Below, one piece after another: positions 1-64,000 of a stretch of DNA of 64,000 nt. Below the pieces are notes generated by a model. That model worked only from the letters and a program-made list of their open reading frames with translations, was not told the DNA's origin and did not search any database. The translations under genes and the position numbers were made by a program. Source of the stretch: Polynucleobacter sp. MWH-UH35A (GTDB taxonomy: Bacteria; Pseudomonadota; Gammaproteobacteria; Burkholderiales; Burkholderiaceae); NCBI RefSeq assembly GCF_018687075.1, contig NZ_CP061285.1:1674001-1738000 (forward strand), in the 5' to 3' direction. Within the stretch, counting starts at the first letter, position 1. Every line of letters begins with the position of its first letter.

Positions 1-205
1 CCTGCAGAAAAAGCTCACGCAATTCGGTGGAAATACTTTCTGGGATTGTCTCGGTCATCAAAACCCCAATTTCCGAGTTCAATTCATCGATATCGCCCAT
101 GGCGCAGATCCGCAAGTGATCCTTCTCAACGCGACTGCCGTCACCCAAGCCCGTCATTCCCGCATCACCGGTTCTAGTGGCGATTTTTGATAGTCGATTT
201 CCCAT
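1..205 (-). CDS. Cob(I)yrinic acid a,c-diamide adenosyltransferase, PduO type (N-terminal part)
   Basis: The reverse strand reads from an ATG at 205 through 68 codons and runs off the window start, so only the N terminus is present. It shows the PduO-type signature TRTGDAGMTGLGDGSRVEKD followed by GDIDELNSEIG, the ATP-binding and helix-bundle start of ATP:cob(I)alamin adenosyltransferases, which make adenosylcobalamin from ATP and cob(I)alamin in the cytoplasm. It is divergent from glcD with only 18 bp between the starts. The family call rests on motif recognition; the rest of the protein (usually about 180-190 residues) is outside the window. Confidence 0.85.
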   Translation of the reverse strand, partial: MGNRLSKIATRTGDAGMTGLGDGSRVEKDHLRICAMGDIDELNSEIGVLMTETIPESISTELRELFLQ

Positions 206-223
206 AAGCTTAATTATAGGTAA

Positions 224-1738
224 ATGGCTAAAATGATTCTTATGAATATGGTGACCCCACCCCCCGATTTAGCCGCTATTAGCGCCCTTCAGTCCAAATT
301 GGTTGCAGCTTTGCGCCCAATCCTTCCAGAACATGCTCTCCTGTGGGAACCAGAAGACACCATTCCCTATGAATGCGATGGTCTGGCAGCCTATAGACGA
401 ATGCCTTTAGCAGTGGCTTTGCCAGAGACCGAAGAGCAAGTAGCCCAAATTTTAAAGATTTGCTATGCAATGCAAATTCCAGTGGTGCCTCGTGGATCAG
501 GCACAGGACTATCAGGTGGAGCAATGCCTCTTTCTCAGGGTTTAGTGCTGTCTTTGGCTAAGCTTAAGAAAATTATCAGCATTGATCCATTCACTCGCAC
601 TGCAGTAGTGCAGCCTGGTGTACGCAACTTGGCAATCTCCGAAGCAGTTGCCCATCTGGGTTTGTACTACGCGCCAGATCCCTCTTCTCAAATTGCCTGC
701 TCTATTGGTGGCAACGTCAATGAAAACTCCGGCGGGGTGCACTGTCTTAAATATGGCCTTACTTTGCATAATGTTCTGCGCGTCCGCGGAATACTCATGA
801 ACGGCGAGATCGTTGAATTTGGCGGACTAGCACCAGATGCCCCAGGACTCGATTTACTCGCAATCATGATGGGCAGTGAAGGCATGCTAGCCGTTGTTAC
901 AGAGGTTACAGTCAAGTTAGTTGCCAAGCCAAAATTAGCTCGTGTGATCATGGCAAGTTTTGATGACATCGAAAAAGGTGGCAACGCAGTCGCTGCCATT
1001 ATTGCTGCCGGAATTATTCCTGCTGGATTGGAAATGATGGATAAAGCCACCACTCGCGCTGTAGAGGAATTTGTCCACGCTGGTTATGACCTAGATGCTG
1101 CAGCTATTTTGCTCTGTGAATCCGACGGCACACCTGAAGAAGTCGCTGAAGAAATCGAGCGCATGACTAAGGTGCTTGAAGAAGCTGGTGCTAGTGGCAT
1201 TCAAATTTCAAAAGATGAGAGCGAGCGCTTGAAGTTTTGGAGTGGGCGTAAAAACGCTTTCCCAGCTGCGGGTCGCTTAGCACCTGATTACTACTGTATG
1301 GATGGCACCATTCCGCGTCGTCACATTGCGACCTTACTAAAGCGCATTCAAGGGATGGAAGCAAAGTACGGCCTTGGCTGTCTAAACGTATTTCATGCGG
1401 GCGATGGCAACATGCACCCTCTCATCCTATTTAATGGTGCTGATCAAGAAGAATGGCATCGTGCGGAAGAATTTGGCACTGAAATTTTAGAAGCTTGCGT
1501 AGAGCTTGGTGGAACCATCACCGGCGAGCATGGTGTTGGCATCGAAAAAATTAATTCGATGTGTGTTCAGTTCGGTGAAGGTGAGCGCCAATCCTTCTGG
1601 GGTGTGAAGAGTGCTTTTGATCCAGAAAAACTACTCAACCCAGATAAAGCAATTCCAACTTTGAATCGCTGCGCTGAATATGGTCGCATGCGCATTAGCG
1701 GTGGCCAATTACCTCATCCAGAATTGGAGCGCTTCTAA
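224..1738 (+). CDS. glcD: Glycolate oxidase subunit GlcD (FAD-linked)
   Basis: This 504-residue protein is the FAD-binding catalytic subunit of the membrane-associated glycolate oxidase, which oxidises glycolate to glyoxylate and passes electrons towards quinones. The vanillyl-alcohol-oxidase-type FAD domain is visible as VVPRGSGTGLSGGA (about residues 88-101) and the SSQIACSIGGNVNENSGG stretch, followed by the C-terminal cap containing HAGDGNMHP and GEHGVG. Length fits the family (about 500). The start at 224 is the most upstream ATG; ATGs at 233, 242 and 248 are alternatives and no strong ribosome site decides. The stop overlaps the glcE start in TAATG, so glcDEF is one operon with translational coupling. 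Confidence 0.93.
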   Translation: MAKMILMNMVTPPPDLAAISALQSKLVAALRPILPEHALLWEPEDTIPYECDGLAAYRRMPLAVALPETEEQVAQILKICYAMQIPVVPRGSGTGLSGGAMPLSQGLVLSLAKLKKIISIDPFTRTAVVQPGVRNLAISEAVAHLGLYYAPDPSSQIACSIGGNVNENSGGVHCLKYGLTLHNVLRVRGILMNGEIVEFGGLAPDAPGLDLLAIMMGSEGMLAVVTEVTVKLVAKPKLARVIMASFDDIEKGGNAVAAIIAAGIIPAGLEMMDKATTRAVEEFVHAGYDLDAAAILLCESDGTPEEVAEEIERMTKVLEEAGASGIQISKDESERLKFWSGRKNAFPAAGRLAPDYYCMDGTIPRRHIATLLKRIQGMEAKYGLGCLNVFHAGDGNMHPLILFNGADQEEWHRAEEFGTEILEACVELGGTITGEHGVGIEKINSMCVQFGEGERQSFWGVKSAFDPEKLLNPDKAIPTLNRCAEYGRMRISGGQLPHPELERF

Positions 1739-2883
1739 TGAGTCACTCCAATCTACAAGTTGATGCATTTCGGGAACAAATTCTGAATGCAGCGAAGAAT
1801 CAAACTCCACTCTCCATTGAAGGCGGTGGAACCAAGTCTTGGTACGGAAATTCCAATAGCTATGCCAAGCTGGATACTCGCTCCTATTCAGGTATTTTGG
1901 AATATCAACCAGAAGAGCTCGTCATCACTGCTTGCGCAGGTACGCCATTAAAAGAAATTGAGGCAGCCCTCAAAGAAAAAAATCAGGTGCTGGCGTTTGA
2001 GCCCCCTCATTTTGGCGAGAATGCAACCTTTGGTGGCGCTATTGCCGCCGGTCTTGCTGGCCCTGGCCGCATTTCTGTTGGCAATTTCCGCGATTTCGTA
2101 TTGGGCGCACGCATCCTCGATGGCAAAGGTCAGGATCTTTCCTTTGGTGGCAAGGTAATGAAGAACGTGGCTGGATACGATGTTTCTCGTCTACTGCCTG
2201 GCTCCCTAGGAACGCTCGCACTGTTATTAGAAGCCTCAGTTAAGGTACTACCCAAGCCTGCAGCGACCGCCACCCTGCGTTGCCAGATCTCCCAAGAGAA
2301 TGCCCTAAAAGCACTCAATCAATGGGCTGGTCAACCACTCCCACTCTCAGCAAGCTGTTGGATTGGCTCATCCAAAGGTGGAGATGGTGTACTCACTTTC
2401 CGACTCGCAGGTGCAGCAGCCGCAGTAAAAGCTGCAATTCCATTAATGAGCTCTGTCGTCAATGCTATTGAACTCAATGCAGAAGCGGCCGAACTTTTTT
2501 GGAATAATTTGCGTGAACAAAAAATTTCTGAGTTTGGAAATCTTAAGGCTGATCAAACCTTATATCGTTTAGCACTACCTGCTGCCTGTGGTGCCATTGC
2601 AATCCCTGGTGCTAGCGATGAAATCATTTTGGAATGGCATGGGCAACAACGCTGGATTAAAGCAGCTGGTGATGAAGCAACTTTTGCGGCCATCAAGGCT
2701 ATTGCCAATTCTCACGGCGGGCATGCAACTCGTTTTAGACAAGGCATAAATGTAGATTCCTCATATCAACGCTTTACCTTACTCTCAGAGCAAGCTCACT
2801 CTAAGGCCCTTGAAGTGGTGCAAGAACGCTTGAGATCTGCTTTCGATCCTGCCGGCGTATTTGCCACCAAACGTCTTCCATAA
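1738..2883 (+). CDS. glcE: Glycolate oxidase subunit GlcE (FAD-binding)
   Basis: A 381-residue second FAD-binding subunit of glycolate oxidase. The N-terminal half carries the FAD-binding fold (SIEGGGTKSWYG, ENATFGGAIAAGLAGPGR, GGKVMKNVAGYDVSRL), and the C terminus ends in the family-typical RSAFDPAGVFATKRLP. It is smaller than GlcD and has a reduced cap region, as usual for GlcE. Its start codon overlaps the glcD stop and glcF follows after 8 bp. GlcE is needed for an active complex although its exact redox role is less clear than that of GlcD. Confidence 0.92.
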   Translation: MSHSNLQVDAFREQILNAAKNQTPLSIEGGGTKSWYGNSNSYAKLDTRSYSGILEYQPEELVITACAGTPLKEIEAALKEKNQVLAFEPPHFGENATFGGAIAAGLAGPGRISVGNFRDFVLGARILDGKGQDLSFGGKVMKNVAGYDVSRLLPGSLGTLALLLEASVKVLPKPAATATLRCQISQENALKALNQWAGQPLPLSASCWIGSSKGGDGVLTFRLAGAAAAVKAAIPLMSSVVNAIELNAEAAELFWNNLREQKISEFGNLKADQTLYRLALPAACGAIAIPGASDEIILEWHGQQRWIKAAGDEATFAAIKAIANSHGGHATRFRQGINVDSSYQRFTLLSEQAHSKALEVVQERLRSAFDPAGVFATKRLP

Positions 2884-2891
2884 GTCTTTAT

Positions 2892-4169
2892 ATGCAAACT
2901 CAACTCGCCCCTCAATTTGCCAACACGCCGGAAGGCATCGAGGCAGCCCGCATTCTCGGCAAATGTGTTCACTGCGGTTTTTGTACAGCCACTTGCCCTA
3001 CTTATCAACTGCTTGGTGATGAGCTAGATGGTCCTCGCGGAAGAATCTATCTCATAAAACAAATCGCTGAAGGACAGGCTCCTACTGAAAAAACCCGCCT
3101 TCACTTAGATCGCTGCCTAACTTGCCGCAACTGTGAAAGCACTTGCCCTAGTGGCGTGCAATACGGCAACCTAGTAGACATTGGTCGTAAGTGGGCAGAA
3201 GAAAATACGCCTGAGCGACCAATCAGTCAGCGCCTGACTCGTTGGGCCCTGAAAGAAGGTTTAACAAAACCAGCTTTATTTAATACTGCAATGAGCTTGG
3301 GTCGCCTTGTACGTCCACTGATGCCTAGCAGTATTCAGCGCAAGATCCCACTGGCCATTAATAAAGCGTTGGCCAATTCCACTGATGCTTATGCAAGACC
3401 GACTGCAACCCATCAGCGCAAAATGGTTTTGCTGGAGGGGTGTGTACAGCCTGGCATGTTGCCAAACATTAACTCAGCAACCGCACGCGTTCTGAATGCG
3501 CTCAAGATCCAATTGATTAGTGCGCCCAAAGCCACCTGCTGTGGGGCATTGCGTTATCACCTAAATGATCAATCTGGCGGATTAGATAATGCGAAGCAAA
3601 ATATTGATGCTTGGTGGCCGCTGGTTGAAAGTGGTGTAGATGCAATTGTGATGACCGCCTCTGGTTGCGGCGTCATGGTCAAAGACTATGGGCATCTCTT
3701 TGCGAATGATCCTGCTTATGCTGCTAAAGCCAAGAAGATTTCAGACTTAACAAAAGATATCTCTGAGATTCTGCCGTCACTACAAAGCGAGCTAATACAA
3801 CTGGTGGGAACTGATCCAAAGCCTGGCGTGGTGTATCACCCACCCTGCACTTTGCAGCATGGTCAGCAAATTCGGGGCAAGGTTGAAGGACTACTCTCCA
3901 GCATTGGCATTGGCGTACGTTTGTGTGCCGATAGCCATCTTTGCTGCGGTTCTGCAGGCACCTATTCTGTTACCCAACCAGAACTATCAGAGCAACTTCG
4001 CAAAAATAAGCTAACCCACTTAAACGCAGCATGCGAGGAATCTGGTGCTGAAGTGATTGTTTCTGGAAATATTGGCTGCATCACACATCTACAACAAGAT
4101 GACACTCCAGTAGTGCATTGGATCGAAATCGTAGACCAATTAATTAGCAAGCCTTCTAAGGTCTCATGA
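2892..4169 (+). CDS. glcF: Glycolate oxidase iron-sulfur subunit GlcF
   Basis: A 425-residue iron-sulfur protein with two 4Fe-4S ferredoxin-type motifs near the N terminus (CVHCGFCTATCP and CLTCRNCESTCP) and two C-terminal cysteine-rich CCG-type domains (KATCCGALRYH, HLCCGSAGTY). It carries electrons from the GlcDE flavins to the respiratory chain. Length and domain order match GlcF. Its last bases overlap the following PLP-binding protein gene (ATGA), so transcription probably continues into yggS and proC. Confidence 0.93.
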   Translation: MQTQLAPQFANTPEGIEAARILGKCVHCGFCTATCPTYQLLGDELDGPRGRIYLIKQIAEGQAPTEKTRLHLDRCLTCRNCESTCPSGVQYGNLVDIGRKWAEENTPERPISQRLTRWALKEGLTKPALFNTAMSLGRLVRPLMPSSIQRKIPLAINKALANSTDAYARPTATHQRKMVLLEGCVQPGMLPNINSATARVLNALKIQLISAPKATCCGALRYHLNDQSGGLDNAKQNIDAWWPLVESGVDAIVMTASGCGVMVKDYGHLFANDPAYAAKAKKISDLTKDISEILPSLQSELIQLVGTDPKPGVVYHPPCTLQHGQQIRGKVEGLLSSIGIGVRLCADSHLCCGSAGTYSVTQPELSEQLRKNKLTHLNAACEESGAEVIVSGNIGCITHLQQDDTPVVHWIEIVDQLISKPSKVS

Positions 4170-4891
4170 ATTCCATTGTTGTCAATCTGATGAAAGTCAG
4201 AGAGCGAATTGAACTTGCTGCTTTAGCGGCAAAACGTGAGCCTGAAGAGATTGAGCTTCTGGCGGTGAGCAAAACCTTCCCAGCTGCAGCTGTTGAAGAA
4301 GCTATGCATGCAGGTCAATCTGCTTTTGGTGAAAACTACGTTCAAGAGGCGGTGGAAAAAATTGAGAAGCTGGCCAAATTAAAACCTTGGTTAACTTGGC
4401 ACTTTATTGGCCCACTACAAAGCAATAAAACCAGAGAAGTGGCACAACACTTCGATTGGGTTCATAGCGTGGATCGCCTCAAAATTGCCGAACGCCTATC
4501 TACCCAAAGAGGTGAATTTCCGGATTTACCACCATTGATGGTTTGCGTACAAATCAATGTAAGCGAAGAAGACAGTAAAAGTGGGGTTTCCCTCGCTGAA
4601 GTGGAAGAACTGTGCAACGCCATCACCTCTTTACCAAACCTAATTCTCAGGGGGTTGATGGCCATTCCCGAGCCTAGCGCAGACCCCATGAAGCAGCGTC
4701 AGGCTTTTGCTGCTGTGCAAGCGTGTTTTAAGCAAATTCAGGCTACTCATTCTGGTGAGCTTGGGTATGCGTTTTTTGACACACTCTCAATGGGTATGTC
4801 TGATGATTTAGAGGCTGCTATCGCTGAAGGAAGCACGATAGTTCGAGTTGGAACAGCTATTTTTGGGAAGCGCGATAAGATCAACAAATGA
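4166..4891 (+). CDS. yggS: Pyridoxal-phosphate homeostasis protein (YggS/PLPBP family)
   Basis: This 241-residue single-domain alanine-racemase-fold protein binds PLP through the lysine in LLAVSKTF (about residue 36) and helps control vitamin B6 and amino-acid pools in the cytoplasm. The family signatures HFIGPLQSNK and LSMGMSDDLEAAIAEGSTIVRVGTAIFG are present. Start and stop both overlap neighbours (glcF upstream, proC downstream, each by ATGA). The yggS-proC pairing is common in bacteria and supports the call. Confidence 0.92.
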   Translation: MNSIVVNLMKVRERIELAALAAKREPEEIELLAVSKTFPAAAVEEAMHAGQSAFGENYVQEAVEKIEKLAKLKPWLTWHFIGPLQSNKTREVAQHFDWVHSVDRLKIAERLSTQRGEFPDLPPLMVCVQINVSEEDSKSGVSLAEVEELCNAITSLPNLILRGLMAIPEPSADPMKQRQAFAAVQACFKQIQATHSGELGYAFFDTLSMGMSDDLEAAIAEGSTIVRVGTAIFGKRDKINK

Positions 4892-5769
4892 GTACAAATA
4901 AAACCACACAAAACTCAATACAAAAAAACGGTAATGCCCACATCACCTTCATTGGCGGCGGTAATATGGGGCGCGCCCTAATTAGCGGCCTCCTTGCCAA
5001 TGGATTTGAACCAAATCAAATTTCGGTTGTTGAGGCAAATGCCGTAACAGCGCTAAAGCTATATGAAGACTTTGGTGTGCAAGGCATAGGTGCTCTCGAG
5101 CAAATTGCCTTTGACTTCTCTAGAAATAATGTCGTTGTCATGGCGATTAAGCCACAAGACTTTAACGTCGTTGCCAAAGGATTGGCTGCAAAACTAAAAC
5201 ACGCCACTGCACCTGGCCCACTCATTCTGAGCATCGCTGCTGGCATTCGCCTAAAAGATATGAGTCGCTGGCTAGATCACACGCGTTGTGTGCGCGCCAT
5301 GCCGAATACTCCAGCCTTAATTGGCAAAGGCATTACCGGTCTCTTTGCAGATGCTGCCGTAGACCAAGCCGACCGCGCGCTAGCGGAAACTATTTGTCAT
5401 GCAGTAGGTCAAGCGGTGTGGGTATCAGAAGAAAAACTGATGGATGCAGTCACTGCCGTTTCTGGTAGCGGACCAGCCTATGTTTTTGCATTTCTTGAGG
5501 CGATGCAATCTGCTGGTGAGAAGTTGGGGCTTGATGCTGTAACGGCACGCAAACTAGCTTATGCCACACTTGAAGGCGCTACGCAGTTAGCCCACAACTC
5601 CGATGAACATGCTGGCGTCTTACGCGAAAGAGTGACATCGAAGGGCGGCACTACTGCAGCAGCATTAGATGTCATGAAGCAGCAGGGTTGGCATGAGATT
5701 TTAGAAAAAGCGATTGATGCAGCCAGTCAACGTGGCAAAGCTATGGGTGATGAACTCGGCAAGAGCTAA
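4888..5769 (+). CDS. proC: Pyrroline-5-carboxylate reductase
   Basis: ProC reduces 1-pyrroline-5-carboxylate to L-proline with NAD(P)H, the last step of proline synthesis. The 293-residue protein has a Rossmann motif FIGGGNMGRALISGL (about residues 21-35), the VVMAIKPQ segment, the conserved MPNTPALIGKG and the C-terminal substrate and dimer region VSGSGPAYVFAFLEA with TSKGGTTAAAL. The N terminus has a roughly 18-residue polar extension before the fold. It is coupled to yggS by a 4-bp overlap and is convergent with ubiA. Confidence 0.94.
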   Translation: MSTNKTTQNSIQKNGNAHITFIGGGNMGRALISGLLANGFEPNQISVVEANAVTALKLYEDFGVQGIGALEQIAFDFSRNNVVVMAIKPQDFNVVAKGLAAKLKHATAPGPLILSIAAGIRLKDMSRWLDHTRCVRAMPNTPALIGKGITGLFADAAVDQADRALAETICHAVGQAVWVSEEKLMDAVTAVSGSGPAYVFAFLEAMQSAGEKLGLDAVTARKLAYATLEGATQLAHNSDEHAGVLRERVTSKGGTTAAALDVMKQQGWHEILEKAIDAASQRGKAMGDELGKS

Positions 5770-5781
5770 GCAATCAACTAT

Positions 5782-6660
5782 TTAGTGAATTGCTAGCCCC
5801 AGCACAATTCCGAGAAATAAGAAGCCACCCAACCAGTTGTTATGGCGGAAAGCCTTAAAGCAGTTATCTCTATTGCGAGTAGACACCAACTTGAGGTGAT
5901 AGATTGCGCAAGCTAAGGCTGCGAACCAACCCAACAAAAAATAATTGCTTAAGTTAGCCAATTGAGCCACCCACAGTTGACTCAAAAAAAGCATTCCATA
6001 ACTGATTGCAATAGCAATGACATCATACTTGCCGAAAGTAATGGCGGATGTTCTTAGACCTAAGCGAAGATCATCATCGCGGTCAACCATGGCATATGCG
6101 GTGTCATAAGCAATTGCCCAGAAAATATTGCCAACAAATAAAAACCAACCCTCTAGAGGTATGAAATCCAAGACCGCTGCATATGCCATCGGAATTCCAA
6201 AACCAAAAGCAATGCCCAGGACGGCCTGGGGCATCGCAAAAAATCGTTTAGTAAAAGGGTAGATAAAGGCAACCAGCAAAGCAAGAACTGACAATTGTTT
6301 TGTAAATGCGTTTAAGGGTTGAATGAGTAAAAAAGCGAGTAGCGCTAAAACACCAGCCACGGTGATCGCCTCTTTGCCAGAGATTTTTCCACTCGTTACC
6401 GGTCGACCTTGCGTTCTTTTAACGTAGCGATCAAAGTCACGATCAGCATAATCATTGATTGCACAACCAGCGCTGCGCATGAGAAACGTACCCAAGGTAA
6501 AGATCAACAGGATAGATAAATCAGGGGTGCCACTACTGGCTAACCATAGAGCCCAGAGCGTAGGCCACAACAGCAATAGCGTACCAATCGGTTTATCTAA
6601 CCTGATTAAATATCCGTAAGAAACCAACCGTTCTTTTAAATTCTGCTCTTTTAAGCTCAT
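5782..6660 (-). CDS. ubiA: 4-hydroxybenzoate octaprenyltransferase
   Basis: UbiA is an integral inner-membrane prenyltransferase that attaches the polyprenyl tail to 4-hydroxybenzoate in ubiquinone synthesis. The 292-residue protein contains the two aspartate-rich motifs of the superfamily, [19 protein letters not shown] and the [12 protein letters not shown] segment, with multiple hydrophobic helices between and after them. The N-terminal [21 protein letters not shown] is typical. It lies 10 bp downstream of recG on the same strand and probably shares its transcript; it converges with proC. Confidence 0.93.
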
Positions 6661-6670
6661 ATCGTAATTA

Positions 6671-8752
6671 TCAAGCTTTTAGGAACTCTGCACGTGATCC
6701 GAGCCAGCGCTCCAAATGGCGCTCTACTAGGTCCGCATGTTCTGCGAGTAAACGGTCCGCAGCCTGTTGGGCTAACTCAATTAACCAGACATCACGCTGA
6801 AGATCGACAAAGCGCAACATAGCGTCTCCCGACTGCTTAGCCCCGAGTAGCTCACCAGGACCACGAAGGGATAAGTCACGTTCAGCAATCACAAATCCGT
6901 CCGAGGTTTCACGCAAAGTCTGCAAACGCTCCTTAGCGGCCATCGACAGTGGCTCTGCATACATCAAGATACATACCGAATCCGCAGACCCCCTGCCCAC
7001 GCGCCCACGCAACTGATGAATCTGGGCGTAGCCAAAACGCTCAGCATGCTCAATCACCATTAATGCAGCATTAGGTACATCTACACCCACTTCAATCACT
7101 GTTGTGGCAACTAAGAGCTGAATTTTATTTGCCTTGAAGGCAGCCATGACTGCGGCCTTCTCGTCCGCCTTCAATCTACCATGCACTAAACCCACCTTAA
7201 AGTCTGGAAGTGCCTGGGTGAGTTGATCGAAACTCTCAACCGCAGTTTGAAGTTGTAGCGCCTCAGACTCTTCAATCAAAGGACAAACCCAGTAAGCTTG
7301 CAAACCTTTTGATAGCCAACTTTGCAAACCATTAATCACCTCATCACGACGACTCGCTTTCACTACCTTAGTGGCAATCGGTTTTCGGCCAGGGGGTAAC
7401 TCATCAATGACAGATACATCCAAATCAGCGTAGTAGGTCATCGCCAAGGTTCGAGGAATCGGGGTGGCAGACATCATTAACTGATGACAGTAAAACAACT
7501 CTGAGCCAACACGTTGCTGAATCTCAAGTCGTTGCCTTACACCAAAGCGATGCTGCTCATCAATGACCGCCAAACCTAACTTAGCAAAACGGACATTCTC
7601 CTGAATCAACGCATGTGTACCGATAATGAGTTGAGCTTCCCCATTTTCAATGACTTCTTGAGCCAATCGTTTTTCTTTGGCCTTCAGACTTCCTGATAGC
7701 CACGCGATTCTCACCCCTAAAGGTTCAAACCATTCTTTCATTTTGAGATAGTGCTGTTCAGCCAAGATTTCAGTTGGAGCCATGATGGCAGCCTGATAGC
7801 CATGATCTATTGCCCGCGCCGCAGCCAAGGCAGCTACAACAGTTTTGCCACTACCCACATCCCCTTGAAGGAGGCGATTCATAGGAAAAGATTTGGAGAG
7901 ATCATTACTGATTTCCAACCAAACACGCTCTTGTGCATTTGTTAATTTAAAAGGCAGTACTGTCAGCAACCCTTCTTCAAAACTTTGCTTTTTAGCTCCA
8001 TCCCCATTTTGAATCTTTGCAAAGCTTGGTGCATGTCGTTCGCGACGAATCGCATGCGCCCTTTTTAAAGATATTTGTTGTGCAAGAAGCTCCTCAAGCT
8101 GGACTCGGCGCCAAGCAGGATGGGTTCGCTCTAGCAATGATTGGGTGTTTGCATCTGCAGGCGGTTGATGCAGATAGGTAATTGCTGCTTGTAAGTTTGG
8201 CCAGTCATTACTCGGCAATAGCTCTGCCATCAGTTTTTTGGGCAAAAACTCCGCCAAACTATCTTGCAGACTTGGGTCACGTAAGGCCTGTACCACCGCT
8301 TTACGAATAATGGCTTGCGAGACACCGACACTTGCTGGATAGACTGGAGTCAGGCTAGAAGGCAATGGAGCATCTGGCGCTACGGCACGAACAGTTGGAT
8401 GAACCATCTCTGGACCCTGAAAACCCTCCCGAACCTCGCCACGCACCCGAATATTGACCCCGACCGCCATTTGCTTTTGCTGACTGGGGTAGAAATTGAG
8501 AAAACGGAGATTTAGGGTTTCAGCCTCATCTTCAATGGTGACAACCATCTGCCTTCTGGGGCGAAATAAAACCTGATTACGAATGACTACGCCTTGTGTC
8601 TGAGCAGAGTGAAATCTCCCCTGGACGATCGCCTCCTCGATAGTCAACAGCTCTGTCTCATCCTCGTAGCGGGATGGTAAGTGCAAAGCAAGGGCCATAG
8701 GGCTGTCTAAACCCATCTTTTGGAGTGTGCTTGGCGCTTGTTTAGTAGTCAT
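6671..8752 (-). CDS. recG: ATP-dependent DNA helicase RecG
   Basis: RecG remodels stalled forks and branched DNA. The 693-residue protein has the expected order: an N-terminal wedge/OB region, then a helicase core with Walker A GDVGSGKT (about residue 297), the DEQH box (about 396), [11 protein letters not shown], and the C-terminal RecA-like domain with [12 protein letters not shown] and QLRGRVGRG. Length equals the usual size. The gene is divergent from queA with only 30 bp between starts, so the promoters must overlap. ubiA follows on the same strand. Confidence 0.95.
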
Positions 8753-8782
8753 CGTTAAAATCTAATACCTGATGGTAATGCT

Positions 8783-10983
<2,201 letters not shown>

Positions 10984-11117
10984 TAGCCCTACAGGGGGCA
11001 AAACCCCTTGCAAATCACTTTCAAAGCCCCACACAGTTTAGAATTGCGGGTTACGGCCTCAGGTTTACAGGTCGAAAAACAAAGCGGTTTTTAATTGGTA
11101 ATTAACGGAGGTTTTGT

Positions 11118-11444
11118 ATGTGGATTAGTAATGCTTTTGCCCAAGCTCCTGCAGCGGGCGCAGATTCTGGTGGCTTAATGAGCTTCCTCCCTTTGATTTT
11201 GATGTTTGCAGTTTTGTACTTCATCATGATTCGCCCACAAATGAAGCGCCAAAAAGAAACCAAAGCAATGCTTGAGTCATTAGGCGTTGGCGATGAAGTG
11301 GTTACGGTTGGCGGCATCATGGGGAAAGTAACAGCCCTTAAAGACCAAGTGGTTACCGTCGAAATTGCTGCAGGCACTGAAGTGCAGTTGCAAAAAGGCG
11401 CCATCACTACAGTATTGCCAAAAGGCACACTGAAGTCTGCTTAA
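11118..11444 (+). CDS. yajC: Preprotein translocase accessory subunit YajC
   Basis: A 108-residue single-pass inner-membrane protein that associates with SecDF. It has a hydrophobic helix LMSFLPLILMFAVLYFIMI (about residues 20-38) followed directly by the hallmark RPQMKRQKE and a small soluble domain with GDEVVTVGGIMGKV. A strong ribosome site GGAGG lies 7 bases before the ATG. secD follows after 38 bp. An ORF on the opposite strand over the same bases is an artefact. Confidence 0.95.
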   Translation: MWISNAFAQAPAAGADSGGLMSFLPLILMFAVLYFIMIRPQMKRQKETKAMLESLGVGDEVVTVGGIMGKVTALKDQVVTVEIAAGTEVQLQKGAITTVLPKGTLKSA

Positions 11445-11482
11445 TGCATTTGCTTAATACGTCTTACTAAAAGTATCTCAAT

Positions 11483-13342
11483 ATGAATCGCTATCCTCTC
11501 TGGAAATATCTAGTTATCGCCGTTGCTTTATTAATCGGCGGACTATATTCATTACCCAATTTCTATGGTGAGGCTCCAGCGGTACAAGTCTCGTCTGCCA
11601 AGCCAACCATCAAGGTTGATTTGGCAACGCAGTCTCGCGTCGAGAAGATTCTGACTGAAGCCAACATTAATAACACTGGCGTTTTCTTTGAAGTCGCCGG
11701 CAATGTTGGCTCCATTAAGGTTCGTTTTGATAACACCGATATTCAACTACGTGCCCGTGATCTCTTACAGCAAAAGTTAAATATTGATCAAAACGATCCA
11801 AATTACACCGTTGCATTAAATTTGCTGTCCAATACCCCGGGCTGGCTTAATGCAATGAATGCATTACCCATGCCTCTGGGCCTTGATCTACGTGGTGGCG
11901 TCTACTTCCTATTGCAAGTAGATATGAAGGGCGCTGTTCAGAAAAAAGTTACTTCTTTAGCAACCGATATTCGTAGCCAACTACGCGACAAGAGCATTCG
12001 TCATCAAGGTATTGAACGTGGTACTGATTTCATCAGCATTAATTTTGGCAGCACCGCCGATGCAGAAGCGGCACGCACAGTATTGATGACTAGCCAGCCT
12101 GAGCTCATTTGGCAAGTCAAGCCTACTGGCCTCTCACCCAAACTGGTAGGTGAATTTAAACCAACAGCATTAAAAGAAATTCAAGATAATGCGGTTAAAC
12201 AAAACATCATCACATTAAATAAACGCGTCAATGAATTGGCTGTTAAAGAACCAGTCATTCAACAACAAGGTGCTGAGCGCATTGTGGTGCAATTGCCAGG
12301 CGTACAAGATACAGCGCGCGCAAAAGATATTATTGGCCGTACAGCAACGCTCGAGTCTCGTTTAGCCGACCCCTTGGTATCAACCATTAGCCTAGGCGAA
12401 ACAGCGCCCCCTGGCATGGATACATTCCGTTTTGGAGAAAACCGGTTAGGCGTCTTTAAGAAATCGGTGATCTTCAGTGGTGATCGCATTACTGATGCTA
12501 GCGCCGGCTTTGACCAAAACCAACGTCCTGCAGTAAACATCTCGCTTGATGCCGCTGGTGGTCGCGTCATGCAAGAGGTTACTCGTGAAAACATTGGCAA
12601 GCCGATGGGTATGATCTTGTTTGAAAAAGGCAAAGGTGAAGTGCTGACTATTGCCACGATTCAAAGTGAATTTGGCTCTAAGTTTCAAATTACCGGCCAA
12701 CCCACCACAGAGAGTGCAAATGACTTGGCGCTGTTATTGCGTGCAGGCTCTTTAGCTGCGCCTATGGAAATTATTGAAGAGCGTACTATTGGACCAAGCC
12801 TTGGTGCAGAGAATATTGAAAAGGGTTTTAAATCCCTCTTAATTGGCTTCACTGCCATCTCCATTTTTATGGTGGCTTACTACTTACTGTTTGGCACCTT
12901 CTCTGTAGTCGCTCTGGCTGTCAACCTGTTATTACTGATCTCAGTGTTATCGATGTTGCAAGCTACACTCACATTGCCAGGTATCGCTGCGATGGCCTTA
13001 GCTCTGGGTATGGCAATTGACTCCAACGTTCTAATTAATGAACGTATTCGGGAAGAGTTGCGTAATGGTGCTTCACCGCAATCAGCTATTGCCGTAGGTT
13101 TTGATAAAGCCTGGGCAACAATTTTGGACTCCAACGTAACCACATTAATTGCGGGCCTGGCGCTTCTGGCGTTTGGTTCAGGACCTATTAAAGGCTTCGC
13201 AGTAGTTCACTGTCTGGGCATTCTGACTTCAATGTTCTCGGCTGTCTTCTTCTCACGTGGCCTTGTTAACCTCTGGTACGGCAGACACAAGAAGATTCAA
13301 AAGCTCGCTATCGGCCAAGTTTGGCGCCCACAGGAGAAATAA
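11483..13342 (+). CDS. secD: Protein translocase subunit SecD
   Basis: SecD uses proton motive force with SecF to pull exported proteins through SecYEG. The 619-residue protein has an N-terminal helix, a large periplasmic portion (about 30-440) with the P1 signature GLDLRGGVYFLLQVD, and five C-terminal helices with the conserved GMAIDSNVLINERIREELRNG. The length is usual for betaproteobacteria. It is followed after 3 bp by secF and forms one unit with yajC. Confidence 0.95.
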   Translation: MNRYPLWKYLVIAVALLIGGLYSLPNFYGEAPAVQVSSAKPTIKVDLATQSRVEKILTEANINNTGVFFEVAGNVGSIKVRFDNTDIQLRARDLLQQKLNIDQNDPNYTVALNLLSNTPGWLNAMNALPMPLGLDLRGGVYFLLQVDMKGAVQKKVTSLATDIRSQLRDKSIRHQGIERGTDFISINFGSTADAEAARTVLMTSQPELIWQVKPTGLSPKLVGEFKPTALKEIQDNAVKQNIITLNKRVNELAVKEPVIQQQGAERIVVQLPGVQDTARAKDIIGRTATLESRLADPLVSTISLGETAPPGMDTFRFGENRLGVFKKSVIFSGDRITDASAGFDQNQRPAVNISLDAAGGRVMQEVTRENIGKPMGMILFEKGKGEVLTIATIQSEFGSKFQITGQPTTESANDLALLLRAGSLAAPMEIIEERTIGPSLGAENIEKGFKSLLIGFTAISIFMVAYYLLFGTFSVVALAVNLLLLISVLSMLQATLTLPGIAAMALALGMAIDSNVLINERIREELRNGASPQSAIAVGFDKAWATILDSNVTTLIAGLALLAFGSGPIKGFAVVHCLGILTSMFSAVFFSRGLVNLWYGRHKKIQKLAIGQVWRPQEK

Positions 13343-13345
13343 GCC

Positions 13346-14320
13346 ATGGAATTTTTCCGGATCAAAAAAGATATTCCATTTATGCGCCATGCATTGGTGC
13401 TCAATGCGATTTCATTAGTTACTTTCCTAGCAGCAGTCTTTTTCCTCTGGCATAGCGGTCTGCACCTCTCCATTGAATTTACTGGCGGCACGGTGATGGA
13501 AGTTAGCTATCCACAAACTGCGCCGTTAGACTCTATTCGCGCCAAAGTTGAGAAACTTGGTTACGCTGATACTCAAATCCAGAACTTTGGCAGCTCACGC
13601 GACGTGATGATTCGCCTGCCTTTGCAAAAAGATGCTGAGGGCAAACTCATTTCCTCAGCCGATCAAAGTACTGCAGTAATGCAGGCGCTTGACCCTGCAG
13701 CGACTGGTGCAAAACTTCAACGTGTTGAATTTGTCGGCCCACAGGTTGGACGTGAATTAGCAATGGATGGCTTGATGGCCTTACTTTTTGTAATCATCGG
13801 CATCGTGGTTTATCTGTCTTTCCGCTTTGAATGGAAGTTTGCAGTAGCAGGCATCATCGCAAACTTGCATGACATTGTGATCATCCTAGGCTTCTTCGCA
13901 TTCTTCCAATGGGAGTTCTCACTTTCCGTATTGGCGGCAGTTCTTGCAGTTCTAGGCTACTCAGTAAATGAATCTGTGGTGATCTTCGACCGTATTCGTG
14001 AAAACTTCCGCAAGTACCGGAAGATGAATACCCGTGAAATTATTGATAACGCCATCACCAGCACCATCAGCCGGACGGTCATTACCCACGGTAGTACTGA
14101 GATGATGGTTTTGGCAATGTTGATTTTTGGCGGACCAACACTCTTCTATTTCGCCTTAGCACTGACCATTGGTATTTTGTTTGGCATCTACTCTTCAGTG
14201 TTCGTTGCTGCGGCATTAGCCATGTGGCTTGGTGTTAAACGCGAAGATTTAGTCAAAGGCGATAAAAAGCCAGGTGATGACGCCCGTAAAGATGATCCCA
14301 ACTATGGGGCAACGGTTTAA
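13346..14320 (+). CDS. secF: Protein translocase subunit SecF
   Basis: The smaller partner of SecD, 324 residues, an RND-type inner-membrane protein. The first helix is followed by the signature IEFTGGTVMEVSY in the periplasmic domain, and the C-terminal five-helix block carries VLGYSVNESVVIFDRIRENFRK. An acidic and basic soluble tail (GDKKPGDDARKDDPN) ends the protein. It follows secD with a 3-bp gap and is convergent, nearly touching, with waaA. Confidence 0.95.
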   Translation: MEFFRIKKDIPFMRHALVLNAISLVTFLAAVFFLWHSGLHLSIEFTGGTVMEVSYPQTAPLDSIRAKVEKLGYADTQIQNFGSSRDVMIRLPLQKDAEGKLISSADQSTAVMQALDPAATGAKLQRVEFVGPQVGRELAMDGLMALLFVIIGIVVYLSFRFEWKFAVAGIIANLHDIVIILGFFAFFQWEFSLSVLAAVLAVLGYSVNESVVIFDRIRENFRKYRKMNTREIIDNAITSTISRTVITHGSTEMMVLAMLIFGGPTLFYFALALTIGILFGIYSSVFVAAALAMWLGVKREDLVKGDKKPGDDARKDDPNYGATV

Positions 14321-14321
14321 G

Positions 14322-17134
<2,813 letters not shown>

Positions 17135-17148
17135 CTATACTTGAGTCC

Positions 17149-17763
17149 ATGAAACTCATCGGATCCCTCACCAGCCCCTATGTACGCAAAGTACGCATTG
17201 TTTTTAACGAGAAAAAGGTCGATATAGACCTCGAATTGGAGAATGTCTGGGCAGCAGACACCAAAATCGCCTCTACAAACCCCTTAGGAAAGGTGCCCTG
17301 CCTGATTGCTGACGATGGCGAGGCTATTTATGACTCCCGCGTCATTGCCGAATACGCTGACGGCCTCAGCCCAGTGAGCAAGCTCATTCCAACTGATAAT
17401 CGTGAGCGTGCCTCAGTAAAAACCTGGGAAGCGCTCGCAGACGGAATTATGGATGCGAGTATTTTGGCTCGATTAGAGCAAACCTTGCGCCCAGTAGAGC
17501 AACAAAGTCAAACTTGGTGCGACCGCCAAATGGGCAAGATCGACACTGCTCTGCGTCAAATGTCTGAGCAACTAGGTGAAAATGCCTGGTGTCACGGCAA
17601 TCAAATGACCTTAGCCGATATCGCTGTTGGTTGCGCTGTTGGCTACTTACTATTTCGCTTTCCAGAAGTGAAATGGCAAACCCAATATCCAAACCTAGAT
17701 CGCCTCTATCAAAAATTATTGCAGCGCCCTTCTTTCATTGAAACTGAACCTCCCGCTGCTTAA
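17149..17763 (+). CDS. Glutathione S-transferase family protein
   Basis: A 204-residue cytosolic GST-fold protein. The thioredoxin-like N domain starts MKLIGSLTSPYVRKVRI with the serine expected at the glutathione thiol site, and continues NPLGKVPCLIADDGEAIYDSRVI (SNAIL/TRAIL-type glutathione-binding loop). The C domain is all-helical with NQMTLADIAVGCAVGYL. Start chosen at 17149 because the GST fold begins there; 17 further upstream codons are open but not conserved. Substrate unknown. It stands alone, divergent from purB, and is followed by an intrinsic terminator. Confidence 0.85.
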   Translation: MKLIGSLTSPYVRKVRIVFNEKKVDIDLELENVWAADTKIASTNPLGKVPCLIADDGEAIYDSRVIAEYADGLSPVSKLIPTDNRERASVKTWEALADGIMDASILARLEQTLRPVEQQSQTWCDRQMGKIDTALRQMSEQLGENAWCHGNQMTLADIAVGCAVGYLLFRFPEVKWQTQYPNLDRLYQKLLQRPSFIETEPPAA

Positions 17764-17791
17764 TGAAATGCAATTCATCCAGCGCCTCAAT

Positions 17792-17821
17792 AAAAAAGCC
17801 AATCCATTGATTGGCTTTTTT
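17792..17821 (+). terminator. Intrinsic terminator after the GST gene
   Basis: An inverted repeat AAAAAGCCAATC / GATTGGCTTTTT with a CATT loop followed by a run of T. The A-run on the other side means it can also terminate mnmA transcription coming from the opposite direction, so it is probably bidirectional. Confidence 0.9.
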
Positions 17822-17843
17822 CTTTGCTATTCGATGTTAAAAA

Positions 17844-18959
17844 TTATGCAGAAATAATTCCGCCACCTAAGCAAACATCGCCATCGTAAAGAACAGCAGA
17901 TTGTCCGGGTGTCACTGCCCACTGCGCATCTGGAAAACTCAAATCAAAACTCTGTGCCTCATTACCGACACTCAAACTACAGGCAGAATCCGCTTGACGA
18001 TAGCGAGTCTTGGCCGAATAATTTCCAGGTGTCGGTGCGCCACCAGAAACCCAACTTGCATCCATCGCAGAAAGCTGGTTAGCCAATAGCCACGGGTGTT
18101 CGTGACCTTGCGCTACATACAGAGTGTTGTTCGGAACATCCTTACGCGCTACATACCAAGCATCACCATTGCCGTCCTGACTGCCGCCCAAACCAATACC
18201 TTTGCGCTGACCCAAGGTAAAGAAGGCTAAGCCCATATGCTCACCGACAATTTTGCCCTCTGGCGTTTTAATGGGGCCTGGTACGCGGGGTAAATAACGA
18301 TTTAAGAATTCTCTAAAAGGACGTTCACCGATAAAACAAATTCCAGTGGAGTCTTTCTTTTTGGCATTGTGCAAACCAATTTGCTCGGCAATTTTTCTCA
18401 CCTCTGTTTTTGGAATTTCGCCAAGAGGAAACAGCACATTTGCCAATTGTTGTTGAGTGAGACGATGCAAGAAATAACTTTGATCCTTGCTGGCATCAAC
18501 TGCTTTTAATAACTGAACTTTTCCGTTCTCATGACGCACACGCGCATAGTGTCCAGTAGCAATCGCATCAGCACCCAAACTCATGGCGTGATCCAGAAAT
18601 GCCTTGAACTTAATTTCGGCATTACATAAAACATCGGGATTCGGTGTTCGCCCTGCAGCATATTCCCGCAAGAAATCCGCAAATACGCGTTCGCGGTATT
18701 CAGCAGCAAAGTTGACCGCCTCAACATCGATTCCGATCATATCGGCTACCGAGACCACGTCGAGCCAATCCTGACGCGCTGAACAGTACTCATCGTTATC
18801 GTCATCCTCCCAATTTTTCATGAAAAGGCCAATAACTTCAAAACCTTGCTTTTTGAGCATCCAGGCAGCAACCGACGAATCTACCCCTCCAGACATGCCA
18901 ATAACGACTTTCTTGGGCTGGGAGGACAAGATTGGGGAAGAATTGAGCGAGATCATCAA
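17844..18959 (-). CDS. mnmA: tRNA-specific 2-thiouridylase MnmA
   Basis: MnmA adds sulfur to U34 of Lys, Glu and Gln tRNAs using ATP and persulfide sulfur. The 371-residue protein shows the PP-loop GMSGGVDSS (about residues 22-30), the first catalytic cysteine in [12 protein letters not shown], the second in [13 protein letters not shown], and the central and C-terminal beta domains. It converges with the GST gene and is divergent from pntA across a 175-bp region holding a long palindrome. Confidence 0.95.
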
Positions 18960-19063
18960 AAAATGCGAGAATTCAACATAAGCTAATAAATCCCATTGTA
19001 GAAGCCTTAGAGAAAATTAGCGCAAATCTGAGTGGGTTTAAAAGGCTTTATATATAAGGGTAT

Positions 19064-19091
19064 GTATATATACGCAATTGCGTATATATAC
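19064..19091. promoter_or_regulatory. 28-bp perfect palindrome upstream of pntAA
   Basis: The bases form a perfect inverted repeat with 14-base arms, GTATATATACGCAA and its exact complement, without a spacer. It ends 43 bp before the pntAA start codon, in the only non-coding space between mnmA and pnt. Symmetry and position suggest an operator for a dimeric transcription factor controlling transhydrogenase expression; the regulator is not identifiable here. It lacks a T-run, so it is not a terminator. Confidence 0.6.
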
Positions 19092-19134
19092 CTAAAATAG
19101 ATTTCTTGAAAATTTTTGCTTTTGGAGACATGCC

Positions 19135-20265
19135 ATGCGCATAGGAGTGCCACTGGAAACAAGGCCTGGGGAAACTCGAGTAGCCGCCACACCAGAAACC
19201 GTTAAAAAACTCATCGGTCAAGGTCATACCGTAGTTATTCAAAAAGACGCCGGATTACAAGCCAGCCAACCCGACTCCGCTTATGTGGCCGTGGGCGCCA
19301 GCATCGGCAGCGCTGCGGATGCGTTTGGTGCCGAGATTGTTCTCAAAGTGCGCGCACCCGAAGCGTCTGAACTCAAGCAAATTAAATCTGGCGCCGTACT
19401 CTTGGGAATGCTTGACCCGTTTGATAACGACATGATTGCCGCAATGGCTGCACAAGGCGTTACCGCATTCTCATTAGAAGCGGCGCCTCGTACAACCCGT
19501 GCGCAAAGCATGGACGTTTTATCCTCCCAAGCCAATATTGCTGGATATAAAGCGGTGATGGTTGCTGCAAATGAATATCAGCGCTTTATGCCAATGTTGA
19601 TGACTGCCGCAGGAACGGTAAAAGCAGCGCGTGTACTCATCTTGGGTGCTGGCGTTGCCGGCTTGCAAGCCATTGCCACTGCAAAGCGTCTTGGTGCTGT
19701 GATTGAGGCATCCGATGTCCGTCCCGCTGCTAAAGAACAAATTGAATCACTGGGTGCAAAGTTTGTTGACGTGCCCTATGAAACTGATGAAGAGCGTGAG
19801 ATCGCTCAAGGAGTTGGTGGCTATGCCCGTCCAATGCCTGAGGCATGGATGAAGCGCCAAGCAGCTTTAGTTGCTGAGCGGGCACAACAAGCCGATATCG
19901 TGATTACTACTGCATTAATCCCAGGACGTAAGCCACCTGTTCTCTTGCATAGCGATACTGTTGCCAATATGAAGCCTGGCTCGATAGTAATCGACCTAGC
20001 TGCAGGCAAAGGTGACAACGGCTCCGGTAACTGCCCGCTAACGCAAGCAGACAAAGTTATTGATGCGAATGGCGTGAAGATTGTTGGTTACACCAATTTG
20101 GCCAGCATGGTTGCAGCAGATGCTTCCGCTCTCTATGCACGCAACTTGCTCGATTTCATGAAACTCATTGTGGATAAGGAAGCTAAATTGGTTATCCCAA
20201 GTGACGATGACATCGTTACCGCTTGCTTAATGTGCCGTGATGGTCAAGCCATCCGCAAAAACTAA
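19135..20265 (+). CDS. pntAA: NAD(P) transhydrogenase alpha subunit, part 1 (soluble NAD-binding domain)
   Basis: Domain I of proton-translocating transhydrogenase, which moves hydride from NADH to NADP+ using the proton gradient. The 376-residue protein has AlaDH/PNT N- and C-domains with the NAD-binding motif GAGVAGLQAI (about residues 174-183) and VRPAAKEQIESLGA. It starts MRIGVPLETRPGETRVAATP; GGAG lies 7 bases before this ATG. Alpha is split into two genes, as in Rhodospirillum-type enzymes, with pntAB 24 bp downstream. Confidence 0.94.
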   Translation: MRIGVPLETRPGETRVAATPETVKKLIGQGHTVVIQKDAGLQASQPDSAYVAVGASIGSAADAFGAEIVLKVRAPEASELKQIKSGAVLLGMLDPFDNDMIAAMAAQGVTAFSLEAAPRTTRAQSMDVLSSQANIAGYKAVMVAANEYQRFMPMLMTAAGTVKAARVLILGAGVAGLQAIATAKRLGAVIEASDVRPAAKEQIESLGAKFVDVPYETDEEREIAQGVGGYARPMPEAWMKRQAALVAERAQQADIVITTALIPGRKPPVLLHSDTVANMKPGSIVIDLAAGKGDNGSGNCPLTQADKVIDANGVKIVGYTNLASMVAADASALYARNLLDFMKLIVDKEAKLVIPSDDDIVTACLMCRDGQAIRKN

Positions 20266-20289
20266 TAGTAAAAATACTAAGGAAATACT

Positions 20290-20631
20290 ATGGATCTCGC
20301 TGCCTTTCAAAGCATCCTCACCGTTCAAAACATTACCGTGTTTGTATTGGCTATTTTTGTTGGCTATCACGTAGTTTGGAACGTTACGCCAGCATTACAT
20401 ACACCCTTAATGGCTGTAACAAATGCGATCTCCGGCATCATCATCGTTGGCGCCCTATTGCAGACCGAAGTAATCGGTGGCGATGAAATCACCCTCACCA
20501 GCATTATTGGTGCGGTTGCTGTGTTCCTAGCATCTATCAATATTTTTGGTGGCTTTATGGTCACCCGTCGCATGCTTGAGATGTTTAAGAAAAAAGCACC
20601 TAAAACAAACTCAGCTGATGCTGCTAAATAA
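20290..20631 (+). CDS. pntAB: NAD(P) transhydrogenase alpha subunit, part 2 (membrane domain)
   Basis: A 113-residue membrane protein with three hydrophobic helices (about residues 12-30, 38-57 and 71-92), including the signature [20 protein letters not shown], which forms the alpha-side half of the proton channel (domain II). A charged lysine-rich tail follows. It sits between pntAA and pntB with short gaps, and its size matches separate PntAB subunits. Confidence 0.94.
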
Positions 20632-20662
20632 ATAGAACAAGACCTATACAGAGACCAAAACT

Positions 20663-22030
20663 ATGTCAAACATAACCGCTATTTCTTATCTCATCTCATC
20701 GGTGTTGTTCATCCTCGCTTTGCGCGGCCTATCTTCACCAACCACATCACGCCAAGGTAATACTTTCGGCATGATTGGTATGCTGCTTGCAGTCATTACC
20801 ACTTTCTTCATTCCAGATTTCAAGCCAGTCGTCTCATTAATTGGTGCCGCTATTGTGGGTGGTGCGATTATTGGAACGATTGCAGCTAAGCGTGTGCAAA
20901 TGACCAAGATGCCAGAGTTGGTTGCGTTGATGCACTCCTTTGTTGGCTTATCAGCTGTGTTGATTGCAATTGCAGCTGTATTTAATCCAGCGCATGACCA
21001 TACTGGCGCCCAGAAGATCGAACTCTTTATCGGCGCATTTATTGGCGCCATAACCTTTACTGCGTCGGTCATTGCATTCGGCAAGTTATCCGGCAAGGTC
21101 AGCGGTAAACCAGTGAGTTTTGCGGGCCAGCATTTGCTTAACTTAATCCTAGCTGTCTTGATGGTAGGCGCTGGTATTGCGTATTACATGGGTGATAGCC
21201 ATGCAGCCTTCTTGGCAATGTGCGCGATTGCCTTGGTATTGGGTGTGACTTTGATTATCCCTATCGGTGGCGCCGATATGCCAGTGGTTGTATCTATGTT
21301 GAACAGTTATTCTGGTTGGGCTGCAGCCGGTATTGGCTTCACCTTAAACAATCCTGTATTGATTATTGCGGGTGCTTGCGTAGGCTCATCAGGTGCGATT
21401 TTGTCTTACATCATGTGTAAAGCGATGAACCGCTCCATTCTGGCGGTCTTGCTTGGTGGATTTGGCGCTGAAACTGCTGCAGGTGGCGGTGACGATGGTG
21501 GTCCTAAAAACTACAAAACTGGCTCCCCTGAAGATGCTGCCTTCCTCATGGAAAATGCGGACACTGTAATTATTGTTCCTGGCTATGGCTTAGCAGTGGC
21601 TCGTGCTCAACACGCCCTAAAAGAATTGACTGAAAAGTTGACTCACCATGGTGTAACTGTGAAGTATGCGATTCACCCTGTTGCTGGACGTATGCCTGGC
21701 CATATGAACGTTCTCTTGGCGGAAGCTGAAGTTCCATACGATCAAGTATTCGAGATGGAAGATATCAACAGTGATTTTGGTCAAGCCGACGTAGTCTTGG
21801 TGCTTGGTGCTAACGACGTTGTTAACCCAGCAGCACGCACTCCAGGCAGCCCAATCTTCGGCATGCCGATCTTGGAAGCGTTTAAAGCCAAAACCATTAT
21901 TGTGAACAAGCGCTCTATGGCGGCTGGTTATGCCGGCCTAGATAACGAGCTTTTCTACATGGATAAAACCATGATGGTCTTCGGTGATGCGAAGAAGGTC
22001 GTGGAAGATATGGTTAAAGCTGTTGAGTAA
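20663..22030 (+). CDS. pntB: NAD(P) transhydrogenase beta subunit
   Basis: This 455-residue protein provides the remaining membrane helices (about residues 1-260) and the NADP-binding domain III at the C terminus, with VPGYGLAVARAQH, HPVAGRMPGHMNVLLAEA, GANDVVNPAA and NKRSMAAGYAG. It is the last gene of the pnt operon and is followed by an intrinsic terminator 25 bp on. Role: NADPH supply coupled to proton entry. Confidence 0.95.
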   Translation: MSNITAISYLISSVLFILALRGLSSPTTSRQGNTFGMIGMLLAVITTFFIPDFKPVVSLIGAAIVGGAIIGTIAAKRVQMTKMPELVALMHSFVGLSAVLIAIAAVFNPAHDHTGAQKIELFIGAFIGAITFTASVIAFGKLSGKVSGKPVSFAGQHLLNLILAVLMVGAGIAYYMGDSHAAFLAMCAIALVLGVTLIIPIGGADMPVVVSMLNSYSGWAAAGIGFTLNNPVLIIAGACVGSSGAILSYIMCKAMNRSILAVLLGGFGAETAAGGGDDGGPKNYKTGSPEDAAFLMENADTVIIVPGYGLAVARAQHALKELTEKLTHHGVTVKYAIHPVAGRMPGHMNVLLAEAEVPYDQVFEMEDINSDFGQADVVLVLGANDVVNPAARTPGSPIFGMPILEAFKAKTIIVNKRSMAAGYAGLDNELFYMDKTMMVFGDAKKVVEDMVKAVE

Positions 22031-22054
22031 TCCAACGCAAATGCCATATAAAAG

Positions 22055-22076
22055 ACCGCCTTCGGGCGGTTTTTTA
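22055..22076 (+). terminator. Intrinsic terminator of the pnt operon
   Basis: ACCGCC-TTCG-GGCGGT hairpin with a UUCG-type tetraloop followed by six T, just after pntB. Confidence 0.93.
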
Positions 22077-22115
22077 TTGATTAGGTAAAGATGCGTTGCC
22101 ATTGCCGCATCAAAT

Positions 22116-22147
22116 AAAAACGCCCAGTCTTTTGAACCGGGCGTTTT
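22116..22147 (-). terminator. Intrinsic terminator of groESL
   Basis: On the reverse strand, AAAACGCCC pairs with GGGCGTTTTT around a 13-base loop and ends in a T-run, 37 bp after the groEL stop. Confidence 0.88.
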
Positions 22148-22183
22148 AGTTTCTTCAGCGAACTCGCTGGAGAGGTAAGGCTA

Positions 22184-23851
<1,668 letters not shown>

Positions 23852-23864
23852 TTAAATACCGAAA

Positions 23865-24155
23865 TTATTTCTGTACAACAGCCATGATGTCGTCTTCACG
23901 CATCACAATGAGTTCTTCGCTGTCAACTTTTACTGTTTGACCGGCATATTTGCCGAACAACACGCGATCGCCTACTTTGACGTCAGGTGCGTTTAATTTG
24001 CCGCTGTCATCGCGCTTGCCTGGACCAACTGCCAAAACCTCACCTTGATCAGGCTTTTCTGCAGCAGCGTCAGGAATGATGATTCCGGAAGCAGTTTTTG
24101 ATTCTTGATCTAAACGCTTGATGATTACGCGATCATGTAAGGGACGCAAATTCAT
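23865..24155 (-). CDS. groES: Co-chaperonin GroES (10 kDa)
   Basis: A 96-residue lid of the GroEL chamber. It starts [18 protein letters not shown], has the mobile loop region [12 protein letters not shown] (about residues 20-31) and ends [16 protein letters not shown]. First gene of the groESL operon, preceded by a CIRCE-controlled sigma-70 promoter. Confidence 0.97.
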
Positions 24156-24264
24156 CTCTTCTCCTATGTTAGTAAGTGTTAACTATTTAAATAAACTATA
24201 TAAATCAATGCTTTACAATCTCAATACACGGAACTTAAGGACAATTTACCAATAAATCACCTTT

Positions 24265-24291
24265 TTAGCACTCGCGTGTAGGGAGTGCTGA
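24265..24291. promoter_or_regulatory. CIRCE operator (HrcA site) of groESL
   Basis: TTAGCACTC-N9-GAGTGCTGA matches the CIRCE consensus TTAGCACTC-N9-GAGTGCTAA with one mismatch in the right arm. It lies immediately downstream of the -10 of the groES promoter, where HrcA binding would block transcription until heat shock titrates GroEL. Confidence 0.93.
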
Positions 24292-24320
24292 TTATATAGG
24301 TCTCATTCCCAGCATTTCAA
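24291..24320 (-). promoter_or_regulatory. Sigma-70 promoter of groESL
   Basis: On the reverse strand a -35 TTGAAA (24315-24320) and a -10 TATAAT (24291-24296) are separated by 18 bp. The CIRCE element overlaps the end of the -10 and the start region, leaving a leader of about 130 nt before groES. No separate sigma-32 consensus was evident to me. Confidence 0.8.
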
Positions 24321-24420
24321 GGGTGAATCAACATAAATTCTTTAAGGATTTAGCTTTTTTATAATAAGGACAGGTTGGTAGGCCAATTCCTACAGATAAA
24401 TCAGCCCAAAGCCCTTACCG

Positions 24421-24462
24421 CTCCAATCCGTCCTGCCTAGACTGGACAGTCACCGATTGGAG
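24421..24462 (+). promoter_or_regulatory. Leader hairpin that could hide the ribosome site of the EAL-like gene
   Basis: CTCCAATC (24421-24428) is exactly complementary to GATTGGAG (24455-24462), with an inner GTCC/GGAC pairing. The right arm contains the GGAG that lies 7 bases before the ATG at 24470. The leader could fold so that the ribosome site is buried, a possible translational control of the signalling operon. Confidence 0.45.
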
Positions 24463-24469
24463 AATGCTG

Positions 24470-25312
24470 ATGAGCCCGAAATCCCGGCTGTACACGCTTG
24501 TAAAGGCATGGAAGAACAAACCCTTCCAAGAAGTACGAGACGCCTGTGGCGAACCCTGGCTTGGTCTTAGTAGCCAAGCCCTCGAAGAACACCAATCCTG
24601 GTCCAAGCGACAAGCGATTAGTCATGAACCCATTTTTAACTGTAAGGGAACAAAACTGACAGGATCATTATTTAGACCTCTACTGACTGCATCTGACATG
24701 CAACTGCTTCGCCTCTTCATGGAGGGTTTAGACACAGTTGCCTATTGGTATCGTAGTGGCCGCTTTATTCCAGGAATCTTGCCGCTACCTGCAAATGCCT
24801 TAGCCAGAAGTGGCTACGTGGATGCCATGTGCGAGTTGATCTTGAACTCTCGCCTACCGGTGGGTCTCATCAGCATAGGCATTCAAACAATACCAGAGCC
24901 TTGCATTGTCAATGCGTGTAACGAAGGCTTGCTACGCTTGCGACGACTTGGCATCTTGCTTCACTGCCTAAACTTTTCAGGAGGTGTTGACGAATTGCAT
25001 TGGATTAAAGAGATGCAATTAGAGGGGGTTCATATTGATATGGCGCAGATTCGTGAACGTGATCTTGCCAGTGATGTGCTATCCCAATTAAGACAGTCAC
25101 CCTACTCACCCACTCAAATTTATGCAAGCAATATCGGACTAGTCAAGGATTTTGAAAATGCCTCGACCCTCATTGCCGATCATTCATATGGTGGCCTCAT
25201 GATGTCACCCGTAAGCCGACATCAGATGCTACAGATTAATGATAGCCGTATCGCTAAAGCCATTTTTTCGCTGCACCCTCATCCAAACCCAAACCTAAAT
25301 GGAGACAAGTAA
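24470..25312 (+). CDS. Degenerate EAL-domain-like protein
   Basis: A 280-residue protein whose second half has the outline of an EAL phosphodiesterase domain: a substrate-free SRLPVGLISIGIQT strand, then LRRLGILLHCLNFSGGVDELHWIKEM and a VHIDMAQIRERD stretch where active enzymes have KID. The EAL motif and the metal-binding residues are not seen, so it is probably inactive against cyclic di-GMP and may act as a binding or regulatory partner. The start at 24470 fits GGAG spacing better than the ATG at 24464. Its stop touches the regulator gene start (TAATG), making one operon with the BvgAS-like pair. The EAL call rests on recognition of the fold pattern and is moderate. Confidence 0.6.
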   Translation: MSPKSRLYTLVKAWKNKPFQEVRDACGEPWLGLSSQALEEHQSWSKRQAISHEPIFNCKGTKLTGSLFRPLLTASDMQLLRLFMEGLDTVAYWYRSGRFIPGILPLPANALARSGYVDAMCELILNSRLPVGLISIGIQTIPEPCIVNACNEGLLRLRRLGILLHCLNFSGGVDELHWIKEMQLEGVHIDMAQIRERDLASDVLSQLRQSPYSPTQIYASNIGLVKDFENASTLIADHSYGGLMMSPVSRHQMLQINDSRIAKAIFSLHPHPNPNLNGDK

Positions 25313-25935
25313 TGAGAAAACGCGTGATGTTGGTAGATGACCACCCAGCAATGCTGATGGCTCTTAAAAGTATGTTGCAAGACCAGTTGTTATTTGAAAT
25401 TGCAGGACAGGCACAGAATGGCGAAGAGTGTCTGAGATCCATGAAGGAGGTCAATCCTAATATGGTGATTCTCGATCTAGATATGCCAAAGACAGACGGC
25501 TTTGATGTCATCCGACGAATCGGACTAATGTATCCAGACGTTCGTATGCTAGTTCTGTCCAGCATGGATGAAGCAGTTTATGGCGGCAGGGTGCGCTCAT
25601 TAGGTGGGCATGGTTTCGTGAATAAAACAGCCGGGGCCGATGTCATCCTCGCAGCCTGCGTTGCTATATCTCAGGGTTACAACTTTTTCACACATGGAAA
25701 AAATGGAAATAGCTCATTAAGCGACAACGATAAACTCGCATTGATTTCCGATAGAGAACTGCAGGTCATGAAATATTTAGGCAAAGGCAATACCAATCAA
25801 CAGATATCTGACATGTTGCATATCAGCAATAAAACCGTAGCAACCTACAAGACTAGAGTCTTTGACAAGCTCGGGATTAACAATATCGCCGATCTCATCC
25901 TGTTCTGCCGCATGAACAACATCATCGAAAGCTAA
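25312..25935 (+). CDS. Two-component response regulator, NarL/FixJ (BvgA-like) family
   Basis: A 207-residue cytoplasmic regulator with an N-terminal receiver domain (acid pair D9-D10, phospho-acceptor D55 in VILDLDMP, lysine in VNKTAG) and a C-terminal LuxR-type helix-turn-helix (LSDREL-type ISDRELQVMKYLGKGNTNQQ, then ISNKTVATYKTRVFDKLGI). It is encoded between the EAL-like protein and the hybrid kinase, which is very probably its phosphodonor through the HPt domain. Target genes are unknown. Confidence 0.92.
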   Translation: MRKRVMLVDDHPAMLMALKSMLQDQLLFEIAGQAQNGEECLRSMKEVNPNMVILDLDMPKTDGFDVIRRIGLMYPDVRMLVLSSMDEAVYGGRVRSLGGHGFVNKTAGADVILAACVAISQGYNFFTHGKNGNSSLSDNDKLALISDRELQVMKYLGKGNTNQQISDMLHISNKTVATYKTRVFDKLGINNIADLILFCRMNNIIES

Positions 25936-25941
25936 GTAAGG

Positions 25942-28386
25942 ATGCGTCGATCCATTAACTGCATCGCTCTTTTACTCCTGTTCCACGGGAAGATCAGCAG
26001 TACAAATGCGCATTCTTTTAACGCAATTGAGCAACAGTGGATCGACGCTCATCCCGTCGTTCATTTCAGCATTCATGAAAAATATGCCCCGTATTTAGAA
26101 GTTAATGAGAAAGGTGAATCTGGAGTCTTTCATGGTCTATTAAGCAAGTTAGGAGAGTTTACCAAGCAAGAATTTCTACCAAAGTGGCGCAAGAATGATC
26201 AAGAAGGATTACACCAGCTTGCCACTGGAGAGGTCGACTTCATCATTGATCCACCAGCCCTCGATGATGAGCATCTGCGGTTCGGGTCTCTATCAGAAGC
26301 CATCTTTTGGGGGCACGATGCCATTCTGACCAAGCGTCTAGATAACACTAGGCCAATTAAACCAATCAATATTGCCTACTTTGATCGCGGCTTCGAAAAT
26401 CCTCCAATACCCAGTCATCCTCAAGCCAACATCTCTAGTTATGCGGAAAACTTGATTTTTGATTTACTCAAAAACGATATTGAAGCCCTAGTCTTGCCGC
26501 TTCGTCTAGCCCAGCAACTCACTCAAAAATTCAATAAAGAACAACTACATGTCGATGGTCTATACAACAGAGCGCCATTTGAGTATCGCTGGCTAATTGC
26601 TCATCAAGATGAGGCGTTACATGGTGTGCTTGAACATTTTCTGGATAACCTCGATCCGGTTGCATCACGAAAACTTTTCAATCTAAATTCTTCAACCCTT
26701 GAAATAGACTCTGGCAACCCATCAACCACATCCCCCTGGCTTTTTACTTTGGGCATCTTGCTACTCGGCTCTTATTGGCTCTGGCGCATGCATCAAAAGC
26801 AATCACTTCAAAGACAAGAGGCAGACATTTTGATGTCATCAAAAGAGCGGGCTGAAAAAGCGAATGAAGCCAAGTCTTCATTCTTGGCGACGATGAGTCA
26901 TGAGATCCGCACACCCATGAATGCCATCTTAGGTGTGCAAGAACTATTGTTAAGCAGTCCCCTACCAGCAAACGAAAAAGTATTGCTCAAAAGCGCCCAC
27001 TCATCAGCCGAATCTCTATTAGGAATTTTGAATCAGGTTTTAGATCTTTCCAAAATTGAAGCCGGGAAACTCACACTCAATATTGAACCCTGCAATCTCA
27101 ATGCCTTGATAGATGACATCGATTCTGCGTTCTCAACGGTAGCAGATAGACAAAATCTCAAACTTTATACATCAAGAGATCCACGTATTGCGGAAGTTTT
27201 ATTACTTGATTCCTTGCGTCTACGGCAAATACTGCAGAACCTTATTAGTAATGCGATTAAATTTACCGAACATGGCGAGATCTACTTTTCAATTAGCGTA
27301 CTAGCAGATGACCATGCCGGACAACTCATTGAATTCAGGATTATTGATACCGGCATTGGAATGGGAACAGAAGAGATTGCTATTGCACTCCAAGCCTTTG
27401 AGCAAATACCAGGAAAAGTTGAACAAGCCAATGGAACCGGCCTTGGGTTAACCATCACAAATCACCTGGTCACCTCTATGGATAGCCAACTCTACTTTGA
27501 GAGCGCTCCTGGCTTAGGTAGTAATGTTCATTTCTGTGTTGCATTGCCACGCACAAGCATTGCAGCTAGAAGAAGTTCTGGGTCTGCACTAACACAGACG
27601 GACACCTCAAGAAGATTGGTATCTAAGCAAACCTTAAATAGCGAGCGATCTTTACAAGCCTTAGTAGTAGAGGATCATCCAGCAAGCCGTCAGATTATTT
27701 CCCTCCAGCTTCAAGCATTGGGAATTGAAGTATTGGTTTGTGACAACGCCAGCGCTGCACTAGATCTGATTAGTCAAAATCGATTTGATCTTCTTCTAAC
27801 AGATCAATCCATACCCGGAATGCAGGGCTCTGAACTAGCAAGATATCTTCGTGATCAAGGTCATCGGGACCTCATCATCATTGGTATTACTGCAGATATC
27901 TACGCCCTAGACTCACGGCATCAATTTTTATCCGCCGGCATGAATGGCGTCCTAATAAAGCCATTAAGCCTCTTGACCCTGGAGAATGAGCTCTCCCGAT
28001 ATTTTCAGATTAAGGAGTTCACCGATTTAAAAGAGGCTAACAAGCCTCAAGGGGCATATTCATTTGAGGCCTTTGACAATCTTCTTAAACAAAGTCCAGA
28101 ATACATTCTGGTCATCTTAGAAGAAATTAAAAAAGTACATGATGAAGTTCTTGAGTCAATTCAATGCAACCAGTGCGATCAAGAGACTGTCAGTAAGCTA
28201 ATCCATAAAGTAAAAGGCGGCGCACAACTTTTAAATGCCCAATCCTTTATTCAGGCTTGCGAGGCTTTAGAAAAAGAGGGCAATCTAAATGTCCAAGTAG
28301 ATATCTTTGCTCAATTGCTTCATGAGCAAAATCAGATCATTCTTGAGTATCAAGCTCATTATTCAAATCTTAGGCCCTTGATCTAG
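25942..28386 (+). CDS. BvgS/EvgS-like hybrid sensor histidine kinase
   Basis: An 814-residue membrane kinase. Order: signal peptide (about 1-24), one periplasmic solute-binding-protein-type domain (about 25-265), a helix SPWLFTLGILLLGSYWLW, a short coiled linker, HisKA with H320 in ATMSHEIRTPMN, HATPase (NLISNAIKFTEHG, DTGIGM, GTGLGL), a receiver domain with D621 in LLTDQSIPGM, and an HPt domain with H755 in IHKVKGGAQLL. This is the BvgS/EvgS phosphorelay architecture, though with one periplasmic sensor domain rather than two. It sits 6 bp after the BvgA-like regulator gene. The ligand is not predictable. Confidence 0.9.
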   Translation: MRRSINCIALLLLFHGKISSTNAHSFNAIEQQWIDAHPVVHFSIHEKYAPYLEVNEKGESGVFHGLLSKLGEFTKQEFLPKWRKNDQEGLHQLATGEVDFIIDPPALDDEHLRFGSLSEAIFWGHDAILTKRLDNTRPIKPINIAYFDRGFENPPIPSHPQANISSYAENLIFDLLKNDIEALVLPLRLAQQLTQKFNKEQLHVDGLYNRAPFEYRWLIAHQDEALHGVLEHFLDNLDPVASRKLFNLNSSTLEIDSGNPSTTSPWLFTLGILLLGSYWLWRMHQKQSLQRQEADILMSSKERAEKANEAKSSFLATMSHEIRTPMNAILGVQELLLSSPLPANEKVLLKSAHSSAESLLGILNQVLDLSKIEAGKLTLNIEPCNLNALIDDIDSAFSTVADRQNLKLYTSRDPRIAEVLLLDSLRLRQILQNLISNAIKFTEHGEIYFSISVLADDHAGQLIEFRIIDTGIGMGTEEIAIALQAFEQIPGKVEQANGTGLGLTITNHLVTSMDSQLYFESAPGLGSNVHFCVALPRTSIAARRSSGSALTQTDTSRRLVSKQTLNSERSLQALVVEDHPASRQIISLQLQALGIEVLVCDNASAALDLISQNRFDLLLTDQSIPGMQGSELARYLRDQGHRDLIIIGITADIYALDSRHQFLSAGMNGVLIKPLSLLTLENELSRYFQIKEFTDLKEANKPQGAYSFEAFDNLLKQSPEYILVILEEIKKVHDEVLESIQCNQCDQETVSKLIHKVKGGAQLLNAQSFIQACEALEKEGNLNVQVDIFAQLLHEQNQIILEYQAHYSNLRPLI

Positions 28387-28422
28387 TACATCCCACGGTA
28401 ATGTAGGTTTATCCTATGGGGG

Positions 28423-29952
28423 ATGCGCCATTTTTTTCTTCGCCCTCTGATTTTGGTCACTGCTAACTTATGGCTAGCCGGCTCTTTTGCGCTTGCCAAT
28501 GAAGTTGCGCCCCTAGCTATTCCAATAGCTGTAGTGCATAGCTTAGAACGCAATCAAATCCCACTTGATACGGTAAGTATTTCAGTCACAGAGATTGAAC
28601 CTAGTCGCCCTGGCAAGCATACTGCTAAGAAGATTTTAGATTGGCGTGGTGCCGATCCAATGAATCCTGCTTCGACAATGAAGCTACTTACTACGCTTAC
28701 GGGTTTAGATATTTTAGGCCCGCATTATCGTTGGCGAACCAATATTTATACCGATGGCGTTATTCGTCAGGGTGTACTGAAAGGTAATTTGTATTTGCAA
28801 GGTACAGGTGATCCAAAACTCGTGCCCGAAGAACTCGCCAAGATGATGAAAGATCTTCAAGGTCTCGGCGTGCAAAAGATTGACGGTAATTTGTTCTTTG
28901 ATCGAAGTGCATACGCGCCGGGCGTAATGGAACACAACACGATTGACGGTGAATCTCTGCGAGCTTATAACGTTCCTCCAGACCCCTTGCTTTATGCATT
29001 TAGAACACTATCTTTTCAGCTGGGAAAATCACGCACTGCTGACTTTATTGATATTAGCTATACGCCACCACTTTCTCTGCTTAAGGTTTCTAATCAAATG
29101 CAATTAGTGGATCGTGCCTGCGATAACTGGAAAAGCAATATTCGTTTTAATTTGGATCCAGAGAGTCCGAGTAATACCGATCAGCCCTTGACCGCACAAT
29201 TCTCTGGCGCATTCCCAAGCGCGTGTAAGGGTGTGAACTTTAATGTTGTGGCTCTTGATGCCAACACGTTTTTAACTCAAGGCTTTGCCGCTGCTTGGGA
29301 ATTGGCTGGCGGCACATGGGCTCAGCCTCCGATTGGCAAGAATGGCGCCGTACCACTAGCAGCAAGACTATTACTTCAGTTTGAAGGAATTACTTTAGCG
29401 GATGATGTTTTGGATATTAATAAGTACTCCAATAATGTCATGGCGCGTCAAGTTCTTTTAACTTTGGCCTTAGAGAAGATGGGTAAACCCGCAACCACTG
29501 CCAGTGGTGAACTCGTTATTCAAAGTTGGTTAAAGCAAAATGGTTTAGATTTTCAGGGACTGGTTATTGAGAATGGCTCTGGTCTATCTCGCAACGAAGC
29601 CATCTCTGCGGGTCAGATGAATCAACTCTTGCTCACTGCTCGCAATCTTCCTGTAGGTGATATTTTTTATAACAGCTTACCGATTGCAGGCACTGACGGC
29701 ACAATGCGCAATCGATTAATGAGTCAATTGCGTAAGTTTTTGCATTTGAAGAAAAAGCCTGAGGCTAGAATTAAAACGGGCTCGCTAGCAGATGTGCGCG
29801 CAATCTCAGGTTATGTCTTCAGCAAATCCGGAAAGATGTATGCCGTAACTTCGTTCATTAACCACCCCAATGCATGGAGAGGATTAGAGGCGCACGATCA
29901 GTTGCTGTCGTGGCTGCTTGAAGATGGACCTGAACCAAAGCATGCCCGCTGA
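28423..29952 (+). CDS. dacB: D-alanyl-D-alanine carboxypeptidase/endopeptidase (PBP4, DacB)
   Basis: A 509-residue periplasmic class C penicillin-binding protein that trims and cleaves peptidoglycan cross-links. It begins with a signal peptide ending near SFALA, then has the three active-site motifs S-x-x-K in NPASTMKLL, S-x-N in KYSNNVMARQ and KTG in RIKTGSLADVRA, with the large inserted domain between the first two. Its last 55 bases overlap the convergent tsaC/sua5 gene. Confidence 0.92.
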   Translation: MRHFFLRPLILVTANLWLAGSFALANEVAPLAIPIAVVHSLERNQIPLDTVSISVTEIEPSRPGKHTAKKILDWRGADPMNPASTMKLLTTLTGLDILGPHYRWRTNIYTDGVIRQGVLKGNLYLQGTGDPKLVPEELAKMMKDLQGLGVQKIDGNLFFDRSAYAPGVMEHNTIDGESLRAYNVPPDPLLYAFRTLSFQLGKSRTADFIDISYTPPLSLLKVSNQMQLVDRACDNWKSNIRFNLDPESPSNTDQPLTAQFSGAFPSACKGVNFNVVALDANTFLTQGFAAAWELAGGTWAQPPIGKNGAVPLAARLLLQFEGITLADDVLDINKYSNNVMARQVLLTLALEKMGKPATTASGELVIQSWLKQNGLDFQGLVIENGSGLSRNEAISAGQMNQLLLTARNLPVGDIFYNSLPIAGTDGTMRNRLMSQLRKFLHLKKKPEARIKTGSLADVRAISGYVFSKSGKMYAVTSFINHPNAWRGLEAHDQLLSWLLEDGPEPKHAR

Positions 29953-30992
29953 AGACGATCTCTGACACCATCCCACTCCTCGCCAGTCGGTGGCTCTGGA
30001 AATAAAATCAAGTCCCAACCTTGCTGATCAAGGTCACGTAAAGATCGATATAGTCTGCTAGCAAATGTGGTTGGATCACTAGACACAATCACCTCCTCAA
30101 CATCCGTTGATGGGCGGTCCTCCAACACCAAAGAAGATTCCGAATCCCACACCGCCACGGCGACACGAGACTTAATATCTGGAAACTCACTTAAGGCATC
30201 TAGAACACGTCCTGGCTGGTATAGCCGCAGGGGTGTTGTTGGTGCGTAATGGGCCTTCAGACTTCCAGACACCTTAGGAAGATCATTCCCTAACTGGCCA
30301 TCATCAAGCTCTCCCGGCTGATATACCTTCACACCTGTCTTGGCAAAGATTTCACTTGGAGTAATTGCACCAGGCCTAAGAAGTACCGCTTTATCTCCGG
30401 AAGATAAATCAATAATAGTGGACTCGATCCCGACTTCACAGTCGCCGCCATCCAATACCATTAGATCCAACATACCTTCAAATTCATTACGAACATCTGT
30501 AGCACTTGTAGGGGATACCTTACCAAAGCGATTAGCTGATGGCGCTACAACGCCACCTTTAAATTTACGTAACAGCTCTTGAGCTATTGGATGAGAAGGT
30601 GCACGAATGGCGACCGTGTCCTGCCCTCCAGTCAATTCACTCAAAACACTTTTGTCCTTCTTGAAGACCAGTGTTAATGGACCAGGCCAAAATGCTTCAA
30701 TCAGCTTTAGGGCTTGCTCAGATAAATCTCTGACCCAAGGTGTGAGTATTGGCAACCAATCTACCTGCGCCTGATCAAATTTATCTGGTGCAGCTAAATG
30801 GACAATTAAAGGATGATTGGATGGCCTACCTTTAGCGGTAAATATTTTTTTAATAGCTTCAGGATTTTTAGCATCAGCAGCTAAACCATATACCGTCTCA
30901 GTAGGTATGGCAACTAAACCACCGTTACGCAAGGTTTGCACTGCTTCGTCAATCACCGCAGATGATTGCAGCGACCTGCTATCACTAGACAT
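29898..30992 (-). CDS. L-threonylcarbamoyladenylate synthase (Sua5/YrdC type)
   Basis: This 364-residue enzyme makes threonylcarbamoyl-AMP for the t6A37 tRNA modification. It is the long Sua5 form: an N-terminal YrdC domain (GGLVAIPTETVYGLAADA, KGRPSNHPLIVH, VAIRAPSHPIA, PSANRFGKVSPT) and a C-terminal Sua5 domain reached through SGSLKAHYAPTTPL. Its 3' end overlaps dacB by 55 bp in the convergent direction. The start is 1 bp from the purK stop, so it probably belongs to the pur transcript. Confidence 0.9.
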   Translation of the reverse strand: MSSDSRSLQSSAVIDEAVQTLRNGGLVAIPTETVYGLAADAKNPEAIKKIFTAKGRPSNHPLIVHLAAPDKFDQAQVDWLPILTPWVRDLSEQALKLIEAFWPGPLTLVFKKDKSVLSELTGGQDTVAIRAPSHPIAQELLRKFKGGVVAPSANRFGKVSPTSATDVRNEFEGMLDLMVLDGGDCEVGIESTIIDLSSGDKAVLLRPGAITPSEIFAKTGVKVYQPGELDDGQLGNDLPKVSGSLKAHYAPTTPLRLYQPGRVLDALSEFPDIKSRVAVAVWDSESSLVLEDRPSTDVEEVIVSSDPTTFASRLYRSLRDLDQQGWDLILFPEPPTGEEWDGVRDRLQRACFGSGPSSSSHDSN

Positions 30993-30993
30993 T

Positions 30994-32178
30994 CTAGGGC
31001 TCGATCCCTAATTCAGTCGCTACAGCTGCGCAATTTTGACGTGCCTCATTAAGCGCTTCACCCAAGCAATTGATGTGACCCATTTTTCTACCTATGCGCG
31101 GCTCAGACTTGCCATACAAATGAAGCTTCGCATCGGGATGGGCCAGTACTTTATTCCAAGCAGGCTCTTTTGGCTGATCCTCGCTTCCCTCGAACCAGAG
31201 ATCGCCCAATAAGTTCAACATGGATACGGGAGCCAACTGACGGGTATCCCCTAAAGGCAGTCTTGCCATAGATCTAACCTGCTGCTCAAACTGGCTGCTC
31301 ACACATGCATCCATCGTGTAATGACCAGAGTTATGCGGGCGCGGTGCAATTTCATTGGCGACAATATCGCCACTCTTTAGAACAAAGAACTCCACACAAA
31401 GTACGCCAACGTAATCAATCTTCCGAATCAGCGCCTTGGCTGCCTCGATAATTTTCTTCTCTTGAGCAGGCTTTAATGATGGCGCTGGCACCGTTGAGGT
31501 ATGCAAGATACCCTCGCGATGAATATTTTGCGAAACTGGATAAGCTACGACAGCATCGTCATAACCTCGCACAACCAATGCCGAGACTTCGAAATCCAAC
31601 TCCATGCGCTTTTCTAATACACATGGAACGCAACCGAATTCATTCCAAGCAGCAGACAAATCTTCCGCACTATAGACGGTTGCCTGACCTTTGCCGTCAT
31701 AACCCATGCGGGCAGTCTTCAGGATTCCAGGAAAGAGATCGGCTGGAGTATGAGCTATATCAGCCGCATGCTCAATCACAAAGTGAGGGGCTGGACCGAT
31801 ATTGGTTTCTGACTTCCAAGTGGCTAAGAAATTTTTCTCAGCAATCCGGTTTTGAGCTAGCGAAACGCAACTGCTACGTGGTGCCACAAAGACACCCAAA
31901 GATTCCAGCTCGTCTAAAGCTTGGGCTGGAACATTTTCAAATTCAGTACTGACAGATGCGCATAAAGCAGCCATCTCTTTTAAAGCGGCGGAGTCAGTGT
32001 AGTCAGCTTGGATAAATTTTTCGGCAATAGAACCTGCAGGACTATCTGAACCAGGGTCAAGCACGCAAACCTTATAGCCCATCGCTTGAGCAGCCTGCGT
32101 GAACATCCGCCCTAATTGACCGCCACCTAAAATTCCTAGATACGAACCCGGCAAAATGGGTTCCATACGATCTGCCAT
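30994..32178 (-). CDS. purK: N5-carboxyaminoimidazole ribonucleotide synthase
   Basis: PurK converts AIR, ATP and bicarbonate to N5-CAIR in purine synthesis. The 394-residue ATP-grasp protein shows LGILGGGQLGRMFTQAA at the N terminus, TARMGYDGKGQ in the ATP-grasp fold, and the metal-site stretch VLCVEFFVLKSGDIVANEIAPRPHNSGH. It follows purE with a 4-bp gap. purE-purK order and strand agree with a shared operon. Confidence 0.95.
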   Translation of the reverse strand: MADRMEPILPGSYLGILGGGQLGRMFTQAAQAMGYKVCVLDPGSDSPAGSIAEKFIQADYTDSAALKEMAALCASVSTEFENVPAQALDELESLGVFVAPRSSCVSLAQNRIAEKNFLATWKSETNIGPAPHFVIEHAADIAHTPADLFPGILKTARMGYDGKGQATVYSAEDLSAAWNEFGCVPCVLEKRMELDFEVSALVVRGYDDAVVAYPVSQNIHREGILHTSTVPAPSLKPAQEKKIIEAAKALIRKIDYVGVLCVEFFVLKSGDIVANEIAPRPHNSGHYTMDACVSSQFEQQVRSMARLPLGDTRQLAPVSMLNLLGDLWFEGSEDQPKEPAWNKVLAHPDAKLHLYGKSEPRIGRKMGHINCLGEALNEARQNCAAVATELGIEP

Positions 32179-32182
32179 GTAA

Positions 32183-32677
32183 TTAATATCCCGGCAAATT
32201 CATTGAGCGTGCGGTATCCGACTGCTTTACACGGAATTCCTCTAAGCGCTGAGCCAAATCAGCATCATGTAAAGCTAAACCTGCAATCACATGCAAAGCT
32301 GCATTAGCAGCCCCCGCTTCGCCAATCGCAAAAGTTGCTACTGGAATGCCTTTAGGCATCTGCACGATGGAATAAAGAGAGTCTTCGCCACGCAAATACT
32401 TGCTAGCCACTGGCACACCATAAACAGGAACAATCGTTTTTGAGGCAAGCATGCCTGGTAAGTGTGCTGCGCCGCCCGCGCCAGCAATGATGGCTTGCAA
32501 ACCGTTCGCTTGCGCTTTTTCAGCATACTGGAACATGTCATCTGGCATACGATGAGCGGAGAGAACTTTAGCTTCATGAGCAATACCAAATTGCTCGAGC
32601 ATTTGAGCGGCATGCTGCATGGTGTCCCAATCCGAATTGGACCCCATTACTATTCCGACGATTGGCTTCTTGCTCAT
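32183..32677 (-). CDS. purE: N5-carboxyaminoimidazole ribonucleotide mutase
   Basis: PurE rearranges N5-CAIR to CAIR. The 164-residue protein has the family motifs [23 protein letters not shown] and [14 protein letters not shown], and forms octamers in known relatives. It is immediately upstream of purK, and purC lies 62 bp further upstream on the same strand. Confidence 0.96.
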
Positions 32678-32739
32678 TTACCTCTCCAAATGCCCTAAAT
32701 ATTTACCTGCCATCCATTAAGGACTCTATTATCCCTGAC

Positions 32740-33639
32740 TTAGGAAGTCTCAGTAAGCCGAGTCAACGCCTCACGATACTTTTGGGCAGTCTTTTCAATC
32801 ACATCAGCTGGTAATTGTGGTGCCGGGGCTGTTTTAGGCCAAAGCTTACCGTTTACTTGAGCTGTTTCTAACCAATCACGCACAAATTGCTTGTCGTAAG
32901 ACGGCGGGTTTGAGCCAACGTAATAGGTCTCAGCCGGCCAAAAGCGCGAAGAGTCTGCAGTGAGGATTTCATCCATCAACACTAACTGTCCATTGGCATC
33001 CAAGCCAAATTCAAATTTGGTATCAGCAATGATGATGCCGCGTGTAGCAGCGTATTCAGATGCTTCTTTGTACAAACGAATACTCACTTCTCGAATTTGA
33101 TTGGCTAACTTTTCACCAATCATCTCGATCACTTTTTCAAATGAGATATTCTCGTCATGCTCACCAACCTCAGCCTTTGCTGCTGGAGTAAAAATTGGCT
33201 CAGGCAGTTTTTGGGCATTCTCCAAGCCTGCAGGCAAAGCAATTCCGCAGACCTTGCCAGTTTCTTTGTAATCTTTCCAACCGCTACCAGCCAAATAGCC
33301 ACGCACTACCGCTTCAACCAAAATTGGCTTTAAACGCTTAGCTACAACTGCACGACCTTTAACTTGGCTCACCTCATCCGCAGTCACGACGGTAGCTGGG
33401 TCAATACCAGTCAAATGGTTGGGAATCACTGCAGCCAATTTATCAAACCAAAAATTAGCCATTTGATTAAGAACTACACCCTTCTCAGGAATGGGCTCGC
33501 CCATCACCACATCAAATGCGGAGAGGCGATCAGTCGTAATCATTAATAACTTGTCGTCATCTATTGCATAGACATCGCGCACCTTACCTTTAGATAACAA
33601 AGGTAATGACTTAATGGAGGTAGCGTACAAAGCAGGCAT
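32740..33639 (-). CDS. purC: Phosphoribosylaminoimidazole-succinocarboxamide synthase
   Basis: PurC joins aspartate to CAIR with ATP. The 299-residue protein belongs to the longer SAICAR synthetase type, with [15 protein letters not shown] at the N terminus, [36 protein letters not shown] and [11 protein letters not shown]. The gene lies between purE and fba on the same strand. Confidence 0.95.
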
Positions 33640-33646
33640 ATCTAAA

Positions 33647-34711
33647 TCACTTCACAATTTGAGTTAATTTGCCGCTCTTATATAGCTCAGCCATCTTCTC
33701 TAAAGAAATCGGTTTAATTTTGGAGGCTTGACCAGCAGAACCAAAAGCCTGGAAACGTGCGATACAAACCTTCTTAGCAGCCTCGCGAGCCGGCTTCAAA
33801 TAATCACGCGGGTCAAACTTCGATGGATTTTCAATCAAGTAACGGCGAATTGCTCCAGTCATTGCCAAACGAATATCGGTATCAATGTTGATCTTACGCA
33901 CGCCATTCTTAATGCCCTCCTGAATCTCTTCAACAGGAACACCATAGGTTTCTTTCATATCGCCACCAAATTCACGGATCTCAGCAAGCAATTCTTGAGG
34001 AACGCTAGAAGAACCATGCATTACCAAATGGGTATTTGGAATACGTGCATGAATTTCTTTAATGCGGTCAATCGCCAAAATATCGCCTGTTGGCTTTTTG
34101 CTGAACTTGTATGCGCCATGGCTCGTACCAATGGCGATCGCTAAGGCATCACACTGAGTAGCCTTCACAAAATCTGCGGCTTGCTCAACATCGGTCAGCA
34201 ACTGCTCACGGGTCATCTTGCCATCAGCACCGTGACCATCCTCTTTATCGCCTTGCATTGTTTCAAGCGAGCCCAATACACCCAACTCCGCCTCCACAGT
34301 CACTCCAATGGAGTGAGAAAATTTCACTACTTCCTTAGAAACATCTACGTTGTACTCATAGCTAGCAACAGTTTTTCCGTCTGCTTCTAATGAACCATCC
34401 ATCATCACGCTCGTAAAGCCACTCTTGATCGCAGCCATACATACTGCTGGACTCTGGCCATGGTCTTGGTGCATTACTACAGGAATATGTGGATAAGCCT
34501 CTATAGCTGCAGAAATAAGGTGGCGCAAGAAAGCTTCCCCTGCATATTTACGTGCACCAGCAGAAGCTTGCATGATGACTGGGGAGTCAGCTTCATTTGC
34601 CGCCTCCATAATTGCCGTCACTTGCTCTAAGTTATTGACGTTGAATGCTGGCAAGCCGTAACCATTCTCAGCAGCATGATCCAAGAGTTGTCTTAAAGAT
34701 ACTAAAGCCAT
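33647..34711 (-). CDS. fba: Fructose-bisphosphate aldolase, class II
   Basis: A zinc-dependent aldolase that interconverts fructose-1,6-bisphosphate and two triose phosphates. The 354-residue protein belongs to the Calvin-cycle/beta-proteobacterial subtype, starting [19 protein letters not shown]. Zinc and catalytic motifs are visible as [28 protein letters not shown] and VMHGSSSVP, with KINIDTDIR later. It lies 7 bp upstream of purC and downstream of pyk. Confidence 0.95.
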
Positions 34712-34768
34712 GATGTTCTCTTAATAAATAGTAATTTGGTTTTTAAATAGTTTTGTTAGTGCTTCTAA

Positions 34769-36205
34769 TTACTTCACATGAATAATCTTGAGAGTATTCG
34801 TTCCACCAGGCTCGCCCATTGGCTCCCCAGAAGTCAGCACCACCGTATCGCCTTTTTTGACTGCGCCTACTTTTTTCAAGCACGCCTCCACTTCTTGCAA
34901 TGCAGTATCTCGGTCTTTGGTGTAATCCAAACCAATCGGTGTGACATTACGATAAGTGCTTAATGCGCGCTGGGTCGCAATTTTCGATGTCAATGCAAAA
35001 ATTGGCACATGAATATTGTGACGACTCATCCAAATGGCTGTTGAGCCTGAGTCTGTTAAGGCTGCGATAGCATGTGCATTTAAATGATGTGCCGTAAATA
35101 AGGCGCCCAAAGCAATCGTTTGATCAATACGTGTAAATGTTTGATCCAAGAAGTCGGTATCCAGTTTTACGCGATCTGATTTTTCTGCCTCAACACAGAT
35201 CTCCGCCATCGCCTTAATAGTTTGTACTGGGTACATACCTGCAGCAGATTCGGCAGACAACATTACCGCATCTGTGCCATCCAAAACTGCATTAGCAACG
35301 TCACTCACTTCAGCGCGGGTAGGTACTGGAGCATTAATCATGGACTCCATCATTTGTGTAGCAGTAATCGTAAATTTATCTGCTGCACGCGCCCAAGCAA
35401 TCATTCGTTTTTGCAATGCAGGCACAGCAGCATTACCAACCTCAATTGCGAGGTCGCCGCGAGCAACCATAATGCCGTCACTTTCAGCAATAATGCTTTT
35501 GAGCGCTTCGGGCTCAATTGCTTCTGCACGCTCTACCTTAGCAATAGTTCTAACTTTACCAACGCCATACTTGGCGCTCGCAGCATCCGCCAATTTACGG
35601 GCATACGCCATATCAGCGCCATCCTTTGGAAAGCTGATTGCCAAGAAGTCGACACCCATCGCAATTGCTGCATCCAAATCTGCAATATCTTTTTCGGTCA
35701 GCGCAGGGGCTGTTAAACCACCACCAGCGCGATTAATACCTTTGTTATTAGAAAGCGGTCCACCCTGCTCAACGATGGTGAAAATCTCGCCGCCTTTAAC
35801 GCTCTCGACCGTCAGAACAACCAAGCCATCATTCAATAAAAGGCGATCGCCTGGCTTTACATCGCCTGGCAACTCTTTGTAATCAAGGCCTACCTTAGTC
35901 TCGTCGCCCAACTCACAAGCCACATCGAGAATGAACTTATCACCCTCTTTGAGCATGATTTTGCTATCTACAAACTTACCTACGCGTATCTTTGGGCCCT
36001 GCAGATCAGCCATGATGCCCACTTCTTTGCCAGCTTCAGCCGAGATCGTCCGCACCAAGTCATGTCGCGCCTTATGGTCAGCAACAGTACCGTGCGAAAA
36101 GTTCATGCGAACCACATCAACACCAGCACGAATCATGTCACGCAAGACTTCGGGCTTCTCAGAAGCAGGTCCAAGGGTTGCAATGATCTTTGTTGCTCTC
36201 AACAT
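34769..36205 (-). CDS. pyk: Pyruvate kinase
   Basis: Pyruvate kinase makes ATP and pyruvate from phosphoenolpyruvate. The 478-residue protein has the N-terminal TKIIATLGPASEKPEVLRDM, VVRMNFSHG, LQGPKIRVG, the active-site KVERAEAI and IMVARGDLAIEVG segments, and a standard C-terminal regulatory domain. It starts 3 bp after the pgk stop, so pgk-pyk-fba form a glycolytic block. Confidence 0.96.
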   Translation of the reverse strand: MLRATKIIATLGPASEKPEVLRDMIRAGVDVVRMNFSHGTVADHKARHDLVRTISAEAGKEVGIMADLQGPKIRVGKFVDSKIMLKEGDKFILDVACELGDETKVGLDYKELPGDVKPGDRLLLNDGLVVLTVESVKGGEIFTIVEQGGPLSNNKGINRAGGGLTAPALTEKDIADLDAAIAMGVDFLAISFPKDGADMAYARKLADAASAKYGVGKVRTIAKVERAEAIEPEALKSIIAESDGIMVARGDLAIEVGNAAVPALQKRMIAWARAADKFTITATQMMESMINAPVPTRAEVSDVANAVLDGTDAVMLSAESAAGMYPVQTIKAMAEICVEAEKSDRVKLDTDFLDQTFTRIDQTIALGALFTAHHLNAHAIAALTDSGSTAIWMSRHNIHVPIFALTSKIATQRALSTYRNVTPIGLDYTKDRDTALQEVEACLKKVGAVKKGDTVVLTSGEPMGEPGGTNTLKIIHVK

Positions 36206-36207
36206 AT

Positions 36208-37419
36208 TTAGTCTTTCGCTCTTTCAGCAAGCACTGCAAAGGCTGGCAAAGCTTTTCCTTCAAGGAATTCCAAGAAAGCGCCACCGCCAGTAGAGATGTA
36301 ATCCACTTGATTCTCAATACCGTACTTTGCAATCGCTGCCAATGTATCCCCGCCACCAGCAATCGAGAATGCAGGGGAGTGCGCTATGGCGGCCGCTAAC
36401 ATTTTGGTGCCACCGCCAAATTGATCAATTTCAAATACGCCCAATGGGCCATTCCACACAATCGTGCCAGCATGAGCAAGCATGATTGATAAACGTGCAG
36501 CAGTCTTCGGACCAATATCCAAAATCATATCGTCATCTGCCACTTGATCTGATGGCACCCTATTTGCCCGGGCCAATGGAGATAATTCATTCGCAACTAC
36601 GACATCTTCTGGAATCGGAACATGAGCACCACGTTTCTCCATGATCTCCATAATTTCTCTCGCTTCATCAACCAAATCAGGTTCAGCAAGCGATTTTCCA
36701 ATTGGTAAGCCTTTAGCCAACATGAAGGTATTCGCAATACCACCACCGACGATGAGCTCATCCACTTTCTCAGACAACGCTTTCAAAATGGTGAGTTTGG
36801 AAGACACTTTAGAGCCAGCAACAATTGCCACTAATGGTCGCTTTGGACTAGCTAATGCACGGCTAAGTGCATCTAATTCAGCAGCCATCAAAGGACCAGC
36901 GCAGGCTACTGGTGCAAATTTTGCTACGCCATGAGTGGTTGCCTCAGCACGATGTGCTGTTCCAAATGCATCGTTGACGTAGACATCACACAAAGCAGCA
37001 ATCTTTTTAGCTAGCTCGTCATTATTCTTTTTCTCGCCCACATTCAAACGACAGTTTTCTAGTAAGACTAGCTCGCCTGGATTGACCTCAAAACCGCCAT
37101 TCACCCAATCACTAATTAAAGGAACTTTGCGATTTAGCAAACTAGCAATACGATCGGCTACCGGAGCCAGACTATCTTCAGATTTAAATTCACCTTCGGT
37201 CGGACGACCTAAATGCGAAGTTACCATTACCGCAGCCCCAGCATCGAGACACATTTGCACCGCTGGCATAGATGCCCGAATACGAGTGTCTTCTGTAATG
37301 TTTCCTGCCTCGTCTTGAGGAACATTCAGGTCAGCACGGATCAAAACCCGCTTACCCTTTAATTGACCTGATTGGGCTAATTCACTTAAACGCTTAACTT
37401 TAAATAAGGATTCCGGCAT
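36208..37419 (-). CDS. pgk: Phosphoglycerate kinase
   Basis: Pgk transfers phosphate from 1,3-bisphosphoglycerate to ADP. The 403-residue protein shows [32 protein letters not shown], the [13 protein letters not shown] turn and the C-terminal nucleotide motif [17 protein letters not shown] with [13 protein letters not shown]. It is the first gene of the leftward pgk-pyk-fba-purC-purE-purK run and is divergent from ilvE. Confidence 0.96.
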
Positions 37420-37496
37420 GAGTTTTGGTAAATAAGTGGTTTATGGGGAATGTTCCATTCTAAAGGCTCTGACCTGCCCACCCCTGAGGATCAGAG

Positions 37497-37525
37497 CCGA
37501 CAGACTGGCCTGCCTGCTCTACAAT
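37497..37525 (+). promoter_or_regulatory. Candidate sigma-70 promoter of ilvE
   Basis: CCGACA (37497-37502) and TACAAT (37520-37525) are spaced by 17 bp, about 100 bp before the ilvE start. An inverted repeat GGCTCTGA / TCAGAGCC (37465-37472 and 37491-37498) touches the -35 and may be an operator or a hairpin. The remaining part of the 209-bp pgk-ilvE gap shows nothing else. Confidence 0.5.
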
Positions 37526-37628
37526 AGGTACTGAAATGCATTCTGGGCTGGGAGGGCGATACCTATCAGTCCAGAGCCCTGCTAAAACCGCTTTTACAGA
37601 TACTTAACAGACACAAAAGGTAAAGAAA

Positions 37629-38552
37629 ATGTCGATGTCCGACCGCGATGGCTTTATTTGGACTGATGGGAAGCTAATTCCTTGGCGCGAGGCCAATATT
37701 CATGTGTTAACACACAGCCTACACTACGGAATGGGCGTTTTTGAGGGTATCCGCGCCTACAAAACCCCCCAGGGAACTGCCATTTTTCGCCTCCCAGAGC
37801 ACGTAAAACGCCTTTTTAATGGCACCAAGATCTTCCAAATGAACATGCCGTTCAGCCCAGAAGAGGTCACCAAGGGCATTATTGATGTTGTTAACAGCAA
37901 TAAGCTCGAAGCCTGCTACATCCGCCCAATTATCTTTATCGGCTCCCAAAAGTTGGGAATCTCCCCTAAAGGGAACAGCATCCACACCTCCATTGCCGCC
38001 TGGGAATGGGGTGCTTATTTGGGTGAAGATGGTCTTAACAAGGGAATTCGCGTTAAAACCTCCTCATTTACACGTCATTTTGTAAATTCTTCCCTAGTTC
38101 GCGCCAAAGCCTCTGGTTATTACATCAACTCCATTTTGGCTAACCAAGAAGTGACTGCCAATGGATACGACGAAGCTTTATTGCTTGATACCGAAGGTTA
38201 TGTATCCGAAGGTTCTGGCGAAAACCTCTTTCTGGTTCGCAACGGTATTGTGTACACGCCCGATTTAGCCTCTTGCTTAGATGGCATCACACGTGATTCG
38301 GTAATGCAGATTGCCAAAGATCTGGGTTATGAAGTTCGCGAAAAACGCCTCACTCGAGACGAAGTCTATTCTGCTGATGAAGCCTTCTTTACCGGTACTG
38401 CTGCAGAAGTTACCCCAATTCGGGAATTGGATGACCGCACGATTGGTGACGGTAAGCGTGGCCCAATCACCGAAAAAATTCAGAAGACGTATTTCGATGC
38501 GGTGTATGGCAGAGATGACAAATATAAATCTTGGCTCACTTACGTAAAGTAG
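37629..38552 (+). CDS. ilvE: Branched-chain amino-acid aminotransferase
   Basis: IlvE is a class IV PLP aminotransferase that makes Val, Leu and Ile from their keto acids with glutamate. The 307-residue protein has HSLHYGMGVFEGIRAY at the N terminus, the PLP-lysine region VRAKASGYYINSILA, and EGYVSEGSGENLFLVRNG followed by GITRDSV. An AAGG ribosome site precedes the ATG; a second ATG two codons later is an alternative. It heads a rightward group with a zinc-finger protein and waaF. Confidence 0.94.
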   Translation: MSMSDRDGFIWTDGKLIPWREANIHVLTHSLHYGMGVFEGIRAYKTPQGTAIFRLPEHVKRLFNGTKIFQMNMPFSPEEVTKGIIDVVNSNKLEACYIRPIIFIGSQKLGISPKGNSIHTSIAAWEWGAYLGEDGLNKGIRVKTSSFTRHFVNSSLVRAKASGYYINSILANQEVTANGYDEALLLDTEGYVSEGSGENLFLVRNGIVYTPDLASCLDGITRDSVMQIAKDLGYEVREKRLTRDEVYSADEAFFTGTAAEVTPIRELDDRTIGDGKRGPITEKIQKTYFDAVYGRDDKYKSWLTYVK

Positions 38553-38587
38553 TTCGTTAAGTAATCTTAGTAATCAGGAAACAACAC

Positions 38588-38776
38588 ATGACTCAAGCTC
38601 AAGTGGTAATGGTGGACGGCAAAGATTTACCTTTACATTGCCCCACCAATAAAACTCCAGCATGGAATTCGCATCCACGCGTTTTTCTAGACATCACTAA
38701 AACCGGTGAAGCCAAGTGCCCTTACTGCGGCGCAGAGTACAAACTCATCCCCGGCACTGAACCGCACGGTCACTAA
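38588..38776 (+). CDS. Zinc-finger domain protein (zf-CHCC type)
   Basis: A 62-residue protein with one C-x(n)-H-x(n)-C-x2-C metal site: cysteine in LPLHCPT, histidine in NSHPRVFLDI and the pair CPYCGAEY, the pattern of zf-CHCC proteins related to the NDUFS6 zinc subunit. It is widespread next to ilvE and waaF in Burkholderiales. It lies 35 bp after ilvE and probably shares its transcript. Function unproven. Confidence 0.88.
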   Translation: MTQAQVVMVDGKDLPLHCPTNKTPAWNSHPRVFLDITKTGEAKCPYCGAEYKLIPGTEPHGH

Positions 38777-38783
38777 GACTTTT

Positions 38784-38806
38784 CAGCACTTCGAAGTGAG
38801 GTGCTG
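38784..38806 (+). other. Intercistronic hairpin before waaF
   Basis: CAGCAC (38784-38789) pairs with GTGCTG (38801-38806) in the 46-bp gap between the zinc-finger gene and waaF. There is no T-run, so it is more likely a processing or attenuation stem than a terminator. Confidence 0.35.
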
Positions 38807-38822
38807 AGTCGGGATACATTAC

Positions 38823-39863
38823 ATGCACAGTATTCTGATCATTGCCCCAAACTGGATTGGGGATGCGGTAATGAGTCAGCCTTTATTGGCAAGCCTCAAA
38901 ACTCAATATCCAAACGCCAAGATTGATGTTCTTGCTAGCACCTGGGTAGCACCAATCTATCGGGCCTGCACAGAAGTGCATGAGGTCATTGAGGCAAAGT
39001 TTGAACACAGAAAATTGCAGTGGAGCTTACGTAAGCAGTTGGCCGACGAACTAGCAACAAAAAACTATCAAGCCTGCTTTGTGTTGCCCAATAGCTTTAA
39101 ATCAGCAATCATTCCTTGGCTTGCAAGCATCCCTTTTCGAGTTGGCTATCGTGGTGAGATGCGCTTTGGCTTAATCAATCTCACATTAGATAATCCAAGC
39201 AAAGTGAATCGCCCGCCTATGGTTGAGCACTATCTTGCATTGAGTCAATTACTGGATGATGGGCAGGCGCCTTTATTAGTCAGCAACACAACACCAAAAT
39301 TAAATGTTTCTGCAGCTGCAAATCTTTCTGTGCAGACCAAATTACAAAATAATTCGATCGACCCTGCCAACGTTTACATCATGTGTCCAGGCGCTGAATA
39401 CGGTCAAACCAAACGCTGGCCTACGCATCATTTCGCAGAACTAGCGCAAAGATTAATCGACAGCAACCCAAATAACCAAATCATTCTTCTGGGTAGTAAA
39501 GGGGATCGCTCGCTTGCCCAAGAAATTTATTCCCAAACTGAGCGTAGCGTCCAAATTTATAACTGGTGTGGAGACACTTTGCTTGATGAGGCAATTGCAC
39601 TGATCGGTATGAGCAAAGCAGTTATCAGTAATGACTCAGGCTTGATGCATATTGCCGCGGCCCTCAAAACACCCCAAGTAGCTATCTTTGGCTCAAGCGA
39701 TCCAGCGCATACGCCCCCACTATCCGATAAAGCCAGAGTCATTTGGCTGAACTTGCCCTGTAGCCCGTGTCACAAAAGAGTCTGTCCTCTAGGACATCTA
39801 AAGTGTCTCAATGACATCTTGCCAGAACAAGTATTCGCTACACTAAATACCTTGCAGTCATAA
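38823..39863 (+). CDS. waaF: ADP-heptose:LPS heptosyltransferase II
   Basis: WaaF adds the second heptose to the LPS inner core. The 346-residue GT-B glycosyltransferase (family 9) starts ILIIAPNWIGDAVMSQPLL and has the C-terminal donor-site stretches IMCPGAEYGQTKRWPTHHFAEL, VISNDSGLMHIAAAL and IFGSSDPAHTPP, with the cysteine-rich CSPCHKRVCPLGHLKC tail typical of WaaF. It probably acts with WaaA, encoded elsewhere in the window, in LPS core assembly. Confidence 0.93.
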   Translation: MHSILIIAPNWIGDAVMSQPLLASLKTQYPNAKIDVLASTWVAPIYRACTEVHEVIEAKFEHRKLQWSLRKQLADELATKNYQACFVLPNSFKSAIIPWLASIPFRVGYRGEMRFGLINLTLDNPSKVNRPPMVEHYLALSQLLDDGQAPLLVSNTTPKLNVSAAANLSVQTKLQNNSIDPANVYIMCPGAEYGQTKRWPTHHFAELAQRLIDSNPNNQIILLGSKGDRSLAQEIYSQTERSVQIYNWCGDTLLDEAIALIGMSKAVISNDSGLMHIAAALKTPQVAIFGSSDPAHTPPLSDKARVIWLNLPCSPCHKRVCPLGHLKCLNDILPEQVFATLNTLQS

Positions 39864-39880
39864 CCCAGGAATAGTAAGCC

Positions 39881-40315
39881 ATGCCAAAACTTGCCAGACT
39901 CTTTCACAGTGCAGATGATGTTGTGGAGGCATGGCGAGATGCATTGAGTCATCGCGATGTACAAGCTGCCCTAGATATTTGGCTAGACGATGACTCAATT
40001 ACTTGCGTACTCCCCGAAGGGCATCGCCTTACCGGTCATGCGGAAATTCGGGAAGGTTTAGAAAGATTGCTTGCTAAGCAACCTTTATTTTTAGAGCCAA
40101 TTGCTTGCATTAGCCACTCCGTTTTAGGCGCCGCAGTGTATGACACAACAGAAGCCGTACATCTCAGAGCAGATCAAGTTGAAGCAGAATTTTTCATCAA
40201 TATTACGTTGGTGTTACTTCAAGACAGTCAAGGCTGGCGCATTGCTCACCTGCATGCCAGCCACTCCACCGAAGATACCTTCGACGCACCCTCTACTCCG
40301 CACGGACTTCATTAA
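39881..40315 (+). CDS. NTF2-like/SnoaL-like fold protein
   Basis: A 144-residue small alpha+beta-barrel protein. The N-terminal AWRDALSHRDVQAALDIWLDDDSITCVLPEG and the strand-rich second half (NITLVLLQDSQGWRIAHLHAS) match the nuclear-transport-factor-2/DUF4440-like ketosteroid-isomerase fold. It lacks a signal peptide. It lies 17 bp after waaF and 5 bp before another small conserved gene. Ligand and function are unknown. Confidence 0.8.
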   Translation: MPKLARLFHSADDVVEAWRDALSHRDVQAALDIWLDDDSITCVLPEGHRLTGHAEIREGLERLLAKQPLFLEPIACISHSVLGAAVYDTTEAVHLRADQVEAEFFINITLVLLQDSQGWRIAHLHASHSTEDTFDAPSTPHGLH

Positions 40316-40320
40316 GTACT

Positions 40321-40944
40321 ATGGATAATCAAGTGCTGCGGTCGCTGATGAAGTGGCCCAATGTACCTGATTGCTATGGCTGGCTTGCTTTAGATCGTCG
40401 CGGTCAATGGCGTATGCGCGATGAGTTCACGCAACAAAATAATCTTCCTGGAAATATCATTAAGCATCAAGCCCTAAATGAATTCATCGCTCGAAACTAT
40501 GCCTGTGATGAACTTGGTAGATACTTTTTTCAGAATGGTCCTCAACGGGTTTTTATTACCCTAGATGCCACGCCTTGGATAGTCAGAATCATTCCAGGTA
40601 AAGAGAGCCCAACCATAATCAACCAATGCCATCAAGCGATGGAGACCAATGGTGCATTAAGTGATGAAAACGGCAACATTTATATCATCGGTAAAGTAAA
40701 CGGAACGATCTACAGCAGAAGTGACAATCAGCCATTTTGTGAAAATAGCTCCCAATCAATTGCCCTCTTGCATGATCACGATCTCGATCATTTTTCTGAA
40801 CTCGCCAAGCTTCGTGAAGAGGCCTGTAGTTTTGGTGGATCATGGGTTTGGGAAGATAAAACATTACCCTTAGATCCAGTTCTTTACGCAGAGTTGGCGG
40901 CTCGCTTTCACTTCGTTGCAAACCCGACACCCCAAGCTTCCTAG
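40321..40944 (+). CDS. Conserved betaproteobacterial protein of unknown function
   Basis: A 207-residue protein starting MDNQVLRSLMKWPNVPDCYGWLALD, then MRDEFTQQ, NYACDELGRYFFQNGPQRVFITL and a C-terminal FGGSWVWEDKTLPLDP. I recognise this pattern from hypothetical proteins of Burkholderiales that carry a DUF number (of the DUF2944-2946 type, uncertain which), always short and soluble. No catalytic motif is evident. It directly follows the NTF2-like gene and overlaps the convergent protease gene by 4 bp. Confidence 0.75.
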   Translation: MDNQVLRSLMKWPNVPDCYGWLALDRRGQWRMRDEFTQQNNLPGNIIKHQALNEFIARNYACDELGRYFFQNGPQRVFITLDATPWIVRIIPGKESPTIINQCHQAMETNGALSDENGNIYIIGKVNGTIYSRSDNQPFCENSSQSIALLHDHDLDHFSELAKLREEACSFGGSWVWEDKTLPLDPVLYAELAARFHFVANPTPQAS

Positions 40945-42641
40945 CCTGGCATTTGTTTACCCTGCTCTTTAAGCTCATCCTGGTATTGACGTTGCATTTC
41001 ACGTAAGCGAGCATCAATACTTGAGCCCTGGTAAAAATCTGCACCACCAGCAGAGCGTGCAATCCGAAGTTGTTCAATTGCTGAAGGCCATGCTCCCTCA
41101 AGCGCGTACTTTTCACCTAGTGCGTAATGGCGCATCGGAATATTGCCTGCTTGATCATAAGACTTAGAGAGTAGATTCCACCATACAACCTCGTTAGGTT
41201 GGGCTCGAGTACGCGCCTTTAACCAAGTAATTGCATCATTATTACGGCCCAGCTTTAGCTCTGCATTAATCATGGCAGCACCAGCGGCATAAGACTGGGG
41301 ATACGCCCGCAAAGTAGCCTGAGCAATTTGTAGCGCCTCTTCACCACGTCCTTTTGCTAATGCTAACTCGGAGGCCGTGATATCAAGGGATAGACTCTGC
41401 CTTTGAATGGGTGACCCTGGTGCACTTGCTTTCTGAGCCAGATTGCGTGCTTGCTGCAAATCAGCCTCTGCTAGATCAACCTTTCCTTGGCGCTGCGCTA
41501 TTAAAGCTAAGCCATAAAAACCTTCTAGCTGTTTACCAATTGCTTGTTGCTTACTCAAGCTGTCGAATGTATTTTTTAAGTCATACATTCCACTAGAGGT
41601 GCCAGATTGCTCCATACGAGCTCGCGCTTTGATGAAATAAAACTCAACAGATGTTGGTACATTGCGTGCGCCTACGGTCCGCGCTCTGTCTTGCATATCA
41701 GCAATTCGGTCGGTTGTTAAAGGGTGAGTACGGACATAGCCGGGTACACCTTTATCCATGATGCCGGTGGCTTTTTGTAAGCGCTGAAAGAATCCCGGTG
41801 CGCCATTAACATCGTATCCACTGGCATCCAAAATCTGGAATCCAATACGGTCAGCTTCCCGCTCCGCATCTCGGGAGTAGGACAATTGGTTATTCACTGC
41901 AACCGCTTGACCTCCTTGCATCAAGCCAGCGGCTGCGGATGGATTGCGTGAAACGGCTAAAGCCCCCAGAACCATGCCAGCTAATGCAATCATCATGTTG
42001 GTGGTTTGCTTATCCATTTGACGCGCTAGGTGCCGCTGTAATACGTGCCCCGTCTCATGCCCCATTACTGAGGCCACTTCAGAATCTGATTCAGCATTCA
42101 CAATCAGGCCCGTATGAAATCCAATAAAACCGCCTGGCAATGCAAACGCATTGATACTGCTGTCTTTTACAGCGAACACTTCAAAGTTATAAGCTCCACT
42201 TCCCTGCTCATTTGCACCGCCAAGCTGCAACTTTCTGGCGGCTTGCAAAAGACGGCGTTCCATTTGATTTAGAAAATCATAGAGCGGCAAGTCATTTGAA
42301 TAATCAGCATCTGGGCGAATTTGACGCATGATCATTTCGCCATACTTACGCTCATCCATTCTGCTTAATGCATCTCCGCCAGGATCCCCCATATCAGGCA
42401 AAATAATAGTGGGCTGACTTTGTAATGAACTACGTGTTGGGGCATTGGCTGGGCGAGCATCGGGTGATTGCATAGCACGTCCAATGTTCTGTATTGCGGC
42501 AGAATTGCCCTCCACAGATACATCCCCAGCGGGGGTAGCTGCATATGCGGGGAAGCCAGCAAAGGCAAGGCTCGCCATTAACTGAATAGCTAAAGCACGG
42601 CGCAAAAAAGAGGTTTTTGGAACTGACTTTATCTCTTGCAT
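40941..42641 (-). CDS. BepA-like M48 metalloprotease with TPR domain
   Basis: A 566-residue periplasmic metalloprotease that, by comparison with BepA/YfgC, should degrade or chaperone misassembled outer-membrane proteins. It has a signal peptide ([15 protein letters not shown], cleaved near AYA), the M48 zinc motif [10 protein letters not shown], a second ligand region [13 protein letters not shown] and a C-terminal half of TPR-like helices. The start at 42641 was chosen because the longer frame would overlap moaC by over 20 bp; the remaining protein begins [16 protein letters not shown]. It is divergent from moaC and converges with the conserved hypothetical gene. Confidence 0.88.
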
Positions 42642-42664
42642 CTCTATATGGTAAAACTTATCCC

Positions 42665-43144
42665 ATGAACAAACTAACTCATTTTGATGCAAGTGGGCAA
42701 GCCCACATGGTAAACGTTGGCGATAAACCCAATACCCATCGCATCGCCGTCGCCACGGGCAAAATTACGATGCTGCCTGAAACTTTCAAAATGGTAGAGG
42801 CTGGCACCCATAAAAAAGGTGATGTACTAGGAATCGCCAGAATTGCAGGGATTCAGGCATCGAAAAGAACATCAGACCTGATTCCTTTATGCCACCCCTT
42901 AGCGCTGACTCACGTTAGCCTGGAATTCCAAACCAACCCAAAAGAAAACAGCATTGCCTGCCAAGTCAGAGCCGAAACCACCGGCCCAACTGGCGTCGAA
43001 ATGGAAGCCCTCACCGCAGTCCAAGTCGCTCTCCTCACAATTTATGACATGTGCAAAGCAGTAGACCGAGGCATGGTGATGGGGGATGTAAAGCTGCTTG
43101 AGAAGAGTGGTGGCAAGAGCGGGGAGTGGAAATCTACTGAGTAG
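42665..43144 (+). CDS. moaC: Cyclic pyranopterin monophosphate synthase MoaC
   Basis: MoaC completes the first stage of molybdenum cofactor synthesis with MoaA. The 159-residue protein starts [19 protein letters not shown] and contains the conserved [27 protein letters not shown] and [13 protein letters not shown]. The start at 42665 removes 16 non-conserved codons that lie upstream in the same frame. It is the last core gene before an accessory region. Confidence 0.95.
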
Positions 43145-43218
43145 TCACTAGCCAGTAAAACAATAATGAGAGAATAAAAGCACTCTTGGCCTAATCCCGT
43201 CCTAACAAGGAGAGGTAA

Positions 43219-43260
43219 ATGGCAACATTTCGTAATGGTAACGGAAAGTTACAGGTATGA
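43219..43260 (+). pseudogene. Remnant of an integrase N terminus (13 codons)
   Basis: A 13-codon reading frame, MATFRNGNGKLQV, with an unusually good ribosome site AGGAGAGG before its ATG. It resembles the start of tyrosine integrases (MATIRKRNGKWQV-type) and stops early, and nothing integrase-like follows. I read it as a scar of a lost integrase beside moaC. The rest of 43145-43350 shows no gene. The resemblance is short, so confidence is low. Confidence 0.3.
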
Positions 43261-43350
43261 GGCCAACCTTTTTAGGGTGTACACGGGTAGCCTTAACAGA
43301 CACTAAAAAATTGCCACTTGCAATACTTAAAACCATAGTTAAAACTAACA

Positions 43351-45264
43351 TTATCTAAAGAAATTTTTGCCTAAGGAATCACGGATAAAGTAATCCGATC
43401 CTGGGTATGTGAGATGAGTTTTATCATAAGCCATTGGAATGAACTCACTCTCAGAAGCAGAAATTAAACAACCTTCACTATTGCAAAGAACTCCAATAGG
43501 GGAAACAAAGTAAACATCATTTTTTTCGGCAATTTCTTTAATATCCTTATCAGCCTGAATGGATGAAAAATTAAGCCGCTTAAAAGTTCTAGAGACCAAA
43601 TTAGGAATAAAGATATTCATTCCCAATCTTCCTTGGTTAACTTCAAAATCAGGAAAATTACCAACAAGAATTACCTTCTTTACGCCCAAACTCTTTAAGG
43701 AATCTATTGTAGTAACTATCATTTCGTTAGATAGATAATTTTGTCCCACCTTTCTATAAATCACCCAATCAGCCAATAAAACAACTGTGGAAGGACGGTA
43801 TTTAGCAATTTGATCTAAAGCAAATTCATTAAACTTAAAACATTCACTATTGCCTGAAGGTGAAAAATTTAAGACTGGAGGGCAGCCTCCTTTCATTAAA
43901 TATCGAAGTTGAATATCGAATTTTTGAATCCTATCAGCCGTCATTCCATAACTAAAGTTAGCGACATGTGAGTCACCCCAAAGAAATACAGAGGTGCCCC
44001 AACTACCATCTTTAGTATTGGCAAAACATTCTTTTGGTTGTTGTGATATAGGATATGCAGGTTCGCCAACGGAACAATTTGGCACATTGGGATTGGGCAT
44101 AAGCTGATTTAAGGTTATGGTATTTTTGGCGGCCTCTCGAAATGGAAGCCCATCTCTAACATAGGTGTTATATCCAACAAAACCCATTACAAACATTAAA
44201 CATATCAATGCTATGGTAGTTTTACTTCCACCACTACCGCGAATCGGTTTCTCAACAAAGCGATAAGAAACCCAGGCCAGAAAAAAAGAAAGGGTGATTA
44301 AATATAGCGTTTCAAGGCCGGTTCGCTCGCTTGGACACAGCAACCCAAAAAACACGAGTATTGGCCAATGCCAAAGGTACAAAGGAAAACTAATTAAACC
44401 AATCCAAACGAGAATTTTTGATGTCAGAATATTTTTATTAACAAAACCAGTCGGACCAGAAATAATCAATAAAGCAGTTCCAACAGTTGGCAGTAAAGCC
44501 CACCATCCAGGAAATGCACTTTTAACGCCAATTAGAAACTGCCCCGCCAGTAGCATAAAGAAGCCAGCAAAAGAGAATAAATTTATCCAATCTTTTTTTA
44601 AGAAATTGCCCTTAATAGCAAAGCCAGCAATTAACGAACCAATTAGTAACTCCCAAAAACGGGTAGCTGGAAAGTAAAAAGTGTATGTTGGGCTGCTACT
44701 TACATAAAAAATATTTAAGCCGAAAGAAAAAATACCAAGAGCAATCACAAGCAGTAAAAATCTAAGTCTTAATTTCAATCCAATCCATGCTACTAGTGGC
44801 CATAAAATATAAAACTGCTCTTCTATACCCAGGGACCACAGATTTAAAAGTGGTTTCGCTTCGGCCGCAATATCAAAATATCCACTCTCATTTAATAAAA
44901 TAAAGTTTGAAATAAATCCAGCCCCACCAGCTATGTGCCTCCCTAGCTGAGAAAACTCCTCAGTTGACAATGAAAAGTATCCAACCAAAAAAACAATCAA
45001 AAAAAGCACTAAAAGACTGGGAAATATTCGCCTGATTCTATGCGCATAAAAATTGATAAATGAAAAATTATCCTCTTGTAAATTTTCAAAAATAATCCAT
45101 GATATTAAATATCCTGAAATTACAAAAAAAATATCAACGCCTATAAATCCTCCTGGCACCAAATTGGGAAATCCATGAAATGCCATTACAGATAAAATTG
45201 CTATAGCCCGTAATCCATCAATATCAGAACGGTACTTTGGATGGCTTTGCTTTGCTATTTTCAT
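43351..45264 (-). CDS. OafA/YrhL-type membrane acyltransferase with SGNH domain
   Basis: A 637-residue inner-membrane O-acyltransferase for surface polysaccharide or LPS acetylation. The N-terminal acyltransferase-3 domain starts YRSDIDGLRAIAILSVMAFHG with the conserved histidine and has about ten hydrophobic helices up to residue 365. The C-terminal soluble part is an SGNH-like domain with FLWGDSHVANF and a terminal DKTHLTYPGSDYF carrying the catalytic Asp-x-x-His. The sequence is A+T-richer than its neighbours and it stands alone on the reverse strand, which suggests horizontal gain. The acetyl acceptor is unknown. Confidence 0.9.
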   Translation of the reverse strand: MKIAKQSHPKYRSDIDGLRAIAILSVMAFHGFPNLVPGGFIGVDIFFVISGYLISWIIFENLQEDNFSFINFYAHRIRRIFPSLLVLFLIVFLVGYFSLSTEEFSQLGRHIAGGAGFISNFILLNESGYFDIAAEAKPLLNLWSLGIEEQFYILWPLVAWIGLKLRLRFLLLVIALGIFSFGLNIFYVSSSPTYTFYFPATRFWELLIGSLIAGFAIKGNFLKKDWINLFSFAGFFMLLAGQFLIGVKSAFPGWWALLPTVGTALLIISGPTGFVNKNILTSKILVWIGLISFPLYLWHWPILVFFGLLCPSERTGLETLYLITLSFFLAWVSYRFVEKPIRGSGGSKTTIALICLMFVMGFVGYNTYVRDGLPFREAAKNTITLNQLMPNPNVPNCSVGEPAYPISQQPKECFANTKDGSWGTSVFLWGDSHVANFSYGMTADRIQKFDIQLRYLMKGGCPPVLNFSPSGNSECFKFNEFALDQIAKYRPSTVVLLADWVIYRKVGQNYLSNEMIVTTIDSLKSLGVKKVILVGNFPDFEVNQGRLGMNIFIPNLVSRTFKRLNFSSIQADKDIKEIAEKNDVYFVSPIGVLCNSEGCLISASESEFIPMAYDKTHLTYPGSDYFIRDSLGKNFFR

Positions 45265-45397
45265 TTAACTTCTGGTTATTAATTAAATAATCTATATTCA
45301 TAAAGATTATATTTGCCAACAGTAGGCGTATTCGCAAATATGCGCCGGCAGACCAAACCAGCACAATCCAAATCGTTTACTCAAAAAAGAGAAGGAA

Positions 45398-45520
45398 TTA
45401 TCCGGAGAGAGCTTGATCAAAAAGTGTTGCGGGAGGGCAGCATAGGCGTCCGCCTCTAAAAAACCGAAGGGCCACTGCCTCAGCTAGCAGGCGGATGAAC
45501 TGATCCCGCTGATCCGCCAT
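45398..45520 (-). CDS. Possible small gene or gene fragment in the acyltransferase-TPR gap
   Basis: In the 466-bp gap (45265-45730) a reverse-strand frame gives 40 residues, beginning MADQRDQFIRLLAEAVALRF. That opening resembles small conserved proteins of the (D/E)QRDxxIRLLAEA type, but it then diverges into a low-complexity tail, as if frameshifted or truncated. The longer frame to 45604 starts in unconserved sequence. The rest of the gap shows no gene; it has an imperfect inverted repeat near 45327 (GGCGTATT / AAATATGCGCC). Confidence 0.3.
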   Translation of the reverse strand: MADQRDQFIRLLAEAVALRFFRGGRLCCPPATLFDQALSG

Positions 45521-45730
45521 GAACATCGGATTCCAATTGGCCAATATATGGATGGATTCAGCTAGGACCATGCACAGTGAAAAGTGCACTACTCCGACTC
45601 TCAACCGATATAGGAAACCACTGCGAGATGCTCTATATACAAATCAAGCCAAGGCTGACCTCGTTATAGATATCAGAAACTAGCCTAAATAACCTAGAAG
45701 AATTGACCTTGGCGATACTTAAAATACTAT

Positions 45731-48025
45731 CTAAGTAATAGATATGTCCTGAGGCTCTAAACCAGCCTGATACCGCTCATACATTTTTATATAAGCTGAT
45801 TCAAGATTGTTGGTAAAGAGTGGCGCGTCAAACAAAGGGGCAATTAAGCGGTTGTTGATCAACTTTAATTTAATATTTGCAAGTTTTTTTGGATTCTTAG
45901 CCAACTCAATCGCCAAGACCTCATAATCATCTTGGGTATAAGTTACTAACTCGCTCAAACCAACGGCACTGAGAAGGCTAGCAGAAACTCTTCCGGGGAA
46001 AGTTTGCCCCTTTAAAGTCAGAACAGGTAGTCCAGCCCATAAGGCATCGCTACAGGTGGTATGAGCATTGTATGGAAGAGTATCCAGAAATAGATCTGCC
46101 AAATCATGGCGAGCCAAATGCTCTGAAATTGGCAGACGTTCTGCAAATACCAACCTACAAGAATCTATTCCTCGAGCCAATGCCTCTTTGATGAGATTGT
46201 CCTTGGCCGCAGGATTATCAGCCAAAAGCCACAACACACTACCCTGAACAAGGGACAAAATCCTCATCCACGAATCAAAGATGGTAGGAGTTATTTTGTA
46301 ATTATTATTAAAGCAAGCAAATACAAAGGAATCTTCTGGAAGGCCCAATTCTGCCCTCGAAAATTTTCTATCAGAGATTTTCCTCTTATCATCGTTTGCT
46401 TGATAGCTATTAGGTAAATATGCAAGCTTTTCAACGTAATGTATTTTTGAATCCTCTGGTACCACCACTTTGTCAGCAATAATGTAATCCATGTACTTGA
46501 TACCCATAGTCCCAGGAAAACCAAGATAATTCACCTGAATTGGTGCAGGTTTATAGGAAAATACCCCCTGCCTTGCGAGACCAAAAAAACCGTTTAGATT
46601 CACAAGAATATCAATCTCATTATGATGAATAAGTTTTGCCACATCTAAATCGGTTAACCCAGCTACATCAAATATATTACTAAAAGCGCACGCAATTCTT
46701 TGGCGATAATCAGACCCATCATCCCAGCCATTATCAAAAGCAAAAATTTCAAATTTGGATTGATCATGCAACTCCCAAACACGGGTCATTAGGATTGAGG
46801 TAGCTTGATTTCTAAATTCACCGCACAAATAGCCGATACGAATTTTATGGTGTTCATATTTTGATAATTTTGACAAATTACCTAACATAGGAAAATTGTC
46901 GCTTGAATAAATTTCAGCGCACTTTTTTAACAACTCCTCTGAGCTTGCAATCCCCTGAAAACCAAAAGGCTCAGCCCCCTTACGACCTTGATTCACTAAA
47001 TGAAAAATTTCATTTATCTTCTTATCATAATCAGTCCAATCACACCCAAGCATCATTTGGTGATGGGCTTGGCCCAGCAAATAGGAATCGCCAACGTTAA
47101 ACTCTAGAGCTTTTTGGAAGCATTTGGCTGATTCAGAATGCTTCTTAAGCAAGTTTAAGGCGAGGCCTTTATTCAACCAAGCTTCGTGATAGTCAGGCCT
47201 CAGACCTAATGCTTTATCGTAGTGAGCAATTGCCTCGTCATACCGCTTAAGTTCATGCAGGGTCACCCCCTTATTGGCCCAGACTTTGTGATAGTCAGGT
47301 CTCAGACCTAATGCTTTATCGTAGTGAGCAATTGCCTCGTCATACCGCTTAAGTTTATGCAGGGTCGCCGCCTTATTGGCCCAAGCTTCGTGATAGTCCG
47401 GCCTCAGACCTAATGCTTTATCGTAGTGAGCAATCGCCTCGTCATACCGCTTAAGTTCATGCAGGGCACCACCGATATTCGACCATGCCTCAGCCAAATT
47501 AGGATTTATTGCTAATGCCCGCTCGGCGAAAGTAATAGCTTCCTCATATCGCTTAAGCTCTTTCAGCGTTGCGCCACTATTTAATGCAGCTTCTGCATAG
47601 TCAGGCTCTAAGCGAAGCGCATTGCCATACCAAACTAAAGCATCCTCATGACGACCCAAATTAGATGCAGTTTTTCCATAGCTAAGCCAAGCCTCTGGAT
47701 TATTGGGGGCCAAAGTAACCGCCTTTTTATGATGCATAAGAGCATCTCTATCATTTCCAGAGTCCGAAAGAGCTTTCGCTAAGTTGTACTGTATTGAAGC
47801 ATCATTCGGGTGAATTCGAGCAGCCCTAGTTAAATAATCAGCAGCTTCTTTGTAGTTTGATTGTGAGACTTTAATTAAACCCAAGATGTGAAGTGCTGGA
47901 AGATTTTTTGAGTCGACTTGCAAAACTCTTCTTAGACTTAAGTCAGCACTTTCCAAATTACCATTCTGAAAGGCTTGGATAGCTTGCTGAAGCATTAATT
48001 GAAGTTGAGGATTCATAGTGGACAT
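45731..48025 (-). CDS. TPR protein with O-GlcNAc-transferase-like glycosyltransferase domain
   Basis: A 764-residue protein with at least nine TPR motifs (about residues 1-330) followed by a GT41-type glycosyltransferase domain recognisable as IRIGYLCGEFRNQATS, VNLNGFFGLARQGVFSYKPAPIQVNYLGFPGTMG, FACFNNNYKI and DLFLDTLPYNAHTTCSDALWAGLPVLTLKG. These proteins are thought to glycosylate proteins or surface structures. Three TPR units are almost identical at the DNA level (102 bp each). The region also carries the acyltransferase and, downstream on the same strand, a lipase-like gene and a prepilin; these are plausible but unproven partners. Confidence 0.9.
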   Translation of the reverse strand: MSTMNPQLQLMLQQAIQAFQNGNLESADLSLRRVLQVDSKNLPALHILGLIKVSQSNYKEAADYLTRAARIHPNDASIQYNLAKALSDSGNDRDALMHHKKAVTLAPNNPEAWLSYGKTASNLGRHEDALVWYGNALRLEPDYAEAALNSGATLKELKRYEEAITFAERALAINPNLAEAWSNIGGALHELKRYDEAIAHYDKALGLRPDYHEAWANKAATLHKLKRYDEAIAHYDKALGLRPDYHKVWANKGVTLHELKRYDEAIAHYDKALGLRPDYHEAWLNKGLALNLLKKHSESAKCFQKALEFNVGDSYLLGQAHHQMMLGCDWTDYDKKINEIFHLVNQGRKGAEPFGFQGIASSEELLKKCAEIYSSDNFPMLGNLSKLSKYEHHKIRIGYLCGEFRNQATSILMTRVWELHDQSKFEIFAFDNGWDDGSDYRQRIACAFSNIFDVAGLTDLDVAKLIHHNEIDILVNLNGFFGLARQGVFSYKPAPIQVNYLGFPGTMGIKYMDYIIADKVVVPEDSKIHYVEKLAYLPNSYQANDDKRKISDRKFSRAELGLPEDSFVFACFNNNYKITPTIFDSWMRILSLVQGSVLWLLADNPAAKDNLIKEALARGIDSCRLVFAERLPISEHLARHDLADLFLDTLPYNAHTTCSDALWAGLPVLTLKGQTFPGRVSASLLSAVGLSELVTYTQDDYEVLAIELAKNPKKLANIKLKLINNRLIAPLFDAPLFTNNLESAYIKMYERYQAGLEPQDISIT
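47186..47491 (-). repeat. Tandem 102-bp TPR-coding repeats
   Basis: Three consecutive 102-bp units start at about 47191, 47293 and 47395, each encoding one TPR unit of 34 residues (the stretch KRYDEAIAHYDKALGLRPDY). Adjacent units differ in only a few bases, so the array arose recently and could expand or contract by slippage or recombination. Confidence 0.9.
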
Positions 48026-48184
48026 TTTATTATCAAAGCCCCTGCATTGACATTAATTCAAAAAGTCCGTAATGCTTTAGGCAAAATAAGCTGAGGAGGG
48101 TTATCTGGATGGAACTTATTTAAAAAATAGGGGGTGGATGAAGAGAGGCGGTAAGAGCGAAAAATGGAAATCAAGCATCTCCAC

Positions 48185-49084
48185 CTAAAATAAATACCTT
48201 GATCCTAAAAATTGAATATAAGTAGCAGCAACTTCTTTAGGTTTCTCGAGCATCAATAAATGACCAACATCCTTGACAACAAGGTGTTGATTTTTCGGAT
48301 ATTTTTGCCTCAACCTTTGCAAACCACCAACCTCGAAAATTCCATCTTCCCTGCCCCACAGCATCAGAACCGGCTTATGCGAATGAGGATTTTTTTCAAT
48401 CTCATATAAATAAAGATTAACGATATCCCAAACTTGCTGATAGTGACGGTTAGACTTTTGATAATCTGCAACCAGACTCTGCTGGATAGCTTCTGACAAT
48501 ACGGGTGGCTTATAAAATAGAAGCTGCATCTCCATATTTAATTGATCTTCCGAAATCGGAATGAATGGATTGATGCCTTGAAAAAGAGCGCTCTTAACCT
48601 GCGTACTCCAACCATCAACCCCTAAAGGGGCGCCAATAAAAGCAAGCGATCTAATTTGTAGAGGATAGGTGCGAGCGTACATAGCTGCAATTGCGCCACC
48701 CATAGAACTTCCTGCAATATTGAACTTCTGAATCTTTAAAGTGCTCGTGAATTGATTCAGTATTTCAACTTGATTCTCTAATTTGTAATCAACAATTGAG
48801 AAATGAGTGCTTTTTCCATACCCGGGTAGGTCGGGAGCAATCACCAAATAACCGGCGTCCGATAAATAACAAGCTAGCTCAGACCATTGCTCTTTTTGCG
48901 CAAACAGCCCATGCAGCAAAAGAATTGGGGTGCCTTTGCCCACCTGAAGATATTCAATTGCGCCATTACCAGCAGGGCTTGTTTTTACTTCGATATTGCA
49001 GGGGCTGCTAGCTGCCTCTGCATGAACCCTGGCGCAAGAAAGGCAAAAAAGAAAGGTAATTAGGAAAAGCTTTAAAAGATTCAT
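48185..49084 (-). CDS. Exported alpha/beta-hydrolase (lipase/esterase-like)
   Basis: A 299-residue protein with a signal peptide (MNLLKLFLITFLFCLSCARVHA) and an alpha/beta-hydrolase domain: GKGTPILLLHGLFAQKEQW near the oxyanion region, YLVIAPDLPGYGKS, the nucleophile elbow GSSMGG, and a late DVGHLLMLEKP carrying the catalytic histidine. A cysteine at the signal end (SCAR) makes lipoprotein processing possible but the box is not a clean lipobox. The start at 49084 was preferred over 49117 because a hydrophobic signal follows directly. Substrate unknown. Confidence 0.82.
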   Translation of the reverse strand: MNLLKLFLITFLFCLSCARVHAEAASSPCNIEVKTSPAGNGAIEYLQVGKGTPILLLHGLFAQKEQWSELACYLSDAGYLVIAPDLPGYGKSTHFSIVDYKLENQVEILNQFTSTLKIQKFNIAGSSMGGAIAAMYARTYPLQIRSLAFIGAPLGVDGWSTQVKSALFQGINPFIPISEDQLNMEMQLLFYKPPVLSEAIQQSLVADYQKSNRHYQQVWDIVNLYLYEIEKNPHSHKPVLMLWGREDGIFEVGGLQRLRQKYPKNQHLVVKDVGHLLMLEKPKEVAATYIQFLGSRYLF

Positions 49085-49131
49085 ATGCATAAGCCCCACT
49101 ATACAAAAGCCGCCCATTGGCGGCTAGTGGA

Positions 49132-49656
49132 TTATTTTCCTATCCTACATTCTGATGGCAGTAGCTGAGGAATTAAATTAGTCTCGGTAGATCTACATGA
49201 CCAGCCGCCAGCCCAAGTTGACCCTTCAGGCTTTGATAGATCCAAAGGCTTTGGAACATTAGCATCAGGCTCATTTGTAGGAATGAGATGCAAGGTGTTT
49301 TTGCCTTCTGGCGCCACACTAATCTGGTAATCAATAGCTATTGCCCCAGATGTTGTGATTTCAATCAACTTGACGCTACGCGTGGGAGTAAATGTAAATG
49401 ATCCATGCGTCGCTTCATCCATCGGGACAGTGCCTCTGCTGGCAAAAGCTTCGGTCACGGCAAGCTTGGCGCTGGAGGATAAATTCATACCCTCTACCAC
49501 CCTACTACGCGCAATATAGTCTTGATATTGCGGCACCGCTATGGCGACCAAAATTCCAATAATGGCCACCACAACCATTACCTCGATCAGCGTAAATCCC
49601 GCCTCTTGATCTTTTTCTTGCTCTAGATTTTTCTGGTCTTGGTTTGTGTTTTGCAT
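49132..49656 (-). CDS. Type IV prepilin (PilA-like)
   Basis: A 174-residue major-pilin-like protein. The prepilin peptidase site is [33 protein letters not shown], with the conserved E five residues after the cut (F-T-L-I-E). The leader is 20 residues and charged, longer than usual for type IVa pilins. Two cysteines near the C terminus (WSCRST and SECRIG) would form the pilin disulfide loop. It is probably secreted through the type IV pilus system, whose other genes are not in the window. It lies 47 bp upstream of the lipase-like gene on the same strand. Confidence 0.88.
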
Positions 49657-49727
49657 TTATTCAGGCTCCTGAGGTTGAATCCCTCATCTTCAAGTCTATA
49701 CCTTTATAGCGCAAGGAATCTGGCCGT

Positions 49728-49753
49728 AAAAAAAGCCGGCATGTTCAGCCGGC
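49728..49753 (-). terminator. Intrinsic terminator after the TerC gene
   Basis: On the reverse strand GCCGGC-TGAACAT-GCCGGC is followed by a run of seven T, 24 bp after the TerC-family stop. Confidence 0.93.
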
Positions 49754-49776
49754 TCTTCTGATTTGATGCGAGGTAA

Positions 49777-50484
49777 TTACGCCGCCTCTTTAATCTTCTG
49801 CTTCTTTTTGAGATATGTGCCAACTAAAAGCACAATCGCAACGCCAATACCCTCAAAAATCATATGTGCATCTTCAAATGCAGCTTGCATAGACTCTTTA
49901 ATTGCTGGATCTTCAACCAACATTCCACCAGCCAACAAGCCCAATAGGCCAGCACCTAAAGTAATAATAATCGGGAAGCGATCCATCACCTTTAATAGCA
50001 TAGCGCTACCAAAAATAATCAATGGAATAGAGAGACCTAGGCCGATGATGAGCAACACCAATCGAGTTTCTTCTGGACCCTTTTGAGCTGCAGCAGCTAC
50101 CGCTAATACGTTGTCTAAGCTCATTACCAAGTCCGCCACCAAGATGGTACGAATCGCACCCCAAATATTGGGATGAGCATGCATATCTTCATCTTCACCG
50201 CTATCAGCCAAAAGCTGAACGCCGATATAAAGAAGCAAAATAGCGCCAATGATCTTGAGGTAAGGCAAGGTCAGCAATTGAACAGCAGTAATTGTGAGGA
50301 CTACACGCAAGATAATCGCTGCGGCACTACCCCAAAAAATGGCTTTTTTCTGCTGGGCTGGTGGCAAGTTACGTGATGCGAGAGCGATCACTACCGCGTT
50401 ATCACCAGACAACAAAATGTTAGCCACAATAATTGATAGAAGCGCAGCCCAAAATGCTGGCCCTGAAAATACTGAAAAATCCAT
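49777..50484 (-). CDS. TerC-family integral membrane protein
   Basis: A 235-residue protein with about seven helices and the family motifs SIIVANILLSGDNAVVIALASRNLP and LVADLVMSLDNVLAVAAAAQ, each with the conserved aspartates. Relatives transport metal ions or are linked to tellurite resistance, and many are implicated in manganese export or protein metalation. The tail ends KKKQKIKEAA. It stands between the prepilin gene and sucD, with terminators on both sides. Confidence 0.88.
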   Translation of the reverse strand: MDFSVFSGPAFWAALLSIIVANILLSGDNAVVIALASRNLPPAQQKKAIFWGSAAAIILRVVLTITAVQLLTLPYLKIIGAILLLYIGVQLLADSGEDEDMHAHPNIWGAIRTILVADLVMSLDNVLAVAAAAQKGPEETRLVLLIIGLGLSIPLIIFGSAMLLKVMDRFPIIITLGAGLLGLLAGGMLVEDPAIKESMQAAFEDAHMIFEGIGVAIVLLVGTYLKKKQKIKEAA

Positions 50485-50533
50485 GATGTCTCCTACGTTT
50501 TTATATGTTTTATTTTTTACTACTGGGAACTAC

Positions 50534-50565
50534 AAAAAAGGATGCTGAGTAAACAGCATCCTTTT
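50534..50565 (-). terminator. Intrinsic terminator of sucCD
   Basis: AAGGATGCTG-N6-CAGCATCCTT with T-runs on both strands; on the reverse strand it ends in TTTTTT right after sucD. Confidence 0.93.
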
Positions 50566-50577
50566 CCTTATTGCTAA

Positions 50578-51471
50578 TTACAACATGGCTTTCAACAAAG
50601 CAGCCATTTCTGATGGGTTCTTTGTTACTTTGAAGCCACACTCTTCCATAACGGCAAGCTTGGCATCCGCAGTATCAGCACCACCGGAGATCAAAGCACC
50701 TGCGTGACCCATACGTTTGCCTGGAGGCGCTGTAACGCCGGCAATAAAGCCAACCACTGGCTTTTTCATATTGTCTTTGCACCAACGAGCTGCTTCAGCT
50801 TCGTCTGGCCCACCGATTTCTCCGATCATGATCACAGCGTCAGTATCTGGATCTTCGTTAAACATTCTCATGATGTCGATATGCTTCAAGCCATTGATCG
50901 GGTCGCCACCAATACCAACTGCCGTAGATTGGCCCAAGCCAATAGCCGTCAATTGACCAACTGCTTCATAAGTCAAGGTACCAGAACGGCTCACAACACC
51001 AATGCGGCCTTTTTTATGAATATGGCCAGGCATGATGCCGATCTTGATTTCATCTGGAGTAATGATGCCTGGGCAGTTAGGGCCTAGCAATAAAGTTTTC
51101 TTGCCACCAGCAGCTTCTTTTGCATGCATCTTGTTACGCACTTCAAGCATGTCGCGCACTGGAATGCCTTCAGTAATACAGATCACGAAATCAAGGTCAG
51201 CTTCAACAGCTTCCCAGATTGCAGCTGCTGCACCTGGAGGCGGAACATAAATTACCGAAGTAGTCGCACCAGTCTGCTGGGCTGCCTCTTTAACGGTTGC
51301 ATAAATTGGAATATTAAAAATAGACTCGCCAGCCTTCTTAGGATTTACGCCCGCAACAAAACAGTTTTTGCCGTTTGCGTATTCCTGACATTTTTCAGTA
51401 TGGAACTGACCGGTCTTACCAGTAATACCTTGTGTAATGACTTTGGTGTTTTTATTGATCAAAATAGACAT
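50578..51471 (-). CDS. sucD: Succinyl-CoA synthetase, alpha subunit
   Basis: SucD with SucC interconverts succinyl-CoA and succinate with ATP or GTP formation in the TCA cycle. The 297-residue protein has the CoA-binding [21 protein letters not shown] and the phosphohistidine region [14 protein letters not shown] (His at about 246). It lies 15 bp after sucC. The ORFs on the other strand here are shadows. Confidence 0.96.
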
Positions 51472-51486
51472 ATTGAAATTCCTGGA

Positions 51487-52656
51487 TTATTTGTTTTTGG
51501 CAACAGCAGCAACTACCTTGGTAGCAGCTTCAGCCATTGAATCGGCGCTAATAATTGGCAAACCAGAGTCTGCAAGAATTTTCTTGCCCAGCTCTTCGTT
51601 TGTGCCCTTCATACGCACAACCAAAGGTACTGTGAGGTTTACTGCTTTACATGCAGTAACCACGCCGTCAGCAATCACATCGCAACGCATAATGCCGCCA
51701 AAAATATTGACCAAGATAGCTTCAACACTCTTGTTTTTCAACATGATCTTGAATGCTTCAGTTACTTTTTCTGCTGTAGCACCACCGCCTACGTCTAAGA
51801 AGTTAGCTGGCTCGCCACCGAACAACTTAATCGTGTCCATGGTAGCCATCGCCAAGCCTGCACCGTTTACTAAACAGCCGATATTGCCGTCCAATGAGAT
51901 GTAAGCAAGATCAAATTTTGAAGCTTCGATTTCAGCAGGATCTTCTTCGTCGATATCGCGATAAGCAACGATTTCTGGATGACGGAACAATGCATTTGGA
52001 TCAAAGTTGAACTTTGCATCCAAAGCCTTAATCTTGCCGTTGCCCTCAAGAATCAATGGGTTGATTTCAACCAAGGAAGCGTCCGTATCCCAGTAAGTCT
52101 TGTACAAGTTTTTAAATACATCACGAGCCATAGGAATAGACGCATCAGGAACGCCAATACCTTTTGCAACGATGTCGCAATCTGCATCTGTCAAACCAAT
52201 CAATGGATCAACAAACACTTTAATAATTTTCTCTGGATGAGTTTCTGCTACCTCCTCAATATCCATACCGCCTTCGCTGGAGGCCATGATCACATTCTTC
52301 TGCGTGCCACGGTCTGTAACGATACTGAAGTAGTACTCTTTTTTGATATCAGCACCATCTTCAATCAAGAGACGATTTACTTTTTGACCCTCTGGTCCGG
52401 TTTGATGTGTCTTGAGCTGCATGCCCAAAATTTCTGAAGCATATTTCTTCACTTCGTCCATGCTTTTAGCCAGTTTCACGCCGCCGCCCTTACCGCGACC
52501 ACCAGCATGAATCTGTGCCTTCACAACCCATACTGGGCCACCTAATTTTTCAGCAGCTTTCACCGCCTCATCAACACTGAATGCAGGAATGCCGTTAGGA
52601 ACTGGCACATTAAATTGGCGAAGAAGTTCTTTGCCTTGGTACTCGTGAATTTTCAT
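51487..52656 (-). CDS. sucC: Succinyl-CoA synthetase, beta subunit
   Basis: The 389-residue ATP-grasp beta subunit that binds nucleotide and succinate. It starts [15 protein letters not shown] and shows [19 protein letters not shown], the [27 protein letters not shown] stretch and [10 protein letters not shown], all family-typical. It is the upstream gene of sucCD; the 188-bp gap to recX must hold the promoter but I could not choose one. Confidence 0.96.
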
Positions 52657-52844
52657 AATTACTCCGAAACGGTATCTTTTTTAGCAAGCGATGAGGATTT
52701 ATTAAACCGATGTTGCCTTGATCCCATGCTTACTCGAGAAATAGCTAAATTAGCCAAATTTGAATAAATGTGAGCGGCTTGACCGACTTCATAAGTCTAT
52801 CATGTTGCAATGCCGCAAATCGTGTTTTCCGATCCGTAATTGCC

Positions 52845-53378
52845 CTAATCGGGGGTCTGACCACTAATCACCTTGGCGACCACTTCAGAGCCAAAACCCT
52901 TGGATGCTAGAAACCGATACTGTCTTGCTTTTTCCTTTTGGTCCTGGGGGCAAACACCGTATTTCCTGGTCCAGAGATCAAAAGCCCTCTGAAACTCAGT
53001 CTCTTTAAGAGTCCCAAGAAGTTTGGATGACTGCTTGGAATCCACGCCAGCCCTTTCGAGCTCATCGGCGATCTTACGCATCCCATAGCGCTCACTACGC
53101 CTTCGAACCAGAGCCTCAGCAAAGCGCTCGTCGGATAACCAACCTCTGGCCTCAAAGTCGTCCAAGACAGCCTCAATTTGAGAATGCCTGGACTCTGGAG
53201 TTTGCTCTGCCTGTTCACAACCTAACTTGCCCCATCTAACCTCGGATTCAGCTAATTTGGCAGCCAAGCCCTTGCGGCTATATTCTCGCTGCGACAAAAG
53301 GCGCAAAGCCCGAGCTTTAAGACTCGGGCTTTGCTTCACTTTCTGATTACCGCTCGGATCTGACATTGAATTACTCAA
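52845..53378 (-). CDS. recX: Regulatory protein RecX
   Basis: RecX modulates RecA filaments. The 177-residue basic protein consists of helical repeats with the characteristic RALRLLSQREYSRKGLAAKL, AVLDDFEARGWLSDERFAEALVRRR and a terminal FLASKGFGSEVVAKVI. It follows recA after 5 bp on the same strand, the usual arrangement, so it is probably SOS-induced with recA. N-terminal 20 residues are less conserved and the start may be a few codons later. Confidence 0.9.
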   Translation of the reverse strand: MSNSMSDPSGNQKVKQSPSLKARALRLLSQREYSRKGLAAKLAESEVRWGKLGCEQAEQTPESRHSQIEAVLDDFEARGWLSDERFAEALVRRRSERYGMRKIADELERAGVDSKQSSKLLGTLKETEFQRAFDLWTRKYGVCPQDQKEKARQYRFLASKGFGSEVVAKVISGQTPD

Positions 53379-53383
53379 CGCAC

Positions 53384-54472
53384 TTATTCGACTTCTTCCT
53401 CGCTCAGCACATCAGTCACCACTGCTGAACCAGATTTAACGCCCAATTTCTCACGAATCTTTGCTTCAATATCTTTAGCAATGGCTGGATTCCCTTTTAA
53501 AAACTCACGCACATTGTCTTTGCCCTGACCAATACGCTCACCGTTGTAGCTATACCAAGAGCCTGACTTCTCAACGAGATCAGCTTCGACACCCATATCA
53601 ATAATTTCGCCCTCCCTGGAAATACCAGCGCCGTACATGATGTCAAAAATCGCTTCGCGGAACGGAGGAGAGACCTTGTTTTTCACAACCTTCACACGGG
53701 TTTCATTACCAACAACCTCATCGCCCTTTTTGATGCTACCGATGCGACGGATGTCTAAACGCATAGAGGCATAGAACTTCAGCGCATTACCACCAGTAGT
53801 GGTTTCTGGAGAGCCAAACATTACGCCAATCTTCATACGAATTTGGTTAATGAAGATCACAGTAGTATTAGTGCGCTTGATAGCACCAGTCAACTTACGT
53901 AAAGCTTGGCTCATCAAACGCGCTTGTAGGCCCGGCAATGAATCGCCCATATCGCCTTCAATCTCAGCTCTTGGAACCAAAGCGGCAACAGAATCGATTA
54001 CGATCAAATCAATCGAGCCTGAGCGTACCAAAGCATCTGCAATTTCTAGAGCTTGCTCACCGGTATCAGGCTGAGAGATCAGCAAATTATTTACATCGAC
54101 CCCCAGCTTTCCGGCGTATTGCACATCTAAGGCATGTTCTGCGTCAATAAATGCGCAAGTCCCACCAAGCTTTTGCATTTCTGCAATAGCGTGCAATGTG
54201 AGTGTTGTTTTGCCAGAAGATTCTGGGCCGTAGATTTCAATCACACGGCCGCGTGCCAGACCACCAACCCCAAGAGCTATATCTAATCCAAGTGAACCAC
54301 TAGAAACTACCTGAATATCTTCACTAATTTCAGCATCGCCCAATCTCATGATTGAGCCTTTGCCAAATTGCTTTTCAATTTGTGCCAGCGCTGCTGTTAA
54401 TGCTTTTTGCTTGTCTCCGCTCATCCCTTCAAATTCTGAAGAGGCTGATTTTCTTTTGTCATCCAAGGCCAT
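53384..54472 (-). CDS. recA: Recombinase RecA
   Basis: RecA coats single-stranded DNA, drives strand exchange and triggers LexA autocleavage. The 362-residue protein has Walker [11 protein letters not shown], the [22 protein letters not shown] segment, the [15 protein letters not shown] loop and [23 protein letters not shown]. The C-terminal tail has the acidic EEEVE end. A LexA box lies about 70 bp upstream of the ATG. Confidence 0.98.
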
Positions 54473-54542
54473 TTTTATTCCCTTTTCGCTATGTATTGGG
54501 CTTTTTCCCGAAGTTTTATCTACTGTGTAACAACTTAGGAGT

Positions 54543-54562
54543 TACTGTATATAAAAACAGTA
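54543..54562 (-). promoter_or_regulatory. LexA (SOS) box upstream of recA
   Basis: CTGTATATAAAAACAG with flanking TA makes a CTGT-N8-ACAG operator of the E. coli type, 71 bp before the recA start. A -35-like TTGCAA and -10-like TACAGT overlap it on the reverse strand. It strongly indicates LexA control of recA-recX. Confidence 0.9.
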
Positions 54563-54579
54563 GTATTTGCAAGCGACTT

Positions 54580-55122
54580 TTAAACTGAATTTACGGATTT
54601 TTTACTAAGCTGCGTATGATTAGCTCGATCCCAATAGAAAAAGAGGGGAATTGCCATGGCCCAGACCACCCCAACGAAGATAAATCCAGTGATTTGACCG
54701 CCTGCACCCCATCCTCCAGCACCCATCCGGATGCCAGCTTCATAAGACATGGGGCCGGCAATACCCCCTAAAACAGCCCCTAGAACGGGCCTACCCCGCA
54801 ACCAAGTCATGGATCCATTGATGGTGGTGGCAACCAAAACCCATAAAACCCACATCCAGAGAGGCGATAAATAAGGTGACGGCCAGTCATCCCGAAAATC
54901 GAGGTAACCCAAATGCATGATGAGGGTGTCAGCCACAAGGCCAAAGATAAAGGCTTTAAATAAAAGGTTAATTTCTGTTTTGGGATTAGGCGAACGCCAA
55001 GCGTGGAAAGCAATATAGATCAAAGTAAGCACTACCGCCCAAAACACCTCTCTATTGGCGGCGCCCAGCACACAGGCAAACCAACCAAGCTGGAAAATAA
55101 CAAAGTTCCAAAATTTAGCCAT
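54580..55122 (-). CDS. DUF2878 family membrane protein
   Basis: A 180-residue protein with about five hydrophobic helices, starting MAKFWNFVIFQLGWFACVLGAA and including TWLRGRPVLGAVLGGIAGPMSYEAGIRMG, the pattern I associate with DUF2878 proteins. No known function. The start at 55122 was preferred to the ATG at 55149 because the latter sits inside the tRNA terminator stem. It follows the tRNA-Met gene on the same strand and precedes recA. Confidence 0.75.
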   Translation of the reverse strand: MAKFWNFVIFQLGWFACVLGAANREVFWAVVLTLIYIAFHAWRSPNPKTEINLLFKAFIFGLVADTLIMHLGYLDFRDDWPSPYLSPLWMWVLWVLVATTINGSMTWLRGRPVLGAVLGGIAGPMSYEAGIRMGAGGWGAGGQITGFIFVGVVWAMAIPLFFYWDRANHTQLSKKSVNSV

Positions 55123-55136
55123 ACCCAGCACCCTAA

Positions 55137-55170
55137 GAAAAAAGGCCACTGCCGAGGGGCAATGGCCTTT
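55137..55170 (-). terminator. Intrinsic terminator of tRNA-Met
   Basis: On the reverse strand AAAGGCCA pairs with TGGCCTTT around an inner TGCC/GGCA stem and ends in TTTTTT, 5 bp after the CCA end of the tRNA. Confidence 0.88.
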
Positions 55171-55175
55171 AGATT

Positions 55176-55252
55176 TGGTGGCGAATCAGGGATTTGAACC
55201 CCGGACCTGCGGATTATGATTCCGTCGCTCTAACCAGCTGAGCTAATTCGCC
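55176..55252 (-). tRNA. tRNA-Met (anticodon CAT)
   Basis: A 77-nt cloverleaf on the reverse strand: acceptor GGCGAAT / ATTCGCC, D-arm GCTC-AGCTGGTTA-GAGC, anticodon loop ATCATAA with CAT, T-loop TTCAAAT between CGGGG and CCCTG, and an encoded ACCA end at 55176. CAT also occurs in tRNA-Ile with lysidine; the overall sequence matches elongator tRNA-Met of Burkholderiales better. The tRNA is complete, and the mobile island lies on its 5' side. A TACAAT -10-like box about 16 bp upstream looks like its own promoter. Confidence 0.92.
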
Positions 55253-55418
55253 GAAGGTGTGATTGTAGCAAATCCGCCCCACATTCTGCTTGACGCTGGG
55301 GCAAATGCTATTTCCTATGTGTTTTAACTGTAGCTAACTCTGCCTAATCGTGCAACCGTGTAGTTCTACGGTGCTTAATCCTGTTTAAGGGTGTTTAACC
55401 CTACTTCGCTTTTCCTGC

Positions 55419-55586
55419 TTACGCAGAAACTGCTTTTTGTAAATTTTGCTGTGCTTTGGTAATTTTTTGACGCTTACGTTCGCTGTCTAACGCTTTACTG
55501 ACATTATCTTTCTGTCGCTTTAATGCATCCAAGCGTGCCTGTTGCGGAGTAAGCGGCTTAATTGGTTGAATTTCGTTAATCCTCAT
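55419..55586 (-). CDS. Small basic helical protein of mobile elements
   Basis: A 55-residue reverse-strand gene starting MRINEIQPIKPLTPQQARLDAL and continuing with a lysine/arginine/glutamine-rich coiled-coil-like tail. The opening resembles short proteins of phages and integrated elements that begin MR(I/V)xE(I/V)xPxKPLTPQQAR. The longer frame to 55718 has an unrelated N-terminal extension over the divergent membrane gene, so the internal ATG at 55586 is preferred. It is the first island gene after the tRNA; function unknown. Confidence 0.7.
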   Translation of the reverse strand: MRINEIQPIKPLTPQQARLDALKRQKDNVSKALDSERKRQKITKAQQNLQKAVSA

Positions 55587-55620
55587 ATAGTATTTAGCGA
55601 AAGACACTTTGAAAGAATTT

Positions 55621-56202
55621 ATGACTGTTGGCGTTGATTTGCTACTAAAAGCAGGCTCTGTAGTATTGACTACAGTTTTAGCGGTTGTTATCAAAAAAAT
55701 ATTGGAAGACAAGCCCAAGCTAATAACCTATTTAGTTCACGCCTCAGCAATCCCCTTAAATATCCAATCGCCATCACCTCAGCAAACATCACAAGTCAAT
55801 ATTCATACTTTTGTCGTTAAAAATACAGGGAGAGTCTCAGCAAAGAATGTTCGGATTGGACATAACTATCTTCCCAATAGCTTTCAAGTCTTTCCACAGG
55901 TTAATTATCAAATTCTTAACAACGCTAATGACTCAGCGGAAATTCTTATTCCAGTCCTTGTGGCTGGAGAAGAGATTGCTATCTCTTATCTTTACTTCCC
56001 TCCCACTCTATATACAAATATCAATTCATACACAAAATCAGATGAGGGATTTGCGAAGATGGTTACCACCATACCCATTCCCCAACCAACTAGACTGGCA
56101 AAAATAGTGGTGCTGGGGTTAATGTTTGTTGGTGCTTCCTCAATACTGTATTGGATTGCAAGTTACTTTTTTGCGCCATACCTTAGCGAGTTAATTGCAT
56201 AG
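55621..56202 (+). CDS. Membrane-anchored protein of unknown function
   Basis: A 193-residue protein with one N-terminal hydrophobic helix (LLLKAGSVVLTTVLAVVIKKIL) and a C-terminal helix (IVVLGLMFVGASSILYWIASYFF). The middle (about residues 40-150) is strand-rich, with NIHTFVVKNTGRVSAKNVRIGHN and AEILIPVLVAGEEIAISYLYF, suggesting an immunoglobulin-like beta fold held at the membrane. A TTG start at 55609 is possible; ATG at 55621 is preferred. Divergent from the 55-residue gene, and its end overlaps the small gene at 56183. Not recognised by family. Confidence 0.65.
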   Translation: MTVGVDLLLKAGSVVLTTVLAVVIKKILEDKPKLITYLVHASAIPLNIQSPSPQQTSQVNIHTFVVKNTGRVSAKNVRIGHNYLPNSFQVFPQVNYQILNNANDSAEILIPVLVAGEEIAISYLYFPPTLYTNINSYTKSDEGFAKMVTTIPIPQPTRLAKIVVLGLMFVGASSILYWIASYFFAPYLSELIA

Positions 56203-56332
56203 GTGGCGATACAACATTGTTGGCGCCGTACTGTTGCTGAACTAACTTGTAAGCATAGTTGGGATTTTCTGCAAACACGATGGTGCTCATTACTACCCCA
56301 CCGACTTTAACGATTGCTTTGTATTGATGCAT
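56183..56332 (-). CDS. Small 49-residue protein, not seen by length-limited ORF calling
   Basis: A reverse-strand frame gives MHQYKAIVKVGGVVMSTIVF followed by AENPNYAYKLVQQQYGANNV and a short tail. The pattern (YKAIVK-x-GG, then a strand, AENxxxAxxLxxxQYGxxN(V/C)V) resembles small beta-alpha-beta proteins common in integrative elements. It lies 41 bp after the integrase stop, with a palindrome between them, and overlaps the membrane-protein gene end by 20 bp. No good ribosome site is visible, so it may be read through from the integrase gene. Confidence 0.6.
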   Translation of the reverse strand: MHQYKAIVKVGGVVMSTIVFAENPNYAYKLVQQQYGANNVVSPPMQLTR

Positions 56333-56346
56333 ATGAGTATTTATAC

Positions 56347-56367
56347 GGTGTCGTTTTAAACGACACC
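56347..56367. repeat. Island palindrome copy 1 (integrase downstream side)
   Basis: 21-bp perfect palindrome with 10-base arms (GGTGTCGTTT and its complement) around one central base T, between the integrase stop and the 49-residue gene. Its core GTCGTTTTAAACGAC recurs three more times in the island, there with A at the centre. No T-run follows on the transcribed strand. Confidence 0.85.
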
Positions 56368-56373
56368 AATTGC

Positions 56374-57399
56374 TTAGATAAGCACCTTCAAAATTACATC
56401 CCGCTTTTGCTCAAGCGTATAACCCACAGTCCCGTAAGTATTAAATTCACTTCCCCCACTGCTGTGCCCAGTAATACTCTCAGCGAGGCGTGTGGGTATG
56501 TCATTCCTTGCCTTCATCCTATCAATGATTGCGTGTCTAAACATATGACTTTTAAAGTCAAACTCCTTTAGTGTTTTCTTAATGATTTGCGAACAACTAC
56601 TGTTGCCGTTATCCCTTGCGTAGTGCGGTACAAACCATTCGCTATTTTTCTTCTTTGCAATCTTGTATAACTCCTTTGCGGCATCTAATGAAACTCCACA
56701 AAGTGGTACAGCACGAATGCTTGATTTTGTTTTTCTGTCACTCAACGCATTTCGCCTTATCCATAAGTGCGGAATATCGTGCTCTAAAACACAATCCTCC
56801 AATCTTGCAAATAGTGGTTCTGACAACCTAAAACCCGTATTAAGCTGAATGAGTGCTACTAACTTATGTGGTGTTGAGTTTCTTAATAAGCATTCTTTGA
56901 CTTGATGAATGAGTTGCGTCGTAATAATTGGCATTGGACGCTTGTTATCACCTTCCCCCCTAATCTTTAATGCTCTAAATGGACTTAGCCTATCTATGTC
57001 CAAATGCTTAAATGCCATATTCAGCATTGCGTTGAGTGTGTTGTTATGTTTCCGAACGCTAGTTGGACTCAACCCTCTTGCAAGCTGATAATCCCTATAT
57101 TCAGTAATGTGCCAATGCTTTAGCTCATCTAAAGTTAAATCACCAAAAAAATCTTTAAAACTACGGAAGTGATAGTTAGCGTGTTTAACAAATGTTGGAC
57201 GGTGTGACGATGTAGCTTCATTCATATAGATTTGAAAAGCATCTGTAATCGTTGGCAATTTTCCATTCTTCTGCTTTGCCAAATGCTCGCTAATAACTTT
57301 GGCGAGGAACTCTTCTTCAAAGTTCATACCATTGACATTAATTAAGCGTTCAATTTTGTCAAAGACTATTGGATGGGGTTTTATTACGATAGCTCGCAT
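56374..57399 (-). CDS. Tyrosine-type site-specific integrase
   Basis: A 341-residue recombinase with a complete catalytic set: R191 in LNTGFRLSEPL, a lysine-containing turn DRKTKSSIRAVPL, H285-x-x-R288 in HMFRHAIIDRM, H312 in ITGHSSGG and Y322 in NTYGTVGY. The N-terminal half contains the core-binding domain (TITDAFQIYMNEA, then the four-helix ARGLSPTSVRKHNNTLNAMLNMAF). AAGGAAAA precedes the start. Lying near the tRNA-Met at the left end of the island, it is the best candidate for the integration enzyme. Palindrome copies 1 and 2 flank it on both sides. Confidence 0.93.
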   Translation of the reverse strand: MRAIVIKPHPIVFDKIERLINVNGMNFEEEFLAKVISEHLAKQKNGKLPTITDAFQIYMNEATSSHRPTFVKHANYHFRSFKDFFGDLTLDELKHWHITEYRDYQLARGLSPTSVRKHNNTLNAMLNMAFKHLDIDRLSPFRALKIRGEGDNKRPMPIITTQLIHQVKECLLRNSTPHKLVALIQLNTGFRLSEPLFARLEDCVLEHDIPHLWIRRNALSDRKTKSSIRAVPLCGVSLDAAKELYKIAKKKNSEWFVPHYARDNGNSSCSQIIKKTLKEFDFKSHMFRHAIIDRMKARNDIPTRLAESITGHSSGGSEFNTYGTVGYTLEQKRDVILKVLI

Positions 57400-57438
57400 A
57401 GTTTTCCTTGTTAAAGTAAAGTTGGATTGCTCGGCGAT

Positions 57439-57461
57439 GGGTGTCGTTTAAAACGACACCC
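57439..57461. repeat. Island palindrome copy 2 (integrase upstream side)
   Basis: 23-bp perfect palindrome with 11-base arms (GGGTGTCGTTT and its complement) around a central A, in the 70-bp gap between the DUF6641-like stop and the integrase start. It is the longest of the four copies and could bind a regulator of the integrase. Confidence 0.85.
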
Positions 57462-57469
57462 TTACCAAC

Positions 57470-57910
57470 CTACTTACGAAAACCCGCCTTTAGTGCTCCA
57501 CTAGCTAATTCAATCTGACTGTCTAATTCACCAGCCTCTACTGCTTGTTTAATTGCGGAGAGTGCTTTTACTAGCTCATCAGCACTTGAAACTTCTACGC
57601 TATGTTTGCCTTTAGCCAGCTCTATAACTTTTGTTCCGTACTTAACGGACACACAAACCTTACCCGCTTCATTCTTAAACCACCACTCTCTCAATCTTTT
57701 ATTCACTTCTACGCTTTTACGTAATCCAGTTTCTGCATCTTTAACTGTGCGAAACTTTTTCACCGTAAAGCTAGTGCCATCTATATGAGATTTCGCTAGC
57801 TGTATCTGCTCCCACAATTTATTACTCAGCTTATTACGACGAAACACTATTTGCGGAATATGTGTTGGTTTTTTTGCTGTTGATAATTTCAATCCATCTA
57901 ATGTGCTCAT
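57470..57910 (-). CDS. DUF6641-like protein
   Basis: A 146-residue protein starting MSTLDGLKLSTAKKPTHIPQ, then RRNKLSNKLWEQIQLAKSH and RLREWWFKNEAGKVCVSVKYGTKVIELAKGK. I recognise this as the pattern of DUF6641 proteins, found in Burkholderiales phage-like or integrative elements (family number from memory). No catalytic motif is visible. A good TAGGAG site precedes the ATG. It reads into the integrase gene and may be co-transcribed with it. Confidence 0.7.
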   Translation of the reverse strand: MSTLDGLKLSTAKKPTHIPQIVFRRNKLSNKLWEQIQLAKSHIDGTSFTVKKFRTVKDAETGLRKSVEVNKRLREWWFKNEAGKVCVSVKYGTKVIELAKGKHSVEVSSADELVKALSAIKQAVEAGELDSQIELASGALKAGFRK

Positions 57911-57955
57911 TTTTTTCTCCTATAAGTTAATGGGCACACTTAATTTATTACCAGA

Positions 57956-57978
57956 ATTTCGGTTTGGACAACCGAAAT
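57956..57978. promoter_or_regulatory. Inverted repeat upstream of the DUF6641-like gene
   Basis: ATTTCGGTT / AACCGAAAT, 9-base perfect arms around a 5-base loop, 45 bp before the DUF6641-like start. No T-run follows on either strand, so an operator is more likely than a terminator. Confidence 0.5.
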
Positions 57979-58074
57979 CTGCCTAAAGAAACCAAATCAA
58001 TTGTGTAAAAAATAATTGGTTTTATTTGGTATTGCATAAATATCTATACAAATGAGACATAAAAGTTGGCACGC

Positions 58075-58570
58075 TGAATGTAATAGTGCTGTGTAATCCG
58101 TTCTGATGTGTGACGGTAAGCAAACGAGTTGCTCATTACTCGCTGTATCGCACTACCTAGCTATATGCTAGATGCCTTAAATGCCACACCAATGTGTAGA
58201 AGCGTTTGCGATGCTGTAATGGTTAGAGCGTAGTGATACGCAAATAAAGTGAGTGGGATGCCACAATTAAACCCACAAACACTCTACAAAGCTACTGGTA
58301 TAGGCTGTGGAGTTGTTGCGTAAGACGAGCACATAAAAGGTGATAGCAAAACCTACCTTCCTTGTTAAATCAAGTTGTGTGTATGCCAGTTATGTAAAAC
58401 CTCAGCAAAAGGTTGTTTATCGCTACGCTCTTAAATGAGCGTGGCTTATGGCTCCTAGCAAAAGGGATTAAAGACAAAATCAATCAAAAAGATATAAGAG
58501 AAAGTGTGACGAACAAAAGCGATAGCTTTTGTGAAGGCACAGGCAGACTGCGAAGTAGTTTGCCTTTAAA
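58075..58570 (+). ncRNA. Candidate large structured RNA of the island
   Basis: The 732-bp interval 57911-58642 has no convincing protein gene but contains a chain of hairpins. Examples: CGAGT/ACTCG (58125-58142), CTAGC/GCTAG (58157-58171), TTTGCG+ATGCT with AGCGT+CGCAAA (58205-58244), CTCTAC+AGC with GCT+GTGGAG (58282-58312), AACCT/AGGTT (58398-58414), GCTACGCTC/GAGCGTGGC (58422-58445), ACAAAAGC/GCTTTTGT (58513-58532) and an 11-bp stem with GAA loop (58541-58565). Four of these stems use G-U pairs that exist only if the plus strand is transcribed. No family could be named. Limits are approximate. It could also contain the leader of the nuclease gene. Confidence 0.5.
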
Positions 58571-58642
58571 TCAAGTACTACCTATGCGATATATGTTTTT
58601 ATTGATAACATTCTTATAGTTTTAATACCAAAGAATGCGTAT

Positions 58643-59662
58643 ATGAATGAAACTAATAGAGTTATAGATAGCCTTCAAAAGGTTCTCTGTACTGCTACAA
58701 GCACAGTATCAGACTCTCGTGTTGAAAATAATGACTACTTTAAACGTCGTGTTTTAGGGTTTAAGGCAGAGATAGAGTTTGAGAAAGCAGTTAAAGACTT
58801 CTCAAGTGAACTCCATTTTGTAGAAGGCGGACAGTTTATTTCTAAAAAGATAAGCGGTGCGGCAGATGACAAAAACACATTTTTCTATACAACAATTGAT
58901 TACGAAGCACCAACTGCTTATACAAGTGTATATAAACGCATATCTCAATGGGATGAAGTTGATGAGATGCTTTATATCCAAGTATTAGAAAATGATTGGA
59001 CAACAGAACCTTTTAACATTACTCAACACGATGGTGTTAAAGCAACAACAACCATTCTGAAACCAAAGTTTATTTTTTATCAATTTGATAAGACAACATC
59101 TACTTTTACAAATCATCTAATACAAGATTTTTCCGTAATCCTTCAGCACTTCAATGAACCCGCAAGAAAACCGAGTTTATTTAAGATTAGAGGAGATGAA
59201 CAGTTTAGGTATTTCGAACAATACGATATTCGCACGCTTAAGAAAATCTACGCTACTCGCTATTTTTTAGACAACATAATGAGACAAGCACAAGGCAGGC
59301 AGTTCATTGACTTGGATGGTTTCATACTCAAAAACGACAAAGTGGTATTAGTTGAGATTAAAGAAAAGTCTCCGATTGAGGATGGTGAGTCAATGACAAA
59401 ATGGCAGTATGGATGGGACTCACGCAGACTTCTTTGGTATCTATACTTACTTAATAAACTTGATTTGGCAGTTCTATATAACGTACGACGAGTAAATAAT
59501 AGAACGGATAGGTTGTTTGTCCAGTGGGACTCTCTGTTTATTGATGACTTCTTAAAAGGAGTTAGTTGGAGCAATAGCAGAGGCGGTGGAGGTGGAGAAG
59601 ATACGCTTCTCGCACCATATCTTTACTTCAAACGCTTGAATGAAATATTAGAAACGCTTTAA
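58643..59662 (+). CDS. Probable type II restriction endonuclease (PD-(D/E)XK)
   Basis: A 339-residue protein with a nuclease core in its second half: D223/D225 in FIDLDGFILKND, then E238-x-K240 in VVLVEIKEKSP, followed by GWDSRRLLWYLYLLNK. The N-terminal half has no domain I recognise. It is convergent with, and overlaps by 4 bp, the adjacent cytosine methyltransferase gene, the usual pairing of a restriction-modification system. I cannot name its family or recognition sequence. The start at 58643 has only a weak ribosome site, and the preceding 500 bp are structured. Confidence 0.75.
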   Translation: MNETNRVIDSLQKVLCTATSTVSDSRVENNDYFKRRVLGFKAEIEFEKAVKDFSSELHFVEGGQFISKKISGAADDKNTFFYTTIDYEAPTAYTSVYKRISQWDEVDEMLYIQVLENDWTTEPFNITQHDGVKATTTILKPKFIFYQFDKTTSTFTNHLIQDFSVILQHFNEPARKPSLFKIRGDEQFRYFEQYDIRTLKKIYATRYFLDNIMRQAQGRQFIDLDGFILKNDKVVLVEIKEKSPIEDGESMTKWQYGWDSRRLLWYLYLLNKLDLAVLYNVRRVNNRTDRLFVQWDSLFIDDFLKGVSWSNSRGGGGGEDTLLAPYLYFKRLNEILETL

Positions 59663-60741
59663 GTCTTCAACGCTTTTAAAGCGGCGGAGACTTTTTCTTT
59701 TTTAATCTTTTCTACGTTTATCTTTTTATGCTCAACCTTTTTGAGGTTGATTTTCTTCATTGTCTTAAGAACTTCCTTTGCTAAAGCATTTACAACAGGA
59801 ACAGCAACGCTGTTTCCAAACTGCTTATATGTTTGTGTATCACTTGCAGGAAGCACAAAGTTGTCGGGAAATCCTTGTAGTCTTGCCGCTTCGCGTGGAG
59901 TGAGTTTGCGAGGATTCTTTCCTTTTTGCTCTATTAGAATCTCTGAACCATCTTTGTAATATCTTGCTGAAATAGTGCTTGTATATTTTGATTTCTCATT
60001 AAACAATGAGTATCCAAAACCATTTCCTTTTTCTATGTGTTCTGCTTTTCTTCTTTGATGTCCCGCCCACAATGTATCTGAGATTGTGTATTTCGCATCT
60101 ACTTTTTTCTCAAGTATGTCGCCGACTTTCACTTCTGTTTTTGGAGGTATTGGAAATGTGAAATTCACATTTCCCAAAAATCCAATGATGTAGATACGTT
60201 CTCTATTCTGAGGAACTCCGAAGTCTTTAGCGTTTAGCACTTCAGCAAATACGCTATACCCCATACCTTCCAACACTTCCTTAACCACTTGAAATGTATT
60301 TCCACCGTCGTGTGTTCTAAACCTCTTAACATTCTCTAAAAAGACAACGCGGGGACGATGGTGGTTTACGATTCTTGCTACATCAAAGAATAATGTTCCC
60401 CTAGTGTCAGCCAATCCCTTTTTAAGTCCCGCTTGTGAAAAAGGCTGGCAAGGAAAACCTGCCAATAGGATGTCAAACGGAGGGATTGTTTTCTCATCTA
60501 CTGCAGTAATATCCCCAAAAGGTTTATCCCCAAAATTTGCCTCATAGGTTTTCTGTGCGGCTTCATCCCATTCTGAAGTGAATACCGTTTCACAACCCTC
60601 TAGCTCAAAGCCCATACGAATACCACCTATACCCGCAAATAAATCAATCATTCGCGGGCTGCTCTTACTATATTTCTTTACTTTCACATTCCCAAAAAAA
60701 TCACGCTGTAATTCTTTTGGTGCTTTTGCAACTTTTTTCAT
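59659..60741 (-). CDS. DNA (cytosine-5) methyltransferase
   Basis: A 360-residue m5C methyltransferase with all key motifs in order: I (IDLFAGIGGIRMGFE), IV with catalytic C98 in AGFPCQPFSQAGL, VI (VFLENVKRF), VIII (QNRERIYIIGF), a target-recognition region containing GNGFGYSLFNE and SARYYKDGSEIL, IX (KLTPREAARLQGFPDNF) and X (YKQFGNSVAVPVV). A lysine-rich tail follows. It should protect DNA from the neighbouring nuclease. Specificity cannot be read from sequence alone. It starts by a region with paired small hairpins and inverted repeats that may regulate it. Confidence 0.92.
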   Translation of the reverse strand: MKKVAKAPKELQRDFFGNVKVKKYSKSSPRMIDLFAGIGGIRMGFELEGCETVFTSEWDEAAQKTYEANFGDKPFGDITAVDEKTIPPFDILLAGFPCQPFSQAGLKKGLADTRGTLFFDVARIVNHHRPRVVFLENVKRFRTHDGGNTFQVVKEVLEGMGYSVFAEVLNAKDFGVPQNRERIYIIGFLGNVNFTFPIPPKTEVKVGDILEKKVDAKYTISDTLWAGHQRRKAEHIEKGNGFGYSLFNEKSKYTSTISARYYKDGSEILIEQKGKNPRKLTPREAARLQGFPDNFVLPASDTQTYKQFGNSVAVPVVNALAKEVLKTMKKINLKKVEHKKINVEKIKKEKVSAALKALKT

Positions 60742-61132
60742 ATTTCAGAACTTAACTCAATATATTTTGTGAAGCTATTTTACTTTCAACTTCAAAATCA
60801 AGTTGGGTGTTTTGGAGCTTCAAAACCAAGCTGTAAGCACAATAAACAAAACAGCGAATAGCAGTACAGCAGAGAAGTACTTAAACAGCGTATAGACGCT
60901 ATACGCGAGTCTTCCCAATTCTGTGGGAAATAGACGACAAATTCCATAAATAAAACAATGTAATCAAATATACAAAAGATTACATTTCACCCGAAAAAAT
61001 ACACATCTCATTGATTTATGGAAGGATTTTTATTTGATGCATAACTCGCACTATGCGGTAGGAAAAAATAAACAAAGAAAACATACTTTAGACATAGCAA
61101 AACTTTGGTTAGGTACGAAAAAGGAGAAAACT
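60742..61132. promoter_or_regulatory. 391-bp regulatory gap between methyltransferase and compact recombinase
   Basis: Divergent promoter region without a gene. It holds a pair of similar hairpins, AACTT-CAAAATC-AAGTT (60788-60804) and AGCTT-CAAAACC-AAGCT (60816-60832), whose arms changed together; a perfect GCGTATAG/CTATACGC repeat (60888-60906); TTCCCA/TGGGAA (60912-60929); and AATGTAATC/GATTACATT (60957-60986). These are candidate operators for the methyltransferase and the recombinase. No C-protein gene is present. Confidence 0.5.
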
Positions 61133-61717
61133 ATGTCTAAGCAAGCAAAAACACTCAATCAAGCTGAATTACGCAGAGTACTTGATTACATTGCAACCCG
61201 CAAACACGCACTAAGAAATAGAGCGATGCTTTTGATGACTCATTTAGCGGGACTAAGGTGCGGAGAAGTATCTTCGCTTCGCTATAAGGATGTAGTCGAT
61301 GCTGAAGGCAAAGTAAGAAATGAAATACGATTAAGTGGAGAACAAACAAAGGGTGGTACGGCAAGAACGGTTTTTGTTAGTGAGCGACTACGAAAAGAAT
61401 TAGAACAGTACGTTATGTTCTTTCGACTATGCAAACTAGATGATTCAAATGTAAAGTTTTTTTATAGTCAAAAACGGGATAGCGACGGCTTCACTCCGAA
61501 CACCTGTGCCCAGTACTTCCACTATCTATACAAAAAAGCCGGCATTGATGGTGCAAGTAGCCACAGCGGAAGACGCTCATTTGCAACCGCAATTGCTTCG
61601 AAGGGTGTGGGTATAAAAGTTTTACAAAAGCTATTGGGACATAAAAATATTCAAACTACTAGTGTTTATATCTACGCAAGTGACGATATGCTTCGCAAAG
61701 CTGTGGAGCTTGCATAA
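61133..61717 (+). CDS. Compact tyrosine recombinase (FimB/FimE-sized)
   Basis: A 194-residue protein that is almost only a catalytic domain: R42 in LAGLRCGEVSSLR, K73 in TKGGTARTVFV, H144-x-x-R147 in SSHSGRRSF, H170 in LLGHKNIQTTS and Y179. It lacks the N-terminal core-binding domain of classic integrases, as do the fimbrial switch recombinases FimB and FimE. The start at 61133 has an ideal AAGGAG site 6 bases upstream; the frame is open for 33 further codons. It is divergent from the methyltransferase and convergent with the AAA+ gene. A palindrome copy lies 35 bp after its stop. Confidence 0.88.
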   Translation: MSKQAKTLNQAELRRVLDYIATRKHALRNRAMLLMTHLAGLRCGEVSSLRYKDVVDAEGKVRNEIRLSGEQTKGGTARTVFVSERLRKELEQYVMFFRLCKLDDSNVKFFYSQKRDSDGFTPNTCAQYFHYLYKKAGIDGASSHSGRRSFATAIASKGVGIKVLQKLLGHKNIQTTSVYIYASDDMLRKAVELA

Positions 61718-61740
61718 AAAAGCCCGCTATAAGCGGGCTT
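61715..61740 (-). terminator. Terminator between compact recombinase and AAA+ gene
   Basis: AAGCCCGCT / AGCGGGCTT with an ATA loop; on the reverse strand it ends in a run of T, terminating the AAA+ gene transcript. It begins at the recombinase stop and could serve both directions. Confidence 0.85.
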
Positions 61741-61751
61741 AATCTACTACT

Positions 61752-61766
61752 GTCGTTTAAAACGAC
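61752..61766. repeat. Island palindrome copy 3
   Basis: The 15-bp core GTCGTTTAAAACGAC, perfect around a central A, lies 3 bp beyond the AAA+ stop. The flanks (ACT before, TGT after) are not symmetric, unlike copies 1 and 2. Confidence 0.85.
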
Positions 61767-61769
61767 TGT

Positions 61770-62468
61770 CTATGCCGCTACCTTCAGTTGCATCCCATTC
61801 TTTCTGTAATGTCGAACAACTAGCTGTCTTGCCGCAAGCATAATTTCACGTGCACTTCCATTGCAAAGCTCAATAATTCTTAAAGCATCTTCGTCTGTAA
61901 CGTGCATTACTCCGTAGTCACTCAGTACTTGCTTAAACTTATCTAACCAAGCTGTAGCGGGTGCCGCATTAAATTCAATGCGTATGCACCTATCTTGCAC
62001 TCCACGCTCTATTGCACTAAGTTTATTTGTTGTAAGTATGAACACATTTTGAAAGCTCGCAACATTCATTGCCGCTTTTAACGAATCCATTGCCTCTGTT
62101 CGCAAGTTATCCACTTCGTCCAATACATAGTAGTTATAGCGATTGCAGTAAGGCATCAGTACTGCTTTGTGCTTAATGCTATCAATAACTTTCGCTCCGT
62201 TATCACCACCTTGTGAAATATTCACATACGTAGCAAAGTTCGCTTGCTCATTACCAAACGAAGACTCGAATAAATCGGGCAATAGCTTTGCCAATGCCGA
62301 CTTCCCCGTACCATTTACCCCATAAAGCAATATGCCGTTCTTACCACTTGCAGGAAACCCTAGTGCTCCACTTACACAGTCTTCAATTACTTCCCTTGCA
62401 TCTTGCGAATGAAACACAATGTCGTCAATCGTACGTGGTGTATAGCGTTCATCAAAATCTTTAAACAT
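61770..62468 (-). CDS. AAA+ ATPase resembling clamp-loader (RFC small-subunit type)
   Basis: A 232-residue AAA+ protein beginning MFKDFDERYTPRTIDDIVFH, the opening of RFC/DnaX-like ATPases. Walker A is GVNGTGKS (residues 50-57), Walker B VLDEVD (115-120), sensor 1 TTN (146-148), an RFC-box-like QDRC with R160-C161, and sensor 2 in NGSAREIM (R207). The size suggests only the ATPase and lid regions. Such proteins can load clamps, motors or helicases onto DNA, so this may assist island replication. The start at 62468 has GGAGAG just before it; an upstream ATG at 62501 lacks that. It follows the unknown 262-residue gene, separated by a terminator. Confidence 0.85.
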   Translation of the reverse strand: MFKDFDERYTPRTIDDIVFHSQDAREVIEDCVSGALGFPASGKNGILLYGVNGTGKSALAKLLPDLFESSFGNEQANFATYVNISQGGDNGAKVIDSIKHKAVLMPYCNRYNYYVLDEVDNLRTEAMDSLKAAMNVASFQNVFILTTNKLSAIERGVQDRCIRIEFNAAPATAWLDKFKQVLSDYGVMHVTDEDALRIIELCNGSAREIMLAARQLVVRHYRKNGMQLKVAA

Positions 62469-62488
62469 TATTCTCTCCATTTTTAGAC

Positions 62489-62519
62489 AAAAAAAGGGCA
62501 CAGCAATTACGCTGTGCCC
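62489..62519 (-). terminator. Intrinsic terminator after the 262-residue gene
   Basis: GGGCACAGC / GCTGTGCCC, a 9-bp perfect stem with a 6-base loop and seven T on the reverse strand, between the two reverse-strand genes. It means the AAA+ gene needs its own promoter or read-through. Confidence 0.9.
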
Positions 62520-62533
62520 GAAGTGATAACTAC

Positions 62534-63322
62534 TTAAGCGACGTCTTTAATAGACTGAGTTAGTTGAGCGTCGTTACTAGCTTTAGTACGCTCCTCAGCT
62601 TTTGACTTAATACTGTCCTTGTTAGCAGAGTAATACGCTGACAATGCTGTATTAATAGCTGTTTCACTATACGTAACTGCATTTGCTACTAGCTCACCAC
62701 TTGCCCGCTGTGTAGCAACAATAACTACTTGTTGCCCAACTTTTGCACTATCAAGCTGTTTAGCTAATGCTTCCCCGCTAACTTTTGCTAAAGACTGCTC
62801 TACGACAGTATTTTTAGCAAGTTCAGCTTTAGCTTTAGTACTTAACGCATTACCTTTAGCTAAGCGGATTTCTTGCACCCCACCCCTACTTTCAATAAAA
62901 CCTGCAATTTGTGCTTCAGTTTTATTTTCAGCAAGTGCCGCACGTAAAACAATGCTGTAAGTACTTGTACGACGTCTATCAGCACCAAACACACACTTAA
63001 CAATTTTTGTAAGCGTATGTGAAGACTTAGCAAACACATATCCTTTTAAATTAATGTATGTCTGTAAATCATCACGCATTTGTTTTGCTTTTTCATTGTC
63101 TTCCGACATTGAAAGATATGTACCGTAGCAACGTGCTAACAACTTATACAACTGCTCATTACTTGTACGAGCTACTGTGTTTTCCCACGCTTCTCTATCA
63201 AGCACTAACTGCTCAATGAAGGAAAACTTATAGCTATTACTTTTGCTACTAGTGTCGTTTAAAACGACAGAAGTGTTATCAGCAGTAGTTTTAACAGGAT
63301 TATTTAACAATTTTTCGAACAT
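62534..63322 (-). CDS. Island protein of unknown function (262 residues)
   Basis: A mostly helical soluble protein starting MFEKLLNNPVKTTADNTSV. Notable parts are the central VKCVFGADRRRTSTYSIVLRAALAEN and FIESRGGVQEIRLAKGNAL, which recall hypothetical proteins of phages and integrative elements, and alanine- and lysine-rich C-terminal helices. No catalytic motif is seen. The palindrome core lies inside the coding sequence at about residues 18-24 (SVVLNDT), so the low-complexity N terminus may have been acquired with the palindrome. It is divergent from the ORF starting at 63461. Confidence 0.6.
   Translation of the reverse strand: MFEKLLNNPVKTTADNTSVVLNDTSSKSNSYKFSFIEQLVLDREAWENTVARTSNEQLYKLLARCYGTYLSMSEDNEKAKQMRDDLQTYINLKGYVFAKSSHTLTKIVKCVFGADRRRTSTYSIVLRAALAENKTEAQIAGFIESRGGVQEIRLAKGNALSTKAKAELAKNTVVEQSLAKVSGEALAKQLDSAKVGQQVVIVATQRASGELVANAVTYSETAINTALSAYYSANKDSIKSKAEERTKASNDAQLTQSIKDVA
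63253..63269. repeat. Island palindrome copy 4 (inside a coding region)
   Basis: TGTCGTTTAAAACGACA, 17 bp and perfect around a central A, lies in frame within the N-terminal part of the 262-residue gene. Confidence 0.85.
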
Positions 63323-63430
63323 AACAAACTCGCTTTCTTTTAAATTAAAAAATTAGAATGTGTTAATAAAATATCAACCTCATCCATAACATCTATTTTA
63401 CTTTTTATCGTTTTTTTGAGATACTAGAAA

Positions 63431-63442
63431 GCAATTAATTGC
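63431..63442. promoter_or_regulatory. Palindrome in the divergent region before the last ORF
   Basis: GCAATTAATTGC, a 12-bp perfect palindrome 18 bp before the ATG at 63461, in the 138-bp divergent gap. It could be an operator. It is unrelated to the GTCGTTT family. Confidence 0.4.
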
Positions 63443-63460
63443 AATTTACTTGTTAATAAA

Positions 63461-64000
63461 ATGACTACAACCCCCGTACATTTCCTCGCTCCTTATCCGC
63501 TATTTGGCAAAAAGCAAAAACCCCTTTCTATTGCTTACCAACAACGTAGTCCGTTTTACTGGTGGTGGGCATATTTACGACGCAATACTGACTACTTAAA
63601 GTGTTGCGAAAACAATGGTGCTGGCAAGCTAGCAAAGCTATATAAAGAATTTGGAGATGTACGAGATACTGACTTTAAGAAATGGTGGAGTGAAGGCAAT
63701 AGAGGGGCTTATCTGTTTGGTGAAAAGCGAAGTGCCCTTATTCCAAAAGTGCTCAATGACAAATCAGAATGGGAAGATGATTGGGATTATCAAAATGTAA
63801 TGGTTGTAGCATTGCCACTCACAATGGGCAAAAGAGAGTTGCAAAGTCGATTTGCCAAACTACTTAATAAAAGACATACAGCTAAAAGAGGTAGAACTGC
63901 TAAGAAGTTAGACAAGAGTACCGCTAGATTTCCATTAAACCGCAACTACACAATCGAAAGTTTGCAGAAGGCATTGGATGTCTATGACTGCTACAGTAGA
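63461..64000 (+). CDS. Unknown island protein (N-terminal 180 residues, runs off the window)
   Basis: An ATG at 63461 opens a frame of 180 codons without a stop to the window end. It contains SPFYWWWAYLRRNTDYLKCC, then LYKEFGDVRDTDFKKWWSEG and a basic RHTAKRGRTAKKLDK region. The YWWWAYLRRNxDY block resembles the opening of regulator-like domains in integrative elements (DUF6499-like), though I would not assign function. No clear ribosome site is seen. The gene probably belongs to the same island. Confidence 0.6.
   Translation, partial: MTTTPVHFLAPYPLFGKKQKPLSIAYQQRSPFYWWWAYLRRNTDYLKCCENNGAGKLAKLYKEFGDVRDTDFKKWWSEGNRGAYLFGEKRSALIPKVLNDKSEWEDDWDYQNVMVVALPLTMGKRELQSRFAKLLNKRHTAKRGRTAKKLDKSTARFPLNRNYTIESLQKALDVYDCYSR

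Follow-up and report, generated by a model that had tools for sequence, protein, structure and literature searches.

The 64,000-nucleotide stretch of Polynucleobacter sp. MWH-UH35A DNA analysed here (hereafter the window) carries a large structured RNA whose relatives occur in other chromosomal islands and in phages. Comparison of homologous sequences confirms that about 58048-58570 encodes, on the plus strand, a structured noncoding RNA and no conserved protein frame, and indicates that this RNA is real, conserved, mobile and common to phages and islands. The initial annotation had already proposed a plus-strand structured RNA; beyond that proposal, the RNA is a widespread family, it is found in phages and it has a conserved upstream TAAATA. 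According to the best explanation, which we consider about evenly balanced between right and wrong, the RNA would belong to a new family of large noncoding RNAs of phages and satellites, expressed during infection and acting in trans.

The RNA locus and its host island

The conserved core of the RNA spans about 58060-58465. Its 5' end likely lies near 58048, upstream of the start at 58075 given by the initial annotation, whereas the 3' end given there, near 58570 and past the 3' hairpins, is probably correct. The absence of a protein gene, also claimed in that annotation, was borne out by an alignment of 30 copies of the RNA (alignment A1), across which no reading frame is conserved. Indeed, the longest start-to-stop frame of each copy amounts to 37-95 aa, these frames lie on both strands and at scattered positions, and 606 of the 653 gap runs are not divisible by three. 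The 68-aa ORF of the window (58413-58619) was rejected as a gene, being the same noise as these scattered frames.

The strand was settled as plus by the alignment of copies and not by single-sequence folding, which gives z-scores of -2.73 for the plus and -3.47 for the minus strand and therefore provides only moderate evidence of structure and leaves the strand undecided. The consensus energy of A1 is -159.9 on the plus versus -140.2 on the minus strand, the minimum free energy of the plus strand is below that of the minus strand in 28/30 copies, and paired cells include 463 GU/UG versus 54 AC/CA combinations, a count in which GU is favoured by the fitting of the structure on the plus strand. 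The argument from G-U pairs by which the plus strand had originally been chosen thus leads to the right strand once it is applied to the alignment; against shuffles, the minus strand of the single sequence folds equally well.

The RNA is carried by an island of about 11 kb, delimited by an exact 42-bp direct repeat that corresponds to the 5' half of a tRNA-Met gene (55176-55252, minus strand, detected by ARAGORN). The left repeat lies at 55214-55255 and the right one 10.96 kb further on, past the end of the window, at L105:4177-4218 (66177-66218 if the numbering is continued), as seen when the window is joined to L105. Another locus, L022, is organised in the same way: it too lies in tRNA-Met, and its 47-bp repeats are separated by 10.3 kb. 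A tyrosine integrase (56374-57399, minus strand; Pfam Phage_integrase, 46.4 bits; phrog_1) is followed by the gene of a DUF6641 protein (57470-57910, minus strand; PF20346, 49.8 bits; phrog_31551, 87.2 bits), which is divergent from the RNA and had been correctly recognised as DUF6641-like. The island also encodes a second, short tyrosine recombinase (61034-61717, plus strand; PF00589, 94.4 bits) and a clamp-loader-like AAA protein (61770-62501, minus strand; phrog_168, 79 bits; RFC small subunit, E 2.8e-11), along with further proteins of no named function.

Downstream of the RNA, an ORF encoding a 339-aa protein (58643-59662, plus strand) starts 73 nt after 58570 and is cargo outside the RNA unit. 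The initial annotation had called it a nuclease; the ORF itself stands, and its product has no Pfam, PHROGs or PADLOC match at E 0.001. With the convergent gene of a C5 cytosine methyltransferase (59659-60741, minus strand; PF00145, 356.7 bits), it perhaps constitutes a restriction-modification cargo, in which the 339-aa protein would perhaps be a restriction enzyme of unlisted type. The position of this same-strand gene could suggest that the RNA is its leader (5' UTR), for example an RNA switch controlling 58643-59662. However, the genes that follow the RNA differ among islands and are often on the opposite strand, and the RNA is therefore very unlikely to be the leader of the next gene.

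Several observations concern DUF6641. It is carried by 97/186 Polynucleobacter genomes, often in multiple copies, and is a possible marker of this class of islands. At least 2888 relatives were found in the protein collection at E 0.001, and no clear fold match was obtained. By tblastn, the protein has no phage match and six weak plasmid matches, although its family belongs to a PHROG. No paper naming DUF6641 was found in the literature searched, a collection that leaves out most subscription papers and every bioRxiv-only one. Another recurrent island protein (L056:7625-7990, cluster 4) belongs to DUF6876 (PF21781).

Consensus fold and covariation

The base-pair register of A1 was provided by MAFFT without structural information. 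RNAalifold predicts 93 pairs on this alignment, 43 of which show changes on both sides, and a fold scored with RIBOSUM comprises 21 helices with 120 pairs in all. In the latter, 95.7% of cells are paired versus 31.1-40.3% after a shift of the partners by 1-3 columns, a comparison biased in favour of the consensus structure as this was derived from the same alignment. Two-sided change affects 45 of the 120 pairs versus 25.6 in shuffles, none of 500 shuffles reaching this number, and 267 cells versus 89.7. Because shuffles ignore relatedness, substitutions were also simulated along a FastTree tree. In this tree-aware test, which addresses the check for covariation proposed by the initial annotation, 11/120 pairs of A1, spread over seven regions, reach E<0.05; among non-structure pairs, only 24 reach that level where 46.7 would be expected. 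In an alignment of the 5' domain from 47 copies (A2), this holds for 6/27 pairs, with one non-structure pair versus 14.8 expected.

A test of all possible pairs, made without any structure, yielded four pairs at E<=0.05, three of which belong to consensus helices. The fourth, 58176-58221, crosses the helix 58142-58217 and would correspond to a short pseudoknot (58174-58176/58221-58223), which is left open because 58174-58176 pairs equally well with 58064-58066 (27/30). In the RIBOSUM-scored fold, two-sided change is absent from every pair of the closing helix 58063-58072/58448-58456 and from helices 11, 12 and 17.

The strongest helices lie in or next to the 5' domain (58060-58202, plus strand), the part common to the phage copies, which scores 143.1 bits here with model R1, built from 47 copies of the domain. 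The hairpin 58125-58129/58138-58142 shows compensatory changes with E down to 5.6e-5 in A2, and the hairpin 58157-58163/58165-58171 reaches E values down to 5.4e-5 and includes two pairs that were also recovered by the all-pairs test. In the third of these helices, 58179-58189/58194-58207, no null score of the all-pairs test is as high as that of the pair 58186-58197.

Further downstream, three of the four stems highlighted by the initial annotation belong to the 21-helix consensus. They correspond to the hairpin 58228-58241 (formerly 58205-58244), whose pair 58231-58238 has E=3e-4; to the helix 58278-58285/58310-58317 with its inner part 58290-58293/58303-58306 (formerly 58282-58312), in which all 8/8 outer pairs show two-sided change but fail the tree-aware test, the best value being E=0.095; and to the hairpin 58421-58430/58437-58446 (formerly 58422-58445), with two-sided change in 4/10 pairs and E=0.045 for the pair 58429-58438. 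The fourth, 58541-58565, is located outside the aligned core and was judged by eye in relatives; with 58505-58541, it forms a 3' hairpin module (58505-58566) seen by eye in the alignment of relatives. Two other plus-strand elements complete this picture: the nearly invariant helix 58253-58257/58272-58276 (GUGGG/CCCAC), paired in 100% of cells and showing two-sided change in one of its five pairs, and the hairpin 58361-58365/58370-58374, one pair of which has E=0.016 and is canonical in only 18/29 copies.

A symmetry of the DNA itself, such as a recombination site or an origin, could in principle mimic such an RNA, all the more as the locus belongs to a mobile element and as its minus strand folds equally well in the single sequence. 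This explanation is most improbable in view of the many G-U pairs that become A-C mismatches on the other strand, the lower consensus energy of the plus strand, the two-sided covariation and the presence of a conserved promoter-like element on a fixed side.

Comparison with known RNAs and distribution of homologues

At gathering scores, Rfam 15 detects only a tRNA in the window and nothing in 28 further loci (16 diverged and 12 more). GOLLD, ROOL, HEARO/omegaRNA, retron RNA, group I/II introns and tmRNA were therefore rejected as identities of the RNA; ARAGORN did not detect any tmRNA either. A permissive scan of 57900-58700 gave six sub-threshold hits, judged to be due to chance, and GOLLD, ROOL, HEARO, introns and tmRNA were all absent from them. 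The initial annotation had noticed that the neighbourhood is not that of a retron or an omegaRNA and had mentioned GOLLD and ROOL as a loose comparison only; both statements agree with these searches. The family thus appears unmatched in Rfam 15, and a GOLLD/ROOL-like function would be a matter of comparison, not of membership. In the literature searched, within the same scope as above, no paper was found on a noncoding RNA of a Polynucleobacter genomic island, and none describes the present RNA.

GOLLD and ROOL form RNA nanocages (homo-oligomeric cages), and to our knowledge large ornate phage RNAs such as these have no known function. The present RNA resembles both in being a large ornate RNA of mobile elements; according to the available part of the source, GOLLD and ROOL are RNAs of phages and prophages often found near tRNA islands, and the expression of GOLLD rises during lysis (PMC12286853). 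It differs from GOLLD, which exceeds 800 nt versus about 500 here and is described with a universally conserved 3' region whereas the shared part here is a conserved 5' domain, and from ROOL, which it does not match in Rfam and which is larger.

A DNA search of 101 relatives at E<=0.001 matched 25 genomes, all of the same genus, some matches being short or partial. A short search pattern built from an alignment of 15 copies retrieved 56 loci on genome contigs and 8 viral ones, 44/56 and 6/8 of which were confirmed by a profile, the other 12 and 2 being due to chance. Confirmed carriers belong to Polynucleobacter, Limnohabitans, Methylophilales and Rhodobacterales (Loktanella, Shimia, Jannaschia, Octadecabacter), and the RNA thus resides in islands of both beta- and alphaproteobacteria. 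Two loci assigned to Cryomorphaceae (L065) and Sphingomonadales (L087) score like Polynucleobacter copies and may come from misassigned bins. Model R1 detects the 5' domain in 31/186 Polynucleobacter genomes, in 5/399 genomes sampled from the order (three of which are Polynucleobacter), in 9/244 genomes of the order of the Loktanella genome and in 4/398 genomes from the phylum, these samples overlapping.

The RNA is also found in phage contigs of IMG/VR. A second viral pattern retrieved 17 stretches, 11 of which were new. Among 17 viral records with the RNA, some of which may be fragments, only two match both a late sigma factor family and T4 Gp23 (searched with phrog_234 and PF07068), and these two are T4-like. 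The remaining records are different phages or fragments. Among copies outside the model, R1 gives 31.5 bits for L112/L113 (E 8e-6), 26.8 bits for L117/L109 (1.5e-4) and 23.3 bits for L116/L118 (E 1.2e-3), scores that are partly circular since the initial ~28 nt of the domain had served to pick these loci. By blastn, which is blind to distant copies, neither the RNA of the window nor the L098 and L100 copies matched any phage or plasmid record.

The phage neighbourhoods of the RNA are diverse. L100 encodes a late sigma factor, which matches phrog_12791 at 276.3 bits, and genes resembling the gp47 and gp46 recombination genes adjoin its RNA, while phages of the L114 type carry the RNA beside genes of no named function. 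In L112 and L117, the ORFs downstream of the RNA region include a terminase-small-like gene and then a terminase-large gene. This last arrangement would fit a packaging or assembly RNA that fills or builds heads, loosely like the pRNA of phi29, and that islands would use to package their own DNA. Such a role is unlikely: the terminase-small-like genes score weakly (35.1 and 22.9 bits), the R1 scores of L112 and L117 are only 31.5 and 26.8 bits, and the L100 and L114-type copies adjoin recombination genes and unnamed genes, respectively. GIY-YIG-like homing endonuclease matches were also observed near the RNA in unrelated phage contexts (L112:3044-3574 and L100:1980-2462).

The upstream TAAATA element and the possible role of the RNA

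The RNA of the window is preceded by cATAAATA (58035-58042, plus strand), which resembles the -10 element of T4-type late promoters. T4 late transcription starts about six bases past this motif, and the predicted start of the RNA lies near 58048. Among 64 copies of the RNA, 54 have TAAATA at most 76 nt ahead of the conserved start and 59 have it at most 130 nt ahead, the chance of finding it in 130 nt being 0.108. By group, the 76-nt distance holds for 30/30 beta, 16/20 other island and 8/14 viral copies, some viral rows being near-duplicates. According to the available part of the source, late genes of T4 and KVP40 use TATAAATA and those of the cyanophage S-PM2 NATAAATA (PMC2984593). An element like TATAAATA thus lies just upstream of the RNA in 54/64 copies and is absent from both T4-like records (L163 and L164), where the 600 nt preceding the RNA contain no TAAATA; in these two records, the RNA may be read through from upstream genes. 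The likeness to T4-type late promoters concerns the motif itself, (N/T)ATAAATA without an evident second box, as described in the accessible text of PMC2984593; it does not extend to the T4-like copies of the RNA, where this motif is missing.

TAAATA also precedes protein genes. In 19/22 cluster-2 ORFs, it lies no more than 60 nt from the chosen start and a few bases ahead of the ATG, and it is present upstream of 10/17 cluster-4 ORFs; the proportion among other ORFs is 53/570. In the window, a small island ORF of 55 aa from an internal ATG (MRINEIQ...; 55419-55586, minus strand), which by eye resembles the cluster-2 ORF, has CTAAATA (55591-55597) ending 4 nt ahead of its ATG. In phage loci, an ATG-initiated ORF starts 4-8 nt past TAAATA in 23/149 cases versus 54/2123 for permuted hexamers, and the ORFs concerned include the terminase-small-like gene of L112 and the gp47-like gene of L100. 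As transcription would start about six bases after the motif, ORFs located a few bases past it would give leaderless mRNAs. Alpha and other islands show no enrichment of TAAATA close to an ATG (0/100 versus 12/1113 permuted), one gene family makes up much of the excess in beta islands, and ATAAATA is not enriched in the island of the window (3 seen versus 3.35 expected under a Markov model).

If TAAATA is the -10 element of a T4-type late promoter, the chromosomal copy would stay off until infection by a T4-like or similar phage brings in a late sigma factor. The motif is most simply explained by expression late in infection, the stage at which the RNA would then accumulate. Its conservation in unrelated neighbourhoods suggests that it would act in trans as a folded machine, in the manner of GOLLD and ROOL, for the island and for the phages bearing the RNA. 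A helper-type link between both kinds of carriers is suggested by the two RNA-bearing phage records encoding Gp23 and a T4-type late sigma factor and by the clamp-loader-like protein of the island. This explanation is nevertheless given no more than even odds, because both T4-like records lack TAAATA ahead of the RNA, which weighs against its promoter part. Other points against it are the small share of T4-like records among the viral carriers, the lack of TAAATA or ATAAATA enrichment in alpha and other islands and in the island of the window, the absence of blastn matches to phages and plasmids, and the fact that no capsid or packaging gene was recognised in the island.

The islands would then be phage satellites. 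The island of the window shares with phage satellites and phage-inducible chromosomal islands a size of about 11 kb, an integrase, att repeats in a tRNA gene, hence the structure of an integrated element, and a late-type promoter motif. It differs from them in that no capsid, terminase, packaging or helper-interference gene was recognised in it. None of 10 island proteins has a PHROG name related to capsid remodelling, packaging redirection or helper interference, and eight have no PHROG at all.

A precedent is provided by the phage ICP1 and its satellite PLE, which produce abundant noncoding transcripts (about 800 nt in ICP1, from the IIR in PLE), the PLE transcript displaying antisense homology with the leader sequences of ORFs in PLE (PMC7567579, available part). 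The parallel with the putative satellite RNA described here is that a lytic phage and its satellite both produce such transcripts; the accessible text of PMC7567579 does not describe them as mutually homologous, whereas the phage and island copies of the present RNA are homologous. This precedent, the location of the RNA in an island beside a methyltransferase cargo and the existence of a phage version that could be imitated would suit an island-borne regulator, antisense or decoy, hindering the infecting phage, that is, an anti-phage rather than a structural RNA. We regard such a regulator as rather unlikely, as an elaborate fold highly conserved over about 400 nt in islands and phages better fits a shared machine than an antisense RNA.

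A more specific version of the trans-acting RNA, tentative and on the doubtful side, is that a single RNA machine serves islands and lytic phages: the island copy would be silent, its helper-type late promoter would fire upon infection by a T4-like or similar phage, and its product would join or displace the phage version at a late stage, for instance assembly or packaging. If this is true, a homologous large RNA would serve both a phage and its satellite. More generally, a further family present in phages and in small islands of culturable bacteria, whose promoter hints at the time of its expression, would provide a tractable route to the role of such large RNAs in infection, and could point to a class of islands, in bacteria of fresh waters and the sea, responding to T4-like phages.

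Some related loci show other arrangements next to DUF6641, where the site seems to exchange cargo. In L012 (G023, about 1600-2130), an upstream region like that of the window and ATAAATA lead straight into a protein frame, and the RNA is absent. L016 (G046) carries a truncated copy (1505-1603) made up of the first ~100 nt of the RNA and the upstream motif. In L018 (1229-1600) and L019 (1045-1400), a different noncoding-looking stretch lies beside DUF6641 after a TAAATA-led short frame; it ends, after a different late-type transcript, in a hairpin module like the 3' module of the RNA and is perhaps a second RNA family of such islands. Likewise, a short frame comes after the motif in G002 and G039, and beyond it lies a different noncoding-looking stretch that carries the same 3' hairpin module.
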